From assembly GCA_020722705.1 (NCBI GenBank), contig DYKI01000001.1, positions 62,001 through 126,000 on the forward strand: 64,000 bases of DNA. The letters are read 5' to 3'. Shown here piece after piece: positions 1 to 64,000 of the stretch (positions within the stretch are counted from its first letter, which is position 1; every line of letters starts with the position of its first letter). A model generated the notes under the pieces. The model made no database searches. It saw only the letters and a program-made list of their open reading frames with translations, and had not been told where the DNA came from. The DNA comes from Chthonomonas calidirosea (GTDB lineage: Bacteria; Armatimonadota; Chthonomonadetes; Chthonomonadales; CAJBBX01). Both the position numbers and the translations under genes were made by a program.

Positions 1-1506
1 AAGCGGACCATGCTTCATCTCGCCGGCCGGATAGGCTTCGGCGTGGATATAGGAGATCTCTTTGAGTTTCAACGCGGCCTCCGCTGCCACTGCCGCATCA
101 TGACCGCGTCCGAGGAAGAAGAAGCAGTTGGAGGTCGCCAGATCCGAGGCGATGGCTTTGATCGCAGCCTCGTTGTCGAGGACCTTCTCGATAGCGTCGG
201 GAAGAGCCGAGAGGGCTTGCCCCGCGTCAGCCCAACCTGCCTGCCCGGCCAGCAGCCCCATGGCCGCAACCTGAGCCGAGTAGGCCTTCGTTGAGGCGAC
301 TCCGATTTCCGGTCCGGCCCGTGTGATGAGGGCCGCGTCCGTCTCCCGTTCGAGACTGGTTCCCATGCAGTTCACAACCGCCAGCGTCCTGGCCCCGAGT
401 TGGCGAGCATACCTTGCGGCGGCAACGGTGTCGGCGGTCTCGCCGCTCTGACTTACCAGAACCACTAGCGTGCGGTCGTCAATGAGCGGCCGGTCGTAGC
501 GAAACTCCGACGACACCGTGCAGTCGGCGTGTCGCCGCAGCGCCTGATCCCAGAGTCGTTTGCCGATGAGCGCGGCGTGGTATGCCGTTCCGCACGCGAC
601 GAAATGAACATTTCCGCTTCGAAGCAGCTCCAGAACAGCATCGCCTAACCCCTCGAGCGCCACTTCTCCGTCCGATCCGATGCGTCCTCGGCAGGTCTCC
701 TTCACTGCGCGGGGCTGTTCATGAATCTCCTTCAGCATGAAGTGTGCGAAGCCTTGCTTTTCCGCGGCCTCGCGGGACATCGTGAGCGGCATCATGGATG
801 CTTCCCGCTCCTTGCCATCGGCGTCCCAAATGGTTACGCTGCGCCCGCGTACCAGCGCAACGTCTCCGTCCTGCAGCGCCGATAGCCGGTCTGCCCATCC
901 CACGAGGGCCGGAACGTCCGAGGCGACAAAGGCCCCTGCATCGCCGAGCCCAACGATCAGCGGCGAGTCGCGCCTCGCGGCAACAATCACGTCGGGAGCG
1001 CCGGACCAGAGCACGGCCACAGCAAAACTCCCATGCAGCCGTTGCGTCGCGGCTCGCACTGCCTCCACAAGTCCGGAGGCCCCTCGTCGCCCGACTAGCT
1101 CGTCTTCGATCAGGTGCGAGATGACCTCGGTGTCCGTCTCCGACTGGATGCGGTGTCCGGCACTCAAGAGCGTCTGCCGGATGGCCTGATGATTTTCGAT
1201 GATGCCGTTGTGCACAACCGCAAGCTGACCCGTGCAGTCGCCATGGGGATGGGCGTTGGCCTCGCTTGGCCGACCGTGGGTGGCCCATCGTGTATGGGCT
1301 ATGGCCGGACCGGAAGCGGCCGGCAGTGCGGCGATCAACGCCTCCAGATCGGCCACCTTGCCCGGGCATCGTGCGATCCGCAACTCGTCACCGGTGCTGT
1401 ATGCCACTCCGGCCGAGTCGTACCCGCGATACTCCAGTCGTTTCAGGCTGGCAACCGCCTGCCTCAGTGAGTCTCCGGCGCCGACAAAGCCAGCTATTCC
1501 GCACAT
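1..1506 (-). CDS. glmS: Glucosamine-fructose-6-phosphate aminotransferase (partial, C-terminus outside window)
   Basis: GlmS makes glucosamine 6-phosphate from fructose 6-phosphate and glutamine, the entry step to UDP-GlcNAc for peptidoglycan and lipid A. The protein starts MCGIAGFVG, so the class II glutaminase nucleophile Cys2 is present. It continues with YRGYDSAG, a THGRPSEANAHPH stretch and VVHNGIIEN. The isomerase half shows two SIS signatures, VACGTAYHAA and VSQSGETADT. About 502 codons lie in the window, while the family has roughly 600, so the end is cut by the window edge. The start at 1506 is supported by an AGGAGG ribosome site 7 bases upstream. The first 13 bases overlap the end of the DeoR-type gene, so the two are translationally coupled and probably co-transcribed. 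Confidence 0.97.
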   Translation of the reverse strand, partial: MCGIAGFVGAGDSLRQAVASLKRLEYRGYDSAGVAYSTGDELRIARCPGKVADLEALIAALPAASGPAIAHTRWATHGRPSEANAHPHGDCTGQLAVVHNGIIENHQAIRQTLLSAGHRIQSETDTEVISHLIEDELVGRRGASGLVEAVRAATQRLHGSFAVAVLWSGAPDVIVAARRDSPLIVGLGDAGAFVASDVPALVGWADRLSALQDGDVALVRGRSVTIWDADGKEREASMMPLTMSREAAEKQGFAHFMLKEIHEQPRAVKETCRGRIGSDGEVALEGLGDAVLELLRSGNVHFVACGTAYHAALIGKRLWDQALRRHADCTVSSEFRYDRPLIDDRTLVVLVSQSGETADTVAAARYARQLGARTLAVVNCMGTSLERETDAALITRAGPEIGVASTKAYSAQVAAMGLLAGQAGWADAGQALSALPDAIEKVLDNEAAIKAIASDLATSNCFFFLGRGHDAAVAAEAALKLKEISYIHAEAYPAGEMKHGPL

Positions 1507-2336
1507 TCCTGGACCTCCTCGAAGCTCAAGATCATACCCAGACGTCGTCCGGCCTCTGCGGTCGCCGCAAGCGCGTCGAACTGCGCTCGGGTGAGCGTTG
1601 TCGTAACGATGTGAACCGACTTGTCGGAGAGCAGGCCATCCGAGGTAAACGACCAGGGATGCCTGCGGCCAATCTTGCTGGCATCAGCGACCACAAGAAC
1701 CTGAGGGATCGGAGCCAGTATCTGACGCATGAAAGCTGCCTCCTCGACACGGTCCGAGCAAAGGCTGACATTGCCGTTGCCGCCCCCCAGCACAATGCCG
1801 CTTGCGCCGACGACCGCGATGCTCGCCTGGAAACGTGTGCGCAGCTCGTGCGAGTGGAACGCCATATCGCCGGGGTTGTAGACCTCGCCGATGATCCCCG
1901 TGGACACGCCGGCCTCGACAAGCTCCAGGAGGGCAGGAAGGCTGTTGGTGAAAACGATCAAGCCGTTCGGGCTCACGCCCTGCATCGTTGCCCGACGTAT
2001 GGCCGATGCCACGGCCAGCGTCGTGCTGCCGGCAGTGACAACCAGCGCCGTCCCGTCCGGGATGTGCTTGATTGCGGCCTCAGCCATGGCTCGACGATGT
2101 CCCTCGGCCTGAGCAATCCGACGCCACGCAGCGCGGCGGTCCGCGCGAAGCCGTCCTCGCGTCAGCTCCACGCCACCGACATCCCGAAAGATCGCCTGAA
2201 GTATCTCAGCGTCTCGGCGAATGGTTCGTTCGTCTGTGCCGCATTCCGAAGCAAGTTCGCCGAGGGTTGCGCCATCTTCAGCTTCCCGAAGTCGTTCGAC
2301 AATGCGCATCCGCCGCGCTGCGGCCTGATCTGTCAT
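1494..2336 (-). CDS. DeoR/GlpR-family transcriptional regulator
   Basis: This is a sugar-responsive repressor of the DeoR type. Residues 8-60 form a winged helix-turn-helix with the family pattern RRMRIVERL, then TLGELA and ERTIRRD. The remainder is the DeoR C-terminal sensor fold, related to ribose-5-phosphate isomerase, with VVTAGSTT and a late VVADASKIGR motif. The open frame extends upstream to 2420, but the ATG at 2336 is preferred. It has an AGGGG site upstream and puts the HTH at the normal distance from the N-terminus, and the extra 28 residues are unlike the family. It overlaps glmS by 13 bases, which suggests that it controls amino-sugar supply. A promoter and three tandem repeats lie just upstream and may mediate autoregulation. 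Confidence 0.9.
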   Translation of the reverse strand: MTDQAAARRMRIVERLREAEDGATLGELASECGTDERTIRRDAEILQAIFRDVGGVELTRGRLRADRRAAWRRIAQAEGHRRAMAEAAIKHIPDGTALVVTAGSTTLAVASAIRRATMQGVSPNGLIVFTNSLPALLELVEAGVSTGIIGEVYNPGDMAFHSHELRTRFQASIAVVGASGIVLGGGNGNVSLCSDRVEEAAFMRQILAPIPQVLVVADASKIGRRHPWSFTSDGLLSDKSVHIVTTTLTRAQFDALAATAEAGRRLGMILSFEEVQECAE

Positions 2337-2357
2337 TTCTCTGCCCCTATATGGAGT

Positions 2358-2386
2358 ATTGTACCATAGGAATGTCAGGTTCACAA
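2358..2386 (-). promoter_or_regulatory. Predicted sigma-A promoter of the DeoR-glmS operon
   Basis: On the minus strand a -35 box TTGTGA (2381-2386) is followed after 17 bases by a -10 box TACAAT (2358-2363). The predicted start of transcription is near 2351, about 15 bases before the regulator's ATG. Confidence 0.6.
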
Positions 2387-2390
2387 AGAT

Positions 2391-2424
2391 ATGGGACAGT
2401 CTATGAGACATATATGACACATAT
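2391..2424. repeat. Three tandem 11-12 base repeats upstream of the DeoR-glmS promoter
   Basis: The copies are ATGGGACAGTCT (2391-2402), ATGAGACATAT (2403-2413) and ATGACACATAT (2414-2424). The last two differ at one position. The repeats are one helical turn apart and lie immediately upstream of the -35 box, as expected for a regulator binding one face of the DNA. Which protein binds is inferred, not seen. Confidence 0.5.
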
Positions 2425-2488
2425 GGTTGAGGGCACGCTCCTGGTGCACTTGGGAGGCGGACGTACTGGGCGACCTAACGGACGGAGC

Positions 2489-3082
2489 TTACTGGGGCGC
2501 GAAGTGCGGTGCGAGGCGTCTGTGAAGTGCCTGTCGCGCTCGCGACAGACGTGACTTCACCGTCCCGGCGGGAATCCGCAACACCTCGGCGATCTCATCT
2601 ACCCGCATGTCTTCGAGGTGATGCAGAATGATGACTGTCCTGTAATCCGGCGGAAGAGCCTGGACTGCCCGATGAACGAGACGACTGCGCTCCGCTTCCA
2701 TGAAAGCATGCGCTGGATCGGCATGCTCGGCGGTGATGTCGTGGTTCTCGCGATAGGAACACTCTGCGGCATCTGCTGCCGCCATCGTCGTGCGTCGCCT
2801 CCGGATATGGTCAACGCAAAGGTTGGCGGCGATGCGACGCACCCATGCGGAGCAGGCCCCATCGGCCCGCAATCGAGGCAGCGCGCGGTAGACCCGGATA
2901 AAGGTTTCCTGCGTCAGATCCGCCGCATCCGATTCGTCGCGAACCATCCTGTAGATCAGCCGGTAGACGCGCTTGTAATGGAGTTCGAGGATCTCCTCGA
3001 ACTCGGCCTTTAAGTCACGTTCAGCCTCGGAGGACAGACCTATCCATGGCCGCGCCCGTAGCAGGTTGACTACCGCACCCAT
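2489..3082 (-). CDS. ECF-type RNA polymerase sigma factor
   Basis: A 197-residue sigma-70 family factor of the extracytoplasmic-function group, containing only regions 2 and 4. Region 2 is at about residues 30-100, with LTQETFIRVYRAL and a WVRRIAANLCVDHIRRRR stretch. Region 4 is at about 135-190, with LPPDYRTVIILHHLE followed by IPAGTVKSRLSRARQAL. It would direct RNA polymerase to a stress or envelope regulon. No anti-sigma gene is adjacent on either side, which is unusual for this class. The only zinc-finger anti-sigma-like gene in the window lies 29 kb away at 32340. An inverted repeat sits just upstream at 3110-3140. Confidence 0.93.
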   Translation of the reverse strand: MGAVVNLLRARPWIGLSSEAERDLKAEFEEILELHYKRVYRLIYRMVRDESDAADLTQETFIRVYRALPRLRADGACSAWVRRIAANLCVDHIRRRRTTMAAADAAECSYRENHDITAEHADPAHAFMEAERSRLVHRAVQALPPDYRTVIILHHLEDMRVDEIAEVLRIPAGTVKSRLSRARQALHRRLAPHFAPQ

Positions 3083-3109
3083 CCATCACATCCCGTCGCC
3101 GGAGTTAAG

Positions 3110-3140
3110 CGAGCTTACGAACATATCGAACGAAAGCTCG
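3110..3140. promoter_or_regulatory. Inverted repeat upstream of the ECF sigma gene
   Basis: Outer arms CGAGCTT (3110-3116) and AAGCTCG (3134-3140) are perfect 7-base complements. The inner sequence is partly symmetrical around ATATC. It lies 28 bases upstream of the sigma gene start and could be an operator or a structured leader. The function is not known. Confidence 0.4.
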
Positions 3141-3206
3141 TTACCGGTGTGACGCCAAGATGTTATGAAAGGTGACAGGTTTCTGCAAACTCGGACGCGC
3201 CGATGC

Positions 3207-5645
3207 TCACTCGGGCAGGTCGTACTCCAGTCCGTTCGTTTCGGCCACGGAACACGGCGAGCCGATGGTCACCCGCCAGGTCCGTATCTGCAGCGGAGCA
3301 AAGTCGGCTTCCCACGCGAAGCCCAGCATGGGAAGTGCCAGTTTGGCGCGTGCTGGGCGGCTCTCGGTCTCGTAGGCCCTGACAATGATATCATTGGAGT
3401 CCTCGGCTTGCTTGCAGACGAGCGTCACAACGTTGCCTGGTTCAATCCTGAGAACCGACAGTGTCACCGGAAGCCGTCCGCTATGCGCGTGCTCGTTGAC
3501 CCAGACCGGCGGCATGTTCAGTTCGACCGCTCGACGAACGATCTCCTGCCCATCGAGACCCCCATGGTGCGGAAACAGACGATAGCGAACTGTCTGCACT
3601 CCCTGATCAACATAGGCGTACTCCGACGTCGCGCTGAGCTGCGCTGGATCGTGATGAGCGTACACCGGGCTTCTGAGCAGCGTAAGCCGAAGCTCGTTCT
3701 CAGTCGCGTCGTAGCCGTACTTGCAGTCGTTCATGATGGCAAGACCATACTGAATCCTCCTGCCATCGCCTTCGATCCAACCCGTCAGGTCGCCCCATTG
3801 CTGCCCGGGCTGCTCGCTGCCGTCAGCGGTGCGAACGGTCTGCCCGTACGGGGTCTCATATGTCGCGATCCCCTCGAAGAAGGAGACGGGCATGGCAAGC
3901 TTGAGCATTCGTCGTCGCTCTGCCCAGTGGATGGTCAGCTCGCCCTCGATAATCGGAAGGTCGCGGTAGAGGCGCACGCGATGCACGCAGCGGCCGGCAC
4001 CCCAAACCGACGTTGAGCGAATGCTCGCCCGCACGGATCCGTCCTCTTCGACAACGATGCCGTTGCACTGGAAGCATCCGAGCTCATCGCGGAACGAGGC
4101 AACGCCGTGGCTCCATGTGTCGCTGGGATCATCAATGACAAGCAGCGACATGCCGGGATCGCGCAGCACAGACACGCCGAGGACACGATCGTGCAGCTCA
4201 CCGATACATCCCGTAGAGTGCGAGATGCGCAGGCGCCACCAGTCGTTGCTTATCTCCTGTGGAGACACGACCAGCGTCCGCCCCGAATGCGATCCGTCTG
4301 CGGCAGCCTCCGACTCGCGGATCACGGTATAGCCGAGAGCCGGTATATCGGCCACAAAGCACGATCGGCGTTGGCCCGCAACGGTGGTGGGCTCGACCGC
4401 CTGAGCATATATGGGACGCCCTGCGGCATCCGCTATGTGCGCCGACCCCCGTTCGACCTCCACCGGCACACGGACATCCCACGGCAGTGTGTTCAGCAGG
4501 ATCGCGGCGTTGCCGGATCCTGTTGTGTCTACGTTGGCGGCAATGGAATGCGCGGCCGTATAGAGCACCGAGGAAGCCGTATGGCATGCGTGACCGACGG
4601 CATCTCGGGCGTCACGGTAGGCCTCGGGCAGACTAGTGCCTGCAAGTATGTCGTGGAACTGGGTGAAAAGGAGCGTCTTCCACGCCTCGGTGAGCCGACC
4701 AGACGGGTACGGGCAGCCTACAAGCGCCCGTGCCATGGAGGCTGCGCGCTCGGCTGCGAGCAGCAGGTGCTCAGCGCGACGGTTGTTGGCCTTGATCTCG
4801 GAATGGGCCGAGTAGCAGCCTCGTGCGTGGTACTGGAGCTCTTCCGCAACGACAGGCAGATCGCGACCGCTCGCGGTTTCGATCTCGACCGACTCAAAGA
4901 ACCGGTCCAGGCGACTGAGAGAAACACTGAAGGGAGGCTCAGCGCCGTCGCCACGCATGATCGATTCAATGTTGCGCTGTGTCGGTCCGCCGCCATGGTT
5001 GCCAACCCCATAGAATACGACGTAGTCCGATACCACCCGGGAAGCGGCGCGAGCGCACTCGCGCACGTGCTCCGCCAGCTCCTCGGGCCAGGTGCAGTAG
5101 GAGCGGGCAATCCGAGCGGCGATCACTTCGCTTCCGTCCGGGGATCGCCAGACGAATATCGGATCCGGGATATCCTTCTCATGGGGACCGGGCCTCATGA
5201 ACACATAGCGTGAGAGACCAAGGTGTCGCAGTATCTGAGGCAGCGCCCCGGGATGCCCGAACGTGTCCGGGTTGTACCCGATGGTCGCCCGGCGGCCGAA
5301 CCGCTCAGCCAGGTACCGCTGGCCGTACAGCCCTTGCCGCATGAGCGACTCTCCCGACGGAATGTTGGCATCAGGCTCCACCCACCAGCCCCCAACAAGC
5401 TCCCACCTGCCCTCTCGGACACGGTCACCGATCTCCGCCAGCATCTCCGGCTCCACCTCTTCAAGCATTCGGTAGAACGCCGACGAACTGCAGGTGAAGC
5501 AGAAATCCGGAAACTCGTTCATCCGGTCCAGCGCAGATCGGAATGTGGACCGGATGGTTTCGAGCCCCTCTGGCCATCGCCAGAGCCAAACGGGATCAAT
5601 GTGGGCGTTCCCGATGGCATGCAGTGTGCGCCGTTCGGACGGCAT
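3207..5645 (-). CDS. Glycoside hydrolase family 38 alpha-mannosidase
   Basis: A retaining, zinc-dependent alpha-mannosidase of 812 residues, the usual length for bacterial GH38. Residues 15-22 are HIDPVWLW, giving His15 and Asp17 as zinc ligands. GYNPDTFGH at 123-131 carries Asp127, the expected catalytic nucleophile and zinc ligand. VGNHGGGPT follows, and the C-terminal half is the beta-rich domain of the family. There is no signal peptide, so it probably acts in the cytoplasm on imported mannosides. The ATG at 5645 has AGGAGG 8 bases upstream. It is the last gene of a minus-strand run with a PIG-L deacetylase, a 2-hydroxyacid dehydrogenase and a URO-D-fold protein. The true substrate linkage cannot be read from sequence. 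Confidence 0.93.
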   Translation of the reverse strand: MPSERRTLHAIGNAHIDPVWLWRWPEGLETIRSTFRSALDRMNEFPDFCFTCSSSAFYRMLEEVEPEMLAEIGDRVREGRWELVGGWWVEPDANIPSGESLMRQGLYGQRYLAERFGRRATIGYNPDTFGHPGALPQILRHLGLSRYVFMRPGPHEKDIPDPIFVWRSPDGSEVIAARIARSYCTWPEELAEHVRECARAASRVVSDYVVFYGVGNHGGGPTQRNIESIMRGDGAEPPFSVSLSRLDRFFESVEIETASGRDLPVVAEELQYHARGCYSAHSEIKANNRRAEHLLLAAERAASMARALVGCPYPSGRLTEAWKTLLFTQFHDILAGTSLPEAYRDARDAVGHACHTASSVLYTAAHSIAANVDTTGSGNAAILLNTLPWDVRVPVEVERGSAHIADAAGRPIYAQAVEPTTVAGQRRSCFVADIPALGYTVIRESEAAADGSHSGRTLVVSPQEISNDWWRLRISHSTGCIGELHDRVLGVSVLRDPGMSLLVIDDPSDTWSHGVASFRDELGCFQCNGIVVEEDGSVRASIRSTSVWGAGRCVHRVRLYRDLPIIEGELTIHWAERRRMLKLAMPVSFFEGIATYETPYGQTVRTADGSEQPGQQWGDLTGWIEGDGRRIQYGLAIMNDCKYGYDATENELRLTLLRSPVYAHHDPAQLSATSEYAYVDQGVQTVRYRLFPHHGGLDGQEIVRRAVELNMPPVWVNEHAHSGRLPVTLSVLRIEPGNVVTLVCKQAEDSNDIIVRAYETESRPARAKLALPMLGFAWEADFAPLQIRTWRVTIGSPCSVAETNGLEYDLPE

Positions 5646-5834
5646 GGGCGAAGTCCTCCTGGGTTAAACTGACCGCATCTATTGGACGCATGTCCGAGCA
5701 ACTCCTACGCCCCTATCGCCAATGTCCTGTAGACATGCGGACCGAAAGCAGCGCAGGCGTCCCATTGTCGAAACCTCTGCTGTCACATGTTCAGCTCGAC
5801 CTGACCGCGATCGGCATAGACGGGCATCGAACGC

Positions 5835-6890
5835 CTATGGGCCGCCGCTCAGGAACGCCTCCACCTTACCTGCGATCACGTCATGACGGCCCGGGACGCT
5901 CAGAACATCACACTCCGACCCCAGAATGTGGGGATGCTGAACCTCGCGCATGCGCTGCACCGTCTCCTCAGCCATCTGCTTCACCATGCCGACCGTCAGA
6001 TCGTCGGAATAGAAGCGCTTGGTCGGCAGGTTCCCGTACAGCACCGTCGTCTTGGGGACCAGAGCGGCATCCTCCCAGAGCCGCCGAGAGCTGCCAAGGC
6101 TCAGAACGGCGGGATCGAGCGATGCAAAAGCGCGCACCATGTCATCGGTAAGCTCGCCGCAGCAATGGAAGAACAACTCTGCGCCGCCGCTTCGAATGGT
6201 GTCGGCGACCCTTCTGTTCCACCTCATGACCAGACGTTCAAAAATGCCCGATCGGCGTGCGAGCTGCTTGGGGGAGATGTAGACCAGGTTAGCGGCAGGC
6301 TCGGCAACAACGATCATCTGGGCGCCCGCTGCCAGTTGTGCTCGCACCGAGCCTTCTATGACCCGCGTGCACATTTCCAAGACCGTCTCCAACATCCGAA
6401 CACCGTGATCTTCCTCGGCAGTGGTTCCCGATGCTGCCACGTACACAACCGAGATTGGATCCGCCAGGAGCTTCGTCATGAGCGAGAACGGACCGATCAC
6501 CATCCCACACGGGACAAGGTCGGGCTGACCGGCTACAAAGCGAACAGCCTCGACGCCTGCCGCCAGGCGCTGGGTCAAACGTCCAGTGAAACCCTCATCA
6601 ACGGCCCTCAGGTCCGCATCCGACGGACACTCGCTCAGGTGAAAGACATCCCTGTCCGCTTCCGGAACGCCGAGACATGACAGTAACTGCGACTTCTCAA
6701 TGGTGAGGTCCATCAACGGAATGGCAAGCGGGCTCTTGTAGCGCCGAGCGGCTTCAGCAACGACAGCCCCAAGACGGGCTCCGTCGAGGACAATGCTGTC
6801 GTGGTCAGGCTTTTCGCGCAGCACCAGATCGGTGCCGATTGGGACCCGATGTCCCGCCGATGCGAGATCGAGGATTGCTGTTCTTTCCAA
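5835..6890 (-). CDS. URO-D-fold protein (MtaA/uroporphyrinogen decarboxylase-like family)
   Basis: A 351-residue TIM-barrel protein of the URO-D superfamily. Its HCCGEL segment resembles the His-x-Cys metal site of corrinoid methyltransferases such as MtaA and MtbA. It lacks the surroundings of haem genes, so tetrapyrrole decarboxylation is unlikely. Members of this group in environmental bacteria usually sit, as here, in sugar-utilisation clusters, and their reaction is unknown. The start is a TTG at 6890 with AAGGA very close upstream, so the N-terminus is uncertain. The IGTDLVL segment near the start matches the family's usual first strand. The gene lies 52 bases downstream of the 2-hydroxyacid dehydrogenase. 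Confidence 0.85.
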   Translation of the reverse strand: MERTAILDLASAGHRVPIGTDLVLREKPDHDSIVLDGARLGAVVAEAARRYKSPLAIPLMDLTIEKSQLLSCLGVPEADRDVFHLSECPSDADLRAVDEGFTGRLTQRLAAGVEAVRFVAGQPDLVPCGMVIGPFSLMTKLLADPISVVYVAASGTTAEEDHGVRMLETVLEMCTRVIEGSVRAQLAAGAQMIVVAEPAANLVYISPKQLARRSGIFERLVMRWNRRVADTIRSGGAELFFHCCGELTDDMVRAFASLDPAVLSLGSSRRLWEDAALVPKTTVLYGNLPTKRFYSDDLTVGMVKQMAEETVQRMREVQHPHILGSECDVLSVPGRHDVIAGKVEAFLSGGP

Positions 6891-6942
6891 GTTCCTTGTC
6901 CCCAGCGGTAGTCTCTCGTTCCCCGATGCAGCGTTCCCAAGA

Positions 6943-7896
6943 CTAGTACCCTGACTCGGGGTCTACGGCGTTCAGCAGAGGATAGCCGTTCATGAAACGA
7001 TGCAGGTTTTCGGAGAAGAGATCGGTTGAACGTCGGCTATTGTGGGGGCTCGCTCCACCGGAATGCTGCGTCAAGATGACGTTCGGTGCAGCCCATATCG
7101 GATCGTCGTTCGGTATGGGTTCTCGTTCGGTCGCGTCAAGGCCTGCGCCGGCCAGCCTGCCTTCGGCCAGGGCGTCAATCAGCGCCGTCTGATCCACCAG
7201 GGCTCCGCGCCCGACGTTGTACAGATAGGCCCCGCGTTTCATCAGGTGCAGCCGCTCACTCCCAATGAGCCCTCGAGTGGCAGGCGTCAGGGGCAAGCAC
7301 AGAGCAACGTGATGCGCCGTGGGCAAGACCTCGTCCAGTCTTGTCACCGGCACGAAGCGCTGCACCCATGCAGTCTCTTCGGGCTTCACCAGGTCCGACC
7401 CCACGACGGTCATTCCCAAACCGCGCGCCTTACGACAGAGCGCTGATCCCACATGACCGAGACCAACCACGAGGAGCGTCTGACCCTCAAGCTCGAACCG
7501 TTTCGGCGCCACGCTCGGCCTGACCCACGCGCGTTGCATTTGAGCCCGAACGTACTCGTGCAGCCCGGTGCCGAAAGCAAGCATCATCGCGATGACCATC
7601 TCGGCAACCGGCGTGCCGTGCGCCCCACGACCGTTGGTCAGGAGCAGTCCTCGATCATGGATGGCGTCGAGAGGCAGGTGATCCACCCCCGCGGATCGGC
7701 AGTGGATCCATTCCAGACTCCGCATAGCCGCGATCGTGTCGGCGGAAACATGGTCGCAGAAGAGCGCTCGAGCGCCCGCCAAGGCCTCATTCTCTATGGA
7801 CTCGATGCGGCCGATATGGAACGTCACTTCGGGGAACGACTCGACGAGGCAGTCAAGATGGCTCTGATCGAGCGTCGTCGTGATCAGGGCTTCCAC
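6943..7896 (-). CDS. NAD-dependent D-2-hydroxyacid dehydrogenase
   Basis: A 317-residue oxidoreductase that should interconvert a 2-keto acid and a D-2-hydroxy acid. The central Rossmann domain shows VVGLGHVGSALCR. The catalytic Arg is in NVGRGALVD, the Glu in DATEREP and the His in LTQHSGG, so all three catalytic residues are present. The length is normal for the glyoxylate/phosphoglycerate dehydrogenase family. The start is GTG at 7896, preceded by a GAGG site. It begins 6 bases after the stop of the PIG-L gene, so the two are in one transcript. The substrate is unknown, though the context suggests a sugar-derived acid. Confidence 0.92.
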   Translation of the reverse strand: MEALITTTLDQSHLDCLVESFPEVTFHIGRIESIENEALAGARALFCDHVSADTIAAMRSLEWIHCRSAGVDHLPLDAIHDRGLLLTNGRGAHGTPVAEMVIAMMLAFGTGLHEYVRAQMQRAWVRPSVAPKRFELEGQTLLVVGLGHVGSALCRKARGLGMTVVGSDLVKPEETAWVQRFVPVTRLDEVLPTAHHVALCLPLTPATRGLIGSERLHLMKRGAYLYNVGRGALVDQTALIDALAEGRLAGAGLDATEREPIPNDDPIWAAPNVILTQHSGGASPHNSRRSTDLFSENLHRFMNGYPLLNAVDPESGY

Positions 7897-7902
7897 AGGG
7901 CC

Positions 7903-9345
7903 TCAGCGCTCACCTTCCAGACGGATGGTGCGCGCCCCAATCCTGTCAACGATGACCCCTGCCACGCTGGTCTCGACATCCAGGAACGCGGTCTTTGCAT
8001 GGCCAAGCGCACGCAGCGGAACTTCGAACAACGTCGCAGTTGCGTCGCGGCTCACCCGGACTCCCGGCGGGATCGTTGAGGCCCTACCGCGAAGCGACAC
8101 GTTGATCGCCCCGCTCATCGTTCCACGTTCCGGATCGCCCAGATATCTCAGGCATAGCCGCATTTGCGCGAGCGCGGATGGCCGCCCCACGGTCTCAACT
8201 CTGATGTGGAAGTTGGCCGCATCGGCGGCTGCCTCTACTACACGGATATCGGCGTACGGCTGCGCACGTCTAATGATATTGTCGTCCACCGCATCAAGCG
8301 CGATCGGTTTCATGGCCGCTGGTGCAACGAGATCATGCAGCAGCGTCATCGGGGATTGCGCAACCATCGCGTCAGGTATGGCACCGAGGAACTCGGTCGT
8401 TCTGACGAACGACATGAGGAACCGTCGTGCGATTGTGGTCTGGCTGCGGTATGCCTTGACTGCCCGCAACTTGGCCAGTACATCGTCACGCGACAGCCGG
8501 AGGCCGTGCCACTCGGTGTCGAGGCCGAACATCTCCGCGGGAGGAGCCAGCGCCGCGTCCGGCCTGAGCCCCTGAGGCTGCGGCCAGTCGCCCCGATGGA
8601 TGAGCCAGTAATGGAGACGAAATGGCGCATGCGGATCCGTTCCGCCGGCGCGCGCGACGGCAACGGCCATCTGTGTGAAAGCCGACACGGCCGCATGGTC
8701 ACCATGGTCATCCGCAGGATGCGGCAGGATCACATCTGTGGGTTCGAACTCCTCGATCTCTTGCCGGACGATCTCCAGCAACGAAGACCCGGAGAAAACC
8801 GCACCAGGCCGAACTGCCCATCCATAAGGCACCACAGATGTACCTGTCGTCTGAGAGGGCAGGGCCATCATGTTCGACCAGTTCGTACGCCAAAGCCGCA
8901 TCAACACTCCATCGGGCATCCCGGCGAAGCGCAGGTCATCAGCCCGAAGGCCGAGTTCACGCATGGCCGCGATGGCCTCCGACCGCCTGTACTCGCCGAA
9001 CTTGACGTACTCCGCAGGACTGATCCCCAGTTTGCGGTAATGGCGTCCGGCGGCAGCGCGGAAGCCGTCACCGTTGGTGATGAACAGAACCCGAACGGCT
9101 GCGCCTGAAGCTGCCGCCTGTTTGATCAGGCCCGCGCAAGCGAGGGTCTCGTCGTCCGGGTGTGGAGCCAGCACCATGAAGCGCCGATCGGCTGTGGGCG
9201 GTGGACAATCGAGGGCCAGATGGGTGGAAGCCATTCGGTCGGCTTCCTGCGTGCGAATGACGTAGCGCGCACTTGCGCCCCCGACCCATAGGCAGGGAAG
9301 CAACGCTGCTAGGATGATCCGTCGGGCAAGTGAATGCGCGCTCAA
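7903..9345 (-). CDS. Exported PIG-L (LmbE-like) family deacetylase
   Basis: A 480-residue protein with an N-terminal signal peptide ending near ASA at residue 26. The PIG-L domain follows at about residues 55-300. HPDDE supplies the catalytic Asp and zinc ligands, and HPADDHGDH supplies the third zinc ligand. Family members remove N-acetyl groups from GlcNAc conjugates. The C-terminal 150 residues are a beta-rich extension of unknown role. The start used is a TTG at 9345, with a GGGGAG site only 3 bases away, so the exact start is uncertain. It is first in a run with the dehydrogenase, URO-D-fold and GH38 genes. Confidence 0.88.
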   Translation of the reverse strand: MSAHSLARRIILAALLPCLWVGGASARYVIRTQEADRMASTHLALDCPPPTADRRFMVLAPHPDDETLACAGLIKQAAASGAAVRVLFITNGDGFRAAAGRHYRKLGISPAEYVKFGEYRRSEAIAAMRELGLRADDLRFAGMPDGVLMRLWRTNWSNMMALPSQTTGTSVVPYGWAVRPGAVFSGSSLLEIVRQEIEEFEPTDVILPHPADDHGDHAAVSAFTQMAVAVARAGGTDPHAPFRLHYWLIHRGDWPQPQGLRPDAALAPPAEMFGLDTEWHGLRLSRDDVLAKLRAVKAYRSQTTIARRFLMSFVRTTEFLGAIPDAMVAQSPMTLLHDLVAPAAMKPIALDAVDDNIIRRAQPYADIRVVEAAADAANFHIRVETVGRPSALAQMRLCLRYLGDPERGTMSGAINVSLRGRASTIPPGVRVSRDATATLFEVPLRALGHAKTAFLDVETSVAGVIVDRIGARTIRLEGER

Positions 9346-9438
9346 GTGCTCCCCTATTGGCGGTCAGAGGGCTTTCGTGTGCTTCGAGACCTGCTTATGG
9401 TGACGTTCGCCGGCATAGCGAACGCTTGCGGCATAGAA

Positions 9439-9531
9439 TGGCGGAGCGAGTGGGATTCGAACCCACGAACAGGTGTTACCCCATTACACGATTTCCAGTC
9501 GTGCTCCTTAGGCCAGCTCGGACATCGCTCC
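9439..9531 (-). tRNA. tRNA-Ser (anticodon GGA), CCA encoded
   Basis: The gene reads from 9531 down. The acceptor arms are GGAGCGA and TCGCTCC, with a long variable arm typical of serine. The anticodon stem CACGA/TCGTG encloses CTGGAAA, giving anticodon GGA. The T-loop is GTTCGAAT. Discriminator G is followed by an encoded CCA. Confidence 0.97.
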
Positions 9532-9545
9532 GCGAGTCGGAGGCT

Positions 9546-9575
9546 AATATAGCAAAGCGCGCCGCCGGGTGTCAA
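9546..9575 (-). promoter_or_regulatory. Promoter of tRNA-Ser(GGA)
   Basis: A perfect -35 box TTGACA (9570-9575) and a -10 box TATATT (9546-9551) are spaced 18 bases apart on the minus strand. The -10 box lies 14 bases before the tRNA 5' end. The -35 box falls in the loop of the hairpin at 9559-9585. Confidence 0.75.
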
Positions 9576-9585
9576 CCGGCGGCGC
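9559..9585 (-). terminator. Terminator hairpin after the prepilin gene
   Basis: Arms GCGCCGCCGG (9559-9568) and CCGGCGGCGC (9576-9585) pair perfectly over 10 bases around a 7-base loop. In the minus direction the hairpin is followed by a T-rich GCTTTGCTATATT tract. It would end transcripts from the prepilin gene just before tRNA-Ser. Confidence 0.7.
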
Positions 9586-9598
9586 ATCAGTTAGCTAT

Positions 9599-9614
9599 CC
9601 GACCAAGTGGTCGG
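9599..9614. repeat. Short palindrome downstream of the prepilin gene
   Basis: Arms CCGACCA (9599-9605) and TGGTCGG (9608-9614) are perfect complements separated by AG. With the hairpin at 9559 it forms a double stem-loop between the prepilin stop and tRNA-Ser, perhaps part of the same termination region. Confidence 0.45.
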
Positions 9615-9642
9615 CAGTCGAAGCACTATGTCCTCGGGGTGC

Positions 9643-10449
9643 TTACCAGTCGCGCGGCCAGTTGCGGTTGTCCGTTGCCGCCCCCCGCCATGCTCCGCCC
9701 TCGAACACGAAGGACGTGTGGTAGAAGGACTGGGTCGCAGACGTCTTCACGTGGCCGTCCGTGAAGGAGCACACGGTCTGTCGGCCTGACATGAACTTGC
9801 GGATCGGCACGCTCCTCGTGAAGGTCGGGACGTTGGTGGATCCGGGCTGATGCGGCCCCCACACTCCGACATAGTACGGATCCGTCGCGATGTTGCCGAT
9901 CTTGGCCTGCGGAGGTCGGCAAAGTTGCGCACCCTCAACGATCATGATCGTTTCTGACGGCTTGTTCAGGGAGGCCAGCGGCGCAGGGCGATTATACGAT
10001 GGGTCCTGCCAGGGACCGTACGCCGAACTCCGCGCTGCCGGATTCACGTTCAGGTTGAGGCCGCCGAGCGTCCAATAGTTGTAGGCGTAGGTGTTGCTCA
10101 GGATCGAGAGCTGAGCCTTGGCGGTTGGGCACGCCCAGACGTCCTTGATCTCGGTTGAGTTGTTGGCGGAGTTGTACCGGATGCCCGACTTGATGTAAGG
10201 ATCAACCAACCGGGGATACATTGTGCCCCAGATGTTCCAGCGGTACCCTCCCGTCCAGACGACAAACGTCTCGTCATAGTCCTGGGCGTACATGAGCATA
10301 CCGGTGGCTATCTGCTTGAGGTTCGACGTACAGGCCGTCTGACGAGCCTTCTCGCGCGCCTGAGCGAACACAGGGAACAAGATGGCCGCCAGGATAGCGA
10401 TAATAGCGATCACAACGAGCAGTTCGATTAGCGTGAAACCCTTGCGCAT
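9643..10449 (-). CDS. Prepilin-type protein, DUF1559-like (type II secretion/pseudopilin family)
   Basis: A 268-residue protein whose N-terminus is the class III signal [20 protein letters not shown]. It should be cleaved after Gly4 and methylated on Phe5, leaving a hydrophobic helix and then [12 protein letters not shown]. This exact style, together with DGHVK near the C-terminus, marks the prepilin families abundant in Armatimonadota and Planctomycetota. In the family motif H-x9-DG the first His is replaced by Ser here. The start at 10449 is chosen over one six codons upstream because a GAAAGGA site precedes it. It follows the small membrane protein at 10519-10857 and ends at a strong hairpin. 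The assembled structure is unknown. Confidence 0.92.
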
Positions 10450-10518
10450 TTGCGTTTCCTTTCGCAACGTGAGCGCGCACTGCGCGGCGCCGCCACGTTC
10501 AGATGAGTGGTGGTGTCT

Positions 10519-10857
10519 CTACTGCATGCCTTCCGGCGGAAGCTCCAAACCCGCCGGTTCTTGCGACTGAGCGTCCTTGCCCGTCTCCGAACCGCCAGCG
10601 GCCTGTTTCACCGGAGGAGGAGGCGCCAAGGCCGACGCCGTCGGCTTTGAGCCTTCGCTGGTGTTGTCCCACTTCTCGCCCGGCGTGAACATGCGATAGG
10701 CGAAAACGCCGACAACGAGGACTACGACGGCGATGATCGCAACAAAGAGAGTGGTCGGAATCTCGCGCCGCACACTGAGGGCGGGCGAGGAGGAGGAAGC
10801 CTCGGGGGCACTGCTCGGAGGCCTTTTCGGCTCCGTCTTGCGCACGACTACAGGCAC
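10519..10857 (-). CDS. Small single-pass membrane protein of unknown function
   Basis: A 112-residue protein with a basic N-terminal tail of about 30 residues. One strong transmembrane helix follows (roughly residues 38-58, TLFVAIIAVVVLVVGVFAY), then a Pro/Ala/Ser-rich tail with no recognisable domain. The topology suggests a membrane anchor with an extended external segment. The GTG at 10857 is preferred to a TTG three codons upstream, because AAGGAG lies 9 bases before the GTG but touches the TTG. It is the first gene of a two-gene unit with the prepilin 70 bases downstream, so a role linked to the pilus-like protein is possible. No family is recognised. Confidence 0.75.
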   Translation of the reverse strand: MPVVVRKTEPKRPPSSAPEASSSSPALSVRREIPTTLFVAIIAVVVLVVGVFAYRMFTPGEKWDNTSEGSKPTASALAPPPPVKQAAGGSETGKDAQSQEPAGLELPPEGMQ

Positions 10858-10905
10858 TTGTCCCAACTCCTTGGCTCGGACTCACCAGGAGCACTGGTCA
10901 TGCAG

Positions 10906-10934
10906 ATTATACACTGGACACCGACGCCGGTCAA
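10906..10934 (-). promoter_or_regulatory. Promoter of the small membrane protein-prepilin operon
   Basis: The -35 box TTGACC (10929-10934) and the consensus -10 box TATAAT (10906-10911) are spaced 17 bases on the minus strand. Transcription should start near 10899, leaving a leader of about 42 bases with a good ribosome site. Confidence 0.8.
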
Positions 10935-11053
10935 GGGTAACTCACAAGGACTGCCCTCATGCCTCGCGTCAAAGGTCAGATGTGCTGCAGGGCAACTGCC
11001 CGATCCCGCCGGCCGCAACGTTGGTCGCCCCAGCCACGGCTGCAATGAGCATG

Positions 11054-11062
11054 TGCCATAAT
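11054..11062 (+). promoter_or_regulatory. Possible extended -10 promoter for the M16 peptidase-dapB operon
   Basis: TGCCATAAT fits the extended -10 pattern TGnTATAAT with one change. There is no good -35 box. If used, transcription starts near 11069 and leaves a leader of about 130 bases that contains the two hairpins at 11127 and 11157. Apart from these elements, the 345-base gap 10858-11201 holds no gene that I can see. Confidence 0.4.
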
Positions 11063-11126
11063 AGGCGCTAGCGGTACCCGAGCCGGATGGTTCGGCCGCG
11101 ACATTGGCCAACCGAAGACCCGCCAT

Positions 11127-11181
11127 GCCGCAGACCTCTGCGGCGACCGAATGCGATGACCCCGGCAGCAAACCGGGGTCA
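11127..11181 (+). promoter_or_regulatory. Two perfect hairpins in the M16-dapB leader
   Basis: The first has arms GCCGCAGA (11127-11134) and TCTGCGGC (11137-11144). The second has arms TGACCCCGG (11157-11165) and CCGGGGTCA (11173-11181) around a 7-base loop. Neither is followed by a T run, so simple termination is unlikely. They end 21 bases before the start codon and may shape translation. Confidence 0.5.
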
Positions 11182-11201
11182 TGGATTCCGGAGACGCCCT
11201 T

Positions 11202-12455
11202 ATGCATGCTGAGCCTATCGAGACTACCACGCTGTCCAACGGGTTGCGCATTGTAACCGAACATGTCGCGTATGTTCAATCGGCCGCGATAGGGATCTGG
11301 GTGGACGTAGGCGGACGCTACGAGCGCTCAGACGAGCGCGGCATCACACACTTCATCGAGCATATGCTGTTCAAGGGCACCGAGCGTCGTTCGGCCAAGG
11401 AAATCGCGTCCGAGATCGAGTCCGTCGGCGGCAGTTTGAACGCATTCACCGAGAAGGAATATACGTGCTACTACGCCCGCGCACTGGCCGAGCACGCACC
11501 GCTCGTGCTGGACGTGCTTTCCGACATGCTTCTGCACTCGAAGCTCGACCCTGATGAGTTCGCCCGAGAACAGAATGTCGTCATCGAGGAGATCAAGCGG
11601 TACGAAGACACCCCCGACGATATCGTTCACGACCTGTTCGCCCGAGCCGTGTGGCAATCGCATCCTCTGGGTCATCCTATCGTCGGCACGGCGCGAAGCG
11701 TGGGCGGACTGACCGTTGATCATCTCCGAGGATTCCTGTCAACGCACTATGCTCCGTCTCGCATGGTGGTTGCCGTTGCCGGCAACGTTTCCCATCGCAC
11801 CATCGTGCGGCTCGTCAGCAAGCTGCTGGGAGACATGCCGTCTCGTCCATCGCCGAGGCGCATCCGCTCGCCGATCGGCCACGGAACGAACGTGCGTCGG
11901 TCGAAACGTTCCGAGCAGATTCACTTCTGCCTCGGCGGTCCGACATACTCTCAGACCGATGACAGGCGTTACCCTCTCACGATCCTCGACATGGTCCTTG
12001 GCGGGAACATGAGCTCAAGGCTCTTCCAGGAGGTGCGCGAGAAGCGAGGCCTCGTGTACGCAATCGGATCCTACACGAGTGCGTTCCGTGACTGCGGCCT
12101 CCTGACGATCTACGGCGGCACGAGCCCGATCACGCTGCAGGAGGTGACGGATGTGACGCTCGCCGAGATCGAGAGCATCCGACGGAACGGCCTCAAAGCC
12201 GAGGAGATCGAACGCGCAAAGATGCAGATCCGCGGGGCCATGGTGATTGGACTGGAGAGCATGAGCAACCGCATGATGCGTTTGGGCAAGTCCACCCTCT
12301 ATCACAACCGCGTCATTCCGTTGGCCGAGATTGAAAGGTCTGTGTGCCGCGTCACCGCCGAGGACATTCTGGAAGTTGCGAACGAGACGCTGGCCCCGGA
12401 GCGCATGAGTTTCGCTGCGGTGGGCCCCTTCAAGCGCGGGGAGGTGCGCGCATGA
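11202..12455 (+). CDS. M16 family zinc peptidase (processing-peptidase/YmxG type)
   Basis: A 417-residue inverzincin. The inverted zinc motif HFIEH lies near residues 49-53, with the second ligand Glu further down in the usual helix. The GTERRSAKEI and GGSLNAFTEKEYTCYY stretches are typical of mitochondrial processing peptidase and Bacillus YmxG relatives. The C-terminal half shows the RGLVYAIGSY segment of the inactive M16 lobe. There is no signal peptide, so it is probably cytoplasmic. An ATG seven codons upstream (11181) is in frame, but the ATG at 11202 has CCGGAG 8 bases before it. It overlaps dapB by four bases (ATGA), a coupling that suggests co-expression. Peptidase substrates are unknown. 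Confidence 0.93.
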   Translation: MHAEPIETTTLSNGLRIVTEHVAYVQSAAIGIWVDVGGRYERSDERGITHFIEHMLFKGTERRSAKEIASEIESVGGSLNAFTEKEYTCYYARALAEHAPLVLDVLSDMLLHSKLDPDEFAREQNVVIEEIKRYEDTPDDIVHDLFARAVWQSHPLGHPIVGTARSVGGLTVDHLRGFLSTHYAPSRMVVAVAGNVSHRTIVRLVSKLLGDMPSRPSPRRIRSPIGHGTNVRRSKRSEQIHFCLGGPTYSQTDDRRYPLTILDMVLGGNMSSRLFQEVREKRGLVYAIGSYTSAFRDCGLLTIYGGTSPITLQEVTDVTLAEIESIRRNGLKAEEIERAKMQIRGAMVIGLESMSNRMMRLGKSTLYHNRVIPLAEIERSVCRVTAEDILEVANETLAPERMSFAAVGPFKRGEVRA

Positions 12456-13198
12456 TCAGAGTGGCCATCTCAGGCGCAGCCGGACGCATGGGGCGCGAGG
12501 TTGCTGCCGCAGTCCTTGCCGAGTCCGACATGCGACTGTCCGCCGCCATTGACCGTACACACCCAGGCGACGACGCCGGCGTGCTTGCTGGTGTTGGGCC
12601 CTGTGGCATCATCATCAGCGACTGGCCCGATGCCCAGGCTCTGCGCGACGCCGCAGACGTCCTCGTGGACTTCACTGGTCCCCATTCGGCCGCCGATAAC
12701 GCTCTGAGGGCGCTGGAGGCCGGTGTGTCTCCCGTCGTAGGGACAACGGGAATCAGTCCGGATGACCTCCAGCGGATAGCGGACACAGCCGAAAGGCGTG
12801 CCATCGGAGCGCTGGTCGCGCCGAACTTCGCCATCGGGGCAGTTCTCATGATGCGGTTCGCGGAACAGGCCGCCAAGTACATGCCTGATGTCGAGATCAT
12901 CGAACTGCATCATCCCGCCAAACTGGACGCTCCTTCGGGTACGGCCAAGCTGACAGCCCAGCGGGTTCAGGCCGCTCTCCCTGCTGATGCGCGAAGCCCG
13001 GTGCCCATTCACAGCGTGCGGCTGAAGGGCCTGGTCGCCCATCAGGAGGTGATCTTTGGCGCGCTGGGTCAGACCCTGACCATCCGGCACGACAGCCTGG
13101 ATCGGAAGTCATTCATGCCCGGAGTGCTGCTGGCAGTTCGACGCGTTCGCGAACTTCGTGGGCTTGTCGTTGGGCTGGACGGGGTTCTCGACCTGTAG
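12452..13198 (+). CDS. dapB: 4-hydroxy-tetrahydrodipicolinate reductase
   Basis: DapB reduces hydroxytetrahydrodipicolinate with NAD(P)H in the diaminopimelate/lysine pathway, needed for peptidoglycan cross-links. The protein is 248 residues, normal for the family. It begins MIRVAISGAAGRMGRE, a Rossmann nucleotide-binding start. It contains VVGTTG, and the substrate motif ELHHPAKLDAPSGTA supplies the catalytic His pair and the Lys. The C-terminus shows RHDSLDRKSFMPGVLLAVR. The start ATG overlaps the stop of the M16 peptidase and is preceded by GGGGAGG. Another gene of the pathway, dapF, is at 39680. Confidence 0.97.
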   Translation: MIRVAISGAAGRMGREVAAAVLAESDMRLSAAIDRTHPGDDAGVLAGVGPCGIIISDWPDAQALRDAADVLVDFTGPHSAADNALRALEAGVSPVVGTTGISPDDLQRIADTAERRAIGALVAPNFAIGAVLMMRFAEQAAKYMPDVEIIELHHPAKLDAPSGTAKLTAQRVQAALPADARSPVPIHSVRLKGLVAHQEVIFGALGQTLTIRHDSLDRKSFMPGVLLAVRRVRELRGLVVGLDGVLDL

Positions 13199-13213
13199 CC
13201 GAAAGCGACGAAT

Positions 13214-13756
13214 ATGGGCGCAGAACCGTTGCTCCCCGACATCCTCTCGACGAATCTGACCGTCGTCTTTGTCGGGGCCGCTCCGAGTCTCGCTGCCGCG
13301 CGTTGCGGCCATTACTATGCTGGTTCTCGCAACCGCTTCTGGCAGCTTCTATATCAGTCCGGCTTCACGCCGCGCCAACTGGACGCAACAGAGGATCGCG
13401 AAGTTCTTCGCTATGGGATCGGCCTCACAGCCATTCTCCCCCACTGCATCTCGGCTATGAATGCGTGGCTCCCCGAACCCTCCCAGCAGGATAGGCGCGC
13501 GTTGCAGGACAAACTCGTCGCATTCGCACCTCGCATCGTCTGCTACAATGGCAAGGACGTGTACAGGATGTGCACCGGCGCCCCTGATGTTCAGTGGGGT
13601 CTGCTCCACGAGCGCGTCGGGAGATCCGCGCAGTTCGTAGTGCACAGCTCAAGCGGCCGTGCCGATCGCTGGGGGGCAGATCGCCTCTATCTGTACCGGG
13701 AGCTGCGAAGTCTCTGCCTGCAAGCGGCTGGAACACGAAACGCGCCAGTACCGTAA
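13214..13756 (+). CDS. Mug/TDG-family mismatch-specific uracil-DNA glycosylase
   Basis: A 180-residue DNA repair enzyme of the uracil-DNA glycosylase superfamily, expected to remove uracil or thymine from G mismatches. The body matches Mug: YYAGSRNRFWQLLYQSGFTPR, then GIGLT, and a late SSSGR motif that replaces the leucine-wedge region. The first motif reads VGAAPS, where classic Mug and TDG have GINPG, so the catalytic Asn is absent. The same replacement is seen in a Mug subgroup as far as I recall. Activity and preferred lesion may therefore differ from E. coli Mug. It starts 15 bases after dapB. Confidence 0.82.
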   Translation: MGAEPLLPDILSTNLTVVFVGAAPSLAAARCGHYYAGSRNRFWQLLYQSGFTPRQLDATEDREVLRYGIGLTAILPHCISAMNAWLPEPSQQDRRALQDKLVAFAPRIVCYNGKDVYRMCTGAPDVQWGLLHERVGRSAQFVVHSSSGRADRWGADRLYLYRELRSLCLQAAGTRNAPVP

Positions 13757-13759
13757 CAT

Positions 13760-14080
13760 ATGCAAGACCCTCCCATGGAAGCAAGACACCGCATATGGGC
13801 TGTGCTGTGGGCAACAGTGGTACTGGCACTCAGTACCATGGCCTCGTTCCACCACACATGCTCTCATGATGCCGGCGATCGTGGCGCATCCTCCATGCAG
13901 CCCGACCACTCGTGCATCGCCTGTCAGCTCGGAGCGGCCGAACGCAATACTGTGCCGGCGTGCGTTGCGCCGGTAACGTCCTACACGGCCTCTGACATTG
14001 TCCTGCCCGTCGCAGTCGCACCTGCCGTTGCCCCGGCATTTCCGGTGGCGCTCCGCGCTCCGCCTGCCTTCTCCTGCTGA
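13760..14080 (+). CDS. Small exported His/Cys-rich protein
   Basis: A 106-residue protein with a hydrophobic N-terminal helix (about residues 12-27) that looks like a signal peptide. A short mature part follows with FHHTCSHDAG and HSCIACQLG. This gives a cluster of His and Cys residues, including a CxxC pair, suited to binding a transition metal in the periplasm. It resembles DUF2946-like proteins in layout. Neither the ATG at 13760 nor the one at 13775 has a clear ribosome site, so the start is open. It leads a metal-uptake cluster of porin, ZnuA-like, ZnuC-like and ZnuB-like genes, which is the main reason to link it to metal handling. Confidence 0.65.
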   Translation: MQDPPMEARHRIWAVLWATVVLALSTMASFHHTCSHDAGDRGASSMQPDHSCIACQLGAAERNTVPACVAPVTSYTASDIVLPVAVAPAVAPAFPVALRAPPAFSC

Positions 14081-14201
14081 ACGCCGTTCATCACGCATCG
14101 AGGACTGGCCTGCCGATGGCCTCTTCGTCGCAACTCTTCTCGGGACGCCTTCGGTGTCCGGAGGCCAGCAATGAACGCAACTTCACAGGAGAACGACTTC
14201 C

Positions 14202-15488
14202 ATGTCAATCATACGTGTTCCGGCACAGCTCGGCGCGCTCGCGATCGCCATCGCCTGTCTGGCACCTGGCCGTAGTCTGGCGCAGTCGGGTCAGAACTCC
14301 GACATCGCGGAGCTGCGTCGCATCATTGAACAACAACAGCGGACCATACAGGAGCTGACTGAACGTGTCGCCGCGCTGGAATCGGGCAAGAGAGCCGCAG
14401 AGCCCGAAGATGAAATACCGCCCGCCGAGATTCCGGAATCGCCGTTTGAACGGGCATCCGGTGGAGCAGCCTTCACACCTGACATTGCCGTCATAGGGAC
14501 CCACGGCGGTATGTTCTTGGTCCCGCGCGGATATGCGGGCCGCAATCGCTTCGAACTGGGCGAACTCGAGATCGCCCTTCAGCAGCCGTTGTATACGGGA
14601 ATGAACTTCTTCGCGACGCTCGCGGGCGGCTCCGACGCTGGCTTCGCGATAGGCGTAGAGGAAGCCTATGCCTCCCTGTCGCGTCCGTTCAAGGGACCCT
14701 TTGACGCAGTCATCGGGAAGCGCCGACTTCAGTTCGGAAAGCTTAATCCGCTTCACCCGCACTCGTGGCGTCAGGCAGACCAACCTGCGCCGATAGGCGC
14801 GTTCCTTGGGGAAGAGGGGCTGTTCGGCAACGGCGCATCGCTCAACTACACTCTCCCCGTCAAGGGGCTCTTCGCCAACCTCGAGATCGGCCTGTGGAAG
14901 AACGATCAGGCTCACGTTCACGCCGAAGAAGCCGAGGATGACCATGACCACGGTCATCCCGGAATCGGCATTTCAGGCGACATGCCTGCAGCACGCCTCT
15001 GGCTATCCAAAGCCGTCGGAACGGGTGCCGAGATCGAGCTAGGCGGCAGCCATGCCTTCGGACGTGCCGACAATGGAGACAACATCCGTCTGACCGGAGC
15101 CGACCTTACCCTCCGAACCTATCCCTCCGCGTTCAGCAGGCTGCAGCTTCAGGCCGAGGTGTTCTGGCATAACCGGCGCGATCGTGAGCACTCGACTGGA
15201 TCACACACACGCTCGGGCCACTATGCGCTTCTCAGCTACGCGCCCGACAAGTACTACGAGTATGGCGTTCGGTACGACAACACACGATACCCTTGGCCCA
15301 TACACGGACGCGAACAGAGTCTGTCGTTGATCGCGACACATAGGCTCACCGAGGCGACGCTCATGCGCTTGCAGTTGAAGTACGGCGACCGCACGACCGA
15401 TGTGTTCCTCCCCGCTCGCCGAGGCTTCAGTGAGGTCTTTCTGCAGTTCATCTGGGGAGCCGGATCACACACGCATCCGTTGCAGTGA
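14202..15488 (+). CDS. Outer-membrane porin-like protein with coiled coil and His/Asp-rich loop
   Basis: A 428-residue exported protein. A signal peptide ends at about residue 27 (SLAQS). A short coiled coil follows (roughly 33-62, IAELRRIIEQQQRTIQEL), a layout seen in phosphate-selective and metal-linked porins. The rest alternates short amphipathic strands and ends in a terminal-strand-like segment. A loop near residues 230-248 reads AHVHAEEAEDDHDHGHPG and is an obvious metal-binding stretch. It starts 122 bases after the small His/Cys gene and ends 20 bases before the ZnuA-like gene. I infer that it carries zinc or a similar ion across the outer membrane, but substrate and trimer state are unproven. 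Confidence 0.82.
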   Translation: MSIIRVPAQLGALAIAIACLAPGRSLAQSGQNSDIAELRRIIEQQQRTIQELTERVAALESGKRAAEPEDEIPPAEIPESPFERASGGAAFTPDIAVIGTHGGMFLVPRGYAGRNRFELGELEIALQQPLYTGMNFFATLAGGSDAGFAIGVEEAYASLSRPFKGPFDAVIGKRRLQFGKLNPLHPHSWRQADQPAPIGAFLGEEGLFGNGASLNYTLPVKGLFANLEIGLWKNDQAHVHAEEAEDDHDHGHPGIGISGDMPAARLWLSKAVGTGAEIELGGSHAFGRADNGDNIRLTGADLTLRTYPSAFSRLQLQAEVFWHNRRDREHSTGSHTRSGHYALLSYAPDKYYEYGVRYDNTRYPWPIHGREQSLSLIATHRLTEATLMRLQLKYGDRTTDVFLPARRGFSEVFLQFIWGAGSHTHPLQ

Positions 15489-15507
15489 AGGACAAGGAGA
15501 TACGACC

Positions 15508-16419
15508 ATGACATTACGAGGCCTCATCTGGACTGCGGTTGCAGCCGCCGCGACTATGCCGCTCTCGGCGGCAGGCGCGCCGATCAAGGTGATCACCACA
15601 GATACCAATCTCGCCGATCTGGCTCGACAGGTCGGCGGCCCGCGAGTCGCTGTTGAGTCTCTTAGCCGCGCAAACGACGACCCCCACCACATTGACCCCA
15701 GGCCCTCAATGGTGGTGAAGCTCGCACGTGCCGACGTGTTCGTCCGCATGGGCATGGACCTGGACATGTGGGCGGACGCACTGCTCGATCGGTGCGGCAA
15801 TCGCAAGGTTCAGCGAGGAGGCAAGGGGTACACCGACTGCTCGGGAGCCATCAAGCCTCGCGAGGTGCCAACCGGCCGCCTCGATCCCTCGCTTGGCGAC
15901 ATACACGCCTTCGGCAACCCGCACTACCTTATGGATCCCGGCAACGGCGTTGCAGCCGCGGCTGCGATTGCCGGCGCGCTGATCCGAGTTGATCCCGGCA
16001 ATCGGACCGAGTACGAGTCCCGTCTCAGATCGTTCCGCGAGCAGATCGCAACGGCCATGAAGCGATGGCGTGCCCAACTTCAGCCTCTGAAGGGCACTCC
16101 GATCGTCATATACCATCGAAACTGGGTTTACTTCACCGCTCGGTTTGGTCTGCGCGAGTACGCAACGATAGAGCCTAAGCCCGGAGTTCCCCCGTCGCCG
16201 GGCCACATTCAGAACCTGATTGCCAGCATGAAGCGCGACGGCGTGCGGATCCTGCTGTTTGAGACTTACAGAGACCGGAGGTACGCCGACAGGATTCTTT
16301 CGGCCACGGGCGGGCGCCTGGTGGTCGCGCCCATCGCGGTTGATGCGGAGCCCGGCGTCAGCTCGTACTTCGCCCTGTTCGACTGTATCGTCGAACGGCT
16401 ACGCAGCGCCGGACGCTGA
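15508..16419 (+). CDS. Metal ABC transporter substrate-binding protein (ZnuA-like)
   Basis: A 303-residue periplasmic binding protein of the cluster A-I type, for zinc or manganese. A signal peptide covers about the first 21 residues. The metal site can be read as the family pattern: DPHHIDPRPS gives the first His, FGNPHYLMDPGN the second, IYHRNWVYF the third, and an acidic residue near the C-terminus completes it. The His-rich loop of many ZnuA proteins is missing, and the porin upstream has one instead. The ATG at 15508 has an AAGGAG site 8 to 9 bases before it. The gene is followed two bases later by the ATPase. Zinc is favoured over manganese by context only. Confidence 0.9.
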   Translation: MTLRGLIWTAVAAAATMPLSAAGAPIKVITTDTNLADLARQVGGPRVAVESLSRANDDPHHIDPRPSMVVKLARADVFVRMGMDLDMWADALLDRCGNRKVQRGGKGYTDCSGAIKPREVPTGRLDPSLGDIHAFGNPHYLMDPGNGVAAAAAIAGALIRVDPGNRTEYESRLRSFREQIATAMKRWRAQLQPLKGTPIVIYHRNWVYFTARFGLREYATIEPKPGVPPSPGHIQNLIASMKRDGVRILLFETYRDRRYADRILSATGGRLVVAPIAVDAEPGVSSYFALFDCIVERLRSAGR

Positions 16420-16421
16420 CC

Positions 16422-17204
16422 ATGCAGCCTCTGATCAGCCTAGCAGGAGCCGATCTCGGCTACGGAAGGACGAGGGTGCTCGAAGGCGTCACACTCGATG
16501 TTCATTCCGGCGACTACCTCGGAATCGTTGGACCGAACGGTTCCGGCAAGACCACACTGCTGAAAACGATACTCGGACTGATCCGGCCTCTGGCCGGATC
16601 AGTCCGCATACCCGACGCCGGACATACCATCGGATACGTCCCGCAGCGTGACACTCTCGATACGATCTTCCCGTTGTCCGTGCTTGACATTGTCTTGATG
16701 GGTCTCTACGACAAGCTGCACCCGGTAGGCCGGCCTCGACGCCAACACCGAGATGCGGCAATGACTGCGCTTGGCCATGTTGGGATCGCCGAGCTCGCGC
16801 AGCGCGAATACGCGAGTCTGTCGGGCGGACAGAAGCAGAGGACGATCATCGCGCGAGCGCTCGTGGCCGAGCCCAAGTTGCTCCTGCTCGACGAGCCAAC
16901 CAATGGCATGGACCTCCCGAGCGAAACCGGGATACTGGCCTTGATCAGCCATCTCCACGACGAGCACGGCATCACGGTTCTCCTGGTCAGCCATCTGCTG
17001 CACACGGTGATCAACCACGCAGATCGGATCGCATTCGTCACGGACCGCTCGATCCGGGTGATGGACACTGATGAGGTCGTATCCACTTCCCGGCTCTCCG
17101 AGCTGTACCGGTTGCCGATTCGGATCGGTCGGATCGAAGACCGCTACGTAATCCTGGCCGACACTGCCTACTCCGAACCTGCTGCGACTAGAGCCCGACA
17201 ATGA
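16422..17204 (+). CDS. Metal ABC transporter ATPase (ZnuC-like)
   Basis: A 260-residue ABC ATPase. Walker A is GPNGSGKTT at about residue 37, the signature is LSGGQKQR, and Walker B is LLLLDEPTNGMD. The switch histidine follows in VSHLLH. It would power uptake by the permease encoded next, whose start codon overlaps its stop by four bases. It begins two bases after the binding-protein gene. The sequence fits the ZnuC/MntB group by layout and context. Confidence 0.93.
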   Translation: MQPLISLAGADLGYGRTRVLEGVTLDVHSGDYLGIVGPNGSGKTTLLKTILGLIRPLAGSVRIPDAGHTIGYVPQRDTLDTIFPLSVLDIVLMGLYDKLHPVGRPRRQHRDAAMTALGHVGIAELAQREYASLSGGQKQRTIIARALVAEPKLLLLDEPTNGMDLPSETGILALISHLHDEHGITVLLVSHLLHTVINHADRIAFVTDRSIRVMDTDEVVSTSRLSELYRLPIRIGRIEDRYVILADTAYSEPAATRARQ

Positions 17205-18094
17205 CCTTGGACGACCTCTTGTTCGGATTGCGCCTCAACGCCCTTGGCCTCATGGCCAGCATGCTCATTGCGGCTACATGCGCGTTCCTTGGCGTCTACG
17301 TAGTGCTGAAGCGCATCGTCTTTGTCGGTGTCTCTTTGGCTCAGATATCGTCCGCTGGTGTTGCTCTCGCCTTCCTAGTTGGGCCCGCCATGGCCACGGT
17401 CGCCCATCGGTTTGTGCACTCCGCATGGCCGTTCAACTATCTTTCAGTCTGCCTTGAGTGGATCGCGGTGACACCCATGTCAGTGTCGCTGTTGCTGACA
17501 ATGGCGGCAGTGCTGGGGTTCGCGAGGCCGTCGCTCGGGAAAGGCATCCCCCGAGATGCGCTCATCGGCATCGGCTATGTTGTCGCGTCGGCTCTGACGC
17601 TTCTCTTCATCCTTCGCAGCGCGAAGGGTATGGATGACGTACGCGAGCTGCTTGACGGCAGCGTCATCACCGTTCAGACAGGCAGTCTTGTTGCCATGCT
17701 TGCCATCTTTGGAGCGGTAGCGTTGGTGCATGCCCTGTTTTACAAGCAGATGCTCTTCGTGTCGTTCGATCCGGAGATGGCGGCCTCGCGTGGATACAAG
17801 GTTCATCGGTGGGAGACGCTGTTCTTTCTGACGCTCGGCGCGACAATCTCAGTCTCGATGCAGCAGGCGGGATTGCTCACCGTTTTCTCGATGATGGTAA
17901 TGCCTGCCGCAACGGGGCTGCTTGCGTCCCGACGCATGTCAGGGGTGTTCACGGTTGCCATGGTAAGCGGCCTGGCTGCGTCCGCAATCGGATTCACCCT
18001 GGCGCTGATGTGGGATTTGCCCGTCAGCCCGCCGACGATCGGAGCATCGGCGGTCTTGCTGCTTGCGACCTACCTCGTGCGGCGTCGGGGATAG
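17201..18094 (+). CDS. Metal ABC transporter permease (ZnuB-like)
   Basis: A 297-residue inner-membrane protein with about eight hydrophobic helices and the ABC-3 family order. The early segment LGVYVVLKRIVFVGVSLAQISSAGVALAF is the family hallmark, and the late segment TVFSMMVMPAATGLLASRR is also typical. It forms the channel for the ATPase and binding protein encoded just before it. A long loop between helices 2 and 3 is somewhat extended. It is the last gene of the cluster. Confidence 0.92.
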   Translation: MTLDDLLFGLRLNALGLMASMLIAATCAFLGVYVVLKRIVFVGVSLAQISSAGVALAFLVGPAMATVAHRFVHSAWPFNYLSVCLEWIAVTPMSVSLLLTMAAVLGFARPSLGKGIPRDALIGIGYVVASALTLLFILRSAKGMDDVRELLDGSVITVQTGSLVAMLAIFGAVALVHALFYKQMLFVSFDPEMAASRGYKVHRWETLFFLTLGATISVSMQQAGLLTVFSMMVMPAATGLLASRRMSGVFTVAMVSGLAASAIGFTLALMWDLPVSPPTIGASAVLLLATYLVRRRG

Positions 18095-18097
18095 GCC

Positions 18098-18280
18098 TCA
18101 CCAGCCCAGAAACGTCGCGAGCAGATACCCGAGGAGCACCACCACCAATGGGATCCCGACAGCGGCGATGATGATCATGCCGATTCGGCTGCCCGAGCCG
18201 AACGGCGACATGTCCCCGCAGAAGGGGCATCTCGTCCACCGGCGGCCGATCATGCGGCCACACGACGGGCACGGCGCCAT
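18098..18280 (-). CDS. Small zinc-ribbon membrane protein
   Basis: A 60-residue protein with two CxxC knuckles, CPSCGR and CPFCGD, separated by eight residues. This makes a minimal zinc ribbon, and one transmembrane helix follows at about residues 36-56. The open frame reaches 18382, but the ATG at 18280 has a GAGGG site 8 bases upstream, and the upstream part is a low-complexity Ser/Arg/His stretch. It is convergent with the znuB-like gene, with three bases between the stops. Many bacteria have such tiny ribbon-helix proteins of unknown role. Confidence 0.6.
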   Translation of the reverse strand: MAPCPSCGRMIGRRWTRCPFCGDMSPFGSGSRIGMIIIAAVGIPLVVVLLGYLLATFLGW

Positions 18281-18491
18281 CTTGGAGTGCCCTCGGTGGC
18301 GTCTATGTCGTCGGTGCGACGATGATGTCCTGCTTGACCCGGACGCTGGCGCTCGGTCCGGTGACCCGTCCGACTGCGTCATCCCATTTCCTGCCCTGAT
18401 GTAAACAGTCTACGACTAAGCCCATTGGATGTACGCTGGAAATCGGCGCGGCAATGACGGATCTCCGACATGGCTGCGTCGGTGTGAAGAA

Positions 18492-18563
18492 TGGGCGATA
18501 CAAGATTTGAACTTGTGACCTCCTCGGTGTCAACGAGGCGCTCTCCCCCTGAGCTAACCGCCC
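18492..18563 (-). tRNA. tRNA-Val (anticodon GAC)
   Basis: Read from 18563 down, acceptor arms GGGCGGT and ATCGCCC pair, and the D-arm reads TAGCTCAGGGGGAGAGC. The anticodon stem CCTCG/CGAGG encloses TTGACAC, giving GAC. The T-arm loop is GTTCAAATC. No CCA is encoded after the discriminator A. Confidence 0.97.
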
Positions 18564-18573
18564 ATGCGGGAGT

Positions 18574-18603
18574 ATTATATAGCCTAACGGTATCCGCAAA
18601 CAA
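18574..18603 (-). promoter_or_regulatory. Promoter of tRNA-Val
   Basis: A consensus -10 box TATAAT (18574-18579) lies 10 bases before the tRNA 5' end. A weak -35 box TTGTTT (18598-18603) is 18 bases further upstream. Confidence 0.6.
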
Positions 18604-18637
18604 GTGCCCATCACCCGCATTTCCGGAGGTTGCTCCG

Positions 18638-21133
18638 TTGTCCGACCCGGACACGTTCGGCCTAAGCGAGCCCCAGTGCATCCGCACCACTGTAGCAGAC
18701 GTAGCCACTACGGGAACAGGTTCCACCTGTAATGTGCTGACGTATCGGATACCCGGGCATCTTCGAGCCGACATCGGTTCCGGTTCCGTGGTCGTCGTGA
18801 CCGTCCGCAGCCGCGACGTCATCGGCTTCGTATTGAGAACCTGGGAGATGCCGAGCTCGGACGCGCTGTTTGAGCGCCTCGTTGACATAGCGGCTGTCGC
18901 CAACAATGTCCCTCCGCTGACGCCTGCCGAGCTGTCAATCGCCGAATGGATGGCGGATCGCTGGCTCGGTACGATCGCCGGTGCAGTCAGGGCCATCAAA
19001 GGGCCCTATCTCAGCGCCAGGGTGCAGCGCGAGATCGCTATCACCGACGAAGGACGTCGGTTTAGCGAGGCCGGGAGCGATGCGTCTGACGCGTCTGACA
19101 TAGACTTCCTCGGCAAGATCGCTGCGCTCGATTCGCCGGCCGCTCTTAGCGATGTGATGAATGCACAGACCGGACACGATGTGGCGCCCATGCTGGAGCG
19201 TCTCGTCCGGCGAGGCCTGATCACGATCCGCGTCTCACTCATGCCGACAGGCGCTCGCCCGTTTCTGGCGAGGGTGGTCATGCTCGCGAAGGGGATGACC
19301 ACTGAAGACCCCTCCCTATCCGATCCCCAGCGACGCGTCGTTCAAGCGCTCACGAATCGCCTGACGCCCGAGCGTGCCCCCACAGTGGCCGAGCTGGCCC
19401 GCGAGGCGCATACCACCCGTGCGACGATTGAGCGGATGGTGAGCCGGCAATGGCTGATTGCGCGTGAAGTGCGCCGATTGCGGCGACCGGGTAATGCTCC
19501 GCTTGGTGCGGATGGCGCTCCACGGCTTAACGATGAGCAGATGAGGGCTGTCGCATCCATCGTCCATGAGATGAGCGCTCGTCCGGAAACGCGACGCCCA
19601 ATACTTCTCCATGGGGTCACGGGCAGCGGCAAGACTGAAGTCTATCTCGCCGCGATCGAAGCAGCCAGACGACACGGGCGAGGGGCCATATTGATCGTGC
19701 CGGAGATTGCGCTGACATCTCAGATTGTAGACCTGGTTTCCGCCAGGTTCGGCCATGACGTGGCGGTCCTCCACAGTCGGCTTGGCCAGGGCGAACGTTA
19801 CGATGAATGGGCCCGCGTCGCCGACGGGTCAGCTTCCATCGCAATCGGTGCGCGATCAGCGGTATTTGCCCCCGTCGAAAACCTTGGCATCATTATCATT
19901 GACGAAGAACACGAGGCTTCCTATAAGCAGGAGGCCATGCCCCGATATCATGCCCGCGACGTAGCCGTCAAGAGGGCCTCGATGGTTGGCGCCGTTGTCG
20001 TCCTCGGCACCGCTACCCCAGCGCTAGAGAGCTACCGGGCAGCGCTGGATGGCGACTACGGCCTGGCGGTTCTGCCGCGCCGGATCGGCGGGAAGTCGCT
20101 CCCTCTGGTTCACGTGGTGGACATGCGCGAGCAGTTCAAACGGGCTCCCAGCGTATTCTCCGAAATGCTTACCGAGGCGATCCATGGCAGACTCCACCGC
20201 GGCGAGCAGACGGTCCTGTTCCTCAACCGCAGGGGATACGCCCAGTTCGTGCTGTGCCGCGACTGCGGGTACGTGGCTCGATGCACCGAGTGCTCCGTCT
20301 CTCTGACCTTGCATGCGTCGGATCGGTCCCTCAGGTGTCATCACTGCGGAGCGACTGTCGAGCCCCCTGCCTTCTGTCCAGACTGTCGTGGGCACAGGCT
20401 GCGCGGGTTCGGACTTGGCACGGAGAGGGTCGAGGCCGAGATCAGACAGCTCTTCCCGGATGCGCGGCTTGTGCGGATGGATCGCGACACGACCCAGCGA
20501 AAGGATTCCCATTCGGCGCTGATCCGACAGATCCGAAACGGTGAGGCCGACATCTTGATCGGCACGCAGATGGTCGCCAAAGGCTTCGACTTCCCAAATG
20601 TGACCCTTGTCGGCGTTGTGAGTGCCGACAGCGGCCTCCATATCCCCGACTTCCGAGCGTCGGAGCGCACCTTTCAAATCCTCGCGCAGGTGGCAGGCCG
20701 CGCAGGGAGGGGCTCGACGCCAGGGGAGGTCATCGTTCAGACCTTCACGCCCGACCACTACGCAATCAAGTGTGCGGCAAGGCAGGATTATCAGTCGTTC
20801 TACGCGAAAGAGATCGAACAACGACGCGAACTCGGCTATCCCCCGTTCGGTGTCCTTGCCAACATCGTCGCCTCATCCGAAGATGAGCGGACTGCACAAA
20901 TGGCAACGCAGGCGGTTGCCGCGGCGTTGCGCGATACAGGCATTGACGTCGAGGTGATCGGCCCGTCGCCCGCTCCGTTGATGCGGCTGCGGGGTCGCTT
21001 CCGGTGGCACACGGTGGTCCGAGGATCCGATCGCAGTGCAGTAGTGGAGGCGTGTCGCAAGGCTGTCTCGTCCGTTACGTCCGCCGCACGCGGAGTTCTG
21101 ACTGTGGACATTGATCCGACATCACTGGCATGA
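18638..21133 (+). CDS. priA: Primosomal protein N', replication restart helicase
   Basis: PriA recognises abandoned replication forks and reloads the replicative helicase. The 831-residue protein has the N-terminal DNA-binding domain. The helicase core follows, with Walker A GVTGSGKTEVYLA and the DEEH box (IIIDEEHEASYKQ). Two zinc sites are built from CRDCGYVARCTEC and then CHHCGATV...CPDCRG. Conserved helicase motifs GTQMVAKGFDFP and QVAGRAGRG come after. The frame runs back to 18491 into the tRNA-Val gene, so an internal start is needed. The TTG at 18638 has GGAGG 8 bases upstream and fits the family's N-terminus. Its stop overlaps the next gene by four bases. Confidence 0.95.
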   Translation: MSDPDTFGLSEPQCIRTTVADVATTGTGSTCNVLTYRIPGHLRADIGSGSVVVVTVRSRDVIGFVLRTWEMPSSDALFERLVDIAAVANNVPPLTPAELSIAEWMADRWLGTIAGAVRAIKGPYLSARVQREIAITDEGRRFSEAGSDASDASDIDFLGKIAALDSPAALSDVMNAQTGHDVAPMLERLVRRGLITIRVSLMPTGARPFLARVVMLAKGMTTEDPSLSDPQRRVVQALTNRLTPERAPTVAELAREAHTTRATIERMVSRQWLIAREVRRLRRPGNAPLGADGAPRLNDEQMRAVASIVHEMSARPETRRPILLHGVTGSGKTEVYLAAIEAARRHGRGAILIVPEIALTSQIVDLVSARFGHDVAVLHSRLGQGERYDEWARVADGSASIAIGARSAVFAPVENLGIIIIDEEHEASYKQEAMPRYHARDVAVKRASMVGAVVVLGTATPALESYRAALDGDYGLAVLPRRIGGKSLPLVHVVDMREQFKRAPSVFSEMLTEAIHGRLHRGEQTVLFLNRRGYAQFVLCRDCGYVARCTECSVSLTLHASDRSLRCHHCGATVEPPAFCPDCRGHRLRGFGLGTERVEAEIRQLFPDARLVRMDRDTTQRKDSHSALIRQIRNGEADILIGTQMVAKGFDFPNVTLVGVVSADSGLHIPDFRASERTFQILAQVAGRAGRGSTPGEVIVQTFTPDHYAIKCAARQDYQSFYAKEIEQRRELGYPPFGVLANIVASSEDERTAQMATQAVAAALRDTGIDVEVIGPSPAPLMRLRGRFRWHTVVRGSDRSAVVEACRKAVSSVTSAARGVLTVDIDPTSLA

Positions 21134-23295
21134 TACTTCCATCCCTTCGAACGGTCCCGCTCATCGCTGCCTTGATGGCGGCGTTGTTGCTGTCCTGCAT
21201 GGACCTCGCGCCTCAAACCCGACTGAGCCGCGACGCCCTGAGGATTCCGGCACGTTCAACCCGACTGCTTGTTGTCAAGCCGGCCGGGCGAGCTCATAGC
21301 GGCTATCCATCGCTCCGCGACTACATGCGGATCCTTGAGCGCTTGCCGGCATATGTTGAGCGAGGCTGGCGAACGCCCGAACAGACCGGGCATCCTGTCG
21401 GTTTCTTCGGTGACCCGGACAACGCTGAAATGGGTCTGCGCTCCATGGGCAACGTGGTCGTGTCCCTTGCCCTGCTCGCAACGGATCCCGCTTACGACCG
21501 GCGCGTTACCGGTTTCGACTCCGAGTGGTGCCTGCGGCGCGCGCGCGAATGTCTTGCCTACATGACGCGCGGTCACGTGACCGGAGATCTCCCATGCGCC
21601 AACGGAAAACCATGGGGCAACCACTGGCAGAGCGCCTGGTGGGCCGCCAAGATGGCCGTCGGCGCCACGCTGATGTGGGAACGGCTCACCAATGCGGAGC
21701 GAGTGGCCGTACGTCGCGTGGTCGTCTATGAGGCCGACCGCCATCTTGACCGGCGAGCTCCGGGCGGCGTCCTGAGCAACACGAGGTCCGAAGAAAACGC
21801 ATGGGACACCGAGGTGCTCGCCGCAGCGCTTGCAATGATGCCCGAGCACCCGCATGCTCCCGCCTGGCGCGCCAAGCTGATCGAGTTTGCCGCCAACTCC
21901 CTCTCGGCGCCTCAGGACGCGTACGACACGCGTCTTCTCGACGGAAGGCCCATTAAGGACCAGGTGTATACCGCGAATGTCCATCGCGACTACACCATCG
22001 AGAACCATGGCGCGTACCATACCTGCTACATGGCCTGCCCATTGCACTCCCTCACATGGGGATACTACGCGATGGCTGCAGCGGGCCAACAACCGCCCGA
22101 GGCCCAGTTCCACCACTTCCTCGACGTCTGGCGCCGTCTGAAACCGACCTTCCTTACGCATCGCTTCGCCTATCCGGCCGGCAAAGACTGGCCCAGATAC
22201 GCCTATGGCATGTCGTTCATCATGCCCGCCCTTACGGTGCTGCAGTATCGGTTCGGTGAGCGCGAGGCAAGATACATCGAACAGCAGCGCCTGCTCGCGC
22301 TCGAAGCCGAGCAGGTTGCCAACGCCGACGGTACCTTCTACGCGCGTCGTTTCACCCGCAATATCATGGTGGATCGGATGGCCGAGTACGAGACCGACAC
22401 CTATGCCAACCTCACCCTGTGCTGCCTGATCCACAAGCGCTTCGGTCCGCCGCAACGGACCATGTCGTCCTCGGAGGCGCGCTCGCGGTTGGCCGGCAGT
22501 CACGTGAGCGCCGAATCCGGCATCGCCTACGCTCGGGACCGAAAGGCCTTCGCTTCGTTCGCCTGGAGGCGTCTCGATGGTCCCTACCCGACCGCTCTTT
22601 TCCTTCCCGTTGATGGCGACGACCTTGCCGAATGGGGAACCGGCAATCTGGTAGGACGGATTACCGTTGACGGCGTAGACCCCCGGCGGACGAAGACCAC
22701 TGCCAGTTCCAGCGCCGTAGGCGGACAACTGGAGGCCCGAGGTTCGCTGAGTTACTATGCCAAGACAGGGTCGCCCCTGTATACGCACCGGATCACCTTC
22801 AAGGCTGACTGCGTCGCAGGCCATGCCACTGTCGCCTATGACTTCATTGCGGATGCCGCAATCGAGGTCAAACTCCGCGAGGGACTGCGCCTTCATGTCG
22901 CCAATAGCCTGTTCAACGGCTTTTCGCGCATCTGGAGACACGGCGGCTCCACGTTCCGGCAGCATTTCGTCCCACGTGAGCCCCCTCCTGAACGCGAAAC
23001 TCTTCGCGAGGTTCGGTTCGACGGTCCGGTTGTCAACGTTGACGACACTCTGGGCGTCGCTGATCTGACTGGCAAAGGCGGCTTCGCTCTTCGTGTATCG
23101 GATCGCGGCAACGCCCCGTGGGGCAGCATCAACTATGCGGTTCTGGATTGCCCGCCGATCGAGCCGCAGTCGCGCACCTTCGCGCCCGGCGAGACGATCC
23201 TATCGGGCCGCTTCCTGTTGGTGATCGGCAGTCATGGGCAGACGCGCGCTGCTTGGCGAACCGCAGTGCGCAAAGGCGCAGGATCAATCCGATAA
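21130..23295 (+). CDS. Secreted lipoprotein, alpha/alpha-toroid polysaccharide lyase-like
   Basis: A 721-residue protein with a lipoprotein-type signal ending in LLLSC at Cys23. Residues of about 60-440 look like an alpha/alpha toroid rich in Trp, Tyr and His, including NHWQSAWWAAKM and HRDYTIENHGAYHTCYMACP. The ENHG-x-YH pattern recalls the Asn/His/Tyr active sites of heparinase- and chondroitinase-type lyases. The last 250 residues are beta-rich, as in lyases with a C-terminal beta-sandwich. I cannot assign a family number or a substrate. The ATG overlaps the priA stop (ATGA), but the function is more likely tied to the URO-D-fold gene that follows 13 bases later. Confidence 0.65.
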   Translation: MILPSLRTVPLIAALMAALLLSCMDLAPQTRLSRDALRIPARSTRLLVVKPAGRAHSGYPSLRDYMRILERLPAYVERGWRTPEQTGHPVGFFGDPDNAEMGLRSMGNVVVSLALLATDPAYDRRVTGFDSEWCLRRARECLAYMTRGHVTGDLPCANGKPWGNHWQSAWWAAKMAVGATLMWERLTNAERVAVRRVVVYEADRHLDRRAPGGVLSNTRSEENAWDTEVLAAALAMMPEHPHAPAWRAKLIEFAANSLSAPQDAYDTRLLDGRPIKDQVYTANVHRDYTIENHGAYHTCYMACPLHSLTWGYYAMAAAGQQPPEAQFHHFLDVWRRLKPTFLTHRFAYPAGKDWPRYAYGMSFIMPALTVLQYRFGEREARYIEQQRLLALEAEQVANADGTFYARRFTRNIMVDRMAEYETDTYANLTLCCLIHKRFGPPQRTMSSSEARSRLAGSHVSAESGIAYARDRKAFASFAWRRLDGPYPTALFLPVDGDDLAEWGTGNLVGRITVDGVDPRRTKTTASSSAVGGQLEARGSLSYYAKTGSPLYTHRITFKADCVAGHATVAYDFIADAAIEVKLREGLRLHVANSLFNGFSRIWRHGGSTFRQHFVPREPPPERETLREVRFDGPVVNVDDTLGVADLTGKGGFALRVSDRGNAPWGSINYAVLDCPPIEPQSRTFAPGETILSGRFLLVIGSHGQTRAAWRTAVRKGAGSIR

Positions 23296-23308
23296 CGAGG
23301 AGGATGCC

Positions 23309-24400
23309 GTGTCCACACGCGTGCTCGACCGCCCCGTAGCGCCGGATGCCGAGGCCTTCATACGATGCATCATGAGGGAAGGCACTCCCAACCGGGTCCA
23401 TCATATCGAGTTGTTCCTTGACCCGGAGGTGAACGATGCGGTCGCACGACGCTTCGACCTTGAACCCGCAAGCGCGTCTGATCCGTTCGATCATGCCATG
23501 CGCCGTTACGTCGCCATCCAGCGTTTCCTGGGCTACGACTACGTTCGGTGCGGGGTCGAGGATATGGCCTGGCCCATGAACCGCGATGCGACAGACGATA
23601 CTGCCGAGCTCGTGCGGGCGGGTGGACGCAGTTACATCAACGAACATCGAGGCCCCATCGCCAACTGGGATGAGTTCGAGCGCTATCCGTGGCCTGACCC
23701 AGACAGGGCCCGGACGCGCGCGCTGGAGTGGTGCGAGAAGTACCTGCCCGACGACATGTGCGTTGTCGCCGGCGGCGGCTTCGGCCATATCGCCGAGCAC
23801 CTGGTCTGGCTGATGGGCTATGAGACCATATGCTACGCCCTCTACGATCAGCGCGACCTGGTAAGGGCGATTAGCGATCGCCTCGTGTCCATCTTCATCC
23901 GCGTGATGGAGATAGTCCTGCAGTTCCCAAGGGTTGCCGCCACATGGGGCAGTGACGACCTCGGACACAAGACGGGAACCCTGATCAGCCCGGCCGATAC
24001 CCGCGAGTTCATGCTGCCTGGACACAAGCAACTGGCCGAGATGAGCCACCGCGCAGGCCGCCCCTACCTGCTCCACTCGTGCGGCAACCTCTCCGCGATC
24101 ATGGACGACCTGGTGAACGACGTGCGGATTGATGCAAAGCACTCCTTCGAAGACACGATCGAGCAGGTGACCGACGCCAAGGACACCTACGGTCGGAGCA
24201 TTGCCCTCCTCGGCGGGATTGATGTGGACTTCCTCTGTACGGCCGACGAAGAGATGATCCGCAAGCGCGTCCGCACCACGCTGGCGAAGTGCATGCCCGG
24301 CGGCGGGTACTGCCTCGGCACCGGCAACAGTGTGGCGAACTACATCCCGCTCGACAACTACCTTACGATGCTCGACGAAGGTCGAAGGTGGCAGGGATAG
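23309..24400 (+). CDS. Second URO-D-fold protein (uroporphyrinogen decarboxylase-like)
   Basis: A 363-residue member of the URO-D superfamily, distinct from the one at 5835-6890. It contains WGSDDLGHKTGTLISP and YLLHSCGNLSAIMDDLV, where HSCG matches the metal-ligand turn found in cobalamin-dependent methyltransferases of the fold. It also has LLGGIDVDFLC near the end. Such proteins occur in carbohydrate islands of Armatimonadota, Lentisphaerota and relatives, and their reaction is unknown. The start is GTG at 23309 with GAGGAGG 6 to 8 bases upstream. It is 13 bases behind the lyase-like lipoprotein gene, so the two are co-transcribed. Confidence 0.85.
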   Translation: MSTRVLDRPVAPDAEAFIRCIMREGTPNRVHHIELFLDPEVNDAVARRFDLEPASASDPFDHAMRRYVAIQRFLGYDYVRCGVEDMAWPMNRDATDDTAELVRAGGRSYINEHRGPIANWDEFERYPWPDPDRARTRALEWCEKYLPDDMCVVAGGGFGHIAEHLVWLMGYETICYALYDQRDLVRAISDRLVSIFIRVMEIVLQFPRVAATWGSDDLGHKTGTLISPADTREFMLPGHKQLAEMSHRAGRPYLLHSCGNLSAIMDDLVNDVRIDAKHSFEDTIEQVTDAKDTYGRSIALLGGIDVDFLCTADEEMIRKRVRTTLAKCMPGGGYCLGTGNSVANYIPLDNYLTMLDEGRRWQG

Positions 24401-24465
24401 CTTGCGATGGTGCACGTCGGGCGCCGACGCCAACCGGCGGCACTGACGGCCTCGGATAACAGCGC

Positions 24466-24831
24466 CTACGCGTCGGATCCGGGCTTCGCCGCCTTCACCA
24501 TGTAGAGCAACATGACCGTCTTCGTCTTGGCCAGAATGGAATGCGGCATGTTCGCCGGCATGGACGCCCAGAAGCCGGGGGATGCCAACCGACGATCGTC
24601 ACCGATCACAACATCGGCCTCACCACTCAAGATGTGGATGGTCGCGGGCACGGACGCCGTATGCTCCGACAGCTCCTGGCCGGCGTCAAAGCCGAACAGC
24701 ACAACCTTGATATGCTGATCACTGAGAAGGGTCCGGCTGATGATTCCGGCCGTCGGTATCTCGGCATCGCTGTGTATGTTGTCCTGAATGATGGTCTCGG
24801 CCACTTCTTCACGTTCCTCCGAACCCGGCAT
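24466..24831 (-). CDS. Cupin-domain protein
   Basis: A 121-residue single-domain cupin. The first motif reads GQELSEHTASVPATIHILSG, and the second is FWASMPANMPHSILA. These supply His residues that may hold a metal, although the first motif has only one of its usual two close His residues. Stand-alone cupins of this kind are often small sensors or isomerase-like proteins, and no function can be assigned. The ATG at 24831 has GGAG 7 bases upstream and is preferred to one seven codons earlier. A TATAAT-like element overlaps that earlier ATG, which also supports the later start. Confidence 0.8.
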   Translation of the reverse strand: MPGSEEREEVAETIIQDNIHSDAEIPTAGIISRTLLSDQHIKVVLFGFDAGQELSEHTASVPATIHILSGEADVVIGDDRRLASPGFWASMPANMPHSILAKTKTVMLLYMVKAAKPGSDA

Positions 24832-24893
24832 TGAGGTCTCCGGTACGCGCATTATACCTACCTTCAGGTCCGCTTTGATGCCGCTGCTTCCGC

Positions 24894-24923
24894 TTGACTT
24901 TGACGGCTCAGTTGCCGTATACT
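24894..24923 (+). promoter_or_regulatory. Promoter of the tRNA-Arg/Arg/Ser cluster
   Basis: The -35 box TTGACT (24894-24899) and -10 box TATACT (24918-24923) are spaced 18 bases. Transcription should start near 24930, about 23 bases before the first tRNA. Confidence 0.75.
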
Positions 24924-24952
24924 CTGCCTGTTTCCGGTCAGTCCGGCAAGAT

Positions 24953-25028
24953 GCGCTCGTAGCTCAGCGGATAGAGCGACAGGTTGCGGACCTGTAGGTC
25001 GGGGGTTCAAGTCCCTCCGAGCGCGCCA
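24953..25028 (+). tRNA. tRNA-Arg (anticodon GCG), CCA encoded
   Basis: Acceptor arms GCGCTCG and CGAGCGC pair, and the D-arm is standard. The anticodon stem ACAGG/CCTGT encloses TTGCGGA, so the anticodon is GCG. The T-loop is TTCAAGT. Discriminator G is followed by an encoded CCA. Bacteria normally have ACG (inosine-modified) for this codon box, so GCG is unusual. Confidence 0.96.
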
Positions 25029-25076
25029 CGGGAGCTGAAGGCGTGGATCCGTCTTCAGCTTCTGCTTTGTCTGTCT

Positions 25077-25149
25077 GCCCTCGTAGCTCAGTGGATAGAG
25101 CTGGGGCGTCCTAAGCCCTGAGTCGGGGGTTCGATTCCCTCCGAGGGCG
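25077..25149 (+). tRNA. tRNA-Arg (anticodon CCT)
   Basis: Acceptor arms GCCCTCG and CGAGGGC pair. The anticodon stem GGGGC/GCCCT encloses GTCCTAA, giving CCT for AGG codons. The T-loop is TTCGATT. No CCA is encoded. Confidence 0.96.
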
Positions 25150-25165
25150 CTCTTCCGTACCATGC

Positions 25166-25249
25166 GGAGGGGTCGCATAGTGGTCGAGTGCGCCCGCCTC
25201 GAAAGCGGGTAGGCCAAAAGCCTCGCGGGTTCGAATCCCGCCCCCTCCG
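25166..25249 (+). tRNA. tRNA-Ser (anticodon CGA)
   Basis: Acceptor arms GGAGGGG and CCCCTCC pair. The anticodon stem CCCGC/GCGGG encloses CTCGAAA, giving CGA for TCG codons. A long variable arm is present as expected for serine. No CCA is encoded. Confidence 0.96.
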
Positions 25250-25360
25250 TATTCCTCTCCGGGATGCAGGCGCTGCCTTGCGGCTGCCTGCTCATCTACG
25301 CCGAGTGTCTTCCGGCACGATTTCCCTGGAACCAAGCACGACGGCTGTTACGTAAGGACA

Positions 25361-25381
25361 CTTGACATACATGCACTCAAG
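25361..25381 (+). promoter_or_regulatory. HAIR operator for HspR upstream of dnaK
   Basis: The HspR consensus is CTTGAGT, seven bases, ACTCAAG. Here CTTGACA (25361-25367) is followed by seven bases and a perfect ACTCAAG (25375-25381). The left arm overlaps the -35 box. hspR itself is the third gene of the operon, so autoregulation is expected: HspR with DnaK represses until heat titrates DnaK away. Confidence 0.85.
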
Positions 25382-25390
25382 TGGAATAAT
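25362..25390 (+). promoter_or_regulatory. Sigma-A promoter of the dnaK-dnaJ-hspR operon
   Basis: The -35 box TTGACA (25362-25367) is perfect, and the -10 box AATAAT (25385-25390) follows after 17 bases. Transcription should start near 25397, giving a leader of about 50 bases before the dnaK ATG. Confidence 0.85.
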
Positions 25391-25446
25391 AGTCGAGCAC
25401 TAACTTGCAGCGCTTTAGGGCGCCGGTCTCAGTTGGAGGAACCGAA

Positions 25447-27285
25447 ATGGCTAAGACGGTTGGCATTGATCTCGGAACGACGAACTCCGTGGTCGCAGTT
25501 TTGGAGGGCGGTGAGCCCGTTGTCATCCCGAACGCCGAAGGGAGCAGATTGACTTCCTCGGTGGTGGGCTTCAACAAGGCTGGAGAGCGTCTGGTGGGAG
25601 CGGCCGCCAAACGCCAGGCCGTCATCAACCCCGGGCGCACGGTCATATCCATCAAGCGGCGCATGGGTACGAACGAGAAGATCGCCATTGACGATCGTAC
25701 ATACACCCCCGAGCAGATATCTGCGATGATCCTGCAGAAGCTGAAGACCGATGCGGAAGATTACCTCGGCGAGAAGGTGGAGTCGGCCGTCATCACGGTT
25801 CCTGCCTACTTCAATGATGCTCAGCGCACAGCCACAAAGAACGCCGGCGAGATTGCAGGATTGAAGGTACTTCGCATCATCAACGAGCCCACCGCGGCCG
25901 CTCTGGCGTATGGCCTCGACAAGAAGAAGAACGAGACCATCCTCGTCTTCGACCTGGGCGGCGGAACCTTCGACGTCTCGGTGCTCGAAGTCGGTGACGG
26001 GCTCTTCGAGGTCAAGTCCACGGCAGGTGACACAAACCTGGGCGGCGACGACTGGGACGAGCGTATCGTTCAGTACGTCGCGGCGGAGTTCAAGAAGGAG
26101 CACGGCATTGACCTGACCAAGGACCGACAGGCGATGCAGCGCATCCGAGAGGCTGCCGAAAAGGCCAAGATCGAGCTGTCCAATGTTGTTCAGGCCAACA
26201 TCAACCTGCCGTACATCAGTGCGGTTTCCGACCGCGCCCTTCACCTCGACGTCACGCTGACCCGCGCGAAGTTCGAGGAACTGACCCGCGACCTTCTTGA
26301 GCGATGTGAGGTGCCCTTCAGGAGAGCGATTCAGGACGCGAAGATCACTTCCTCGCAGATAGACGAGATCGTTCTGGTCGGCGGCTCGACGCGCATGCCG
26401 ATGGTTCAGGAACTGGTCCGTAAACTCGGCAACGGCAAGGACCCCAATAAGGGCGTCAACCCCGATGAGGTCGTTGCCGTAGGCGCTGCCATCCAGGCCG
26501 GCGTTCTCGCAGGAGAAGTTAAGGATGTTGTCCTGCTGGACGTGACGCCCCTGTCGCTCGGCATCGAGACGCTTGGCGGTGTCTTCACCAAGCTCATCGA
26601 ACGCAACACCACGATTCCAGTCCGCAAGTCCGAGGTGTTTTCAACCGCCGACGACGGTCAGACAACCGTCCATGTCAAGGTTTTCCAGGGTGAACGCGAA
26701 ATAGCCGCGCACAACAAGCTGCTCGGCGATTTCGTCCTGACCGGTCTGCCGCCGGCGCCGCGAGGGGTGCCGCAAATCGAAGTCACGTTCGACATTGATG
26801 CCAACGGCATCGTCAACGTATCGGCGAAGGATCGCGCAACAGGTAAGGAGCAGAGCATCACGATCACCGGCTCCAGCAACCTCGACAAGCGCGACATACA
26901 GCGGATGGTTCAGGAGGCCGCATCCCATGCCGAAGAGGACCGACGGCAGAAGGAGCTGGCTGAGGTCAAGAACCAGGCCGACTCGCTGCTCTACCAGACC
27001 GAGCGGCTCCTGAAGGATCTCGGCGACAAGGTGCCTTCCGACGAGCGGCTGCGCATTGAGACCGCCATGGAGAATGTCAAGCAGGCGGTCAAGTCCAGTG
27101 AGGCGGCCGACATTAAGCGGACTGTCGAAGAGCTTCAGCAAGCGAGCTACAAGCTGAGCGAGATACTGTATAAGCAGACCGCGGCCCAGCCTGGCGGCGG
27201 TGCCGATGCGGGTGTCGGCGAGGGGGCCGCGCCCAGTGCATCCGACGCAACTGACGACGTCATTGACGCGGAGTTCAAGCAGTAG
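25447..27285 (+). CDS. dnaK: Molecular chaperone DnaK (Hsp70)
   Basis: DnaK binds exposed hydrophobic segments of unfolded proteins in an ATP-driven cycle with DnaJ and GrpE. The 612-residue protein starts [18 protein letters not shown]. It shows the phosphate-2 motif [17 protein letters not shown] and the adenosine motif [14 protein letters not shown]. The interdomain linker is [13 protein letters not shown] glycine/alanine-rich tail ends in [10 protein letters not shown], the usual C-terminal signature. The ATG at 25447 has GGAGGA 6 bases before it, and codons upstream of it are not conserved. It is the first gene of the HAIR-controlled operon. grpE, often located between dnaK and dnaJ, is absent here and must lie elsewhere. 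Confidence 0.98.
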
Positions 27286-27340
27286 CCGTAAGCACTGCGG
27301 CAACTCAAGAGCGGTTGTCTGATGGGATAGGGGTTGTACC

Positions 27341-28360
27341 GTGAACCGGCCTCAATACCGGGACTACTACAAGATCCTTGGGGTTAGCCGTGGAGCCGAC
27401 GAGAAGGAGATCAAGTCGGCTTACCGGCGGCTTGCCCGCAAGTACCACCCCGACGTCAATCCCGGCGACAAGTCCGCCGAAGAACGGTTCAAAGAGATCA
27501 GCGAGGCATATGACGTACTGAGCGACCCCCACAAGCGCGCTCAGTACGATAGCTTCGGCGACGAGTGGAGAGCATTCAGTCAGGCCGGCGCCAGACCAGG
27601 CCCCAACCCGTTCCAGACGCCGCCTGAGGGCTTCGAGTTCAGCTTCGGTGCAGGCAGCCAGAGCCTGAATGACTTCTTCGAAAGCCTGTTCGGTGGTCGT
27701 CCAGGGCGCGCAAAGCGTGCGGCTTCCCGCGGCGAGGACGTTGAGTTCGGCATAGACGTCACGCTCGAAGAAGTGATGCACGGATGCGTCAAGGAACACA
27801 CAGTCAACATCGAGGACATATGCAGCGCCTGCGGCGGGAGCGGAGCAACGCGGCGATCCCGCGGCGGTTTCGATATCGGCGCTCCCCCCTGCCCTGCGTG
27901 CCGAGGGCAAGGCAGAACTCCTCGGTCTCGCCGCATAAAGGTCAAAGTTCCTGCCGGTGTCGAGGATGGACGTCGGCTCTGCCTGAAGGGCCAGGGAGGC
28001 TCCGGTCCTGACGGCACCCGCGGTGACCTCTACCTGGTAGTCCGCGTCAGACCGCATCCTGACTTCAAGCTCCAGGATCGAGACATACACACTGATGTTG
28101 ACGTGCCGTATACGGTCGCGGCTCTAGGCGGCGAGGTGGAGGTCAAGACACCGACCGGAACTCGATCGCTGAGCGTGCCCCCCGGCGTCCAGAGCGGTCA
28201 GAAGCTGCGAGTCGCCGGGCAAGGCATGCCGAATCCCGGCGGTCGGCCTGGAGACCTCTATGCCCGCTTACGCCTTACGGTACCGAAAGAGCTGACGCCG
28301 CGCGAGCGGGAGCTCTTGACGGAGCTGGGGCGTCTGCGCGGCGATGTCACGCGCCCCTGA
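27341..28360 (+). CDS. dnaJ: DnaJ-family co-chaperone with reduced zinc-finger region
   Basis: A J-protein that stimulates DnaK ATPase activity. Residues 8-70 are the J domain ([18 protein letters not shown], with the HPD triad in KYHPDVNP). A Gly/Phe-rich stretch follows. The central region has only two Cys knuckles, CSACGGSG and CPACRGQG, where full DnaJ has four. A single zinc site is therefore expected. Two C-terminal substrate-binding domains follow, with [11 protein letters not shown] and [13 protein letters not shown]. The 339-residue length is between DnaJ and the zinc-free CbpA. The start is GTG at 27341 with AGGGG 8 bases upstream. It lies between dnaK and hspR, so it is the heat-shock operon's J partner. 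Confidence 0.93.
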
Positions 28361-28379
28361 GCTCGGAGGTCTAGAGCAG

Positions 28380-28691
28380 ATGACACGTGCCCCCCAAGAA
28401 CCGGTATACATGATCAGCGTTGCGGCCCAGCTCACCGGACTGCATCCCCAGACGGTTCGCCTCTATGAGAGGCTGGGACTGGTCACGCCGCGACGTGTCA
28501 GCAACAAGAACCGTCTCTATTCGGATTCCGACATAGCCCGCCTGCAGCAGATACGACGGTTTACGCGCGACATGGGCGTCAATCTGGCGGGCGTCGAGGT
28601 TATCCTGGACCTGCTCCGGCGCATCGAAGATATGCAGGAGGAGCTCGATCGCCTGCGACAGGCAGTCAGCGCTCCCCCTCCCGAGAGTTAG
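28380..28691 (+). CDS. hspR: Heat-shock repressor HspR (MerR family)
   Basis: HspR is a MerR-type repressor that uses DnaK as co-repressor and binds HAIR sites. The 103-residue protein begins with the short lead YMISVAAQL. A MerR winged-helix follows (HPQTVRLYERLGLVTPRR, then NRLYSDSDIARLQQI), and a C-terminal coiled helix (LRRIEDMQEELDRLRQ) serves dimerisation. The ATG at 28380 has GGAGG 10 bases upstream and is preferred to the start 12 codons earlier. The matching HAIR operator upstream of dnaK at 25361 makes the assignment firm. It converges on purH with 25 bases between the stops. Confidence 0.95.
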   Translation: MTRAPQEPVYMISVAAQLTGLHPQTVRLYERLGLVTPRRVSNKNRLYSDSDIARLQQIRRFTRDMGVNLAGVEVILDLLRRIEDMQEELDRLRQAVSAPPPES

Positions 28692-28716
28692 CCGCCCAGC
28701 CGAGCCACCGTCAACA

Positions 28717-30297
28717 TCAATGCCTGAAGTGACGGATGCCCGTGTAGACCATGGCCATTCCGTGCTTGTCGCATACCGCGACGGTATCGGCATCGCGTCG
28801 TGACCCGCCCGGCTGAATGATCGCCGTTACACCAGCCGCAGCCGCTGCTTCTGCCCCATCCGCGAACGGGAAGAACGCATCGGACGCCAGCACTGAGCCT
28901 GACGCGTTGGCGCCTGCGCCCTCGACCGCAAGCCTTACGGACTGGACGCGGTTCATCTGACCCGCACCTACGCCGACAAGCTGCCGCCCACGCCCAAGCA
29001 CGATGGCGTTCGACTTAACGTGCCGTACCATGCGCCAGGCGAACATGAGCGCATCCATCTCCTCAGCCGTTGGGGACCGACGAGTTACCACAGACACATC
29101 GTCGCTGGAGATCAACTTCAGGTCTCTATCTTGTACAACCATGCCGCCGACAAGCTTCTTGACGTCGTACCCTGCAGCCCTGCGCCGCCATCCGGCAAGC
29201 GAGCCCACCTCCAGCAGCCTCACGTTGGTCCCCCACTTGGGCCGATGCATGATAGCGTCGAGGGCCTCCGGCTCGTAGCCTGGCGCAACGATGACTTCGA
29301 AGAACGACCCTGGAGCCGTCAGGCGCGTCGCCGTATCAACATCTACAGTGCGGCTGAAGGCAACGATGCCGCCGAACGCTGAGACCGTATCCCCCTCCAG
29401 CGCCCTCGCAAAGGCCTCGTGCAGCTCGTCCGCCATGGCCGCTCCACATGGATTCGTGTGCTTCACGATCACGCACGCCGGAGCATCGTCCAGGTCTTTC
29501 ACTGCTTCAAGGGCTGCGTTGGCATCGCACAGGTTGTTGTAGGACAGCTTCTTGCCCCCAAGGACTCGCGCATGTCCGACGCACGGCTCGCCGGTCACCC
29601 GTTCACGATAGAAAGCGGCGGCCTGATGGGGGTTCTCCCCGTATCGGCACGGGTAGGCCAATCGTCCGGAGATCGAGATCTGGTCGGGAAATGCACGGTC
29701 GCCCGCGTAGGATCGCATCCAGGCTGCGATCTCGGCATCGTAGGCGGCGGTGTGCGCATATGCCTTTGCAGCCAGGCGCTTGCGAAGTTGAGGTGTTGTC
29801 CGACCGTCGTTGGAGCGCATCTCCGAAATGATGGCGGCGTAGTCCTGCACGTCCACAACAACCGTCACATGGGCATGGTTCTTGGCGGCAGAACGCACCA
29901 TCGCCGGGCCCCCTATGTCAATGTTTTCGATGCATTCCTGTACAGAAGCGCCGCGGCTCACCGTCTCGCCGAACGGATACAGGTTCACGCAGACGACGTC
30001 AATGCAGGCAATGCCCGCGTCGGCGACGGCTCGAATGTGCTCCTCCGCGTCACGACGATACAGGATCGCTCCGTGAACCATCGGGTGCAGCGTCTTGATT
30101 CTTCCGTCAAGCATCTCGGGGAACCCGGTCAGGCTCTCGACGGACACCACTGGCACGCCCGCGGCTTCGAGGGCTCTGGCGCTCCCTCCGGTTGAGACAA
30201 TCGCATAGCCGTTCTCGATCAACCCATTGGCGAACTCGACGATCCCCGTCTTGTCGGACACGCTGATCAGCGCGTAGCTGCGAGGCTTGTCACTCAT
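28717..30297 (-). CDS. purH: Bifunctional AICAR formyltransferase/IMP cyclohydrolase
   Basis: PurH carries out the last two steps to IMP: formyl transfer from 10-formyl-tetrahydrofolate to AICAR, then ring closure. The 526-residue protein has the N-terminal cyclohydrolase (ALISVSDKTGIVEFA, STGGSARAL, DGRIKTLHPMVHG). The C-terminal transformylase shows KHTNPCGAA with the catalytic Lys-His pair and AFGGIVAFSRTVD. The length is typical. purN lies upstream on the same strand, separated by a secreted DUF4380-like gene. A strong hairpin lies between the latter gene and purH. Confidence 0.97.
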   Translation of the reverse strand: MSDKPRSYALISVSDKTGIVEFANGLIENGYAIVSTGGSARALEAAGVPVVSVESLTGFPEMLDGRIKTLHPMVHGAILYRRDAEEHIRAVADAGIACIDVVCVNLYPFGETVSRGASVQECIENIDIGGPAMVRSAAKNHAHVTVVVDVQDYAAIISEMRSNDGRTTPQLRKRLAAKAYAHTAAYDAEIAAWMRSYAGDRAFPDQISISGRLAYPCRYGENPHQAAAFYRERVTGEPCVGHARVLGGKKLSYNNLCDANAALEAVKDLDDAPACVIVKHTNPCGAAMADELHEAFARALEGDTVSAFGGIVAFSRTVDVDTATRLTAPGSFFEVIVAPGYEPEALDAIMHRPKWGTNVRLLEVGSLAGWRRRAAGYDVKKLVGGMVVQDRDLKLISSDDVSVVTRRSPTAEEMDALMFAWRMVRHVKSNAIVLGRGRQLVGVGAGQMNRVQSVRLAVEGAGANASGSVLASDAFFPFADGAEAAAAAGVTAIIQPGGSRRDADTVAVCDKHGMAMVYTGIRHFRH

Positions 30298-30317
30298 GAT
30301 CTCCCCCCCAAATGAAA

Positions 30318-30357
30318 CGAGCGCCTGGACGGCTCGTGTGAGCTGCCCAGGCGCTCG
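30318..30357 (-). terminator. Long hairpin between the DUF4380-like gene and purH
   Basis: Arms CGAGCGCCTGG (30318-30328) and CCAGGCGCTCG (30347-30357) pair over 11 bases. An inner stem GCTC/GAGC surrounds a GTGT loop. In the minus direction it is followed by GTTTCATTT. It could end the upstream transcript or act as a purH leader element, since it lies only 20 bases before the purH start. Confidence 0.6.
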
Positions 30358-30427
30358 GCTATCATCACTGCGAACGCTCCCCCGAGGTCAGTCCTCGCTC
30401 GCGCCAGTCACGTTCGCTTCTGCGCCA

Positions 30428-31441
30428 TTATGGCACAGGATTGACTGCTTCCAATGCCGGAGCCTTGGCGATCAACGGACTAATCGCCGCATCCAGCGTA
30501 GCCTCGGTGGCGCCGGCCTCGACACCATCGAAGAGATACCACCGCTCGGTGTGCTCGATGGTGTCTCCAGGGCGCAAGGTCATGAGCGGCCCAACCGTTT
30601 CCACCTCCATGAATGTCCCTTTCGTGAAGGTCTCGCAGTTGCACCCATCATCCGGGTACTTGCCATCGGCCACGTACGCAAAGCGCTTCACGAAGAGGGT
30701 CTTCCCGTTCAGATACGCCATCCAGCCCTGCTTGTTGGCCACGCCAACTTTCTGCGCCGTATTCAGACTGGCTTCCGTTCGGAGGCGAAGGTACTTCTTT
30801 CCGATTGTCCAGCGCGGGTCGGTGAGGTCCGTATAATGCCAGAGCACCATCGGGCGTGCCGGAAGCACGTAATCATCATGCGAAATGAACCGCTCCTGAG
30901 GAATGATGGTCGTTCCGCCGCCGGCAACAATGGTCAGAGCCCAGGCCGCCGCCTCGACCGGCCAGACGCCTTTGTTGGTCAGCCGATGCCGGACGGTCAC
31001 GCCGCTGCCTGAAGCGTCCAACGTCACGATCATTTCCTTCTGCATCCCCGTTTTGGCCTCAACCGGTTGGCTCAGTCGAATGCCGCCGTCCTGAAGCTCG
31101 AACGCGATCGGCTCGTTGTCAGGGTAGTAGCTCCTCGGCTTCACCTCGGGTGCATGCCAGAACCGATGCCCGCCGTATGGCTTCCAAGTCCCCCATTCCG
31201 TAACGACAGCATCCTCAGGAAGCTCTGCGAACACATTGGGCTTTCCGGTGAACCCGTAACGGATCACCCGCGGCCCGATATCCGTCGTGACGACAACTTC
31301 GACAGCCCCATTCGAAAGCCGATAGCAGTTCGGCTGACCGAAGTAGGCAGCTTTCTCCACTCTTACGTCCCCTTTCGCGTTCTCTCCGCACATCACCGCC
31401 AGCCCCATTGCTGCCAGGGCTGCCAACGTACAGATGCGCAT
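30428..31441 (-). CDS. Secreted DUF4380-like protein
   Basis: A 337-residue exported protein with a signal peptide (MRICTLAALAAMGLAVMC) that could also be read as a lipoprotein signal at Cys18. The mature part is all-beta and looks like the galactose-mutarotase fold assigned to DUF4380. It has LSNGAVEVVVTTDIGPRVIRYGF near its start, WGTWKPYGGHRFWHAPE in the middle, and a late WYLFDGVE. Such folds bind or trim glycans, but no catalytic role can be read. The ATG at 31441 has GGGAGA upstream and leaves a normal signal peptide. It lies 29 bases behind purN yet does not belong to purine metabolism. Confidence 0.75.
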   Translation of the reverse strand: MRICTLAALAAMGLAVMCGENAKGDVRVEKAAYFGQPNCYRLSNGAVEVVVTTDIGPRVIRYGFTGKPNVFAELPEDAVVTEWGTWKPYGGHRFWHAPEVKPRSYYPDNEPIAFELQDGGIRLSQPVEAKTGMQKEMIVTLDASGSGVTVRHRLTNKGVWPVEAAAWALTIVAGGGTTIIPQERFISHDDYVLPARPMVLWHYTDLTDPRWTIGKKYLRLRTEASLNTAQKVGVANKQGWMAYLNGKTLFVKRFAYVADGKYPDDGCNCETFTKGTFMEVETVGPLMTLRPGDTIEHTERWYLFDGVEAGATEATLDAAISPLIAKAPALEAVNPVP

Positions 31442-31470
31442 CGTCCGTGTCTCCCGTTCTCTGAGCTTCG

Positions 31471-32136
31471 TCACGTGTCCAGCACCTGAACGCTGCCGTC
31501 CCGCACCACCAGCCGTCCCTCGGCGAACAACCGAACAGCGTCAGCATACGTGCGGTGTTCGACCGGCAGGACGCGCGCCGCAAGCGTCTCGGGCGTGTCG
31601 GCGGGCAGGACCGGCACTCGCCGCTGCAGGATCACCGGACCGTGGTCATACTCCTCATCCACAAAGTGGACAGTGCATCCTGACTCCGTTGCACCGCTCT
31701 CGATGACGGCGCGATGGACGGCTTCACCGAACATGCCCCGGCCTCCGAAAGCCGGCAGCAAAGCCGGATGCACGTTCATGATCCGCCACCGATAGGCCCT
31801 CACGACCCGAGACGGCAGAAGCCTCATGTAGCCCGCAAGGCAGATCAGGTCAATCGCGTGCAAGGCCAACGAGTCGAGCAGAGCACTCGCGTATTCCTCG
31901 GCAAGCTCAGGACGACCGGGCTTCAGCACCATGGTATGAATGCCGGCAGCGACCCCTCGATCGAGCGCCGGCGCCCCCTTTCTGGTGCCGATCACGAGTT
32001 CGACACTGCCTGGCACGACACCGTCCCGACAAGCGTCAATCAGTGCCTGAAGATTTGACCCGCGTCCGTGCCCGCTGACCATCACCGCGATGCGGACGCG
32101 GCCCGCGCTTTCAGCTCGCCTTCCACCCTCACACAT
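31471..32136 (-). CDS. purN: Phosphoribosylglycinamide formyltransferase (GART)
   Basis: PurN transfers a formyl group from 10-formyl-tetrahydrofolate to GAR in purine synthesis. The core shows VMVSGHGRGSNLQALIDAC at the start. It continues with LAGYMRLLPS, then IMNVHPALLPAFGGRG with the catalytic Asn and His, and HFVDEEYDHGPVILQRRV with the catalytic Asp. The frame is open further upstream, but a consensus promoter at 32147-32175 would start transcription near 32140. The ATG at 32136 is then the first usable start, with a leader of about four bases. The protein is 221 residues, with a short N-terminal extension compared with E. coli. Confidence 0.94.
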   Translation of the reverse strand: MCEGGRRAESAGRVRIAVMVSGHGRGSNLQALIDACRDGVVPGSVELVIGTRKGAPALDRGVAAGIHTMVLKPGRPELAEEYASALLDSLALHAIDLICLAGYMRLLPSRVVRAYRWRIMNVHPALLPAFGGRGMFGEAVHRAVIESGATESGCTVHFVDEEYDHGPVILQRRVPVLPADTPETLAARVLPVEHRTYADAVRLFAEGRLVVRDGSVQVLDT

Positions 32137-32146
32137 GCCGAACGCC

Positions 32147-32175
32147 ATTATAGGCACCCGCCTCTCGGGCGTCAA
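32147..32175 (-). promoter_or_regulatory. Consensus promoter of purN
   Basis: The -35 box TTGACG (32170-32175) and the perfect -10 box TATAAT (32147-32152) are spaced 17 bases on the minus strand. The predicted transcription start at about 32140 lies four bases before the purN ATG. Confidence 0.85.
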
Positions 32176-32339
32176 GGGCCGTCGCGCGCGCAATACATAT
32201 AACGCGGCCCAAGAATCCTGCAACATCCGTCCCACCCCGTTGTCACACCCCTCGGTAAGCAATCTTCACGAAGAGGTTCTCTACGATGCAGACAATCCGC
32301 AACAGCAGCAACGCTCATCAAATCCAGGAGGTGACGGTG

Positions 32340-33305
32340 ATGCAATGTCAAGACGTCTGGGATCTCCTTTCGGCCTACGCCGATGGAGAAACCAACGATC
32401 ACGAGACCCAGGTGGTCCAAGCTCATATCGCTGTTTGCAAGGACTGCGCTCGGGATCTCCAGTTCATGCTGGGAACTCAGGAAGCCCTGCAAGCCATCCC
32501 CGAGGTTGAGCCGCCTATCAGTCTTCGCTCGGCGATCCTTGCAGCTACAGTCAACAGGCCCAGCCTGACCGAGCGCTTCGCGACGGCGGTCCGCCGGGGT
32601 CTCGCTCCTGCTCCGGTGCGCTACGGCGCTCTCGCGGCAGCAGGCGCGGCTGCAGCCCTGACAGCGGTGACTATCCGAGACAGCAACAACCCGGTGCACT
32701 ACGTTCCCAACGAGCCGACGATCGTCGCCACGGTTCCCAATCCGAGCGACGCCAATCCGTCCGCTCCTTCGGGGCTGTCGGTGGACTTGCTGGATGCCTA
32801 CGAGCCGGAGCCGAGCGTGACCTCAAGCGCAGCGCCGAGAACCAGAAATGTCCGCATCCGACGGCATGAGCATCGCACGGGCGTCAAGCTGGCGAGCGCA
32901 TCGCGTCCGGCAGCCAACCGTCGCAACGCTAAGGCTGCGGCGAACCCGACGCCCGATGTACGCCCCAACCAGCCGGCGATTATCGAGGATCTGAGCGTCG
33001 CATCGGTGCCCGGATATGGGAACGACCCGGATGTGACCGCTGAACCCGAGCCCACGACGCGAACCCTCGTTGCCTCATCGGACAGCGCTTCCGGAGACAC
33101 TTCCAGCGCTTCAGCACAAACGAGCGATCGCGGCGCCCGCATCGTTCTGACGGCGTCATCGGTATCGCTCGATCCTGCCCAGGTGGCGACGCTTGCCGAC
33201 CTCCGGCGCTCGTTGGGTCACCAGGCTGCCCGCAATGCTGCCGATCCGGCTTCGACCCGACGCGACAGGCAGATCCGTGTGGACGTGATCCGAGGCAGCT
33301 TCTAA
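32340..33305 (+). CDS. Zinc-finger anti-sigma-factor-like membrane protein
   Basis: A 321-residue protein whose N-terminus is a zf-HC2 anti-sigma domain. CQDVWDLLSAYADGE leads to HIAVCKDC, the His-x3-Cys-x2-Cys zinc motif, and a helix follows. A short hydrophobic segment at about residues 95-115 (YGALAAAGAAAALTAVTI) may cross the membrane. The rest is Pro/Ser/Ala-rich with no domain. This layout fits a regulator that holds an ECF sigma factor inside and senses outside. No sigma gene is adjacent. AGGAGG precedes a GTG (32337) and the ATG (32340), and either could be the start. The next gene, 48 bases on, encodes a large outer-membrane protein. Confidence 0.82.
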   Translation: MQCQDVWDLLSAYADGETNDHETQVVQAHIAVCKDCARDLQFMLGTQEALQAIPEVEPPISLRSAILAATVNRPSLTERFATAVRRGLAPAPVRYGALAAAGAAAALTAVTIRDSNNPVHYVPNEPTIVATVPNPSDANPSAPSGLSVDLLDAYEPEPSVTSSAAPRTRNVRIRRHEHRTGVKLASASRPAANRRNAKAAANPTPDVRPNQPAIIEDLSVASVPGYGNDPDVTAEPEPTTRTLVASSDSASGDTSSASAQTSDRGARIVLTASSVSLDPAQVATLADLRRSLGHQAARNAADPASTRRDRQIRVDVIRGSF

Positions 33306-33353
33306 CCGCAACACCATCCAGCAAGTCAAGGCACCTCTGATGGAGGTACGTTC

Positions 33354-36300
33354 ATGAAACGAAACCGAACTGCAAGACTGGCCACGCAACTGGCAGCGGG
33401 CGCTCTGATGGCGAGTGTCCGCTTCGGCGCTTCTGCCCAGACGCCGGCTGCAGCCCCATTTGACCTCACCGGCAAGCTGGAGAGGCCGAGCGCATTCGCG
33501 GGCCAGAACCTCGCATACGCGGACAAGAACGGCGAAGCCACCCGTGCTTCCAAGCCCTTCCTCGAGACCCTTCGAGGCAATGGAACTCGGGCCGGCTACA
33601 TCCTCTCGCACGGCGGTGTCGTGCCTGCGTCCGTTCGCGTTTCGGTCGGCGCACGATCACTGCGAGCCAACACCGACTACAGCCTTGACTACAACAGCGG
33701 GATGCTCATCTTCTCCGAGCCGGTTCGCCGGTTCGACACCGTGACAGTCTCCTACTCCTACGTCGAGGGCATGGACGGCTCCCGATCGGTCGGCCAAACC
33801 AACGGCCTTACCATGAACTTCCGCGGAACGACAATGAACTTCGGTTTCGGAGTCTCCTCGTTCAACGGGCTCGACTTCAACAGCTACGGCCTCGCCATGA
33901 ACGGCAAGGTCGGTAAAGGCGGCACTCTGAAGGGCCTCATGTACTTCAGCACTCCCGCCGCAAGCAACGGCAACGTCGTCGGTCGCACAGACGCGACCCG
34001 AGCGTCCAATGCCAAGCGCAACCAGGCCGCGGCCAAGGACGACAGCCTGATCACTCAGGACCTGTCCATGAAGGTCGGCAACGCTTCAGTTAGGGCCACC
34101 TACCAGAACGTCGGCAGCAACTTCGGCGGCTTCCAGGCCATGCGCCAGTCGAATGCCAACAACGCCGACCTCCTGAAGGAGATCGCTACGCTTGAGAAAG
34201 AGCGAGGCATCCGGCGACTGGGCTTCGGCACCGCACTGCAGCTTGGCGCGGGCAACACGGCCGGCGTTGACTGGGATCGCATCTCGGACGCGCAGGGCGA
34301 TGTGACCAAGCACGGGCTGTCGCTGAACCTGAAAGGAATGACCTTCCAGTACAGCGACCTGTCCATTGACAAGGGATTCGCCGCATTCAAGAGCCTGCGT
34401 GAGGGCGAAGCGGGCCAATGGGCTCGTGAGCGTGGCATCCGTCGTACCGCCATGAGCCTGGGGCTCACCCCGGGCAAGGATAGCGCACTAGGCTTCGGCC
34501 AGACCACCCTCCGTGACGCGTCCGGTGCGCTTACGCGCCAAACGGCCTCGTACAGCACCAAGGCGATGGGCTTCAGCTACAGCCATCGAACGGCCGACAA
34601 GTCCTTCAGACGCCTGACCGATCTGTCGGACGCCGAGAAGAACGAACTCGCCTTGGAGATTCGGCGCCAGTTCAACGCCAACGCAGCGGTCGGTGAGGTT
34701 ACGCAAAAGGACCGCCAGCAGCTTGCATCCGAAGCCGGCTTGGACCGGACACGTTTGGGCTTCCGGACGGCGCTGGGCAAGCAGCAGTCCCTCGCGCTCA
34801 ACCAGTTCACCATCTCCGATGGTAGTGGAAGCATACGTCGCAACACGCTTTCCCTGTCGGGCAAGGCGTTCACACTCAACTACCTCAGCCAGTCCATTGA
34901 CAGCGGCTACTCACGCCTGGGGAGCATGAGCGACTTCGAGAGAGGGCAGTTCGGCAATGAGCGCGGCATTCGGCGCAACGCGCTGGACTTCGCCATGAAG
35001 CTCAATGCATCCACGTCGCTCTCGTACAGCCAGTCGAGCTACGGCGACGATTCCGGCAGCCTTTCGCGGCAGTCGCTGGCCTACGCGTCCAAGGGCGTCA
35101 ACGCTCGCTTGAACCTCTCCGACACGGATCAATCTTTCGCGCGCGCGCGAGACCTCGCCGGATTGAACGATGCCGAGCGCAAGGTCATCGAGGAGGAGCG
35201 CGGCTTCAAGCGAATGGACTTCGCCGCAGACGTGACGGCGTTCAAGGGCCTTACGCTGAACACCTACGTCTACAACGCCCGCAACGCCGAAGCCGATCAG
35301 TCCCGAAATCGCTTCCGCCACTTCGCGCTCTGGACGCCTTCCAGGACCAGCAGGGTGTCCTTCCTGAATGAAGGCGCCTCGACGATTGCCGGCGGCATCA
35401 CAACCAACGGCGTTGACCACACGCTCATCGCGTTCGATCAGCAGCTCGCCCGAGGAGCCAAGCTGAACCTGTTCACCGACACCGTTCGCACGGTGAACGG
35501 ATCGGACACGAGCTCCGTGGTCACCAACTTCGCCCACTACGAGACCGATCGCGGCAAGGCCAACAACCTGATGGCCGAGATGAAGCGGATTCAGTTCTCC
35601 AACAACCGCTTCGAGAACACGACGCAGGTTGACATGAACCTGCGGCCGGCGAAGAACATGTCGCTCCGACTGAACCACCTGAACGTAGACCGCGGTTCCG
35701 AGCCTTCGGCGATGACCAACGGGGTCGAGATGGGGCTTCAGTTGAGCAAGACGCTCGCCTTCTCCGGTTCCTACAGCCTCACCCAGACAAACAACGGCAC
35801 GGACGCTGCCGCCAAGGCGTTCTCACTCTCCGGCATGCTGGGCAGCAACCTGAACATCAAGGGAACGTACAGCGAGGCCGGCGTCGCGGGCCGCAATCGC
35901 CGTGCTGCATCGGACATCGCCGTCAGCAACGCGAAGCCGTTCTCCTTCCTGGGCCTTCGCGACACCACCATGACGTTCAAGTACGTCGCCCTCAATGACA
36001 AGGGCCGCAAGCAAAGCGAGGGTGTCGCCGGGAGCATTCAGGGCAAACTCGGCAAGAACCAGCTCGCCTTCGAGTACGGCGGATCCCTTGATCCGAAGAA
36101 CAACAGCTCGGTCTCTCGTGCCATTCGCTTCGTCAGCGATCGCAACGAGAAGCTGCCCCTGCACTTCGATATCATGTACAAGGCCAGGAACCTGAACCAT
36201 GGCGGCGTCCAGCTTGTTCGCCGTTACAACCTTGGCCTCCGCATGGACAAGAGCACCGAGCTGACCTACACGTACTCCTCGCTTCCCGAGGATGGCGCAG

Positions 36301-36656
36301 GCAGGATGCAGCCGCTCGTTAGCTCGGCATTCTCCCTGAAGCGTGCTTTCAATGCCCACACCAACTTCGCGCTGAACTACACCACCAATGTGGACATGGG
36401 CAAGCGCACGTCCGTCCGCAAACTGGGGGCCATGCTTCAGACCAGGATCACCAAGCTGACCGCAGTCCAGGTTGGCTACAGCGTGGACATGAGCAACCTC
36501 AACGGGCAGAACACCAACGCCCACACGGTTTCCATGAGCTTCGATCGCCGCATCAGCGGCGACAACGTCCTTGCGTTCGGCGCCGCCTACACGAAGAACA
36601 TGAACGGCGCGGCCGACGATGTCCAGGGCACGGTCGAGTTCAAGACCCGCTTCTAA
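33354..36656 (+). CDS. Large outer-membrane beta-barrel protein with a 76-residue repeat
   Basis: An 1100-residue exported protein with a signal peptide ending near ASAQ at residue 29. Residues 85-138 form a beta domain with the pattern LRANTDYSLDYNSGMLIFSE, seen in many envelope proteins. From about 240 on, the sequence is alternating amphipathic strands ending in VEFKTRF, a typical final barrel strand with terminal Phe. Residues 265-640 contain a repeat: strands, then a charged helix ending in ERGIRR. The motif starts at 283, 359, 536 and 615, and a degenerate copy is at 460. The spacings 76, 101, 76 and 79 imply a 76-residue unit with one 25-residue insertion. I recognise no named family. 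The gene follows the anti-sigma-like gene. Confidence 0.85.
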   Translation: MKRNRTARLATQLAAGALMASVRFGASAQTPAAAPFDLTGKLERPSAFAGQNLAYADKNGEATRASKPFLETLRGNGTRAGYILSHGGVVPASVRVSVGARSLRANTDYSLDYNSGMLIFSEPVRRFDTVTVSYSYVEGMDGSRSVGQTNGLTMNFRGTTMNFGFGVSSFNGLDFNSYGLAMNGKVGKGGTLKGLMYFSTPAASNGNVVGRTDATRASNAKRNQAAAKDDSLITQDLSMKVGNASVRATYQNVGSNFGGFQAMRQSNANNADLLKEIATLEKERGIRRLGFGTALQLGAGNTAGVDWDRISDAQGDVTKHGLSLNLKGMTFQYSDLSIDKGFAAFKSLREGEAGQWARERGIRRTAMSLGLTPGKDSALGFGQTTLRDASGALTRQTASYSTKAMGFSYSHRTADKSFRRLTDLSDAEKNELALEIRRQFNANAAVGEVTQKDRQQLASEAGLDRTRLGFRTALGKQQSLALNQFTISDGSGSIRRNTLSLSGKAFTLNYLSQSIDSGYSRLGSMSDFERGQFGNERGIRRNALDFAMKLNASTSLSYSQSSYGDDSGSLSRQSLAYASKGVNARLNLSDTDQSFARARDLAGLNDAERKVIEEERGFKRMDFAADVTAFKGLTLNTYVYNARNAEADQSRNRFRHFALWTPSRTSRVSFLNEGASTIAGGITTNGVDHTLIAFDQQLARGAKLNLFTDTVRTVNGSDTSSVVTNFAHYETDRGKANNLMAEMKRIQFSNNRFENTTQVDMNLRPAKNMSLRLNHLNVDRGSEPSAMTNGVEMGLQLSKTLAFSGSYSLTQTNNGTDAAAKAFSLSGMLGSNLNIKGTYSEAGVAGRNRRAASDIAVSNAKPFSFLGLRDTTMTFKYVALNDKGRKQSEGVAGSIQGKLGKNQLAFEYGGSLDPKNNSSVSRAIRFVSDRNEKLPLHFDIMYKARNLNHGGVQLVRRYNLGLRMDKSTELTYTYSSLPEDGAGRMQPLVSSAFSLKRAFNAHTNFALNYTTNVDMGKRTSVRKLGAMLQTRITKLTAVQVGYSVDMSNLNGQNTNAHTVSMSFDRRISGDNVLAFGAAYTKNMNGAADDVQGTVEFKTRF

Positions 36657-36835
36657 TCGGGCTCCATACACCCCACTCGCTCTTATCTAGCGCTCCTCGC
36701 TTACAATACCAACTACTCCCCCAGCTCCTCACTCGCAAGAAGCCTGAACCGTCGTACCCGTCCCACCAAACCCTTCAGCCTGAGCAGCTCCATCAGCGGT
36801 ATACTCGGGACTACAGATCGCATCCGGGGTACCCA

Positions 36836-37816
36836 ATGCTCGATACCACACGTCTCATTGACCGCGCCAGAGCGGTACTGCGCACCGAGGCTGAAGCACT
36901 TTCCGCACTCTCGCAGCACATCACACCCGCCTTCGCTGAGGCCGCATGCCTTGTCCTGCAATGTCGGGGCCGCGTTGTCACCACAGGCGTCGGCAAAGCC
37001 GGCGCCATCGCTCGCAAGATCGCAGCCACTCTTGCCTCCACGGGTTCGCCAGCTCTGTTCCTCCACCCGGCCGACGGCGTTCACGGGGACCTCGGGGCTG
37101 TGACCGGCGACGACGTTGTGGTGGCGTTCTCCTACAGCGGCGAAAGTGACGAAGTCAGCAGGGTCCTGCCGACGATCCGTCGCATTGGGGCAGCCCTCAT
37201 CGCGGTTACCGGCCACCCCTCCTCGACACTCGGCCGAGCCGCGACCGTCGTCCTTGATCTCGGCCCGTGCGTTGAGGCATGTCCGCTCGGTCTTGCGCCA
37301 ACCACGAGTGCCGTCACAATGCTGGCCATGGGCGATGCGCTCTCTATATCTGTTATGGAAGCGCGAGGGTTCACCCGTGAGGACTTCGCGCTCTATCACC
37401 CGGCCGGTGCACTTGGCCGCCGGCTGAGTCTCCGAACCTCGGATGTCATGCGCACAGGCTCACAGGTGGCCTGCGTCGCCGCCGATGCCACCGTTCGAGA
37501 TACCCTCTTTGCCATCACCAAGGCCGGAGCCGGCTGTGCATTCATCCTCGACGCCGAAGGACGATTGGCCGGTCTCCTGACCGACGGCGACATTCGAAGA
37601 GCGCTCGTCAAATCGCCGGGCGCGCTTGACTCCCCGGCTTCCCAGTGGATGAACACCAAGCCGATCGTCATCTCAGGTGACGTTCTCGCGACTGAGGCTC
37701 TTGCCCGGCTGGAGGAGTCGGACAGACGCCCGGGCGAGGCTCCTGTGCTCGACGCGGAAGGCCGTCCAGTCGGCTGTATCATGCTGAAAGACCTGCTTCG
37801 CTCAGGCATCGTGTAG
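36836..37816 (+). CDS. kdsD: Arabinose-5-phosphate isomerase (KpsF/GutQ family)
   Basis: KdsD converts ribulose 5-phosphate to arabinose 5-phosphate, the first step to Kdo for lipopolysaccharide. The 326-residue protein has an N-terminal SIS domain (GVGKAGAIARKIA, FSYSGESDEVSRVLP, then an active-site His in ALYHPAGALGRRL). Two CBS domains follow in the C-terminal third, with AFILDAEGRLAGLLTDGDIRR and a second copy at VLDAEGRPVGCIMLKDLLR. The ATG at 36836 has GGGG 8 bases upstream. kdsC follows 19 bases later, which makes the Kdo assignment firm and indicates an outer membrane with lipid A-core. Confidence 0.95.
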   Translation: MLDTTRLIDRARAVLRTEAEALSALSQHITPAFAEAACLVLQCRGRVVTTGVGKAGAIARKIAATLASTGSPALFLHPADGVHGDLGAVTGDDVVVAFSYSGESDEVSRVLPTIRRIGAALIAVTGHPSSTLGRAATVVLDLGPCVEACPLGLAPTTSAVTMLAMGDALSISVMEARGFTREDFALYHPAGALGRRLSLRTSDVMRTGSQVACVAADATVRDTLFAITKAGAGCAFILDAEGRLAGLLTDGDIRRALVKSPGALDSPASQWMNTKPIVISGDVLATEALARLEESDRRPGEAPVLDAEGRPVGCIMLKDLLRSGIV

Positions 37817-37835
37817 AAGCCGCTGGAGATTGCCG

Positions 37836-38357
37836 ATGAAGCTTGCGCGCGGGCTCGCCGACCGACTCGCCCAGATCCGCATTCTCGCCATGGATGTTGA
37901 CGGAACCCTGACCGATGGTTCCATCGAGACCTGCAAGGGTGCGCCTTCCCTTCGCTCGAATGTGCTGGACGGCCTGGGCATTCAGAGGGTCCTGGCACGA
38001 GGAATCATCGTCGTGTGGATTACCGGTCGGGTTTCGGATGCTGTCAGCCGCCGTGCAGCCGAACTGGGTGTGACCGAAGTGTGGCAAGGCGAATCCGGAA
38101 AACTCGCCCGCCTCATGGATGTAGCTCAACGCCATCAGGCAGCGGCCACGCACATCGCCTATATGGGCGACGATTTGCCCGATCTCCCGCCAATGCGGTA
38201 TTGCGGCGTGCCGATCGCACCTCCGAGCGCTGCTCCCGCCGTGCGTCGTGAGGCCATATATGTTACGAACAGCCGCGCAGGGCACGGCGCCGTTCGCGAG
38301 GCGTGCGAACTGATACTAAGCCACGCCGTGTCACGAGAGGGCGTCAAGCCTGATTGA
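37836..38357 (+). CDS. kdsC: Kdo-8-phosphate phosphatase (HAD family)
   Basis: KdsC removes phosphate from Kdo 8-phosphate. The 173-residue HAD enzyme has the catalytic motif ILAMDVDGTLTDG with the nucleophile Asp. It also has motif II in WITGRVS, motif III Lys in QGESGKL and motif IV in YMGDDLPDL. The C-terminus shows RAGHGAVREACELIL, the flexible arm that completes the neighbouring subunit's active site in the tetramer. The ATG at 37836 is preferred to a TTG two codons upstream because GGAGA lies about 7 bases before it. It is paired with kdsD. Confidence 0.94.
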   Translation: MKLARGLADRLAQIRILAMDVDGTLTDGSIETCKGAPSLRSNVLDGLGIQRVLARGIIVVWITGRVSDAVSRRAAELGVTEVWQGESGKLARLMDVAQRHQAAATHIAYMGDDLPDLPPMRYCGVPIAPPSAAPAVRREAIYVTNSRAGHGAVREACELILSHAVSREGVKPD

Positions 38358-38362
38358 ATGTG

Positions 38363-38371
38363 TGATATACT
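38363..38371 (+). promoter_or_regulatory. Extended -10 promoter of miaA-hfq-dapF
   Basis: TGATATACT fits TGnTATAAT with one change. No -35 box is evident. The predicted start near 38378 leaves about 25 bases before the miaA TTG codon, with a GAGG ribosome site in between. Confidence 0.5.
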
Positions 38372-38402
38372 GCGCGCACTGCCGCCGTCCGAGGTAACGT
38401 AG

Positions 38403-39410
38403 TTGACGGACGAGCCCGTACTGGCCATCGTAGGTCCAACGGCAGTCGGCAAGACCGATGTCGCTGTTGGGGTCGCGCTGCGTCTCGGGGCCGAGATCAT
38501 CAGCGCCGACTCGATGGCCGTATACCGGGGCGCCGACATTGGGACCGCTAAGCCCACCGCTGAACAGCGCGTCCTTGTCCCGTTTCATCTGCTCGACGTG
38601 GCGGAACCCTGCGAAGCATTCAACGTATCCGAGTTTCGCCGACTGGCGTTGCTGGCGCTGAAGGGTATCCAGCATCGCGGTCATCGTGCGGTGTTGGTCG
38701 GCGGCACCGGTCTGTACGTGCGGGCGATCCTCGACGGCTTAGGCTTGACATGCGTTCCTGCCGATAAACGGGTGCGCCGGCTGCTGTCCGAACGAGCGGC
38801 ATCAGAGGGAGCTCGCGCGCTGCACACAGAACTCGCCGGCATAGATCCGGCGACTGCAGCTCGTCTGCATCCCAACGACGCCGTGCGGATCATCCGTGCC
38901 CTCGAGGTCTACCAGGTGACGGGACGCCCGATGTCGGAGTGGCTGGATCACGATGCCGCAACGCGCTCCGAGGTGCCCTCCATTCGGATCGGGCTGACGA
39001 TGGAACGGGTCGAGCTGGATCGTCGCATCGAGGCAAGGGTGGACGGCATGCTGGCCGCAGGATTGGTGGCCGAGGTGGAGCGTCTATGGCGGCTGCCGCG
39101 TCCTGTCACCGGCGGCGTGATGCAGGGGTTAGGATACCGGGAGATCGGTCAGTATCTCGACGGACGGGTCTCGCTCGCCGACGCGGTGGCATCCATCAAG
39201 AAGAACACTCGTCGTTACGCTCGCAGGCAGATGACATGGTTTCGCGCCGATCGCCGGATACACTGGATCGTCACCACCGGCTTGAGCGTCAATGACGTAG
39301 TATACAGCGTACTTAAGATCGTGGCGCAGAATACAAAGGGGAAAAACGACCATGCCGAAAGCACAACTGAACCTGCAGGACATGTTCCTGAATCAGGTCC
39401 GAAAGGATAA
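38403..39410 (+). CDS. miaA: tRNA dimethylallyltransferase
   Basis: MiaA adds an isopentenyl group to A37 of tRNAs that read codons starting with U. The 335-residue protein shows the P-loop IVGPTAVGKTDVAV, ISADSMAVYRGADIGTAKP, the LVGGTGLYVRAILDGL stretch, and the late GGVMQGLGYREIGQYL and RRYARRQMTWFR motifs. The start is TTG at 38403, with GAGG 8 bases upstream and the family motif starting at the normal distance. The last 59 bases overlap hfq in another frame. The tail after residue about 315 is poorly conserved and seems to be read-through of the hfq start region. The miaA-hfq order matches E. coli. Confidence 0.95.
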   Translation: MTDEPVLAIVGPTAVGKTDVAVGVALRLGAEIISADSMAVYRGADIGTAKPTAEQRVLVPFHLLDVAEPCEAFNVSEFRRLALLALKGIQHRGHRAVLVGGTGLYVRAILDGLGLTCVPADKRVRRLLSERAASEGARALHTELAGIDPATAARLHPNDAVRIIRALEVYQVTGRPMSEWLDHDAATRSEVPSIRIGLTMERVELDRRIEARVDGMLAAGLVAEVERLWRLPRPVTGGVMQGLGYREIGQYLDGRVSLADAVASIKKNTRRYARRQMTWFRADRRIHWIVTTGLSVNDVVYSVLKIVAQNTKGKNDHAESTTEPAGHVPESGPKG

Positions 39411-39666
39411 CACCTCGGTAACCATCTACCTTTCCAACAGCGTACAGCTTCGAGGAGTCGTCCGAGGCTTTGACTCGTTTACTGTCCTGCTCGAATCCCC
39501 TGGACGACCAACTCAGCTCGTGTACAAGCACTCGATCACCAGCATCGTTCCCATGAGGCCCGTACCTGGTCTGGGCAGCGAGATCGGGCGCGAGATCCAG
39601 CAGAACGCTGCAGACCATGCCAAAGCGGACGCCGCTCCGGAATCCGCTGAGGCTACAACCCAGTAG
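39352..39666 (+). CDS. hfq: RNA chaperone Hfq
   Basis: Hfq is an Sm-like hexameric ring that helps small RNAs pair with mRNAs. The 104-residue protein has NLQDMFLNQVRKDNTSVTIYL (first Sm motif, with the proximal-face Gln and Asp), then LRGVVRGFDSFTVLLES, and the family signature LVYKHSITSIVP. The usual KHA is KHS here. The C-terminal tail of about 34 residues is acidic and Ala-rich. It starts inside the end of miaA, so translation is probably coupled. GGGG lies 10 bases before the ATG. Confidence 0.95.
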   Translation: MPKAQLNLQDMFLNQVRKDNTSVTIYLSNSVQLRGVVRGFDSFTVLLESPGRPTQLVYKHSITSIVPMRPVPGLGSEIGREIQQNAADHAKADAAPESAEATTQ

Positions 39667-39679
39667 GACGGGCACAGCC

Positions 39680-40519
39680 GTGAGATTCACTAAGATGCAT
39701 GGGATCGGCAACGACTTCGTCGTCGTGGACGGCATTACTGAACCGATTCCCGAAGTTGACCTTGCCGAGCTCAGCCGCCGGATCAACGACCGCAGGTTCG
39801 GAGTGGGCGGAGACGGCCTGATTCTGGTGCTTCCATCTCGTGTGGCCGAGTTCCGCATGCGCATGTTCAATCCGGACGGCTCAGAGGCTGAGATGTGCGG
39901 CAACGGAACCCGCTGTGTTGCGCGGTTTGTGTACGACCGCAAACTGACCCGGGAAACCACGATTCGCCTCGAGACGCTTGCGGGCACTCGGACGCTCCGA
40001 CTCTCCACGCGTCGGGGCGAGGTCGAAGCAATCCGAGTGGATATGGGCCAGCCCAAACTGCGCAGATCGGAAATCCCTATGCGCGGTGATGACACCGACA
40101 CCGTGCTGGACGAGCCGCTGAAGATCGAAGGCCGCAAGATCGCCTTCTCCGCGGTCTCGATGGGCAATCCTCACGCTGTCGTCTTCGACCTGAAACCAAC
40201 ACCCGCCGAGGTCGCCGTTCTGGGTCCAGCCATCGAGACGCATCGGCTCTTTCCACAGAAAACGAACGTTCAGTTCTGCGACGTGCTGACCACGTCTGAG
40301 GTGAATCTGCGCACATGGGAACGTGGCGCCGGCGTAACCCTGGCATGCGGCACCGGCGCATGCGCCGCGGTCGTGGCAGGCGTCCTCACCAAACGACTGA
40401 CCCGGCGCGTCACTGTCCACCTGCTGGGTGGCGACCTGTTGATCGAATGGAGCGGCGACAACCGCGTCATGATGACCGGGCCCGCAGAGACGGTCTTCGA
40501 GGGCGACTACCCGCTATAG
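39680..40519 (+). CDS. dapF: Diaminopimelate epimerase
   Basis: DapF interconverts LL- and meso-diaminopimelate with two cysteines and no cofactor. The 279-residue protein starts RFTKMHGIGNDFVVVDG. The first catalytic Cys is in FNPDGSEAEMCGNGTRC and the second in LACGTGACAAVVAG. A NPHAVVF stretch is also present. The length is normal. The start is most likely GTG at 39680, 13 bases after hfq, since the frame further upstream lies in the hfq tail. The ATG at 39695 is a weaker alternative that would remove the first strand. With dapB at 12452 it serves lysine and peptidoglycan synthesis. Confidence 0.96.
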   Translation: MRFTKMHGIGNDFVVVDGITEPIPEVDLAELSRRINDRRFGVGGDGLILVLPSRVAEFRMRMFNPDGSEAEMCGNGTRCVARFVYDRKLTRETTIRLETLAGTRTLRLSTRRGEVEAIRVDMGQPKLRRSEIPMRGDDTDTVLDEPLKIEGRKIAFSAVSMGNPHAVVFDLKPTPAEVAVLGPAIETHRLFPQKTNVQFCDVLTTSEVNLRTWERGAGVTLACGTGACAAVVAGVLTKRLTRRVTVHLLGGDLLIEWSGDNRVMMTGPAETVFEGDYPL

Positions 40520-40542
40520 CGCGATGCAAGGAGCGATCGGCC

Positions 40543-41355
40543 ATGAACTTCGCGGTCTGCAACGAGACATTTGAGGGCTGGGACTGGACAAGGACCTGCC
40601 GCCGCGTTGCCGAGATCGGCTATGACGGTATCGAACTGGCGCCGTTCACCGTCACGCCCGATGTCCGACTGCTTTCATCGGCCGACCGTGCACGTCTCCG
40701 CAGGGACGCAGAGCAAGCGGGTCTGCAAGTGGTCGGCCTTCACTGGCTGCTCGTCGCACCCAAGGGTCTTTCGGTAACGGATCCCGACCAGGCGCTGCGT
40801 CGCGAAACATCCGACTACCTCGTCGCCCTCGCCGATCTGTGCGCCGACCTTGGCGGGTCCGTCATGGTCTTCGGCTCGCCCGCCCAGCGTCGCATCCCCG
40901 AAGGCACCCCATACGACGCAGCGGTCGCGCGATATGTGGAGTCCCTGCGTCCGGCCCTCGACCGTGCTGGTGAACGTGGCGTTCGCATCTGCATCGAGCC
41001 CTTGCCTCAGCCCGAAGCCAACTTCATCCTGACTCTGGCCGAGGCCAAGTCAATCATCGAGACACTGGACCATCCGGCCGCCGCGAGCATCCTCGATGTC
41101 AAGAGCGCATCATCGGAAGGCGTTCCCATTCCGGAGCTCATCAGCCGGTACGGGGACATCATCGCACATGTCCACGCCAACGATGCCAACCGCAGAGGAC
41201 CCGGGTTCGGAGAAACGGACTTCCGCCCGATCCTGACAGCGCTTGGCAAGGTGGGCTACGATGGGTTCGTCTCCGTCGAGGTTTTCGACTACTCACCGGA
41301 CCCGGAAACTATCGCCGTCAACAGCCTCGAGTACCTGCGAAGGTGCTCGGCGTGA
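40543..41355 (+). CDS. Sugar phosphate isomerase/epimerase (AP-endonuclease-2-type TIM barrel)
   Basis: A 270-residue TIM-barrel protein of the xylose-isomerase-like superfamily. Metal-site elements are visible: Glu in VRICIEPLPQPEANF, Asp in ASILDVKSA, His in IIAHVHANDANRRGPG and Glu in FVSVEVFDYSP. It begins NFAVCNETFEGWDW and has GYDGIELAPFT in the first barrel turn. Members include tagatose 3-epimerase and hydroxypyruvate isomerase types, and the substrate is not evident. AAGGAG lies 10 bases before the ATG at 40543. It follows dapF by 23 bases, probably in the same transcript. Confidence 0.85.
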   Translation: MNFAVCNETFEGWDWTRTCRRVAEIGYDGIELAPFTVTPDVRLLSSADRARLRRDAEQAGLQVVGLHWLLVAPKGLSVTDPDQALRRETSDYLVALADLCADLGGSVMVFGSPAQRRIPEGTPYDAAVARYVESLRPALDRAGERGVRICIEPLPQPEANFILTLAEAKSIIETLDHPAAASILDVKSASSEGVPIPELISRYGDIIAHVHANDANRRGPGFGETDFRPILTALGKVGYDGFVSVEVFDYSPDPETIAVNSLEYLRRCSA

Positions 41356-41367
41356 GACTGGCGCACG

Positions 41368-43095
41368 TCAATCCGAACTCATGACGCACGCTTCCACCTG
41401 ACCGGTACGAGAGCAGTACTCGTCAAGGACGATCAGTTCGTCGTCCAGCCCAATGGTATCGTGCGGCCCGACTACGGAGGCCGCATCCTGCCCTGGCCTT
41501 CGCCGTAGCAGTATGGCAAGCTGCCCGGAAGTCCGCGCCTCCCGCACCGTCTTTCCGGCCCATTGGCGAGTCAATGCCCTGTCGGCGCTCCTCAGCATGA
41601 GCAGGCGGCCCCTGTACCGGAATCCTTGATGGACGTTCGGCGCAAGAGCGCACGCCGCGAAGGTCGCTCCGGCAGCCAACGAAGGGTTCAGAACCACGTC
41701 AACGCCGAGGGCCGACGTCCCCAGCCGTCCCACAATGCGCGTGCTGAACACCCGGACTACGGTTCGAATGGCCGGGTTCAGCGTCTTGGCCATCTCGGCG
41801 ATGCGCAGGTTGACCACGTCGTTGTCGGTTACAACGGCAACGGCGCGCGCTTGCTTGATGCCCGCCTGTTCGATCACACGCTCGTCACTCGCATCACCGT
41901 GGATCACGGTCACATGGTCGCCGAGCGGATTTACGAACCTCAGGTCGCTACGCTGATCTACCGCCAGCACCTGCTCTCCGAGCCGCAAGAGGTCCGTGGC
42001 GACTCGATGCCCGAGATTGCCGACGCCTGCAACGACAACATGACCTTCCAGCTTGCTCCGGGGATACCCGAGTGCCTGTTCCACCCGCACGGATACGAGA
42101 TAGTCCGTTACGATCCCGAATACGATAACCAGCAGCGCTGCACCCGAGAGCATCAATCCTATGCCAAAGAGCTTTACCAGTGGCGGCGCGTGCAGCAAGG
42201 TGATGTCCCCAAAGCCGACCGTTGTCACGATACTGGCCGTAAAGTACAGCGAGTCCAGCCAGGACAGTCCGAGTGCCACTCTGAAAACGACAATCCCGAC
42301 GGCAATGGCGGATGCAAAGGCAGCGAACGCCCATTTCATGGCTGGAGAAGAGGATCGCCAGAGGCCCGCCAACAGGGTTGTGGCCAAGGCACGCCGTCTG
42401 GCCGCGCGCCTTTTGCCGGTGCACACCGAGCGCGCCTGATCGGGACAGTTTCCGGCAGTCGTCTGAACAGCCTGCGCCACGATCAGCGTTGCCCCCACAG
42501 GCAGAGGCACACTGCGATCGGCTAGACCGACTTCGCCGTTCTGCATGCCGGCCAGGCCGATCGGTATGCCATTCATGCGGTCGGCCAATGCGTCAACCGT
42601 CAGGCCGGCTTCAGTCTCGGTTATGCTCTGTTCCTCGACCAGAACGCCGTATTGTCCCGCCACCGTCGTCCGTATGCGTGCATCGCCAAGGATGGCTGCC
42701 ACAAAGGAACCGGCCGCAACGTCTCCTGCGTTAAGCACCGCGCGCACTGCCATGCGCTGTCGAACGCGCTCACCCAGTTGACGGTCGTAGAGACGCAGGA
42801 CTATGGGCACGTTGGGCGCAAGCTCCCCGGCGTACAGCGCGGTCTCCAGATTGGCGAGATCATCATCAGTGGCCACGATCAGCGCCCGGGCATTCGGGAG
42901 GTCAGCCTCGATCAGAGCCCTATCGTCACGCTCATCGTCGAGGATCACTGCGCTCGCCCAGCGCTGAACCCGTATCGCCCATTCGGCAGGCATATCCCGC
43001 GCGATGACAACGACCTCCAGTCCCAGGGAGTGCAGTATCTCGAGCGTCGACACGCCGACTTTGCCGAGCCCGCACAGGACAACGTGGTTGGTCAT
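41368..43095 (-). CDS. Potassium channel with RCK/TrkA domains on both sides of the pore
   Basis: A 575-residue protein with an unusual order. Residues 3-120 are a TrkA-N/RCK Rossmann domain (VVLCGLGKVGVSTLEIL). Residues of about 140-220 resemble a TrkA-C module. A two-helix pore follows at about 255-340, with the K+ filter TTVGFGD. A second TrkA-N domain (HVVVAGVGNLGHRVATDLL) comes next, with a C-terminal TrkA-C-like region ending in LDDELIVLDEY. MthK-type channels carry the RCK only after the pore. The N-terminal RCK would also be cytoplasmic if both ends face inside. The ATG at 43095 overlaps the cca stop by four bases. Confidence 0.88.
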   Translation of the reverse strand: MTNHVVLCGLGKVGVSTLEILHSLGLEVVVIARDMPAEWAIRVQRWASAVILDDERDDRALIEADLPNARALIVATDDDLANLETALYAGELAPNVPIVLRLYDRQLGERVRQRMAVRAVLNAGDVAAGSFVAAILGDARIRTTVAGQYGVLVEEQSITETEAGLTVDALADRMNGIPIGLAGMQNGEVGLADRSVPLPVGATLIVAQAVQTTAGNCPDQARSVCTGKRRAARRRALATTLLAGLWRSSSPAMKWAFAAFASAIAVGIVVFRVALGLSWLDSLYFTASIVTTVGFGDITLLHAPPLVKLFGIGLMLSGAALLVIVFGIVTDYLVSVRVEQALGYPRSKLEGHVVVAGVGNLGHRVATDLLRLGEQVLAVDQRSDLRFVNPLGDHVTVIHGDASDERVIEQAGIKQARAVAVVTDNDVVNLRIAEMAKTLNPAIRTVVRVFSTRIVGRLGTSALGVDVVLNPSLAAGATFAACALAPNVHQGFRYRGRLLMLRSADRALTRQWAGKTVREARTSGQLAILLRRRPGQDAASVVGPHDTIGLDDELIVLDEYCSRTGQVEACVMSSD

Positions 43096-44483
43096 TGACG
43101 ATCCCGGTCGAGCGCCGAAGCCCATCTGCGGACGGCATCGCGCGCGCCGTCAACATCGCCAGGACTGAGGCGGCCATCGAGGATTTCGTTGACAAGGTAT
43201 TCCTTGGCCTTGCCGACCACGGGACCAGGCGGAATGCCGAGTGCATCCATGATCTCTGAGCCGGTCAGGGGGCTCCGCACGGCGACAACATTCATCGCCG
43301 CGTTCGCCGCCTCTATTCGAGTCCGCACAGCACTCAAATCCGTTGTCTCTTTGCTGCCTTGCGTCGCAGCCATGTCGGCGCGCGCAACATCGTAGAGGTC
43401 GTTCAGATACGGGCCAAGGTCGCGTATCAGTCTCCTCACGGCCGCTTCCGACCACTGTGGCTTGACCTCGCCAAGGCGCATGTGGAGTCTTACCAGATCG
43501 CAAACGGCATGGGTGACATCCGAAGGCATCCGCAGCCGTGTAAGCGCAGTGCGAGCCATCTCGGCGCCGACGTGCTGATGATCGTAGAAATGAACGCCGC
43601 GCTCGTCCTCAGATCGCGTGGCCGGCTTGCCCACATCGTGGAAGAGGATCCCGAGCCGGACCTCCAGCGATGCCGACGGCTCAAGCGCCGATAATGCCAG
43701 CATCGTGTGGGTCCAAACATCATGGGCATGCCACTCATTTTGCGTGACCCCAACCATACCGGTCAGCTCGGGAATCGTCCGGTCCAGGAGCCCTGATTCC
43801 CGAAGCAGCTCAAACCCTCGTGCCGCCGCCTCCGACATGACGATTTTGATGAGCTCGTCCCTGATACGCTCGGCCGAAACGACCCGCGCCCCGTCGCCGA
43901 CGAGGTCTATCCGGTGCGCCTGATCGAGGACACCTTGCCACGTCGCTTCCTCAATCGTGAAGCCAAGCGTCACGGCAAAGCGGATCGCCCTCAGCATCCG
44001 CAGCGGATCGTCGCGGAAGGTCGCTGCAGGCTCCAACGGCGTGCGAATCAGCCGCGCTTGAAGATCGCTGACACCGAGCCCGGTGAGATCCTGAATGCCG
44101 GGACGGTGCAGGTTCTCGATCAGCGTGTTGATGGTGAAGTCCCGCCGGCAGACGTCGTCAGCCAGGCTGCCGCGACGAACTGAAGGCTTCCGTGATGATG
44201 GGTCGTAGGACTCCGATCGAGCCGAAGCAAGCTCTACCGGTACGCCGCTGACCTGCACACGGGCCGTGCCGAATCGCGGATATGTCACCGGGGCATGTTC
44301 GGACAGGCCTGCACGATAGATCATGGCGGCCATAGCGCAGGCGTCGCCATCCACCACGATATCAATGTCGGGGTTGAACGGTCTGCCGAGAAGCCGATCG
44401 CGAAGGACACCACCCACTACATAGAGACGCCCCTCGTATTCGGTGCCGGCGGTCAGCTCGCGAATGGGATCAAGAACATTCAT
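43092..44483 (-). CDS. cca: CCA-adding enzyme/poly(A) polymerase family with HD domain
   Basis: A class II nucleotidyltransferase of 463 residues. The catalytic head has LYVVGGVLRDRLLGRPFNPDIDIVV, with the Gly-Gly and the DxD pair. The second signature is DVCRRDFTINTLIE, and an Arg-rich neck follows (RDDPLRMLRAIRFA). The C-terminal part is an HD phosphohydrolase domain (HDVWTHTMLAL, LFHDVGKPATR). Three of the five tRNA genes in this window lack an encoded CCA, so this activity is needed. The frame extends to 44621, but an extended -10 element (TGCCATAAT) would start transcription exactly at the A of the ATG at 44483, and MNVLDPIREL fits the family. Confidence 0.92.
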   Translation of the reverse strand: MNVLDPIRELTAGTEYEGRLYVVGGVLRDRLLGRPFNPDIDIVVDGDACAMAAMIYRAGLSEHAPVTYPRFGTARVQVSGVPVELASARSESYDPSSRKPSVRRGSLADDVCRRDFTINTLIENLHRPGIQDLTGLGVSDLQARLIRTPLEPAATFRDDPLRMLRAIRFAVTLGFTIEEATWQGVLDQAHRIDLVGDGARVVSAERIRDELIKIVMSEAAARGFELLRESGLLDRTIPELTGMVGVTQNEWHAHDVWTHTMLALSALEPSASLEVRLGILFHDVGKPATRSEDERGVHFYDHQHVGAEMARTALTRLRMPSDVTHAVCDLVRLHMRLGEVKPQWSEAAVRRLIRDLGPYLNDLYDVARADMAATQGSKETTDLSAVRTRIEAANAAMNVVAVRSPLTGSEIMDALGIPPGPVVGKAKEYLVNEILDGRLSPGDVDGARDAVRRWASALDRDRQ

Positions 44484-44489
44484 TGTGGC

Positions 44490-44498
44490 ATTATGGCA
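44490..44498 (-). promoter_or_regulatory. Extended -10 promoter of cca giving a leaderless start
   Basis: On the minus strand TGCCATAAT (44498 to 44490) fits TGnTATAAT with one change. The distance places the transcript start at 44483, the first base of the cca ATG. No good -35 box is visible. Confidence 0.55.
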
Positions 44499-44553
44499 TC
44501 GGCACGCAACGTCAGGCACAGGCGAACCAGCCTGTCGCCATACTTCGCGCGCG

Positions 44554-44582
44554 TTGACCCGGCGCCAATCTGCGAGTACAAT
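44554..44582 (+). promoter_or_regulatory. Promoter of the acyl-CoA ligase gene
   Basis: The -35 box TTGACC (44554-44559) and -10 box TACAAT (44577-44582) are spaced 17 bases. The predicted start near 44589 is five bases before the ATG at 44594, leaving no room for a ribosome site. Confidence 0.8.
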
Positions 44583-44593
44583 GCCGCTCTCCA

Positions 44594-46393
44594 ATGGCTG
44601 AGGCTGCACAGCAAAACGCACTTACCGTCTACCGTGCATTCCAGCGCACGGCAGAACGACATCGTGACCGACCGGCGCTTCGTTTCAGATGCGGCAAGAC
44701 GATCTCGCGCCTCACCTATGGAGAGGTCGAGGCCAGAGTGAAGGCCCTGCGCCGAGCGCTCCGTGCCCGGGGCATCGAGCGCGGCGATCGGGTCGCCATA
44801 TTGTCCTACAACCGACCGGAATGGATCGTCGCCGATCTAGCGATCCAGGGACTCGGAGCCGTTGACGTTCCGATCTACCACACCCTGCCCCCGGCGCAAG
44901 TCGCCCACTACCTGAGGGATTCCGGCGCACGCTTCGTCTTTACAGAAGATGAGCGGCAGACGGCGAAGGTGAGTTCTGCGGATCCGAACGCGCCGGCTGT
45001 GCAAATCTGTCAGTTCTCCGGGCCGGTTGCAGACGGCGTCCTTTCATTCGATGGTCTCGTGGCGCAAGCGGAGCCCGACGACGACCTCGATGCGCGACTG
45101 GACGCCGAGGAAGCAGCCGTACAGCCCGATGCGATCGCCACATTCATCTACACCTCAGGCACCACCGGAGCGCCGAAGGGAGCCATGCTCTCCCACCGCG
45201 CCCTCCTGCATACGGGTCAGGCCGCGCAGCAGTTCGTCGCCCTGGACGAGCGTGACGTGTTCCTCTCGTTCCTGCCTCTGTGCCACGTCGTTGAGCGCGT
45301 CGGAGGCCTCTATCTGCCCATCCTGATCGGAGCGGAGATCGTCATATCGCAGGGCCCGTTCGCTCTCGCCGGCGAGTTGGCTGAGGCCGACGCAACCGTC
45401 TTCCTGTGTGTGCCCCGCGTGTACGACCTCATGCGGGAACGCGCCGTTGAGGCGATCGCTCAGCTTCCTCCACTGCGCTGCCGTCTGGCGGAGTTCGCCC
45501 TGAGCGTGGGCCGCAGACGCCTCACCGTCATCGAGGCAGGTCGCACTCCAGGCTCCATGCTGTCGGCAGCCTACCTGCTTGCCGATAGGCTCGTACTCCG
45601 CACCCTGAGGCGACGGCTGACCGGCAGATGCATGCGATTCCTCGTCTCCGGCGGCGCGGCCCTGCCCAGGGATACAGGAAGCTTCATGGCTTCGATCGGC
45701 ATGACCTTGCTCGAAGGCTACGGCCTGACAGAGTTTCCGGTGATATCGCTGAACCGTCCGACGGACAACCGAATCGGAACCGTCGGGACGGCGTTGCCCG
45801 GTGTCGAAATACGGATATCGGACAGCGGAGAAGTCCTTGCGCGCGGGCCGAGTCTGATGCTGGGCTATCACAATCGGCCCGAAGACACGGCAAGCATGAT
45901 CGGCGACGGATGGCTCCATTCGGGTGACGTAGGGTCGCTCGACAAGGACGGGCATCTTCGGATCACCGATCGGATCAAGGATATCATCGTCCTGGGAAGC
46001 GGCAAGAACGTGGCCCCACAGCCGATCGAGGCCATGCTGCGGCAGAGTCCGTTCATCACCGAAGCCGTCTTGTTCGGGGACGGCCGCATCGGGGTGATCG
46101 CGCTGATCGTGCCTGATTTCGAGCACATACGCACATACCTTCGTGCTCAAGGCCATGGGGACACCGATTCACCGGAGGCCATAGCTGTTCATCCCGAGGC
46201 GATCAGGCTCATCAAACGGGAGATTGACGCAGTTTCGACGAACCTGGCAGACTACGAGCGTGTCAAGGACTTTCGCCTGCTGCCAAGGCCGTTCACCATC
46301 GAAACCGGTGAGTTGACCCCCACGATGAAGACGCGCCGCAGGACGATCGCTGAACGGTACGCCGAGGAGCTCGCTCAGATGACGCGCAAGTGA
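44594..46393 (+). CDS. Long-chain fatty acid-CoA ligase (AMP-dependent synthetase)
   Basis: A 599-residue adenylate-forming enzyme that activates a fatty acid through an acyl-AMP to acyl-CoA. The P-loop is FIYTSGTTGAPKG. Further motifs are FLPLCHVVERVGG, GYGLTEFPVISLNR and the DGWLHSGDVGSLDKDGHLRITDRIKD hinge. GSGKNVAPQPIE supplies the A8/A10 region. The overall match is to the FAA1/FadD15-type long-chain ligases. Chain-length preference cannot be read. The start is set by the promoter, which ends 12 bases before the ATG. No beta-oxidation gene is nearby. Confidence 0.94.
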   Translation: MAEAAQQNALTVYRAFQRTAERHRDRPALRFRCGKTISRLTYGEVEARVKALRRALRARGIERGDRVAILSYNRPEWIVADLAIQGLGAVDVPIYHTLPPAQVAHYLRDSGARFVFTEDERQTAKVSSADPNAPAVQICQFSGPVADGVLSFDGLVAQAEPDDDLDARLDAEEAAVQPDAIATFIYTSGTTGAPKGAMLSHRALLHTGQAAQQFVALDERDVFLSFLPLCHVVERVGGLYLPILIGAEIVISQGPFALAGELAEADATVFLCVPRVYDLMRERAVEAIAQLPPLRCRLAEFALSVGRRRLTVIEAGRTPGSMLSAAYLLADRLVLRTLRRRLTGRCMRFLVSGGAALPRDTGSFMASIGMTLLEGYGLTEFPVISLNRPTDNRIGTVGTALPGVEIRISDSGEVLARGPSLMLGYHNRPEDTASMIGDGWLHSGDVGSLDKDGHLRITDRIKDIIVLGSGKNVAPQPIEAMLRQSPFITEAVLFGDGRIGVIALIVPDFEHIRTYLRAQGHGDTDSPEAIAVHPEAIRLIKREIDAVSTNLADYERVKDFRLLPRPFTIETGELTPTMKTRRRTIAERYAEELAQMTRK

Positions 46394-46468
46394 AGCTCCG
46401 CGATCCTCCTGAAACCAACACGCAGTTTGAGCGGTAGATCAGGCGTACCTCAATCTCAGGGAGAGCCC

Positions 46469-47383
46469 ATGTCCGTAGCTGCAACAACAGATCTGATCGT
46501 CAAGTACGGGTCCAAGGCCGCCATCACAGGGCTGACACTGGAGATACCTGAAGGCTCGGTCGGCCTTCTCGGTCCCAATGGCGCCGGCAAGACAACGCTG
46601 CTCAAGACCTGGCTGGGGTTCATCCGTCCATATGCCGGTTCGGCGTCCGTGCTCGGCATGAGCGCTGTCACCGATGGTCTGCGCATCCGGCAGAGAATCG
46701 GCCTGATGCCCGAGCAGGACTGCCATATCCCCGGCATGAACGCGGTTTCGTATGTCTCCTATACGGGCGAACTGGCCGGCATGCCCGGCAATCATGCCAT
46801 GCGCCGCGCCCACGAGGTCCTCGAGTACTGCGGTCTTGGCGAGGCTCGGTACAGGCCCATCGAGACCTATTCGACCGGAATGCGGCAGCGTATTAAGCTG
46901 GCGCAGGCCCTGGTCCACGGCCCGAAGCTCCTGCTCCTTGACGAACCGACCAATGGCCTCGATCCCGAAGGAAGAGGAGAGATGCTGCGCCTTGTCCGCG
47001 ACATCTCTGCCGGCAAGGGTATCAACGTAGTCGTATGCTCACACCTTCTTCCCGATGTCGAGGAGACCTGCACGCACGTGGTCGTCATTCGCGCAGGCCA
47101 GTTGGTTACCCAGGGTCTGGTAGACGATCTGCGTCGCACCGGCGGGTTACAGGTTGACGTGGAGCTCCGGGAGCCATCCGAGGCGTTCCTGGCCACACTC
47201 ACCAACGGAGGCGCCAGAGTGGTGTCAAGCATGGGGTCACGTTGCCGCATTGCCATGCCCGAGGGTGTGAAGGACGCCGCGATCGAGGTTTTCCAGGCGG
47301 CTCTCGCATCGGGAGCTCAGGTCAGATCGCTCAAGCCTGCCCTGCGGTCGCTTGAGGATGTGTTCATGGAGGCTGTTGCATGA
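46469..47383 (+). CDS. ABC transporter ATPase (ABC-2 type, first pair)
   Basis: A 304-residue ABC ATPase of the drug/lipid export type. Walker A is GPNGAGKTT, the signature is YSTGMRQRIKLAQAL, Walker B is LLLLDEPTNGLD, and the switch His is in CSHLLPDV. The signature STGMR instead of SGG is common in ABC-2 exporters. A C-terminal extension of about 80 residues may bind the permease. The ATG at 46469 has GGGAG 6 bases upstream. The next gene, a permease, overlaps its stop by four bases, and a second ATPase-permease pair follows directly. Confidence 0.92.
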   Translation: MSVAATTDLIVKYGSKAAITGLTLEIPEGSVGLLGPNGAGKTTLLKTWLGFIRPYAGSASVLGMSAVTDGLRIRQRIGLMPEQDCHIPGMNAVSYVSYTGELAGMPGNHAMRRAHEVLEYCGLGEARYRPIETYSTGMRQRIKLAQALVHGPKLLLLDEPTNGLDPEGRGEMLRLVRDISAGKGINVVVCSHLLPDVEETCTHVVVIRAGQLVTQGLVDDLRRTGGLQVDVELREPSEAFLATLTNGGARVVSSMGSRCRIAMPEGVKDAAIEVFQAALASGAQVRSLKPALRSLEDVFMEAVA

Positions 47384-48366
47384 CCAACCCGCAGCCCCAG
47401 CAGCAATCGGGCACCGCAAGCGTCGTCTCCCCCATCGCCGACGTCAGCTATCGCGACTACGACGGTCCGCTCCACAACCGCGCCATGCGGTGGTGGATCG
47501 TGGCTCTTTCCGGCATCCGGCAGGCGCTTCGAAAGTGGTGGTTCTGGCTGCTTGTCCTGATCTCGATGACGCCGTATGCGTTTACCGGCCTGCTGCTGTT
47601 CGTGCAAACACGGCTTGGAGCCGACGTACAGGAGGTCATGCTCGGTGCGCAGCAGCGCGGGCGCTTCGCATTGCTGTTCTTCCAGGCATTCGATCAGCAA
47701 CTGTTCTGGCTGATGGTCATCGGGTTGACCGTCGGTGCCGCGAGCATCGCTGCCGATAACCGCACCAACGCACTGCAGGTGTATCTGGCCAAACCCATCA
47801 CGAAGACCGACTACCTGCTCGGCAAGTGGATGGGGGTCTTCGTCGTCGTTTTCGTTGCCGCCATGCTGCCCGCACTGCTCCTGTTCCTCTTCTGCATGCT
47901 CAGCTACTGGCGCGAAGGTTTTCGACAGGAGCCCTGGCTCATCGTCAAGATTGTGGGGGCATCGGTCGTCGCCGCCGCCGGTTACTCCAGCCTGTTCGTG
48001 GGCGTATCTGCGTGGTGCCGATCGGCCATGGTGTCAGGCGCTTTGAGCGCAGGCGCATACCTTGCGAGCAGCATCGTCGCCTTTGTGCTCTGGGCGGCAC
48101 TGTATCTGCGCGATGTGCGGACAGGAGACCTGACTGCCGGCACACTCGTCCAGAACGCCTCACTGTCGGGGGTCATCAAGTCGGTCGCCTGGAACATCTT
48201 CGACGTTTCGGTACGTGTGCCCGGACGACCGGGACGCATGTTCACCCCAGTGGAAATACCCCCACCCGAGCTGTGGATCATGCTTACCGCGTACCTGGCC
48301 ATCGTCATCGGGGGCATTGTCGCCGCACGCATTAGAATACGAGCCGTTGAGGTCATTGCAGGATGA
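47380..48366 (+). CDS. ABC-2 type permease (first pair)
   Basis: A 328-residue inner-membrane protein with about six hydrophobic helices. The first helix is near residues 50-75 (WWFWLLVLISMTPYAFTGLLLF). The NRTNALQVYLAKPITKTDYLLGKW segment is the hallmark of this permease group, where ABC-2 exporters couple to the ATPase. It overlaps genes on both sides by four bases, so the four-gene set is one operon. The substrate is unknown. Confidence 0.88.
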   Translation: MTNPQPQQQSGTASVVSPIADVSYRDYDGPLHNRAMRWWIVALSGIRQALRKWWFWLLVLISMTPYAFTGLLLFVQTRLGADVQEVMLGAQQRGRFALLFFQAFDQQLFWLMVIGLTVGAASIAADNRTNALQVYLAKPITKTDYLLGKWMGVFVVVFVAAMLPALLLFLFCMLSYWREGFRQEPWLIVKIVGASVVAAAGYSSLFVGVSAWCRSAMVSGALSAGAYLASSIVAFVLWAALYLRDVRTGDLTAGTLVQNASLSGVIKSVAWNIFDVSVRVPGRPGRMFTPVEIPPPELWIMLTAYLAIVIGGIVAARIRIRAVEVIAG

Positions 48367-49283
48367 TCAAGCTCGCGCGGGCCTCTCGCTGGTACGGGCA
48401 GGTGATCGGCCTCAACGATGTGTCCTGTGAGATCGGCCCGGGACTGACCGCTCTGCTTGGCCCAAACGGAGCCGGCAAATCCACTCTGATGAAACTGGTG
48501 ACCGGTCAGCTTCGCCCCACAACCGGCGACGTGCACGTGTTTGGCGAGCGGCCCTTTGCCAACACACGCGTGTTCCGCAGGATCGGATACTGCCCCGAAG
48601 TGGAGTCCTGCTATGAAGACATGACCGGCGAGGACTTCGTCGGCATGCTGGCCGCGCTCTCCGGAATGTCACCGGCAGAAAGCGCTCGCCGTGCCCGGGA
48701 GGCGATCGAGATGGTCGGAATGACCTCCGCGGCATCGCGAAAGATAGGGGGCTACTCGAAGGGCATGCGCCAGCGCGTCAAGATCGCTCAGGCGATCGCC
48801 CATGATCCCGACCTGTTGATCCTCGACGAACCGTTGAACGGCCTCGATCCTGTCGGCCGACGCGAGATGAGCGACCTGTTCGTCAAGCTCGCTTCGCAGG
48901 GCAAGTGCGTGGTGGTTTCGAGCCATATCCTGTACGAGGTCGAACAGATGACTCGACAGATCATCCTCATAGACCGAGGGCGAATGCGCGCCATGGGCGA
49001 CGTCTACCAGATACGCGCGCTTATTGATGCGCACCCTCATCGAGTCACAATCGCCTGCCCCCAGGCTCGCCAGTTGGCAAGACGCATGCTTGAGTTCCCA
49101 TATGTCCTGAGCGTGGCACTCGACGGATCCGGCGAGTCCACGTTGACCATCGAGACGCGTCAGCCCGACCAGTTCTACGACGATCTGCCGCGCATTGCCG
49201 TGGGTGACGGCTACCACATCACCGAGTTCGAATCACCCGACAACAATCTCGAAGCGGTGTTCCGCTATCTGGTCAAAGGATAG
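48363..49283 (+). CDS. ABC transporter ATPase (ABC-2 type, second pair)
   Basis: A 306-residue ABC ATPase paralogous to the one at 46469. Walker A is GPNGAGKST, the signature is YSKGMRQRVKIAQAI, Walker B is LLILDEPLNGLD, and the switch His is in SSHILYEV. The Thr of the usual DEPTNGLD is Leu here. The family includes the ATPases of YxlF/NatA-like exporters. Its stop is seven bases before the start of the second permease. Two different ATPases and permeases in one operon suggest a heteromeric exporter or two related ones. Confidence 0.92.
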   Translation: MIKLARASRWYGQVIGLNDVSCEIGPGLTALLGPNGAGKSTLMKLVTGQLRPTTGDVHVFGERPFANTRVFRRIGYCPEVESCYEDMTGEDFVGMLAALSGMSPAESARRAREAIEMVGMTSAASRKIGGYSKGMRQRVKIAQAIAHDPDLLILDEPLNGLDPVGRREMSDLFVKLASQGKCVVVSSHILYEVEQMTRQIILIDRGRMRAMGDVYQIRALIDAHPHRVTIACPQARQLARRMLEFPYVLSVALDGSGESTLTIETRQPDQFYDDLPRIAVGDGYHITEFESPDNNLEAVFRYLVKG

Positions 49284-49290
49284 GCGCACG

Positions 49291-50442
49291 ATGGTAGAGC
49301 GATTCCTGCTTCCGGCAGCCCTGCGCGACCTGATTTCGTTCCGGCGGCTGCTTGTTGCCGCCGTGCTCATCATCGGTCCATCCTGCGTGGCTGTTCTGAT
49401 CCGCATCGGAACGCGCGGATCGTTTGACGGCGTTGCCACATATGGCGCACTCGTGTCTCTCCTGGTGTTCGGTTTCGTGTTGCCGATCCTGGCAGTCGTT
49501 TTCGGCACCGGAGCTGTCACACAGGAGATAGAACAGAAGACTATCGTCTATCTGCTCACGCGCCCCGTGCACCGCTGGCGGATTCTGCTGGCGAAATACA
49601 TCGCCGCCTGGCTCAGCATTTCCGTGACAGGAGTGTTGGGCATTGTCCTCCTCTCCGCCGTCACCTATCAGAGCCGCCCGGGAGGCGGCAGCACCCGTCT
49701 CTACGTCAGCAGCTTGCGCGATCCACGTGCGCTCCTGAGCCGACTCCAGACGCCCGATGACACCGTTACGGAGTACTTGAGGGGGAGACTGTCGCAATCC
49801 ACCGGTGATCTGCTCGACCGTTGGGACCCGGAGACGCCTCCGGGACGCCGGCTCCTCCGCAGCGTTCTCAAGGACCTGAATCGTGTCATAGTATCGGACC
49901 GAAACCTGTACACGAAAGAACGCTTCGGAGCAGTGCAGGTACCTGAGGATGCCCGGCAACTGATCGCGGACGGCGCTCGCGGACCATCGCTGGCTCGGCT
50001 CAACCGTTTGCTCATCGAGGCTGCTTTCCCGGACCAGATCAGCACAAGCCGAACGACCCGCAGCAGCCTGTGGCGCGACGTGCTGGTACTGCCTGTCGGC
50101 GCTGCCGCATACGGGGCCTTTTTCCTTCTGCTCGCCACTCTGTTCCAACGCGCGCTGATCTTTGGTCTCTTCCTTGCGTTCGGCTGGGAGTCCTGGGTGC
50201 CGATGCTCCCCGGCAACTTCAAGCTGGTCTCCGTCATGACGTACTTGCGCGCATTGGCCCCTCACGCTCGTCCAGAAACGCCCAGCATGGACCTCATGCA
50301 GCTCTTTGCGGCGCTCAGTCCCGACTCGGTGCCGGCCTCCGTGGCGTGGATGGTTCTTGGGGCAACGACTGCGGGGGCTCTCGTTCTGGCCATGCTGGTC
50401 TTCTCGTGGCGCGAGTATGTGCCGAAGGACGACAGCGTCTAG
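49291..50442 (+). CDS. ABC-2 type permease (second pair)
   Basis: A 383-residue inner-membrane protein. Helices 1-3 lie in the first 140 residues, with TGAVTQEIEQKTIVYLLTRPVHRWRILLAKY, the coupling segment of the NosY/ABC-2 group. A hydrophilic stretch of about 120 residues follows (roughly 145-265, with many Arg and Asp), which should be a soluble domain between helices. The last three helices are at the C-terminus. The big extracytoplasmic or cytoplasmic insertion sets it apart from the first permease. The ATG at 49291 is seven bases after the ATPase stop. Confidence 0.85.
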   Translation: MVERFLLPAALRDLISFRRLLVAAVLIIGPSCVAVLIRIGTRGSFDGVATYGALVSLLVFGFVLPILAVVFGTGAVTQEIEQKTIVYLLTRPVHRWRILLAKYIAAWLSISVTGVLGIVLLSAVTYQSRPGGGSTRLYVSSLRDPRALLSRLQTPDDTVTEYLRGRLSQSTGDLLDRWDPETPPGRRLLRSVLKDLNRVIVSDRNLYTKERFGAVQVPEDARQLIADGARGPSLARLNRLLIEAAFPDQISTSRTTRSSLWRDVLVLPVGAAAYGAFFLLLATLFQRALIFGLFLAFGWESWVPMLPGNFKLVSVMTYLRALAPHARPETPSMDLMQLFAALSPDSVPASVAWMVLGATTAGALVLAMLVFSWREYVPKDDSV

Positions 50443-50463
50443 CCGCATGTGAAGCGCTGCGCG

Positions 50464-50494
50464 TTGACGCCGACGGAGCGCGCTGAGCTATACT
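50464..50494 (+). promoter_or_regulatory. Possible promoter of tyrS
   Basis: The -35 box TTGACG (50464-50469) and -10 box TATACT (50489-50494) are spaced 19 bases, which is one or two more than ideal. The predicted start near 50501 leaves a leader of about 70 bases before the tyrS start at 50570. Confidence 0.5.
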
Positions 50495-50569
50495 TAGCCC
50501 TCCTTGCCTCGCCATGCCGCAACATGCGCGCAGCGTTGCGCAGGGCATTCCGCAACGAAGGTCATCAAC

Positions 50570-51790
50570 TTGGGCATCGAGCAGCAGGCCGCCGCGCTCA
50601 GGCGCGGCATCGTACGTACAACGCCTGAGAACGGATTGGAGGACAAGCTCCGGCGAGCATCCGAAGAGGGGCGTCCGCTGATCGTGAAGCTGGGGCTCGA
50701 CCCAACGGCGCCCGACATTCACCTGGGCAGCGCCGTGGTCCTGCGCAAGCTCCGCCAGTTCCAGGACATGGGCCATCGGGTGGTCGTCATCATCGGCGAC
50801 TTCACCGCCATGATCGGGGATCCGTCGGGGAAGAGCGAAACGCGCAAACAGCTTACAGCCGAAGAGATCAAGGTCAACGCTCAAACCTATGCCGACCAGT
50901 ACTGCCGCATCCTCGATCCCGATCGGACCGAAGTTCGGTTCAACAGCGAGTGGCTCGGCAGCCTGGATTTCGCCGACGTGATCCGTTTGGCCGCAAGAAT
51001 GACCGTCGCGCAGGTGATGGAGCGGGACGACTTCGCGAAGCGATGGCGTGAAGGACGCCCGATCGGACTCCACGAGCTCCTGTATCCCCTGTGTCAGGCC
51101 TACGATTCTGTCGTGCTTCGAGCCGATATCGAAATGGGCGGCACCGACCAGATGTTCAACATCCTGGCCGGTCGCGACCTCCAGGCCCACTACGGTCAGG
51201 AACCGCAGGTCGCCGTGTTCATGCCGTTGCTGGTCGGTCTCGATGGCGTACAGAAGATGTCGAAGTCACTGGGCAACTATGTCGGGATCACAGAGCCGCC
51301 CTATTCCATGTTCGGAAAGCTGATGTCTATCACCGACGAGATGATGGGAACCTACTTCGAGCTGACGACCGATGTGCCCCTCGATGAGGTCAGGAGTCTG
51401 CTCGAGAGCGTCGCGGCGGGCTCCGTGAATCCGAAGGACGTGAAGCGCCGGCTCGCTCGTGAGGTTGTCACCATCTATCATGGCGCCGCCGCTGCACAGG
51501 CCGCAGATGCCGAGTTTGAACGCGTCCATGCTCGACACCAGGTTCCCGACACCATGCCCGAGGTCGAGATACCCGCTGACGCCGCCCGCGACGGACGCAT
51601 CTGGATCTGTCGGCTTGTGGCGCTCGCAGGTCTGGCCAAGGGCACAGGCGAGGCGCGACGGCTCATCGAACAAGGGGCCGTCTGGTTGGACGATGAGCGC
51701 TGCATGTCTGCCGAAGCCGAGCTCGAGCATGCCAAGCTCCCGGGGAGCGTCATTCGGGTGGGCAACCGGCGCTTTGTCCGCCTGCGGTGA
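50570..51790 (+). CDS. tyrS: Tyrosine-tRNA ligase
   Basis: A class I aminoacyl-tRNA synthetase that charges tRNA-Tyr. The 406-residue length and motifs match the TyrRS-Z/TyrS2-like subgroup. LKLGLDPTAPDIHLGSAVVLRKL carries the HIGH-type motif as HLGS, and GGTDQMFNILAGRDLQ binds tyrosine. The signature KMSKSLGNYVGI follows, and an S4 RNA-binding domain ends the protein (EARRLIEQGAVWLD). The frame is open back to 50504, but the TTG at 50570 is preferred because GAAGG lies 8 bases upstream and the conserved part begins soon after it. Confidence 0.96.
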   Translation: MGIEQQAAALRRGIVRTTPENGLEDKLRRASEEGRPLIVKLGLDPTAPDIHLGSAVVLRKLRQFQDMGHRVVVIIGDFTAMIGDPSGKSETRKQLTAEEIKVNAQTYADQYCRILDPDRTEVRFNSEWLGSLDFADVIRLAARMTVAQVMERDDFAKRWREGRPIGLHELLYPLCQAYDSVVLRADIEMGGTDQMFNILAGRDLQAHYGQEPQVAVFMPLLVGLDGVQKMSKSLGNYVGITEPPYSMFGKLMSITDEMMGTYFELTTDVPLDEVRSLLESVAAGSVNPKDVKRRLAREVVTIYHGAAAAQAADAEFERVHARHQVPDTMPEVEIPADAARDGRIWICRLVALAGLAKGTGEARRLIEQGAVWLDDERCMSAEAELEHAKLPGSVIRVGNRRFVRLR

Positions 51791-51835
51791 CGGCCAACAT
51801 GCTCACGCCGTAGAACACGCCGGCGGGAGGAGACT

Positions 51836-53287
51836 ATGCGGGTGCGAACGCTGATAGCGATGGCGGCGGGGATCATCGCCCTGTCTATCGTAGGCTATCT
51901 TGCGCTCGCCCCTCGCGGAACCCCGCCAAATCGCCCCCGGCGTTCCAGGCGGGTTGGCTCATGGTCGCCCAACCAGGGTATGCCGCAGGCGATCATCCCC
52001 GATGCCAATCTCATCGGTCAGTATGTCGCTTCAGCCGTTCAACCCAGGCTCATCGCCAATCTGGCCGATCAGGTCGGCGATGTCGTTGTGTCCGTTCGCC
52101 AGGCGTACGCATCCGATCGCGTTCGCAACCTATTCGACGACGCCCAGGATGCCGGACCCATCGGTGTCTGGCAACTGATACTGCAGAGCAATGTGCGTCA
52201 AGGAGCCGCTGCCTCACCCGGCGCAGGAGATGTTGACCTCTACGACATCACGGCAACCGACGATCATGGAACCACGATCACGGTAACTGATCCGACAAGC
52301 ATCATCGGCGGCTCATCGCCGCTTCCCGGTGGCCGGAGCCACAGCGTCTTCCTGTCGGCCCCGCACCCTGAGGCGCGTATCATCACCGCCATTGCCGGAT
52401 CTATTCGCCGGACAGGCGGCACATCGGCCAACAAGGCGAACAGGTTCACCATCCGAAATGTGCCGTTGCCGGGCTCACCACGCGTGTTCGGCGAGATCAC
52501 GCCGCTGCGCTTGCGCCATGGCTCCACTCACGCCCACGGTCCCGCCCCGTTATATGGCGAGGATATGGAGATTGCGCTCCGAGGCGCAGCACCGCACCCG
52601 GATTGCTCCGACCTCCCCTATCTGCGGCTGGTCCTGCCTGTGGCCGTGGGAACCGACGTTCAGTCAGTGTTGCCTCGATCCGCTCGCGCTCTGACGATCA
52701 TGGCAATGCCGAAGGGAGAAGGACACCTCGCCGTGTCCGGAACGGTCGGTACTGCGCGCTGGCGGGCGCTCGTTTGGGATCGAGAGCCGTTCATGCTGGT
52801 CTTGAGCGATGGAGCAACGGCTCAAAAGGTCGGCGTCGTGATCAGCCTGAGCATGAGCAACGACAGCCTGACGCTGCCCACCGCTCGCAGCGTCTTCGCA
52901 GGCGACAGTCGAACACCTCCCGGCTCTGTTGCCGTTCGCTTCTACGTTCGCGGGCGTCCCCTGGGGCCCGCCATCGTCCCAGTGACCGTCTACCGACGGG
53001 ATGGAACCCTCTGGAGCAACGGCATGACCACCGAGTCGCCGATCCGTGCGAACGGTGAATGCATACTGTCCAACCTTCCTCCAGGTATCTATCGCCTGCA
53101 TTTCCATGTCGAACGCATTGCCCCGCTGGGTGCCAGAGGCGGCATCAGCATCGCACAGTACCTTGTTGATCGCTACCAGGCCGCGCTCGGCAACTGGAAT
53201 GATGCTGCAGATCAGCGGGTGCAAGTCGTCCCGGCAAGCCGTACGTATGGCAAGACAGTGCGGTTCGTGCCGCGTGCGCACCCGTGA
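51836..53287 (+). CDS. Membrane-anchored protein of unknown function
   Basis: A 483-residue protein with one N-terminal hydrophobic helix (residues 4-25, TLIAMAAGIIALSIVGYLALA) that may be an anchor or an uncleaved signal. A basic linker follows. The body looks beta-rich with no motif that I recognise. Residues 360-440 read like a carboxypeptidase-regulatory or Ig-like fold: PVTVYRRDGTLWSNGMT, then GECILSNLPPGIYRLHFHVE. That pattern is common in surface proteins that hold a prealbumin-like domain. The gene sits between tyrS and an ABC ATPase whose start overlaps or adjoins its stop, so a transport-related role is possible but unproven. Confidence 0.7.
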   Translation: MRVRTLIAMAAGIIALSIVGYLALAPRGTPPNRPRRSRRVGSWSPNQGMPQAIIPDANLIGQYVASAVQPRLIANLADQVGDVVVSVRQAYASDRVRNLFDDAQDAGPIGVWQLILQSNVRQGAAASPGAGDVDLYDITATDDHGTTITVTDPTSIIGGSSPLPGGRSHSVFLSAPHPEARIITAIAGSIRRTGGTSANKANRFTIRNVPLPGSPRVFGEITPLRLRHGSTHAHGPAPLYGEDMEIALRGAAPHPDCSDLPYLRLVLPVAVGTDVQSVLPRSARALTIMAMPKGEGHLAVSGTVGTARWRALVWDREPFMLVLSDGATAQKVGVVISLSMSNDSLTLPTARSVFAGDSRTPPGSVAVRFYVRGRPLGPAIVPVTVYRRDGTLWSNGMTTESPIRANGECILSNLPPGIYRLHFHVERIAPLGARGGISIAQYLVDRYQAALGNWNDAADQRVQVVPASRTYGKTVRFVPRAHP

Positions 53288-53295
53288 GGAATCCG

Positions 53296-54585
53296 ATGGC
53301 CTCCGACACGGTACTTGATGTCCATCATATCATTGCGGGCTACGACCGTCGTCCCGTTCTCCGAGGCATCACGATGTGCGCCAGGCGTGGCGAGATGGTC
53401 GGCATCATCGGTCCGAACGGTGCGGGCAAGTCAACGCTCCTCAAGGCAATCACGGGCGTTCAGCGCTCCAGCCATGGTGAGGTGCGCATCGCCGGCCGCG
53501 ATCGCGACAGCTACCGGCTTAACGAACTGGCACGCATCGTGGCCTACGTTCCTCAATCCGAGCCGACTTTGTTTGAGTTCACGGTGCGCGACGTCGTCAT
53601 GATGGGGCGACACCCGCACTCCGGAGCCTCAACACCCTTGCAGGATTTCGAGATCGCGGATCGCGCCATGACGTCCACGGACATCGTCCATCTCTGTGAC
53701 CGACCCATCACCGCGCTATCGGGCGGCGAGCATCGGCGAGTCATCCTTGCGCGCGCGATCGCGCAGTGTCCGGTCCTGATGCTCCTCGACGAACCGACCG
53801 CCCACCTCGATATCACACACCAGACGGACATACTGTCCCTGTTGACTCGCCTGACGCGAACCGACGGGCTCTGCGCCGTCGCTGCGCTGCACGACCTCAA
53901 CGCCGCAGCCGAGTACTGCGACCGCCTGGTGCTGATTGCGTCTGGCCGCGTTTTGGCCGACGGTGCGCCGGATGAGGTTCTGCGCAGTCCGCAGCTTCGC
54001 GACGGCTATGGCACCGACTTCCATATCCTCACCAACCCGATCTCCGCTCGTCCGATGGTGCTGCCGACCGACGGTCGGGCATCGGGGATGGCCGGTACGG
54101 GTCCGCACATACACGTCATCTGCGGTGGCGGCACGGGAGCGCAGTACCTGGTGGAGCTCGCGCGCATCGGATGCCGACTCACTGTTGGGGTACTCAACCG
54201 GCATGATACCGACGATGCCGCGGCTGAAGCTCTGGGGCTGCAGGTAGTGCATGAAGAGCCGTTCTCGCCCATCTCCCAGGCGACGATGCAGCAAGCCCTC
54301 GAGCTGGCTCGAGGCGCCATGCTTGTGTTGGTGTGCGCAACCCCGTTCGGACGCGGCAACATACGCAATCTGGAACTCGCTCAGGCACTCAGTGCATGCG
54401 GTTCCTCGGTACTTCTGGTGGACGATCCTCCCATCGCCGACCGTGACTTCACCGGCGGCGCGGCTGCCTCGCTGTGGCGAGGCCTCGCCTCACTTCCCGG
54501 AGCAGTCGTGCTCACCCGTGAGGAGGTTACCGCAACAGTGCGCAGGCTGATCGTTCGGACGGATCGAAGCGCGGGCGCCGGCTAA
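53296..54585 (+). CDS. FecE/BtuD-type ABC ATPase fused to a C-terminal Rossmann-like domain
   Basis: A 429-residue protein. Residues 1-255 are an ABC ATPase of the iron-siderophore/cobalamin uptake type: Walker A is GPNGAGKSTLL, then YVPQSEPTLFEFTVRDVVMMGRHPH, the signature is LSGGEHRRVILARA, Walker B is LMLLDEPTAHLD, and the switch His is in ALHDLN. From about 270 a second domain begins with HIHVICGGGTGAQYLVELARIGC. It continues with VGVLNRHDTD and EPFSPIS, and looks like a small nucleotide-fold domain. ATPases with this extra domain occur with cobalamin or cobinamide transporters as far as I recall. No permease or binding protein is nearby. The ATG at 53296 follows GAGGA, and a GTG at 53284 is the alternative. 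Confidence 0.85.
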   Translation: MASDTVLDVHHIIAGYDRRPVLRGITMCARRGEMVGIIGPNGAGKSTLLKAITGVQRSSHGEVRIAGRDRDSYRLNELARIVAYVPQSEPTLFEFTVRDVVMMGRHPHSGASTPLQDFEIADRAMTSTDIVHLCDRPITALSGGEHRRVILARAIAQCPVLMLLDEPTAHLDITHQTDILSLLTRLTRTDGLCAVAALHDLNAAAEYCDRLVLIASGRVLADGAPDEVLRSPQLRDGYGTDFHILTNPISARPMVLPTDGRASGMAGTGPHIHVICGGGTGAQYLVELARIGCRLTVGVLNRHDTDDAAAEALGLQVVHEEPFSPISQATMQQALELARGAMLVLVCATPFGRGNIRNLELAQALSACGSSVLLVDDPPIADRDFTGGAAASLWRGLASLPGAVVLTREEVTATVRRLIVRTDRSAGAG

Positions 54586-55790
54586 GGCAAATCCGCAGAG
54601 GCTTTGCTTCGCTGCGACGGACGCTGCCTCACCCATGTCAGCACATCCGGCATATCAGCCTTCGGCGTGATCGTGACCCGCTTCCACCCGGGACGAGGCA
54701 TGCGGATCGAGATGCCCGCCCCAGAAGGCGACGTCTGCCCATCCTCAACAGCTATGCCGAAACGCCCTCGGGTTGCCTGTTGCAGCGTGAACTTCCCGGC
54801 CGGCAAGTACGCCATATACCGGCCGTCACCGAGCGGTCGGTGGATGATGGATTCGCTGCTGTCAAGCCACGTCCTGTAAGCCTCAAGATAGTCGGGTCCG
54901 TTCGGCTGGCGTCCGAGGCTTGGCCGCATCCACTCCAGCAAAGACGGGATTGCCCGCGCACCATGGATCCGGTCCGCGTAGAGCAGGAGCGCGATGGCCT
55001 CATCCATGCCCTGCTTGTCTTTGCGCGCCAACCGTTCCGTATCCGGCCCACCGGTCGCGATGCGCTCGATGAGCGGGTCCACCTGCTTGGCACAATAGTC
55101 CTCGACAGACGGCAGCGTCATGAGTGCGGTGTCGTCCGGCGTCAATCGGCCCGATCGCAGCTCGTCACGTATCCAGCCTGTGAACAGTCGCTCGCCGAAT
55201 ATGCCGTTTGACCACGACTCAGGGTCGGTGTACCCGGAGGGCCCAGGCAGCAGGTAGTGGCCGTACTCGTGGGCAATCGTCCGAGCCCACTCGAAATCGC
55301 TCCGGCCTCCCATGGCGTCGTAGAGATAGATCGAGGTCCGCGTCTGCTCGCCGCCTGCATCGCCATCGCGGCATATCCACACATCGGCGCAGCCCGACCT
55401 CAGCCGAGCGTTTAGAACGCCGAACCTGCGCTCGGCCAGGCCCCAGAGGATCGCCAGCAGGCGCGCCGATCGCCGCCCTATGCCCAGCAACGAGCCGTGG
55501 GGAACGTGTACGTCAAACCTTGCTGTGGGAACGGTCGCACCGCCGGTTTCCACAATGACTCTGGCCAGATATCTCCGTCCCGTGATGGGATCCGTGGCTG
55601 CCCCTCCCGGTCCCGTTACCTCCCTCAGCGAGGCCGGCCTCGGGTACGTGATCCGCTCGACGACGCCGACATCCTGTGCACACGCCACTGGCGCCGACAT
55701 GGAGGCGATGATGCCGAACGCGAGTGTGCGCCATCCTGTGCCCCGAGCGGCCCTGAGATGATTGAACGATTGGGTGCCGATGCGTATCAT
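54582..55790 (-). CDS. Secreted zincin-like metalloprotease with HEYGH motif
   Basis: A 402-residue exported protein with a signal peptide ending near ACAQ at residue 39. The mature part contains IAHEYGHYLLPG at about residue 176, the HExxH zinc site, followed by a Gly and Pro turn and then a run of helices. The remaining 200 residues, ending in a beta domain with GKFTLQQATRGRF, lack a known signature. I cannot place it in a peptidase family. A third zinc ligand is not obvious. It converges on the ABC ATPase gene with a four-base overlap of the stops and diverges from the M48 gene. Confidence 0.75.
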   Translation of the reverse strand: MIRIGTQSFNHLRAARGTGWRTLAFGIIASMSAPVACAQDVGVVERITYPRPASLREVTGPGGAATDPITGRRYLARVIVETGGATVPTARFDVHVPHGSLLGIGRRSARLLAILWGLAERRFGVLNARLRSGCADVWICRDGDAGGEQTRTSIYLYDAMGGRSDFEWARTIAHEYGHYLLPGPSGYTDPESWSNGIFGERLFTGWIRDELRSGRLTPDDTALMTLPSVEDYCAKQVDPLIERIATGGPDTERLARKDKQGMDEAIALLLYADRIHGARAIPSLLEWMRPSLGRQPNGPDYLEAYRTWLDSSESIIHRPLGDGRYMAYLPAGKFTLQQATRGRFGIAVEDGQTSPSGAGISIRMPRPGWKRVTITPKADMPDVLTWVRQRPSQRSKASADLP

Positions 55791-55865
55791 TGCTCTTACG
55801 TATACCTCAGTAGGGTTGGCGAGCCTGCAGCGATGGTGATCCCGAACACCGCAACGCTCGTCTGA

Positions 55866-55871
55866 TATAGT
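55866..55871 (+). promoter_or_regulatory. Possible -10 box of the M48 protease gene
   Basis: TATAGT at 55866-55871 has no strong -35 box. It would start transcription near 55878, five bases before an in-frame GTG at 55883, which could be a leaderless start of the M48 gene. Confidence 0.35.
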
Positions 55872-55924
55872 GAGGTACTATCGTGGCGAGCTGGGGGCTC
55901 CGGCAGCCACAGAGTGACAAAGCC

Positions 55925-57130
55925 ATGAGACGCGACACGATGCATCGCCTTCTGCGAGGTCTGCTGGCGATCCTGGTCATCGGATCGGGACAGGCCCTGC
56001 CGCATCGTACATATGCCGATTCGGACGCAGCTCCGGAGGATCCCGAGGTAAAGCTTGGCCGCGAAAGCGCTGCCGAGCACGATAAGACGGTCAAGTTCGT
56101 TACGGATCCGGCCGTAGTTGGGCGCGTGCAGCGCATCGGAAAAGAGCTCGCGGACATCGCGAACGAGTACGAGATACCGATGCTCTGGGGCAAGCCGGGC
56201 CTGAAGCGCTTCGAGTACTCGTTCAAGGTCGTCGAGGACAAGGACGTCAACGCGTACTCGATGCCGGGCGGAAAGATATACGTCAACAGCGGCCTGCTGG
56301 ACTTCACCCAGTCTGATGACGAGCTGGCCGGCGTCCTTGCACACGAGGTCTCCCATGCTGCGCATCACCACATGATGCGGCTTCTCTCCGAGCAAGAGAA
56401 GATGCAGTTCGCCGCGCTGGGTCCTGCACTCATCTCCGTTCTTCTCGGTAAGGGCACCGGTGATACGACGCAGAACCTCCTTCTCGTCGGCCAGCTCTAT
56501 ATGACGGCCAAACTCAACTCATACGGAGTGGAAGCAGAGAAGGACGCCGACTACTCAGCGGTCCACTACCTCCGAAAGACCAGGTACAACCCCGTCGGAC
56601 TGCTCACTTTCATGGAGCGGCTGTATCGTCAGGAGCGGCTAAAGCCGGAAGTTGAACTCGGCATCTACCGAACGCACCCGCCGTCGGTTGAGCGAGCCCA
56701 GGCTCTAGTCAAGCTCCTCCGCGAGCTGGGTATTCCCATCAGTCGGCGCGAGGTGGATCCATCCATCGGCGCACGAGCGTATCCCGTTGAGAAGGACGGC
56801 ACGGAGTACGCCGAGGTCAAGATGAACGGCACCTTGATCGCGTTGCTGGCGCCGGACGGCGACGTCTCCGCATCGGTCCGGGCCAAGAAGCTGGCCACCG
56901 ACATCAACGCCCTGTTCGATGACAGCCTCGTTTCCTTCGAGCTAGCCTTGAGCTCAGACCGAACGAGGGTTCTTGCGCGACGCCGCACACTGCTCCGCAT
57001 TACGGAAGCCGACGCACGCGCCAGCAACATGAGCATTCCCGACACGGCCAAGAGCGTGGTGGAAGCCTTGCGCAACCTTCTCTGGCAGGAGCAGTTCAAC
57101 CGGACGCCTGTTCCGGTCGCGACCGAGTAG
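55925..57130 (+). CDS. Exported M48-family metalloprotease
   Basis: A 401-residue protein with a signal peptide (MRRDTMHRLLRGLLAILVIG) ending near residue 33. The peptidase domain shows NAYSMPGGKIYVNSGLL and then VLAHEVSHAAHHHMM, the HExxH zinc site. The third ligand Glu is in EAEKDADYSAVHYL, and THPPSVERAQAL follows. It resembles the BepA/YfgC and Oma1 group of envelope quality-control proteases but lacks a clear TPR region. The C-terminal 130 residues are a separate mixed alpha/beta part. The frame starts at a GTG at 55883. I prefer the ATG at 55925 because it gives a standard signal peptide, but neither has a ribosome site. Confidence 0.9.
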   Translation: MRRDTMHRLLRGLLAILVIGSGQALPHRTYADSDAAPEDPEVKLGRESAAEHDKTVKFVTDPAVVGRVQRIGKELADIANEYEIPMLWGKPGLKRFEYSFKVVEDKDVNAYSMPGGKIYVNSGLLDFTQSDDELAGVLAHEVSHAAHHHMMRLLSEQEKMQFAALGPALISVLLGKGTGDTTQNLLLVGQLYMTAKLNSYGVEAEKDADYSAVHYLRKTRYNPVGLLTFMERLYRQERLKPEVELGIYRTHPPSVERAQALVKLLRELGIPISRREVDPSIGARAYPVEKDGTEYAEVKMNGTLIALLAPDGDVSASVRAKKLATDINALFDDSLVSFELALSSDRTRVLARRRTLLRITEADARASNMSIPDTAKSVVEALRNLLWQEQFNRTPVPVATE

Positions 57131-57163
57131 CCGTCTCGTCCAAGACTGCATCCAGATGCGCCG

Positions 57164-57194
57164 GGGGCGTCTCGTCCTATCACCGAGACGCCCC
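57164..57194. terminator. Bidirectional terminator between the M48 gene and trpB2
   Basis: Arms GGGGCGTCTCG (57164-57174) and CGAGACGCCCC (57184-57194) pair perfectly over 11 bases around a 9-base loop. It lies between two convergent genes. The T tract is poor in both directions (GTTCACGTTGT on the plus strand). Confidence 0.75.
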
Positions 57195-57225
57195 GTTCAC
57201 GTTGTCCGTTCGTGAGAGAACGGTC

Positions 57226-58533
57226 CTACACGTCCTGCAGCTCGCCGTTGAGGAAGCGCTCGTAGCTCGCCAGATCCATCATGCCGTGCCCACTCAATCC
57301 AAACAGAATGTTCTTCTTCTGACCGGCCTCGCGCGCGGCTATCGCTTCGTCCATCGCTGCGGCAACAGCATGCGCACTCTCCGGCGCAGGAACGATGCCC
57401 TCGCAGCGTGCGAACTTGACGGCGCTCTCGAACACGTGCGACTGGGCAAGCGCCGTGGCCTCAATGAGTCCAAGCTTATGCGCGTGACTGACCATAGGCG
57501 CCATGCCGTGGTAACGCAGACCTCCTGCATGAATCGGCGGCGGCATGAAGTCATGGCCCAGGGTCTTCATCATCATCAACGGCGTCATGCCGGCCGTGTC
57601 GCCGAAGTCGTATCGCAGATCGCCCTTCGTGATGGACGCGCAGGCCGTCGGTTCGACCGCAAGGACTCTGTAGGAAGCCTTCCCCGCGATCTTGCGCTCA
57701 ACAAACGGGAAGGCAAGGCCGGCAAAGTTGCTGCCGCCACCGACACAGCCGATGATGACATCCGGCTCTGCGCCGGCCATCTCCATCTGCTCCAACGCCT
57801 CGAGGCCTATTACCGACTGATGGAGCAGGACATGGTTCAGGACGCTGCCGAGCGAGTACTTGGTGTCCTTGGATGTGACCGTATCCTCGATGGCTTCGCT
57901 GATCGCAATGCCGAGGCTTCCCGGGCAGTCCGGGTCGATCTCGCGCATCTTGCGGCCGAACTCGGTATGGTCGCTCGGGCTGGCGAACACCTCGGCGCCC
58001 CAGGTGTGCATCATCAGCTTCCGGTAGGGTTTCTGTTCAAAACTCACTCGCACCATGTAGACCGTGCACTCCATCTCGAACAGACTGCAGGCCAATGCGA
58101 GCGATGATCCCCACTGGCCGGCCCCTGTCTCGGTGGCAAGCCTCTTGGTGCCGGCGACCTTGTTGTAGTAAGCCTGAGCCACAGCGGTGTTCGGCTTGTG
58201 GCTTCCGCCCGGACTTACCCCCTCGTACTTGTAGTAGATGCGCGCAGGCGTCTGCAATGCTCGCTCGAGGCGAACCGCACGCAGCAGAGGGGTCGGCCTC
58301 CAGAGTGCGTAGACCTCGCGGATCGGCTCGGGTATCTCGACCCACCGCTCCGTCGTCACCTCTTGCATGATCAAGTTCTCGGGGAAGATGGCGGCAAAGT
58401 CGTCCGGACCTGCCGGCTGTCTCGTCGCCGGATGGAGAGGCGGTGGGATAGGTTCGCCGATGTCGGCATTCAGGTTGTACCAGGCCTTCGGAATCCGGTC
58501 CGCAGGCAGGAGGAATGAAGTTGGGTCGCTCAT
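57226..58533 (-). CDS. Tryptophan synthase beta chain-like PLP enzyme (TrpB2 type)
   Basis: A 435-residue PLP enzyme that should make tryptophan from indole and serine or work as an indole-salvage enzyme. The PLP Lys lies in [17 protein letters not shown], followed by [15 protein letters not shown]. The phosphate-binding loop is [15 protein letters not shown], and the late catalytic-pocket segment is [10 protein letters not shown]. The N-terminal extension and the SPGGSHKPN style mark the TrpB2 group, which does not form the usual tight complex with TrpA. No trpA or other trp gene is adjacent. The ATG at 58533 has GAGGA about 10 bases upstream, and a consensus promoter lies just before it. 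Confidence 0.92.
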
Positions 58534-58566
58534 GGTAGGTCGTCCTCGGGGTTGGGAGTGGACCCG

Positions 58567-58596
58567 ATTATAACCTGAAGGTCCGTCGAGCGTCAA
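58567..58596 (-). promoter_or_regulatory. Promoter of trpB2
   Basis: The -35 box TTGACG (58591-58596) and the consensus -10 box TATAAT (58567-58572) are spaced 18 bases on the minus strand. The start should be near 58560, about 27 bases before the ATG. Confidence 0.8.
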
Positions 58597-58609
58597 ACAC
58601 CGCCCTGAT

Positions 58610-58632
58610 GATCGGCCATTGATGGGCCGATC
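58610..58632. promoter_or_regulatory. Palindromic operator candidate between trpB2 and the 653-residue unknown
   Basis: Arms GATCGGCC (58610-58617) and GGCCGATC (58625-58632) are perfect complements around a 7-base spacer. It lies 14 bases upstream of the trpB2 -35 box and overlaps a possible rightward -35 box. It could bind a regulator that controls both divergent genes. Confidence 0.55.
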
Positions 58633-58646
58633 TGTGAGGGTACACT
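58619..58646 (+). promoter_or_regulatory. Possible promoter of the 653-residue unknown
   Basis: TTGATG (58619-58624) and TACACT (58641-58646) are spaced 16 bases. The -35 box lies inside the palindrome at 58610-58632. The predicted leader of about 45 bases has no clear ribosome site. Confidence 0.4.
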
Positions 58647-58697
58647 CATTCGTCGCCGTCGGGAAACATCGGCTGCAGTAACAACGGATCATATTGT

Positions 58698-60659
58698 GTG
58701 AGTGTCCTGAACGAGTCCGCCGCCACCGTGCTTCGCGAGCTCCGAGCGCGGTACCCTGATACGCCGTTTCTAGCCCTGGGCCAGACCGTCTGGTGGGACG
58801 AGCCGATGAAGGCCGCGCTCAGGGTGCTGCTCGACGACGCCGGCCTCGGAGGACACATCGTTCTTGGGGTGCATGACACTGACTATTTCGCCAAGGCCCA
58901 CATGCAACTGGCGCCGGGAGAGCGCTACGCCCTCCTTCCCCACAACGACGGCTCCACCCGTGACCTCTGGTCGGCCGCAGGTGAGATCTCGCAGTTCATG
59001 GGAAGTGAGTGCTTTCCGACCCGCCATTCTCTGACTCAGCATGGAGTGCCGTTCCATTGGCTCGCGGGGCGTCAAGGTGATAAGCGCCCCGCGTTCATTG
59101 ACGAAGTCACCGCTGCGTGGGGATGGCGCGGCCTGGCTTTCGCAGGATCGGCAGACACCGTCGTCCGCGAACTGCGCCTGGAGGACGTGACTGCCGGCAT
59201 CCGTCGGATGCTCGAGTGGGGTTTCGACGGCACCATAGACGCGATCGAGCCCCCCGATACGGCACGCCAGGCTCGGGCGGTAGCGGACCGGCTCGTGGGA
59301 GCGTGCTGCGCCTGTTGTCGGTCGAATCCCGCATTGACGCTCACTGATCTCTACAAGGCCATGTTCCCTCGACTGCTGGAAGAGCTTATGCAGCGTCCGA
59401 TGACCGGATACACCGTCACGAGCACTTCCGAACTCCTCGAGTTCACCCCGAAAACCGCGCACCTTCCTCGTTTCGAGTTCCTCGACCTGTTCCTCCGCCC
59501 TGCGACGCGCTCAGCGGCAATCCATGCGTACAACCACGCTGTCGGAGGATCAGAAGTCTACTCGCTCGACAAGTTCGGCGTCGGCGCTCTCCCATTCGAT
59601 GTGGTGGTTCCCGGATTGGGGCGAGGTACCCTGAGGGTAACCCTTCGCGCGATCCACATCGAGACCCCGCAGCCCATTCGGCTGCGTCTCAGCCGGCCCA
59701 TCGAGTCAGTATCCGATCTTGCCGATGCCCTTTCCGCTCACTTTGGCGACAAGGTGGTCGTGGTCGGCAAGGCCGTTGCGCTCATCTCCATGCTCGCACG
59801 CGAGTACATCTTCGTGTTCAACGAGACCGGTTCGATGTATGTCCACCGGACGCGATCCATGAACGCAGAGTTGTCGGCTCGCGGGATTCCGGTCACCGTG
59901 CATCCGATCCTGCGGCTGCACTATCAGACCTGGGACTCGGCCGGCGACGTCGCCACCTCAATGCGCCTGCCCGAGCCGCTCCGAGGCCCATTCGGCGCTC
60001 AGGCCTTGCCGATGTCGCAGATCAGTTCAAGATGGCGTGAGGTAGTCGAGAAACAGGAAACTCTCCTGGCTGTGCTGTCGTCCCTGCGAGGGACTCGGCG
60101 CGTTCTGGCCTTCCTTGCCGAACATGAGCCTGGCCGATGGGAACGCCTCTGCGACGAACTGGAACGTCTCATACTCGAGATGCGGGAGTTGCGCGCCCGC
60201 GTCGAACCTATCGCGCGGCAGGTGCGCCGGCGATATGAGGAGGTCGCATCGCTGCGCTCTCAGATCGCTGAAGTCGAGCGCGACATGAGTCGGCACTTCA
60301 GATCGGTATCGGACTGGACGCCGTACGAACTCGAAACCCGCTCCGAGTTCGCCGCCAGGCTGGCCGACCTTCACCGGCGGCGTCGGGCCATCCTTACTGA
60401 GGTGCGTGCTCTGAAGGCCCACCGGCTCACCATGGAACGATCGAGCGATATCCAGCAGCTCCGGGAACGCGTCGAGGCGATTCGCGTTCGCGCCGAGGAG
60501 GCCAGGCTTCGATTGGTGCGAGATGCCCTGTTGACCGTTGAGGGGCTCCCTCATACCGATCACCGTCCCTGTGCCTGGTGGCTGCCTATGGTGGATCCGT
60601 CCGGCTCATGGTTCAGGCGGATCACCGAGACGACAAGAGCTTACACGGAGCCGCTCTAG
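58698..60659 (+). CDS. Protein of unknown function with long coiled coil
   Basis: A 653-residue protein without signal peptide or transmembrane helix, so probably cytoplasmic. The N-terminal 260 residues look like an alpha/beta domain with [18 protein letters not shown], then [14 protein letters not shown] and [10 protein letters not shown] middle domain (about 260-440) is mixed. Residues of about 450-620 form a Glu/Arg-rich coiled coil with regular heptads ([15 protein letters not shown], then [21 protein letters not shown]). I do not recognise the family. The start is GTG at 58698 with no ribosome site. It is divergent from trpB2 and shares the palindrome at 58610-58632. Confidence 0.7.
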
Positions 60660-60743
60660 GATCGCGAGGACAGCCCTGTTTCCCGGCGACCAAGACGCAA
60701 ACGACAACTCTGGTCACCGTCCTGTGCACGCTTCAGCCCGCAG

Positions 60744-61703
60744 CTACACAGGACCCAGGTGCAAGCCCCAGGCATCGGCCAGCTTCTTGCCCTCTGACGA
60801 TAGAGCCGCGGCTTCGGCGGCCGAGAGCTTGCGGAAGCTCTTCGCGACGGCGACGGCTTCCCGGACCTGCTCGACGAAGTTGAAGCCGATGACCGCTGTG
60901 GCGACACCCTCCAGACTCAACGCGTAGCGGATGGCGTCAGTCACTCGTTCCTTCGGCATCTTGCATGGGGTTGGAGTCCGATAGGCGAAGTTCGGCGCAC
61001 CGCCAAGAACCTTCATCGCCACGATCCCCGCCTTGTGTTTACGAGCCTCGGGAAGGACGCGCGTCTCGTAGGCATAGATGTGCTGGTCAACGAAGTTCAT
61101 CGCGGGCATGACGACATCAATCTCGCCCGTCTTCACCGCCGCAGCCATCTTCTCCACGCGCTGATGCCCGCTGACACCGATGAACCGTGTAAGCCCGCGC
61201 TTCCTGGCGTCCAGCAGGCCGCGGAGCGGGCCATCGGCATCAAGAAGCTTCTCGATATCGAAGTCCCCGATGTTGTGAAGGTGGATCAGGTCCACATGAT
61301 CTGTCTTCAGCAGGCGAAGGCTCTCCTCCAGAGTGGCGACAGCCTTGTCTCTGGACATTCCGCGCGTCTTCGTTGCAACGAACAGCCTGTCACGCCGTGC
61401 GCGAACGATGGAACCGAGGCGTTCCTGAGCCACGTCGTAGATCGTCGCCGTGTCAATGTAGTTGATGCCGAGGTCGAGCGCCTCGCCCACAACGCGGTCA
61501 AACGTCTCCTGCGACTGGAAACTGTGGCCCAGCGGTGCCGACCCAAACCCGATGATGGAAACCCGAGCCCTGGTGCGTCCCAGTGTTCGCATCGGCATGT
61601 CGCGGCCCAGCGCTTGCCGGTCCTGGTCGAGCAATCCAAGAACACCAAGCCCGACGGCCGCCCCTGAGGCCACGAACTCCCGTCTTGTCAGTTCCTCGTG
61701 CAC
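60744..61703 (-). CDS. Tat-exported aldo/keto reductase
   Basis: A 319-residue NAD(P)H-dependent reductase of the AKR superfamily. The N-terminus, LTRREFVASGAAVGLGVLGLL, is a twin-arginine signal. The barrel has GFGSAPLGHSF, then LGINYIDTATIYDVAQERLG with catalytic Asp and Tyr. The catalytic Lys is in FVATKTRG and the His in VDLIHLHNIG. The C-terminal KVLGGAPN and GFNFVEQVREAV stretches bind the cofactor. Export of an NADPH-type enzyme through Tat, which moves folded proteins, implies that the cofactor is carried along. It follows the acyl-ACP-reductase-like gene by three bases. Confidence 0.9.
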   Translation of the reverse strand: MHEELTRREFVASGAAVGLGVLGLLDQDRQALGRDMPMRTLGRTRARVSIIGFGSAPLGHSFQSQETFDRVVGEALDLGINYIDTATIYDVAQERLGSIVRARRDRLFVATKTRGMSRDKAVATLEESLRLLKTDHVDLIHLHNIGDFDIEKLLDADGPLRGLLDARKRGLTRFIGVSGHQRVEKMAAAVKTGEIDVVMPAMNFVDQHIYAYETRVLPEARKHKAGIVAMKVLGGAPNFAYRTPTPCKMPKERVTDAIRYALSLEGVATAVIGFNFVEQVREAVAVAKSFRKLSAAEAAALSSEGKKLADAWGLHLGPV

Positions 61704-61706
61704 TGA

Positions 61707-62813
61707 TCATCTCCCAGCGCGCGCTCGGATTCGCGCGATCTCGGTCTCGTCTACGGCCTTCTCAAAAGATCGAAAGCCGGCCAGTTCGAACCCGTGACGA
61801 TCACAGATGCGGCCAATCTCGTCAGCCTGTTCGACCGACACCGTCTTTCCAAGCGTGAAACTCTCGCAACGTCCCTCGAGGCTGAGCGCCATCGTCTCCG
61901 ACATGCACGCGTAGGCCATTCCGGGCGGAAACCCAAAGCTGAACGGCGTCGTCGCTCCGTATTTGGTGCACTGCATGTTGCCCGGAACGCGAACCACGCC
62001 GCCTTCGATGACGAGCACGTCGTCCCGTTCTCGCGCCACACGTACCGATACGTCGCGGGGTCGTGCAACGTCACAGACAACGCAGCCCTTCTTCAAATGA
62101 TGCGGCTCAACGATCGAGTCAGCCGCACTGCTGACCGTCACGATGATGTCCGCCTCCCGAAGACCTGCCCGGATATCGTCGTGGACCGAGAGGCTGGCCG
62201 GAATCACAGGCGCAAGCCGGGCGGCCACTTCCTCCAGACGCCCCCGGTTGCGCCCTATGAGGGCCACAGAGGCGGCGCTTCGTCCCAGCAGTTCTACGCA
62301 CGTGGCTCCGATCGAACCAGACGCGCCGACGACGGCCGCTTGGGCCGATGCTATCTCGATGCCCATGAGCTTTGCGGCCAACTTCACGCCGTCTATGGCT
62401 GTTCGAACCGTATACGCGTTGCCGGTTGTCACCGCAATGCTCAGGCGCTGATCCAGCGTGATACCGCCATCTCCGACAACCGATGTGAACGCGCCCAGTC
62501 CTACGATCCCGGCGCCGAGCTCCTCGGCGATGCGGCCGCACTCCTCAAGTCTCTTGTACACGAACTCCACGGGGAGCTCAATGAACTGCCTTGGCGAAAG
62601 CGGGCAGCCGATCAGCCACCCGTGTGTCTCTGCGCCTGTTACCGACCGTATGCCCGTCACATCCGCCACCGGCAACGGACTCCGATGCTTCAGAAGCCAC
62701 TCGATCGTGCGAACGGGCAATAGACCCATCGCAGGGTAGCGTCGAGCGACATCCCTGCGCACGTCAATGGGGTGGATGATGAAGGCGAACGGCCTCGGAT
62801 CGGCTTCGGTCAT
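61707..62813 (-). CDS. Acyl-ACP-reductase-like/shikimate-dehydrogenase-like oxidoreductase
   Basis: A 368-residue protein. The region GLGAFTSVVGDGGITLDQRLSIAVTTGNAYTV closely parallels the cyanobacterial long-chain acyl-ACP reductase (AAR), which has GGFTSI and TTGNTHTAYV in the same order. A Rossmann domain follows with VVGASGSIGATCVELLGR and IGRNRGRLEEVA. In AAR the catalytic Cys is near the first domain. Here GLIGCPLS supplies a possible equivalent (WLIGCPLSPRQF). It would make fatty aldehyde from acyl-ACP, or act on another thioester. Automatic pipelines often call these shikimate dehydrogenases. Its start overlaps the next upstream gene by four bases. The aldo/keto reductase downstream could process an aldehyde. 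Confidence 0.75.
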   Translation of the reverse strand: MTEADPRPFAFIIHPIDVRRDVARRYPAMGLLPVRTIEWLLKHRSPLPVADVTGIRSVTGAETHGWLIGCPLSPRQFIELPVEFVYKRLEECGRIAEELGAGIVGLGAFTSVVGDGGITLDQRLSIAVTTGNAYTVRTAIDGVKLAAKLMGIEIASAQAAVVGASGSIGATCVELLGRSAASVALIGRNRGRLEEVAARLAPVIPASLSVHDDIRAGLREADIIVTVSSAADSIVEPHHLKKGCVVCDVARPRDVSVRVARERDDVLVIEGGVVRVPGNMQCTKYGATTPFSFGFPPGMAYACMSETMALSLEGRCESFTLGKTVSVEQADEIGRICDRHGFELAGFRSFEKAVDETEIARIRARAGR

Positions 62814-63775
62814 GGTCGTTCCGTCGAAGGGTTCAATGCACCGCCGGCCTGTGCGAGGTGACTGGAGTCGTTAGCTGTAAGAGGAATCACGCTCGGGCGC
62901 CATCCAAGTTCGCCGAGTTTACCCAAGTAGTCGCTCGGCGTCAAATCGCGAGGGTGCTTGCCCAGGAGCGCTACGAGTGCGGCCTCCATGACGTTGGTAG
63001 CGAAGGCGTCACCGCCGATCGCAGGCGTTGTCGTGATGAGCAGACGCACGCCCCGTTCTCGCAGCAGCTCAACTTCCGAAGCCCTGCTTGATTGCGTAAG
63101 CACGATCTTGCCGTCCATGCGCTCCGGCATGTACCTCCTGATGATATGCCAGTCGCCCGCGATCACATCGGCCTCTGCGAAGAATCGCGGGAAGCGGGGC
63201 GTGTTCGTCTCCTGCTTCGCTCCCGTCGGGTAGAGCCACTCAATAGGCAGCCGAACGACAACCGGCAGCGCTAACCTCGCCAGAATCTTCAACAGGTTCC
63301 AGGATCGAATGGGGATGGGGATGCCGAGCCCGTAGATGAGGTCGCCAAAGGTGATGCTCCGCGCTCTCTGCGCCAGCGCTTCAGCCATGCCGAACCGATC
63401 CACCGCGGCGACCAAGAGGACATGAGACGAGGCAAAGTCCACGGTGCCGTTGCGGTCGAGATACGCCACGGTCTCACGCTCGAGCGTATGCTTGAGCCCA
63501 CTCCCGTCAACCCATGGTGTCTGCCTGGCTCCCCGCATCAGGGCTATCGTCTCGCGGAATGCGTAGCGGCGATTGCCGGCGTACAGGTAGGCATCGGTCC
63601 CGCCTATGCCGAAGCAGTCCACGTGGCCATCGAGTTCGGAGATCAAATCGGCAAATCTGCCCTTGTCGCCATCGGTTCCGATTCGTTCTATCAGCAGTTC
63701 GCTGCCGCCGAAACTCACTGTGACGCGCTTATCGCGCTTCGACGTACCCAGGCTGACGCTCACGATGCGCTTCAT
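62810..63775 (-). CDS. Quinate-5-dehydrogenase-like protein of unproven function
   Basis: A 321-residue protein. It starts KRIVSVSLGTSKRDKRVTV. It then has DCFGIGGTDAYLYAGNRRYAFRE, TPWVDGSGLKHTLERETV and VLLVAAVDRFGMAEALAQRA. This family is widespread in Chloroflexota and Armatimonadota, usually annotated as quinate 5-dehydrogenase, but I know of no experiment behind the name. A Rossmann-like core is plausible. The strict pairing with the AAR-like gene (overlap ATGA) suggests a shared pathway. The ATG overlaps the stop of the truncated gene upstream by four bases. Confidence 0.65.
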   Translation of the reverse strand: MKRIVSVSLGTSKRDKRVTVSFGGSELLIERIGTDGDKGRFADLISELDGHVDCFGIGGTDAYLYAGNRRYAFRETIALMRGARQTPWVDGSGLKHTLERETVAYLDRNGTVDFASSHVLLVAAVDRFGMAEALAQRARSITFGDLIYGLGIPIPIRSWNLLKILARLALPVVVRLPIEWLYPTGAKQETNTPRFPRFFAEADVIAGDWHIIRRYMPERMDGKIVLTQSSRASEVELLRERGVRLLITTTPAIGGDAFATNVMEAALVALLGKHPRDLTPSDYLGKLGELGWRPSVIPLTANDSSHLAQAGGALNPSTERP

Positions 63776-64000
63776 CGCGGCTTTTCCGATCCGCTCCGGA
63801 CCACCCAGCGCACGGCAGCAAGGACGACGAGAAACTCCTCGGGTGTCATGGACTGGTTGGCATCCATCGCTTCCACCCGCGCGAGCAGTTCGGCTACCGG
63901 TCCGCTCGTAGCAGAAACGGATCGGGCCAGCAGCAGCGCGGCAGTGCGATAGTCGCCTTCGGCATAGGCGTCTGCTGCCCTGGCCGTCCGCCTCGAACGA
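63772..64000 (-). CDS. Partial CDS, helical C-terminal fragment (start outside window)
   Basis: About 76 C-terminal residues are visible, with an Ala/Arg-rich helical pattern (AYAEGDYRTAALLLARSVSA) that looks like a TPR-type repeat. The last residues are GSEKPR. Its stop overlaps the start of the quinate-dehydrogenase-like gene by four bases, so it is the upstream member of the same operon. Function cannot be assigned from the fragment. Confidence 0.6.
   Translation of the reverse strand, partial: RSRRTARAADAYAEGDYRTAALLLARSVSATSGPVAELLARVEAMDANQSMTPEEFLVVLAAVRWVVRSGSEKPR

Follow-up and report, generated by a model that had tools for sequence, protein, structure and literature searches.

In the window (the whole 64,000-nt stretch of Chthonomonas calidirosea DNA analysed here), a hairpin behind a type IV prepilin-like gene carries the -35 box of the tRNA-Ser(GGA) promoter in its loop. 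We propose that this hairpin probably terminates or insulates the prepilin transcript at its 3' end and has been compacted onto the promoter of the tRNA, which is of the sigma-70 type. The overlap is seen in the anatomy of the site, in its conservation, in its recurrence before tRNA genes and in its association with co-directional upstream genes. A first-pass annotation had held that terminator and promoter share the same bases at this site; hairpin and promoter do overlap here, the sister species keeps the overlap and the layout recurs, although covariation at the tRNA-Ser site is absent.

Hairpin and promoter at the tRNA-Ser(GGA) gene

The features of the site, all on the minus strand, are as follows (window positions).

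9643..10467 (-), DUF1559 type IV prepilin-like gene, co-directional and directly upstream; from the ORF list and Pfam
9585-9559 (-), hairpin, 5'-GCGCCGCCGG TTGACAC CCGGCGGCGC-3', 10 Watson-Crick pairs, no mismatch
9576..9585 (-), 5' arm of the hairpin, immediately 5' of the -35 box
9569..9575 (-), hairpin loop TTGACAC, 7 nt; the complete -35 box TTGACA is 9575-9570
9559..9568 (-), 3' arm of the hairpin, within the promoter spacer
9551-9546 (-), -10 box TATATT, also part of the tail 3' of the stem
9439..9531 (-), tRNA-Ser(GGA); ARAGORN; Rfam RF00005, 53.2 bits
7903..9345 (-), PIG-L (GlcNAc-PI de-N-acetylase family) gene, downstream of tRNA-Ser; Pfam

The hairpin with 10-base arms reported at 9559-9585 was recovered as a perfect 10-bp stem on the minus strand, and an extra outer G-T pair (9586/9558) flanks it. 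The first-pass annotation had placed most of the -35 box in the loop; the loop in fact holds all six bases of TTGACA. It had also put a TATATT -10 box 18 bases beyond the -35 box, and this is borne out: the spacer between the two hexamers is 18 nt long and carries the 3' arm, followed by GCTTTGC up to the TATATT at 9551-9546. The two boxes together match the consensus at 11 of 12 positions, and 14 nt separate TATATT from the tRNA. In its two hexamers, in a spacer within the range of 16-19 nt and in the distance to the tRNA, the site fits a sigma-70-type promoter of tRNA-Ser.

The same hairpin is also well formed as the stem of an intrinsic terminator. It is GC-rich, with 10 bp and a 7-nt loop, its stem and tail have a predicted folding energy of -24.0 kcal/mol, and it lies 57 nt after the stop codon of the prepilin gene, whose product matches N_methyl (4.2e-9) and SBP_bac_10/DUF1559 (2.5e-7) in Pfam. 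Compared with 200 shuffles, the fold of the 106-nt region around it is more stable, with z = -3.98. The tail is the less regular part: in the eight positions after the stem, GCTTTGCT, T stands at four, and no T run is longer than 3. The tail GCTTTGCTATATT departs from a proper U-tract, which places a caveat on the earlier statement that the hairpin ends the prepilin transcript. Rfam searches over 9300-9800 gave only the tRNA above the gathering score and no family for the hairpin. A second small hairpin, CCGACC-4 nt-GGTCGG, lies at window positions 9599-9614 (-), between the prepilin stop codon and the main hairpin; no counterpart was seen in the part of the sister species' sequence that aligns.

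Conservation of the site in the sister species

The window genome (G000) was compared with the sister species (G001), the only other genome of the genus (g1) in the comparison. The gene order prepilin, hairpin, tRNA-Ser, PIG-L is kept there, and the prepilin protein in the same place (locus L002) is 85% identical. Between the stop codon and the hairpin the two genomes differ in length and align poorly. Hairpin, spacer and -10 box together show one change, at the sixth base of the -35 box (TTGACA to TTGACT). The 10 shared stem pairs are identical, and changes on the left side in the sister species add outer pairs, giving a stem of 15 pairs with one G-U; the perfect stems within the genus measure 10 bp and 12 bp.

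The first-pass annotation had named covarying stem pairs and a loop that keeps TGTCAA as support for both roles. Covariation was not found at tRNA-Ser(GGA): both species carry the same arms, so there is no compensatory pair change. In the loop, five bases of the -35 box are kept and the last one varies (TTGACAC versus TTGACTC).

As a control, the tRNA promoters of the two genomes were matched by anticodon, giving 19 pairs (21 rows, from which two non-orthologous tRNA-Met were excluded). Ser-GGA ranks first among them for conservation, with a spacer identical at 18/18 positions and an upstream flank at 10/11. In the other 18 pairs the identity of spacers runs from 6/18 to 15/17 (median 0.50) and that of upstream flanks from 1/11 to 7/11, orthology being assumed for six of these pairs, which have an ungapped tRNA identity of at most 0.30, probably from shifted gene boundaries. 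The tightly held spacer and upstream flank, read from these alignments, point to a constraint on both arms that would go beyond the promoter.

Outside the genus, a promoter was called at 27 of 28 Ser-GGA loci, with a TTGAC or TCGAC -35 box at 24 of 28, and none of the 27 callable promoters has an embracing perfect stem longer than 5 bp. The hairpin is present in 2 of 30 Ser-GGA loci overall, and the conservation of stem and loop, proposed earlier as a check in relatives, holds for the sister species and fails at the 27 promoters elsewhere. In the loci compared, which span about 1.5 kb on each side (two are shorter), a PIG-L relative adjoins tRNA-Ser(GGA) in 26 of 29 other loci by tblastn; the prepilin was found in one of the 29, that of the sister species. 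Considering that the hairpin is absent from these 27 promoters and that, among the 29 loci, the prepilin was found only in that of the sister species, the hairpin goes with the co-directional prepilin gene and not with the tRNA. The Ser-GGA hairpin is one evolutionary event, not many.

Chance, repeats and the search for the hairpin elsewhere

We scored 1019 TTGAC sites in 460 kb of the window genome, window included. A perfect stem of at least 10 bp whose loop (16 nt or less) contains TTGAC occurs at one of them, Ser-GGA alone; with stems of at least 8 bp there are six, Ser-GGA among them. Against these 6/1019 sites, perfect stems of at least 8 bp are found at 2/22 tRNA promoters of the window genome (p 0.011) and 1/23 of the sister species (p 0.15). 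When one stem defect is allowed, the counts become 2/22 (p 0.08) and 2/23 (p 0.09) versus 21/1019, and the enrichment is not significant. As the enrichment over TTGAC sites at tRNA promoters is mostly non-significant, the case rests on the orientation contrast described below and on conservation. Among 55 promoter-like sites in the same 460 kb, some of them tRNA promoters, a stem longer than 6 bp occurs at Ser-GGA only; this stretch, which is the whole of the non-tRNA control, is too small to judge whether tRNA genes are special. A further list of 140 promoter-like sites was judged by eye only.

A dispersed palindromic repeat was considered and rejected: the arm core GCCGCCGG-N3-12-CCGGCGGC has no more than three occurrences in the window genome, with three different loops, and one in the sister species. 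A pattern scan of the named genomes with the hairpin core CCGCCGGTTGACNCCCGGCGG gave two stretches. One is the sister species itself (JAAYVH010000033.1, Chthonomonadales bacterium, of an order of Armatimonadota). The other, in a Rhodopila MAG, was set aside as a chance match, as it lies inside an open frame of 1025 aa with no tRNA in the surrounding 8 kb.

Recurrence before other tRNA genes

Five genomes (G000, G001, G003, G005 and G008) were searched for the same layout. They hold 219 tRNA records, two of them being duplicates for tRNA-Glu(TTC); 35 that stand second in a tRNA operon, 7 more with less than 300 nt upstream and 12 without a promoter call were left out, giving 165 promoters free of duplicates. 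Whether the upstream gene is co-directional or divergent was decided by two methods, of which the second uses a codon-usage score; they agree on 131 of the 165 promoters and on all seven positives.

Perfect stems of at least 8 bp around the -35 position, a cut that was chosen, like the test, after several cases were known (Val-CAC came from a later sweep), occur at 7/71 promoters behind co-directional genes, 0/75 behind divergent genes and 0/19 of unclear orientation (p=0.0055). With the first method the counts are 7/76 versus 0/89 (p=0.0038), where shuffled flanks would give 0.48 and 0.38. The contrast is kept with a cut at 7 bp (9/71 versus 1/75, p=0.007) and for TTGAC -35 promoters only (5/42 versus 0/53, p=0.015). 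Collapsing orthologues leaves 5/60 versus 0/61 (p=0.027), or 4/39 versus 0/45 for TTGAC only (p=0.043), p values that are modest. Under a looser definition, which admits G-U pairs and takes the best hairpin per region, embracing hairpins number 4/76 versus 1/89, a difference that is not significant (p=0.14). Hairpins of at least 8 pairs at any position are found at 25/76 co-directional and 17/89 divergent promoters (p 0.03), lying wholly upstream of the -35 box in 14 and 12 and embracing it in 4 and 1, respectively.

The seven positives come from the window genome (3/31 promoters), the sister species (2/32) and G008 (2/33); the other two of the five genomes, G003 (0/35) and G005 (0/34), have no case. 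They are Ser-GGA and Gln-TTG in both g1 species, Gln-CTG in the window genome, and Leu-TAG and Val-CAC in G008, with predicted folding energies of -24.0 to -32.5 kcal/mol. In all seven the stop codon is at most 67 nt from the -35 position, and several embracing stems start at most 16 nt past the stop.

Individual sites illustrate the association with orientation. At tRNA-Gln(CTG) of the window genome, a perfect 13-bp stem with TTGACA in a 15-nt loop begins 6 nt past a co-directional stop codon; in the sister species the gene upstream of this tRNA is divergent and the best stem has 4 bp. The reverse is seen at tRNA-Pro(CGG), where the sister species (L152) has a bulged 8-pair stem with the -35 box in its loop behind a co-directional gene, and the window genome has a divergent upstream gene and no stem longer than 3 bp. 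In G008, the tRNA-Leu(TAG) hairpin (11 bp, 12-nt loop) follows a GFO/IDH/MocA oxidoreductase gene and its stem ends 1 nt before TATAAT. G008 shares its Leu-TAG and Val-CAC hairpins with two further species of genus g8, G010 and G011.

The Gln-TTG pair (L156 in the window genome, L157 in the sister species) calls for some caution. Both hairpins stand behind the same ychF gene end, with stems that end 1 nt and 0 nt before TATAAT, respectively, and the 5' arm in the window genome falls within the last ychF codons. Neither genome has a good -35 box at this site; the hairpin occupies the -35 region instead. The two stems lie in the same place and differ in sequence, which points to selection for a hairpin there and not for its sequence. 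RNA fold predictions for Gln-CTG, Leu-TAG and Val-CAC show part of the -35 bases paired at the apex; on these models, a -35 box in the loop holds strictly for the perfect-stem definition and for Ser-GGA only.

Other observations were made at tRNA genes of these genomes. The gene upstream of tRNA-Pro(CGG) in the sister species has a DUF1559 match (E 6.8e-5), and TTGACACCCGGCGGCGCG at this site is 18 nt identical to the window's tRNA-Ser promoter; a gene-end and promoter cassette may possibly have been copied between the two sites. At tRNA-Phe(GAA) of the three g8 species (L148, L149 and L150 in G008, G010 and G011), a hairpin of about 8-9 pairs lies past the stop codon and abuts the -35 box. 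Its sixth pair, read by eye, is A-U, G-U and G-C across the three species, so that pairing is kept, and it is probably a covarying terminator adjoining the tRNA promoter. In the window genome the -35 box forms one arm of an inverted repeat at tRNA-Val(CAC) (L039, GCAAGTCAA...TTGACTTGC) and at tRNA-Gly(CCC) (L044, TGTCAACGCAGTTGACA). Hairpins in presumed leaders were seen at tRNA-Gly(TCC) in the window genome (L032, 10 pairs) and the sister species (L063, 7 pairs), with differing sequences, and at tRNA-Trp(CCA) in the window genome (L042, 12 pairs), where the sister species has none of at least 7 pairs.

Hairpin tails and gene ends in the window genome

In six of the seven positives at least three T stand in the 8 nt past the stem, largely because the -10 box is there. 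Six of the seven tails therefore fall on the U-rich side of a split made in the GC-rich S. clavuligerus, where at least 3 T in 8 nt sets U-rich structured 3' ends apart (PMC8269248); the energy scale of that study need not transfer.

In the window genome, stems of at least 8 bp are only a little commoner after stop codons (47/306) than before starts (37/297, p=0.18), and are rarer inside genes (27/308) than after stops (p=0.008). The tails of the post-stop hairpins in the 460 kb have no T enrichment (T frequency 0.09-0.30 along the tail), and 2 of the 47 have at least 5 T of 8; the genome seems to have few classical U-tract terminators. This means that terminators here are of a U-poor type or that the hairpins do something else, and the weak post-stop signal requires U-poor termination or 3'-end protection if the hairpins have a role. 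Structured 3' ends that lack U form a large class in S. clavuligerus, where they could be I-shaped terminators or mark the ends of Rho-terminated transcripts (PMC8269248). The distance from the gene may also matter: an E. coli terminator several bp past a gene is almost fully repressed and its strength grows with distance (PMC4824070), which speaks against the terminator reading for the several stems within 16 nt of a stop codon; the Ser hairpin at 57 nt would be better placed than the Gln-CTG hairpin at 6 nt.

Discussion

Wherever a co-directional gene ends just upstream, the hairpin is best read as the end of that gene's transcript, and perfect stems of at least 8 bp, found only behind co-directional genes, would be expected of a terminator or insulator but not of an element that regulates the promoter. 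From the layout of the site, we infer that transcription would terminate at the hairpin and that the tRNA would start at the embedded promoter. In the prepilin mRNA the arms would pair, and the polymerase would be stopped, or largely stopped, near the -10 box and kept from running through tRNA-Ser. In double-stranded DNA the initiation complex would read these bases as promoter, the loop serving as the -35 box and the 3' arm as part of the spacer; the weak-hybrid tail of the terminator would be the AT-rich -10 box. The superposition probably reflects a lack of room between stop codon and promoter, considering that the stop lies at most 67 nt from the -35 position in all seven sites.

The placement behind co-directional genes would also be explained by a stem that stabilises the mRNA 3' end or stops its processing, with transcription ending farther on or by Rho and the stem protecting the trimmed prepilin 3' end. 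The poor U-tract at Ser-GGA and the missing T enrichment past the 3' hairpins of the window genome fit such a stem, as does the large class of U-lacking structured 3' ends in S. clavuligerus (PMC8269248). We nevertheless regard it as unlikely, since a stabiliser could sit anywhere after the stop codon, where 57 nt are free, and its superposition on a promoter would stay unexplained; in addition, six of the seven tails have at least three T. Alternatively, the inverted repeat may serve the tRNA promoter, as the operator of a dimeric regulator or as a cruciform that exposes the -35 box under supercoiling. In favour of such a role, conservation extends over the promoter and both arms but not over the sequence from stop codon to hairpin. 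This seems very unlikely, however, as perfect stems of at least 8 bp are absent from the 75 divergent promoters and present at 7 of 71 co-directional ones, as the 27 Ser-GGA promoters outside the genus do without the hairpin, and as the arm sequences mostly vary among tRNAs (the GCCGCCGG...CCGGCGGC core turns up at no more than three places in the window genome).

Least credible, and already disfavoured, is coincidence, in which a GC-rich genome would have placed an inverted repeat around one -35 box by chance. The hairpin is indeed found in only 2 of 30 Ser-GGA loci, two of the five genomes have no case, and the excess over all TTGAC sites loses significance once a stem defect is allowed; against this stand the longest perfect stem of 1019 TTGAC sites in 460 kb, the exceptional conservation of the Ser-GGA block and a recurrence of 7 where shuffles give 0.48. 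Finally, a terminator lying on a promoter may allow a hand-off, in which the polymerase would let go of the upstream RNA while positioned on the tRNA promoter and, with sigma retained or recruited anew, begin the tRNA without dissociating from the DNA. The supply of tRNA would then be tied to upstream traffic and the layout would be a reusable part that evolved several times, a reading amounting to recycling termination at zero distance that we hold to be quite improbable.

The reading that we prefer, a gene-end terminator or insulator compacted onto the tRNA promoter, shows how far the two elements may merge, with loop, 3' arm and tail being -35 box, spacer and -10 box. If it is true, annotation that treats terminator and promoter as separate elements misreads such sites, and the layout is a compact design for an insulated promoter. 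It would also provide natural sites for asking whether polymerase recycles from terminator to promoter in cells.

Comparison with known systems

In E. coli, the frd terminator lies after the ampC start, where it acts as an attenuator. The tRNA-Ser site resembles this overlap in that one compact region holds both the terminator of a transcription unit and the start of the following one; unlike in frd/ampC, the hairpin here has the promoter within it and precedes the start. With intrinsic terminators, and with the S. clavuligerus 3' ends (PMC8269248), the site shares a GC-rich 10-bp stem, a 7-nt loop, a position past a co-directional stop codon and 4 T in 8 nt. It departs from intrinsic terminators in that the loop and the 3' arm are promoter elements and the tail is partly a -10 box, not oligo-T.

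Recycling termination provides the third comparison. After hairpin termination in vitro, E. coli polymerase recycles to nearby promoters; on one template 37% of termination events were followed by reinitiation, and 55% when sigma was added (PMC6978380). In E. coli and B. subtilis, most terminators are no more than about 1000 bp away from a promoter (PMC11347151). The tRNA sites are like these in that a promoter stands near a hairpin terminator and could be reused by a polymerase that stays on the DNA. An earlier description of complete superposition repeated before tRNA genes was not found among the open-licence PMC matches listed. The passages of PMC6978380 and PMC11347151 concern in vitro templates and genome distances in E. 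coli and B. subtilis, whereas here the two elements are superposed at zero distance before tRNA genes. Each component is ordinary; what appears to be new, as far as the matches listed go, is the complete superposition together with its repetition before tRNA genes.

Follow-up and report, generated by a model that had tools for sequence, protein, structure and literature searches.

The open reading frame lies, as the first-pass annotation had it, at positions 33354-36656 of the window (the whole stretch of 64,000 nucleotides analysed here, from Chthonomonas calidirosea; Armatimonadota, Chthonomonadales) and encodes a product of 1100 amino acids. This product appears to be a very large outer-membrane beta protein built partly of repeats, and the main new point of the analysis is that a second gene, coding for a putative inner-membrane partner, lies upstream of it and is conserved with it. 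We hold it about evenly probable that the giant outer-membrane protein and its partner, the latter by means of a docking tail, couple the two membranes and act as a tether, a sensor or both. In Armatimonadota, which are diderm, the outer membrane has to our knowledge been little studied, and no relevant work turned up in the open-access papers searched. The features of the two genes are listed in Table 1.

Table 1. Features of the barrel gene and of its upstream partner gene in the window
Feature	Position	Strand	Basis
Partner encoded upstream, conserved, 339 aa; 32340 is a possible start	32286..33305	+	Pfam, homologues, neighbourhoods
zf-HC2 domain of partner, residues 21-55, HIAVCKDC	32346..32450	+	Pfam PF13490, E = 5e-11
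Predicted membrane helix of partner, residues about 112-131, with basic residues N-terminal to it	32619..32678	+	sequence; homologue hydropathy
C-terminal strand tail of partner, RQIRVDVIRGSF	33267..33302	+	tail comparison
Giant repeat protein, putatively outer-membrane, 1100 aa	33354..36656	+	ORF, orthologues, AF2
Signal-peptide-like N-terminus, residues 1-29 (...GASAQ)	33354..33440	+	sequence; hydrophobic helix predicted at 7-23
N-terminal beta domain, residues ~66-140, DYxxDYxxGxLxFxxPV motif	33549..33773	+	homologue comparison, AF2
Diverged first unit, residues 178-260	33885..34133	+	repeat HMM, weak
Repeat unit 1, residues 276-346, ERGIRR at 283	34179..34391	+	motif, repeat HMM
Repeat unit 2, residues 347-421, ERGIRR at 359, DASG at 388	34392..34616	+	motif, repeat HMM
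Long helical connector, residues 422-447	34617..34694	+	motif spacing, HMM, alignment, AF2
Repeat unit 3, residues 448-522, EAGLDR at 460, DGSG at 489	34695..34919	+	motif, HMM
Repeat unit 4, residues 524-599, ERGIRR at 536, DDSG at 565	34923..35150	+	motif, HMM
Partial unit 5, residues 604-653, ERGFKR at 615, runs into the non-repeat half	35163..35312	+	HMM
C-terminal non-repeat half, residues 619-1098, 29 predicted strands	35208..36647	+	AF2
C-terminal strand ending GTVEFKTRF, outer-membrane-type beta-signal	36624..36653	+	sequence

The module is widespread in Armatimonadota yet has no confident name in the family libraries searched. With a profile of the barrel family (E <= 1e-10) matches were obtained in 163 of 205 Armatimonadota genomes, and in 155 of the 194 genomes of at least 90% completeness and at most 5% contamination; a few of the weakest of these matches may have just the N-terminal domain in common with the family. 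In an alignment scan with two short patterns, by which other phyla were partially covered, the loci with a named phylum belonged to Armatimonadota, and the closest named relative was a Chthonomonadales MAG (76% identical). Sequence searches of Pfam, NCBIfam and PDB gave no confident match, the best in Pfam (DUF2460, E = 0.04) lying below the cut-off.

In most members the partner gene is found directly upstream of the barrel gene and on the same strand. It is the only neighbour conserved over most of the phylum; the others vary, and purH, purN, kpsF, kdsC, miaA, hfq and dapF stand beside the barrel gene only in f1, the family of the window. In the window the two genes share one reading frame and lie 48 nt apart, interrupted by a single TAA (33303-33354); in family f6 they overlap by ATGA. 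The partner consists of a zf-HC2 domain, a predicted membrane helix, a tether rich in P, A, S and T, and a C-terminal strand. The zf-HC2 domain was matched in 18 of the 21 partners tested, and the window partner contains HxxxCxxC. The hydropathy scan used to place the membrane helix chose a later segment in three members. The tether, predicted to be disordered as judged from its composition, is 150-260 residues long in nearly all members, and the C-terminus shows strand-helix-strand conservation in the alignment. Partners of family f3 have lost the zinc ligands and kept the tail, so that what is conserved is the tail and not the zinc site. Nothing partner-like was seen just upstream of the barrel gene at several examined loci of family f14 or at locus L087, and the upstream proteins of L140 (f27) and L148 (f28) have no terminal F. 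The barrel can thus exist without an F-tailed partner.

F is the last residue of every one of the 37 distinct partners, a count that does not represent 37 independent events because the partners are homologous; in the same genomes, 1 of 28 zf-HC2 proteins taken as controls has the terminal F. The tail has the pattern Phi-x-Phi-D-Phi-Phi-K-x-R-F. Positions -5, -6 and -8 are hydrophobic in about 90% or more of the partners, position -7 is mostly D, N, G or S, position -4 mostly K, R, S or T, and position -2 mostly R. The barrel proteins end in Phi-x-Phi-[DE]-Phi-K-T-R-F, with Phi at -7, D or E at -6, Phi at -5, K or R at -4, T at -3, R at -2 and F at -1. Judged by these patterns, the partner tail resembles the barrel's own last strand, made longer by one residue. 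The single F-ending control protein (C45 of genome G006, L126:7575-8780) has no adjacent sigma gene among the matches listed and is encoded upstream of a CBM9-domain protein, not of a barrel. Some zf-HC2 proteins of f14 genomes (L133, L135, L136) carry another C-terminal pattern, VRVYDxxGxPI or VKIYAPN.

Among the sigma matches listed, no sigma-70 region-2 gene was located within 1 kb of any of eight partners from eight genomes, whereas 57 of the 63 other zf-HC2 matches had a sigma gene at less than 1 kb (Fisher p = 2.8e-7). A sigma factor encoded in cis was considered for the partner and rejected, none being near it among these matches. It is possible, although rather unlikely, that the barrel serves as a large channel or surface protein of the outer membrane and that the partner is an ordinary anti-sigma factor whose sigma factor is encoded elsewhere, the shared terminal F being inherited as part of a small periplasmic beta-alpha-beta sensor domain that makes no contact with the barrel. 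The frequency of zf-HC2 matches and the strand-helix-strand conservation of the partner C-terminus would fit such a role. So would an AlphaFold2 (AF2) prediction in which the last 55 residues of the partner were joined to the barrel through the in-frame TAA: the tail remained undocked (pLDDT 30-35), and two short strands were predicted in the partner C-terminus with low confidence. The failed docking counts weakly against docking of the tail, the alignment being shallow and the junction artificial. The lack of a sigma neighbour, among the matches listed, for any of the eight partners argues against an ordinary anti-sigma factor, and so does the terminal F, which is invariant in an alignment averaging 22% identity over the rest of the protein. 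The f3 partners, in which the tail has outlived the zinc ligands, argue in the same direction; it is the loss of these ligands in one lineage that sets the tether idea apart from the anti-sigma idea.

The barrel protein had been described in the first-pass annotation as containing a 76-residue strand-helix repeat. ERGIRR or ERGFKR starts exactly at the residues noted there (283, 359, 536 and 615), with the degenerate EAGLDR at 460. The second motif, D-x-SG-x-[LI]-x-R, is present, but starts at residues 388, 489 and 565, in each case three residues ahead of the approximate positions 391, 492 and 568 that had been reported. Successive spacings of the first motif are 76, 101, 76 and 79 residues; the period of 76 therefore holds with the exception of the spacing of 101, where one unit has a longer helical connector. 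An iterated 76-position profile detected four clear units in the window protein, a diverged one in front of them and a partial one behind. The self-similarity on which the repeat had been made to depend proved far above the background. In Smith-Waterman alignments compared with 200 shuffles, z was 14 for units 1-2, 13 for units 1-3 and for units 2-3, 18 for units 2-4 and 10 for units 3-4; alignments involving the partial fifth copy were merely 0-4.5 sd above the shuffles. When residues 251-640 were compared with themselves, offset 177 (76 + 101) stood 7.8 sd and offset 76 stood 5.2 sd above the other offsets.

In 44 of 45 homologues an HMM of the 76-position unit found between 3 and 7 near-complete units; in the other, L087, it found one. 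The sole other match of this HMM among 1161 ORFs was L085, a frame-broken copy of the barrel family, and reversed sequences gave three weak matches. Homologues with different repeat numbers, which had been suggested as something to search for, thus do occur, and the count varies by whole units; gain or loss of entire units can be seen in the alignment, for example in L042, L044, L045 and L038. A given unit of the window protein is 67-73% identical to the unit of the same number in the nearest relative, whereas its identity to the remaining units within the same chain is only 25-37%. Since units match their positional equivalents far better than one another, the duplication is ancient and not the product of slippage; recent or slipping repeats were ruled out by the same identities. 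To judge from the alignment, the ancient duplication was followed by gain or loss of whole four-strand blocks.

In front of the repeats an envelope-type beta domain had been proposed. Residues ~66-140 do form strands in the prediction, and the domain recurs before a Porin_4 barrel, in a 667-aa protein encoded upstream of the partner on the minus strand (L061:12183-14186) that has this N-terminal beta domain in common with the window protein (35% over the first 200 aa). Its presence in front of both kinds of barrel makes the domain a module common to Armatimonadota outer-membrane proteins.

The AF2 model of the barrel protein, made from 26 sequences, had a mean pLDDT of 82.6 and a pTM of 0.49; a second run with another alignment gave nearly identical strands and again a pTM of 0.49. 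Counted from the listed elements, the model contains 50 antiparallel strands of at least 9 residues between residues 159 and 1098, a count that omits two shorter strands, one of 3 residues and one of 5 (152-156). A full unit opens with a helix, followed by two strands joined by a tight turn, the DxSG loop, and two further strands likewise joined by a tight turn, so that each repeat unit is predicted to be two hairpins, that is four strands. The expected helices between strand blocks are present in the model as linkers at residues 254-286, 339-362, 415-463, 516-539 and 592-618. Each of them follows an odd strand (strand 1 being taken to start at residue 159 and to go outward), which places all helical loops on the same side, as the structural check proposed for them had asked. 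If both ends of the chain are periplasmic, this side is probably the cell surface. Two suggestions about the helices and repeats did not hold: a unit of 76 aa with four strands is too small to be one barrel of a fibre-like stack, and the helices are short for plugs, for which there was no plug-domain match.

An aromatic C-terminal strand marks outer-membrane proteins, and the window protein combines such a beta-signal with antiparallel strands in the model and a start that is signal-peptide-like by sequence. Foldseek returned ApoB100 first in both searches, followed by LptD, which was the best outer-membrane match, and by SprA, SlpA/SDBC, PapC and TonB receptors; the probabilities were high, yet the TM-scores were about 0.1-0.25. 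These matches indicate an outer-membrane-like fold class, compatible with one barrel, two barrels or an open belt. Of the outer-membrane barrel initially assigned, the all-beta up-and-down fold, the aromatic C-terminus and the likeness to known barrels could be upheld; closure of the 50 strands into one barrel, at a pTM of 0.49 in both runs, is putative. The same low pTM, the top E-value of ApoB100 and a strand number above the 36 of SprA (PMC7463736) are what one would expect of an open amphipathic beta-belt or of two barrels in one chain. We regard this arrangement as unlikely: the chain ends in a beta-signal, the turns in the model are short, and all Foldseek matches after ApoB100 are outer-membrane barrels.

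In the explanation that we propose, the 33354-36656 product would be an outer-membrane beta-sheet protein of very large size that most likely forms one wide barrel; its front half has grown through ancient duplication of a unit of four strands, or two hairpins, and carries helical loops on one face. The partner would be an inner-membrane protein whose zf-HC2 head is cytoplasmic and anti-sigma-like and whose disordered tether has the length needed to span the periplasm. The C-terminal strand of the partner would mimic the barrel's last strand and dock either with the barrel itself or with the machinery that assembles it. Together the two proteins could then link the outer membrane with the inner membrane or the cytoplasm, and serve as a tether and/or as a sensor of barrel assembly or load. 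We infer closure in the membrane, docking and the tether or sensor role from the combined evidence. The tail might instead bind BamA or a DegS-like sensor, as its ligand or as a decoy, and report general outer-membrane protein assembly, the barrel being the commonest client. BamA is present, and the tail has features of outer-membrane C-terminal signals; its specific linkage to one barrel gene over most of the phylum, and its similarity to the last strand of that very barrel, make such a general role distinctly improbable.

It is very doubtful that the barrel replaces LptD in Armatimonadota and so supplies their missing lipopolysaccharide translocon: the top rank of LptD among the outer-membrane Foldseek matches, six genomes without a PF04453 match and the proximity of kpsF/kdsC would suit this role, but the kpsF linkage is limited to f1, LptD_N occurs elsewhere in 5 of the 6 genomes and not in the barrel, and absence of LptD is weak evidence since the PF04453 model finds no match in the control genomes of Synechococcus, Thermus and Deinobacterium either. 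In the Pfam search neither LptD nor LptD_N was matched in the barrel protein. The genomes without a PF04453 match were G000 (the window genome), G006, G047, G127, G035 and G056, though the kdo-synthesis genes of f1 adjoin the barrel.

Comparison with known systems led us to place the protein in a new family of its own, that of an outer-membrane beta protein accompanied by a conserved partner, and not to class it as a Dma, SprA, SlpA, TonB-dependent receptor or LptD protein, because the defining features of each are missing. FecI-FecR-FecA likewise has an anti-sigma-like inner-membrane protein beside an outer-membrane barrel; the present pair differs in having no plug or signalling-domain match and no adjacent sigma gene among the matches listed. 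No Pfam plug or barrel domain of TonB-dependent receptors was matched in the window protein or its homologues. TonB dependence was ruled out, as TonB_C had no match in G000, G006, G047 and G127. Deinococcus SlpA/SDBC is also a large outer-membrane barrel and was matched by Foldseek (7zgx, 8agd), and one homologue matches Pfam SlpA_C at 5e-6; the window protein, in contrast, has no SlpA_C or S-layer-homology (SLH) match and contains repeat units.

The SprA/Sov type 9 secretion translocon is alike in being a very large single-chain barrel, was matched weakly by Foldseek (8gl8, 6h3i), and presumably has a DYxxDY motif similar to the N-terminal one seen here, but sequence searches against models and structures gave no SprA family match, and about 50 strands are predicted as against 36. 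According to a 2020 review, SprA with its 36 strands is the largest outer-membrane barrel ever identified (PMC7463736). If our strand count is right, the Armatimonadota barrel exceeds it, and its size is altered between orthologues by gain or loss of whole four-strand units. Franklin et al. 2018 (PMC6340704) describe double-hairpin (four-strand) repeats within 8-stranded barrels; here, by comparison, there are at least four tandem units, with helical loops and a copy number that differs between orthologues.

The Dma proteins, found solely in Bacteroidota, have an architecture of inner-membrane helix, disordered tether and outer-membrane barrel (PMC13088901). The partner is like them in its anti-sigma-like head, single membrane helix, long disordered tether and C-terminal outer-membrane beta element, and head, helix and tether are likewise joined in one protein, save for the zinc ligands of f3. 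It differs in that the barrel is a separate and far larger protein, the partner itself having one strand, in that no adjacent ECF21 sigma gene or fused sigma domain was present among the matches listed, and in belonging to another phylum. A Dma-like architecture with a separate barrel and no sigma neighbour favours a tether or sensor, and by this analogy the reading we favour is a membrane-spanning device resembling a Dma protein split in two. The partner thereby offers a testable link between inner and outer membrane that would involve neither TonB nor a fused barrel.
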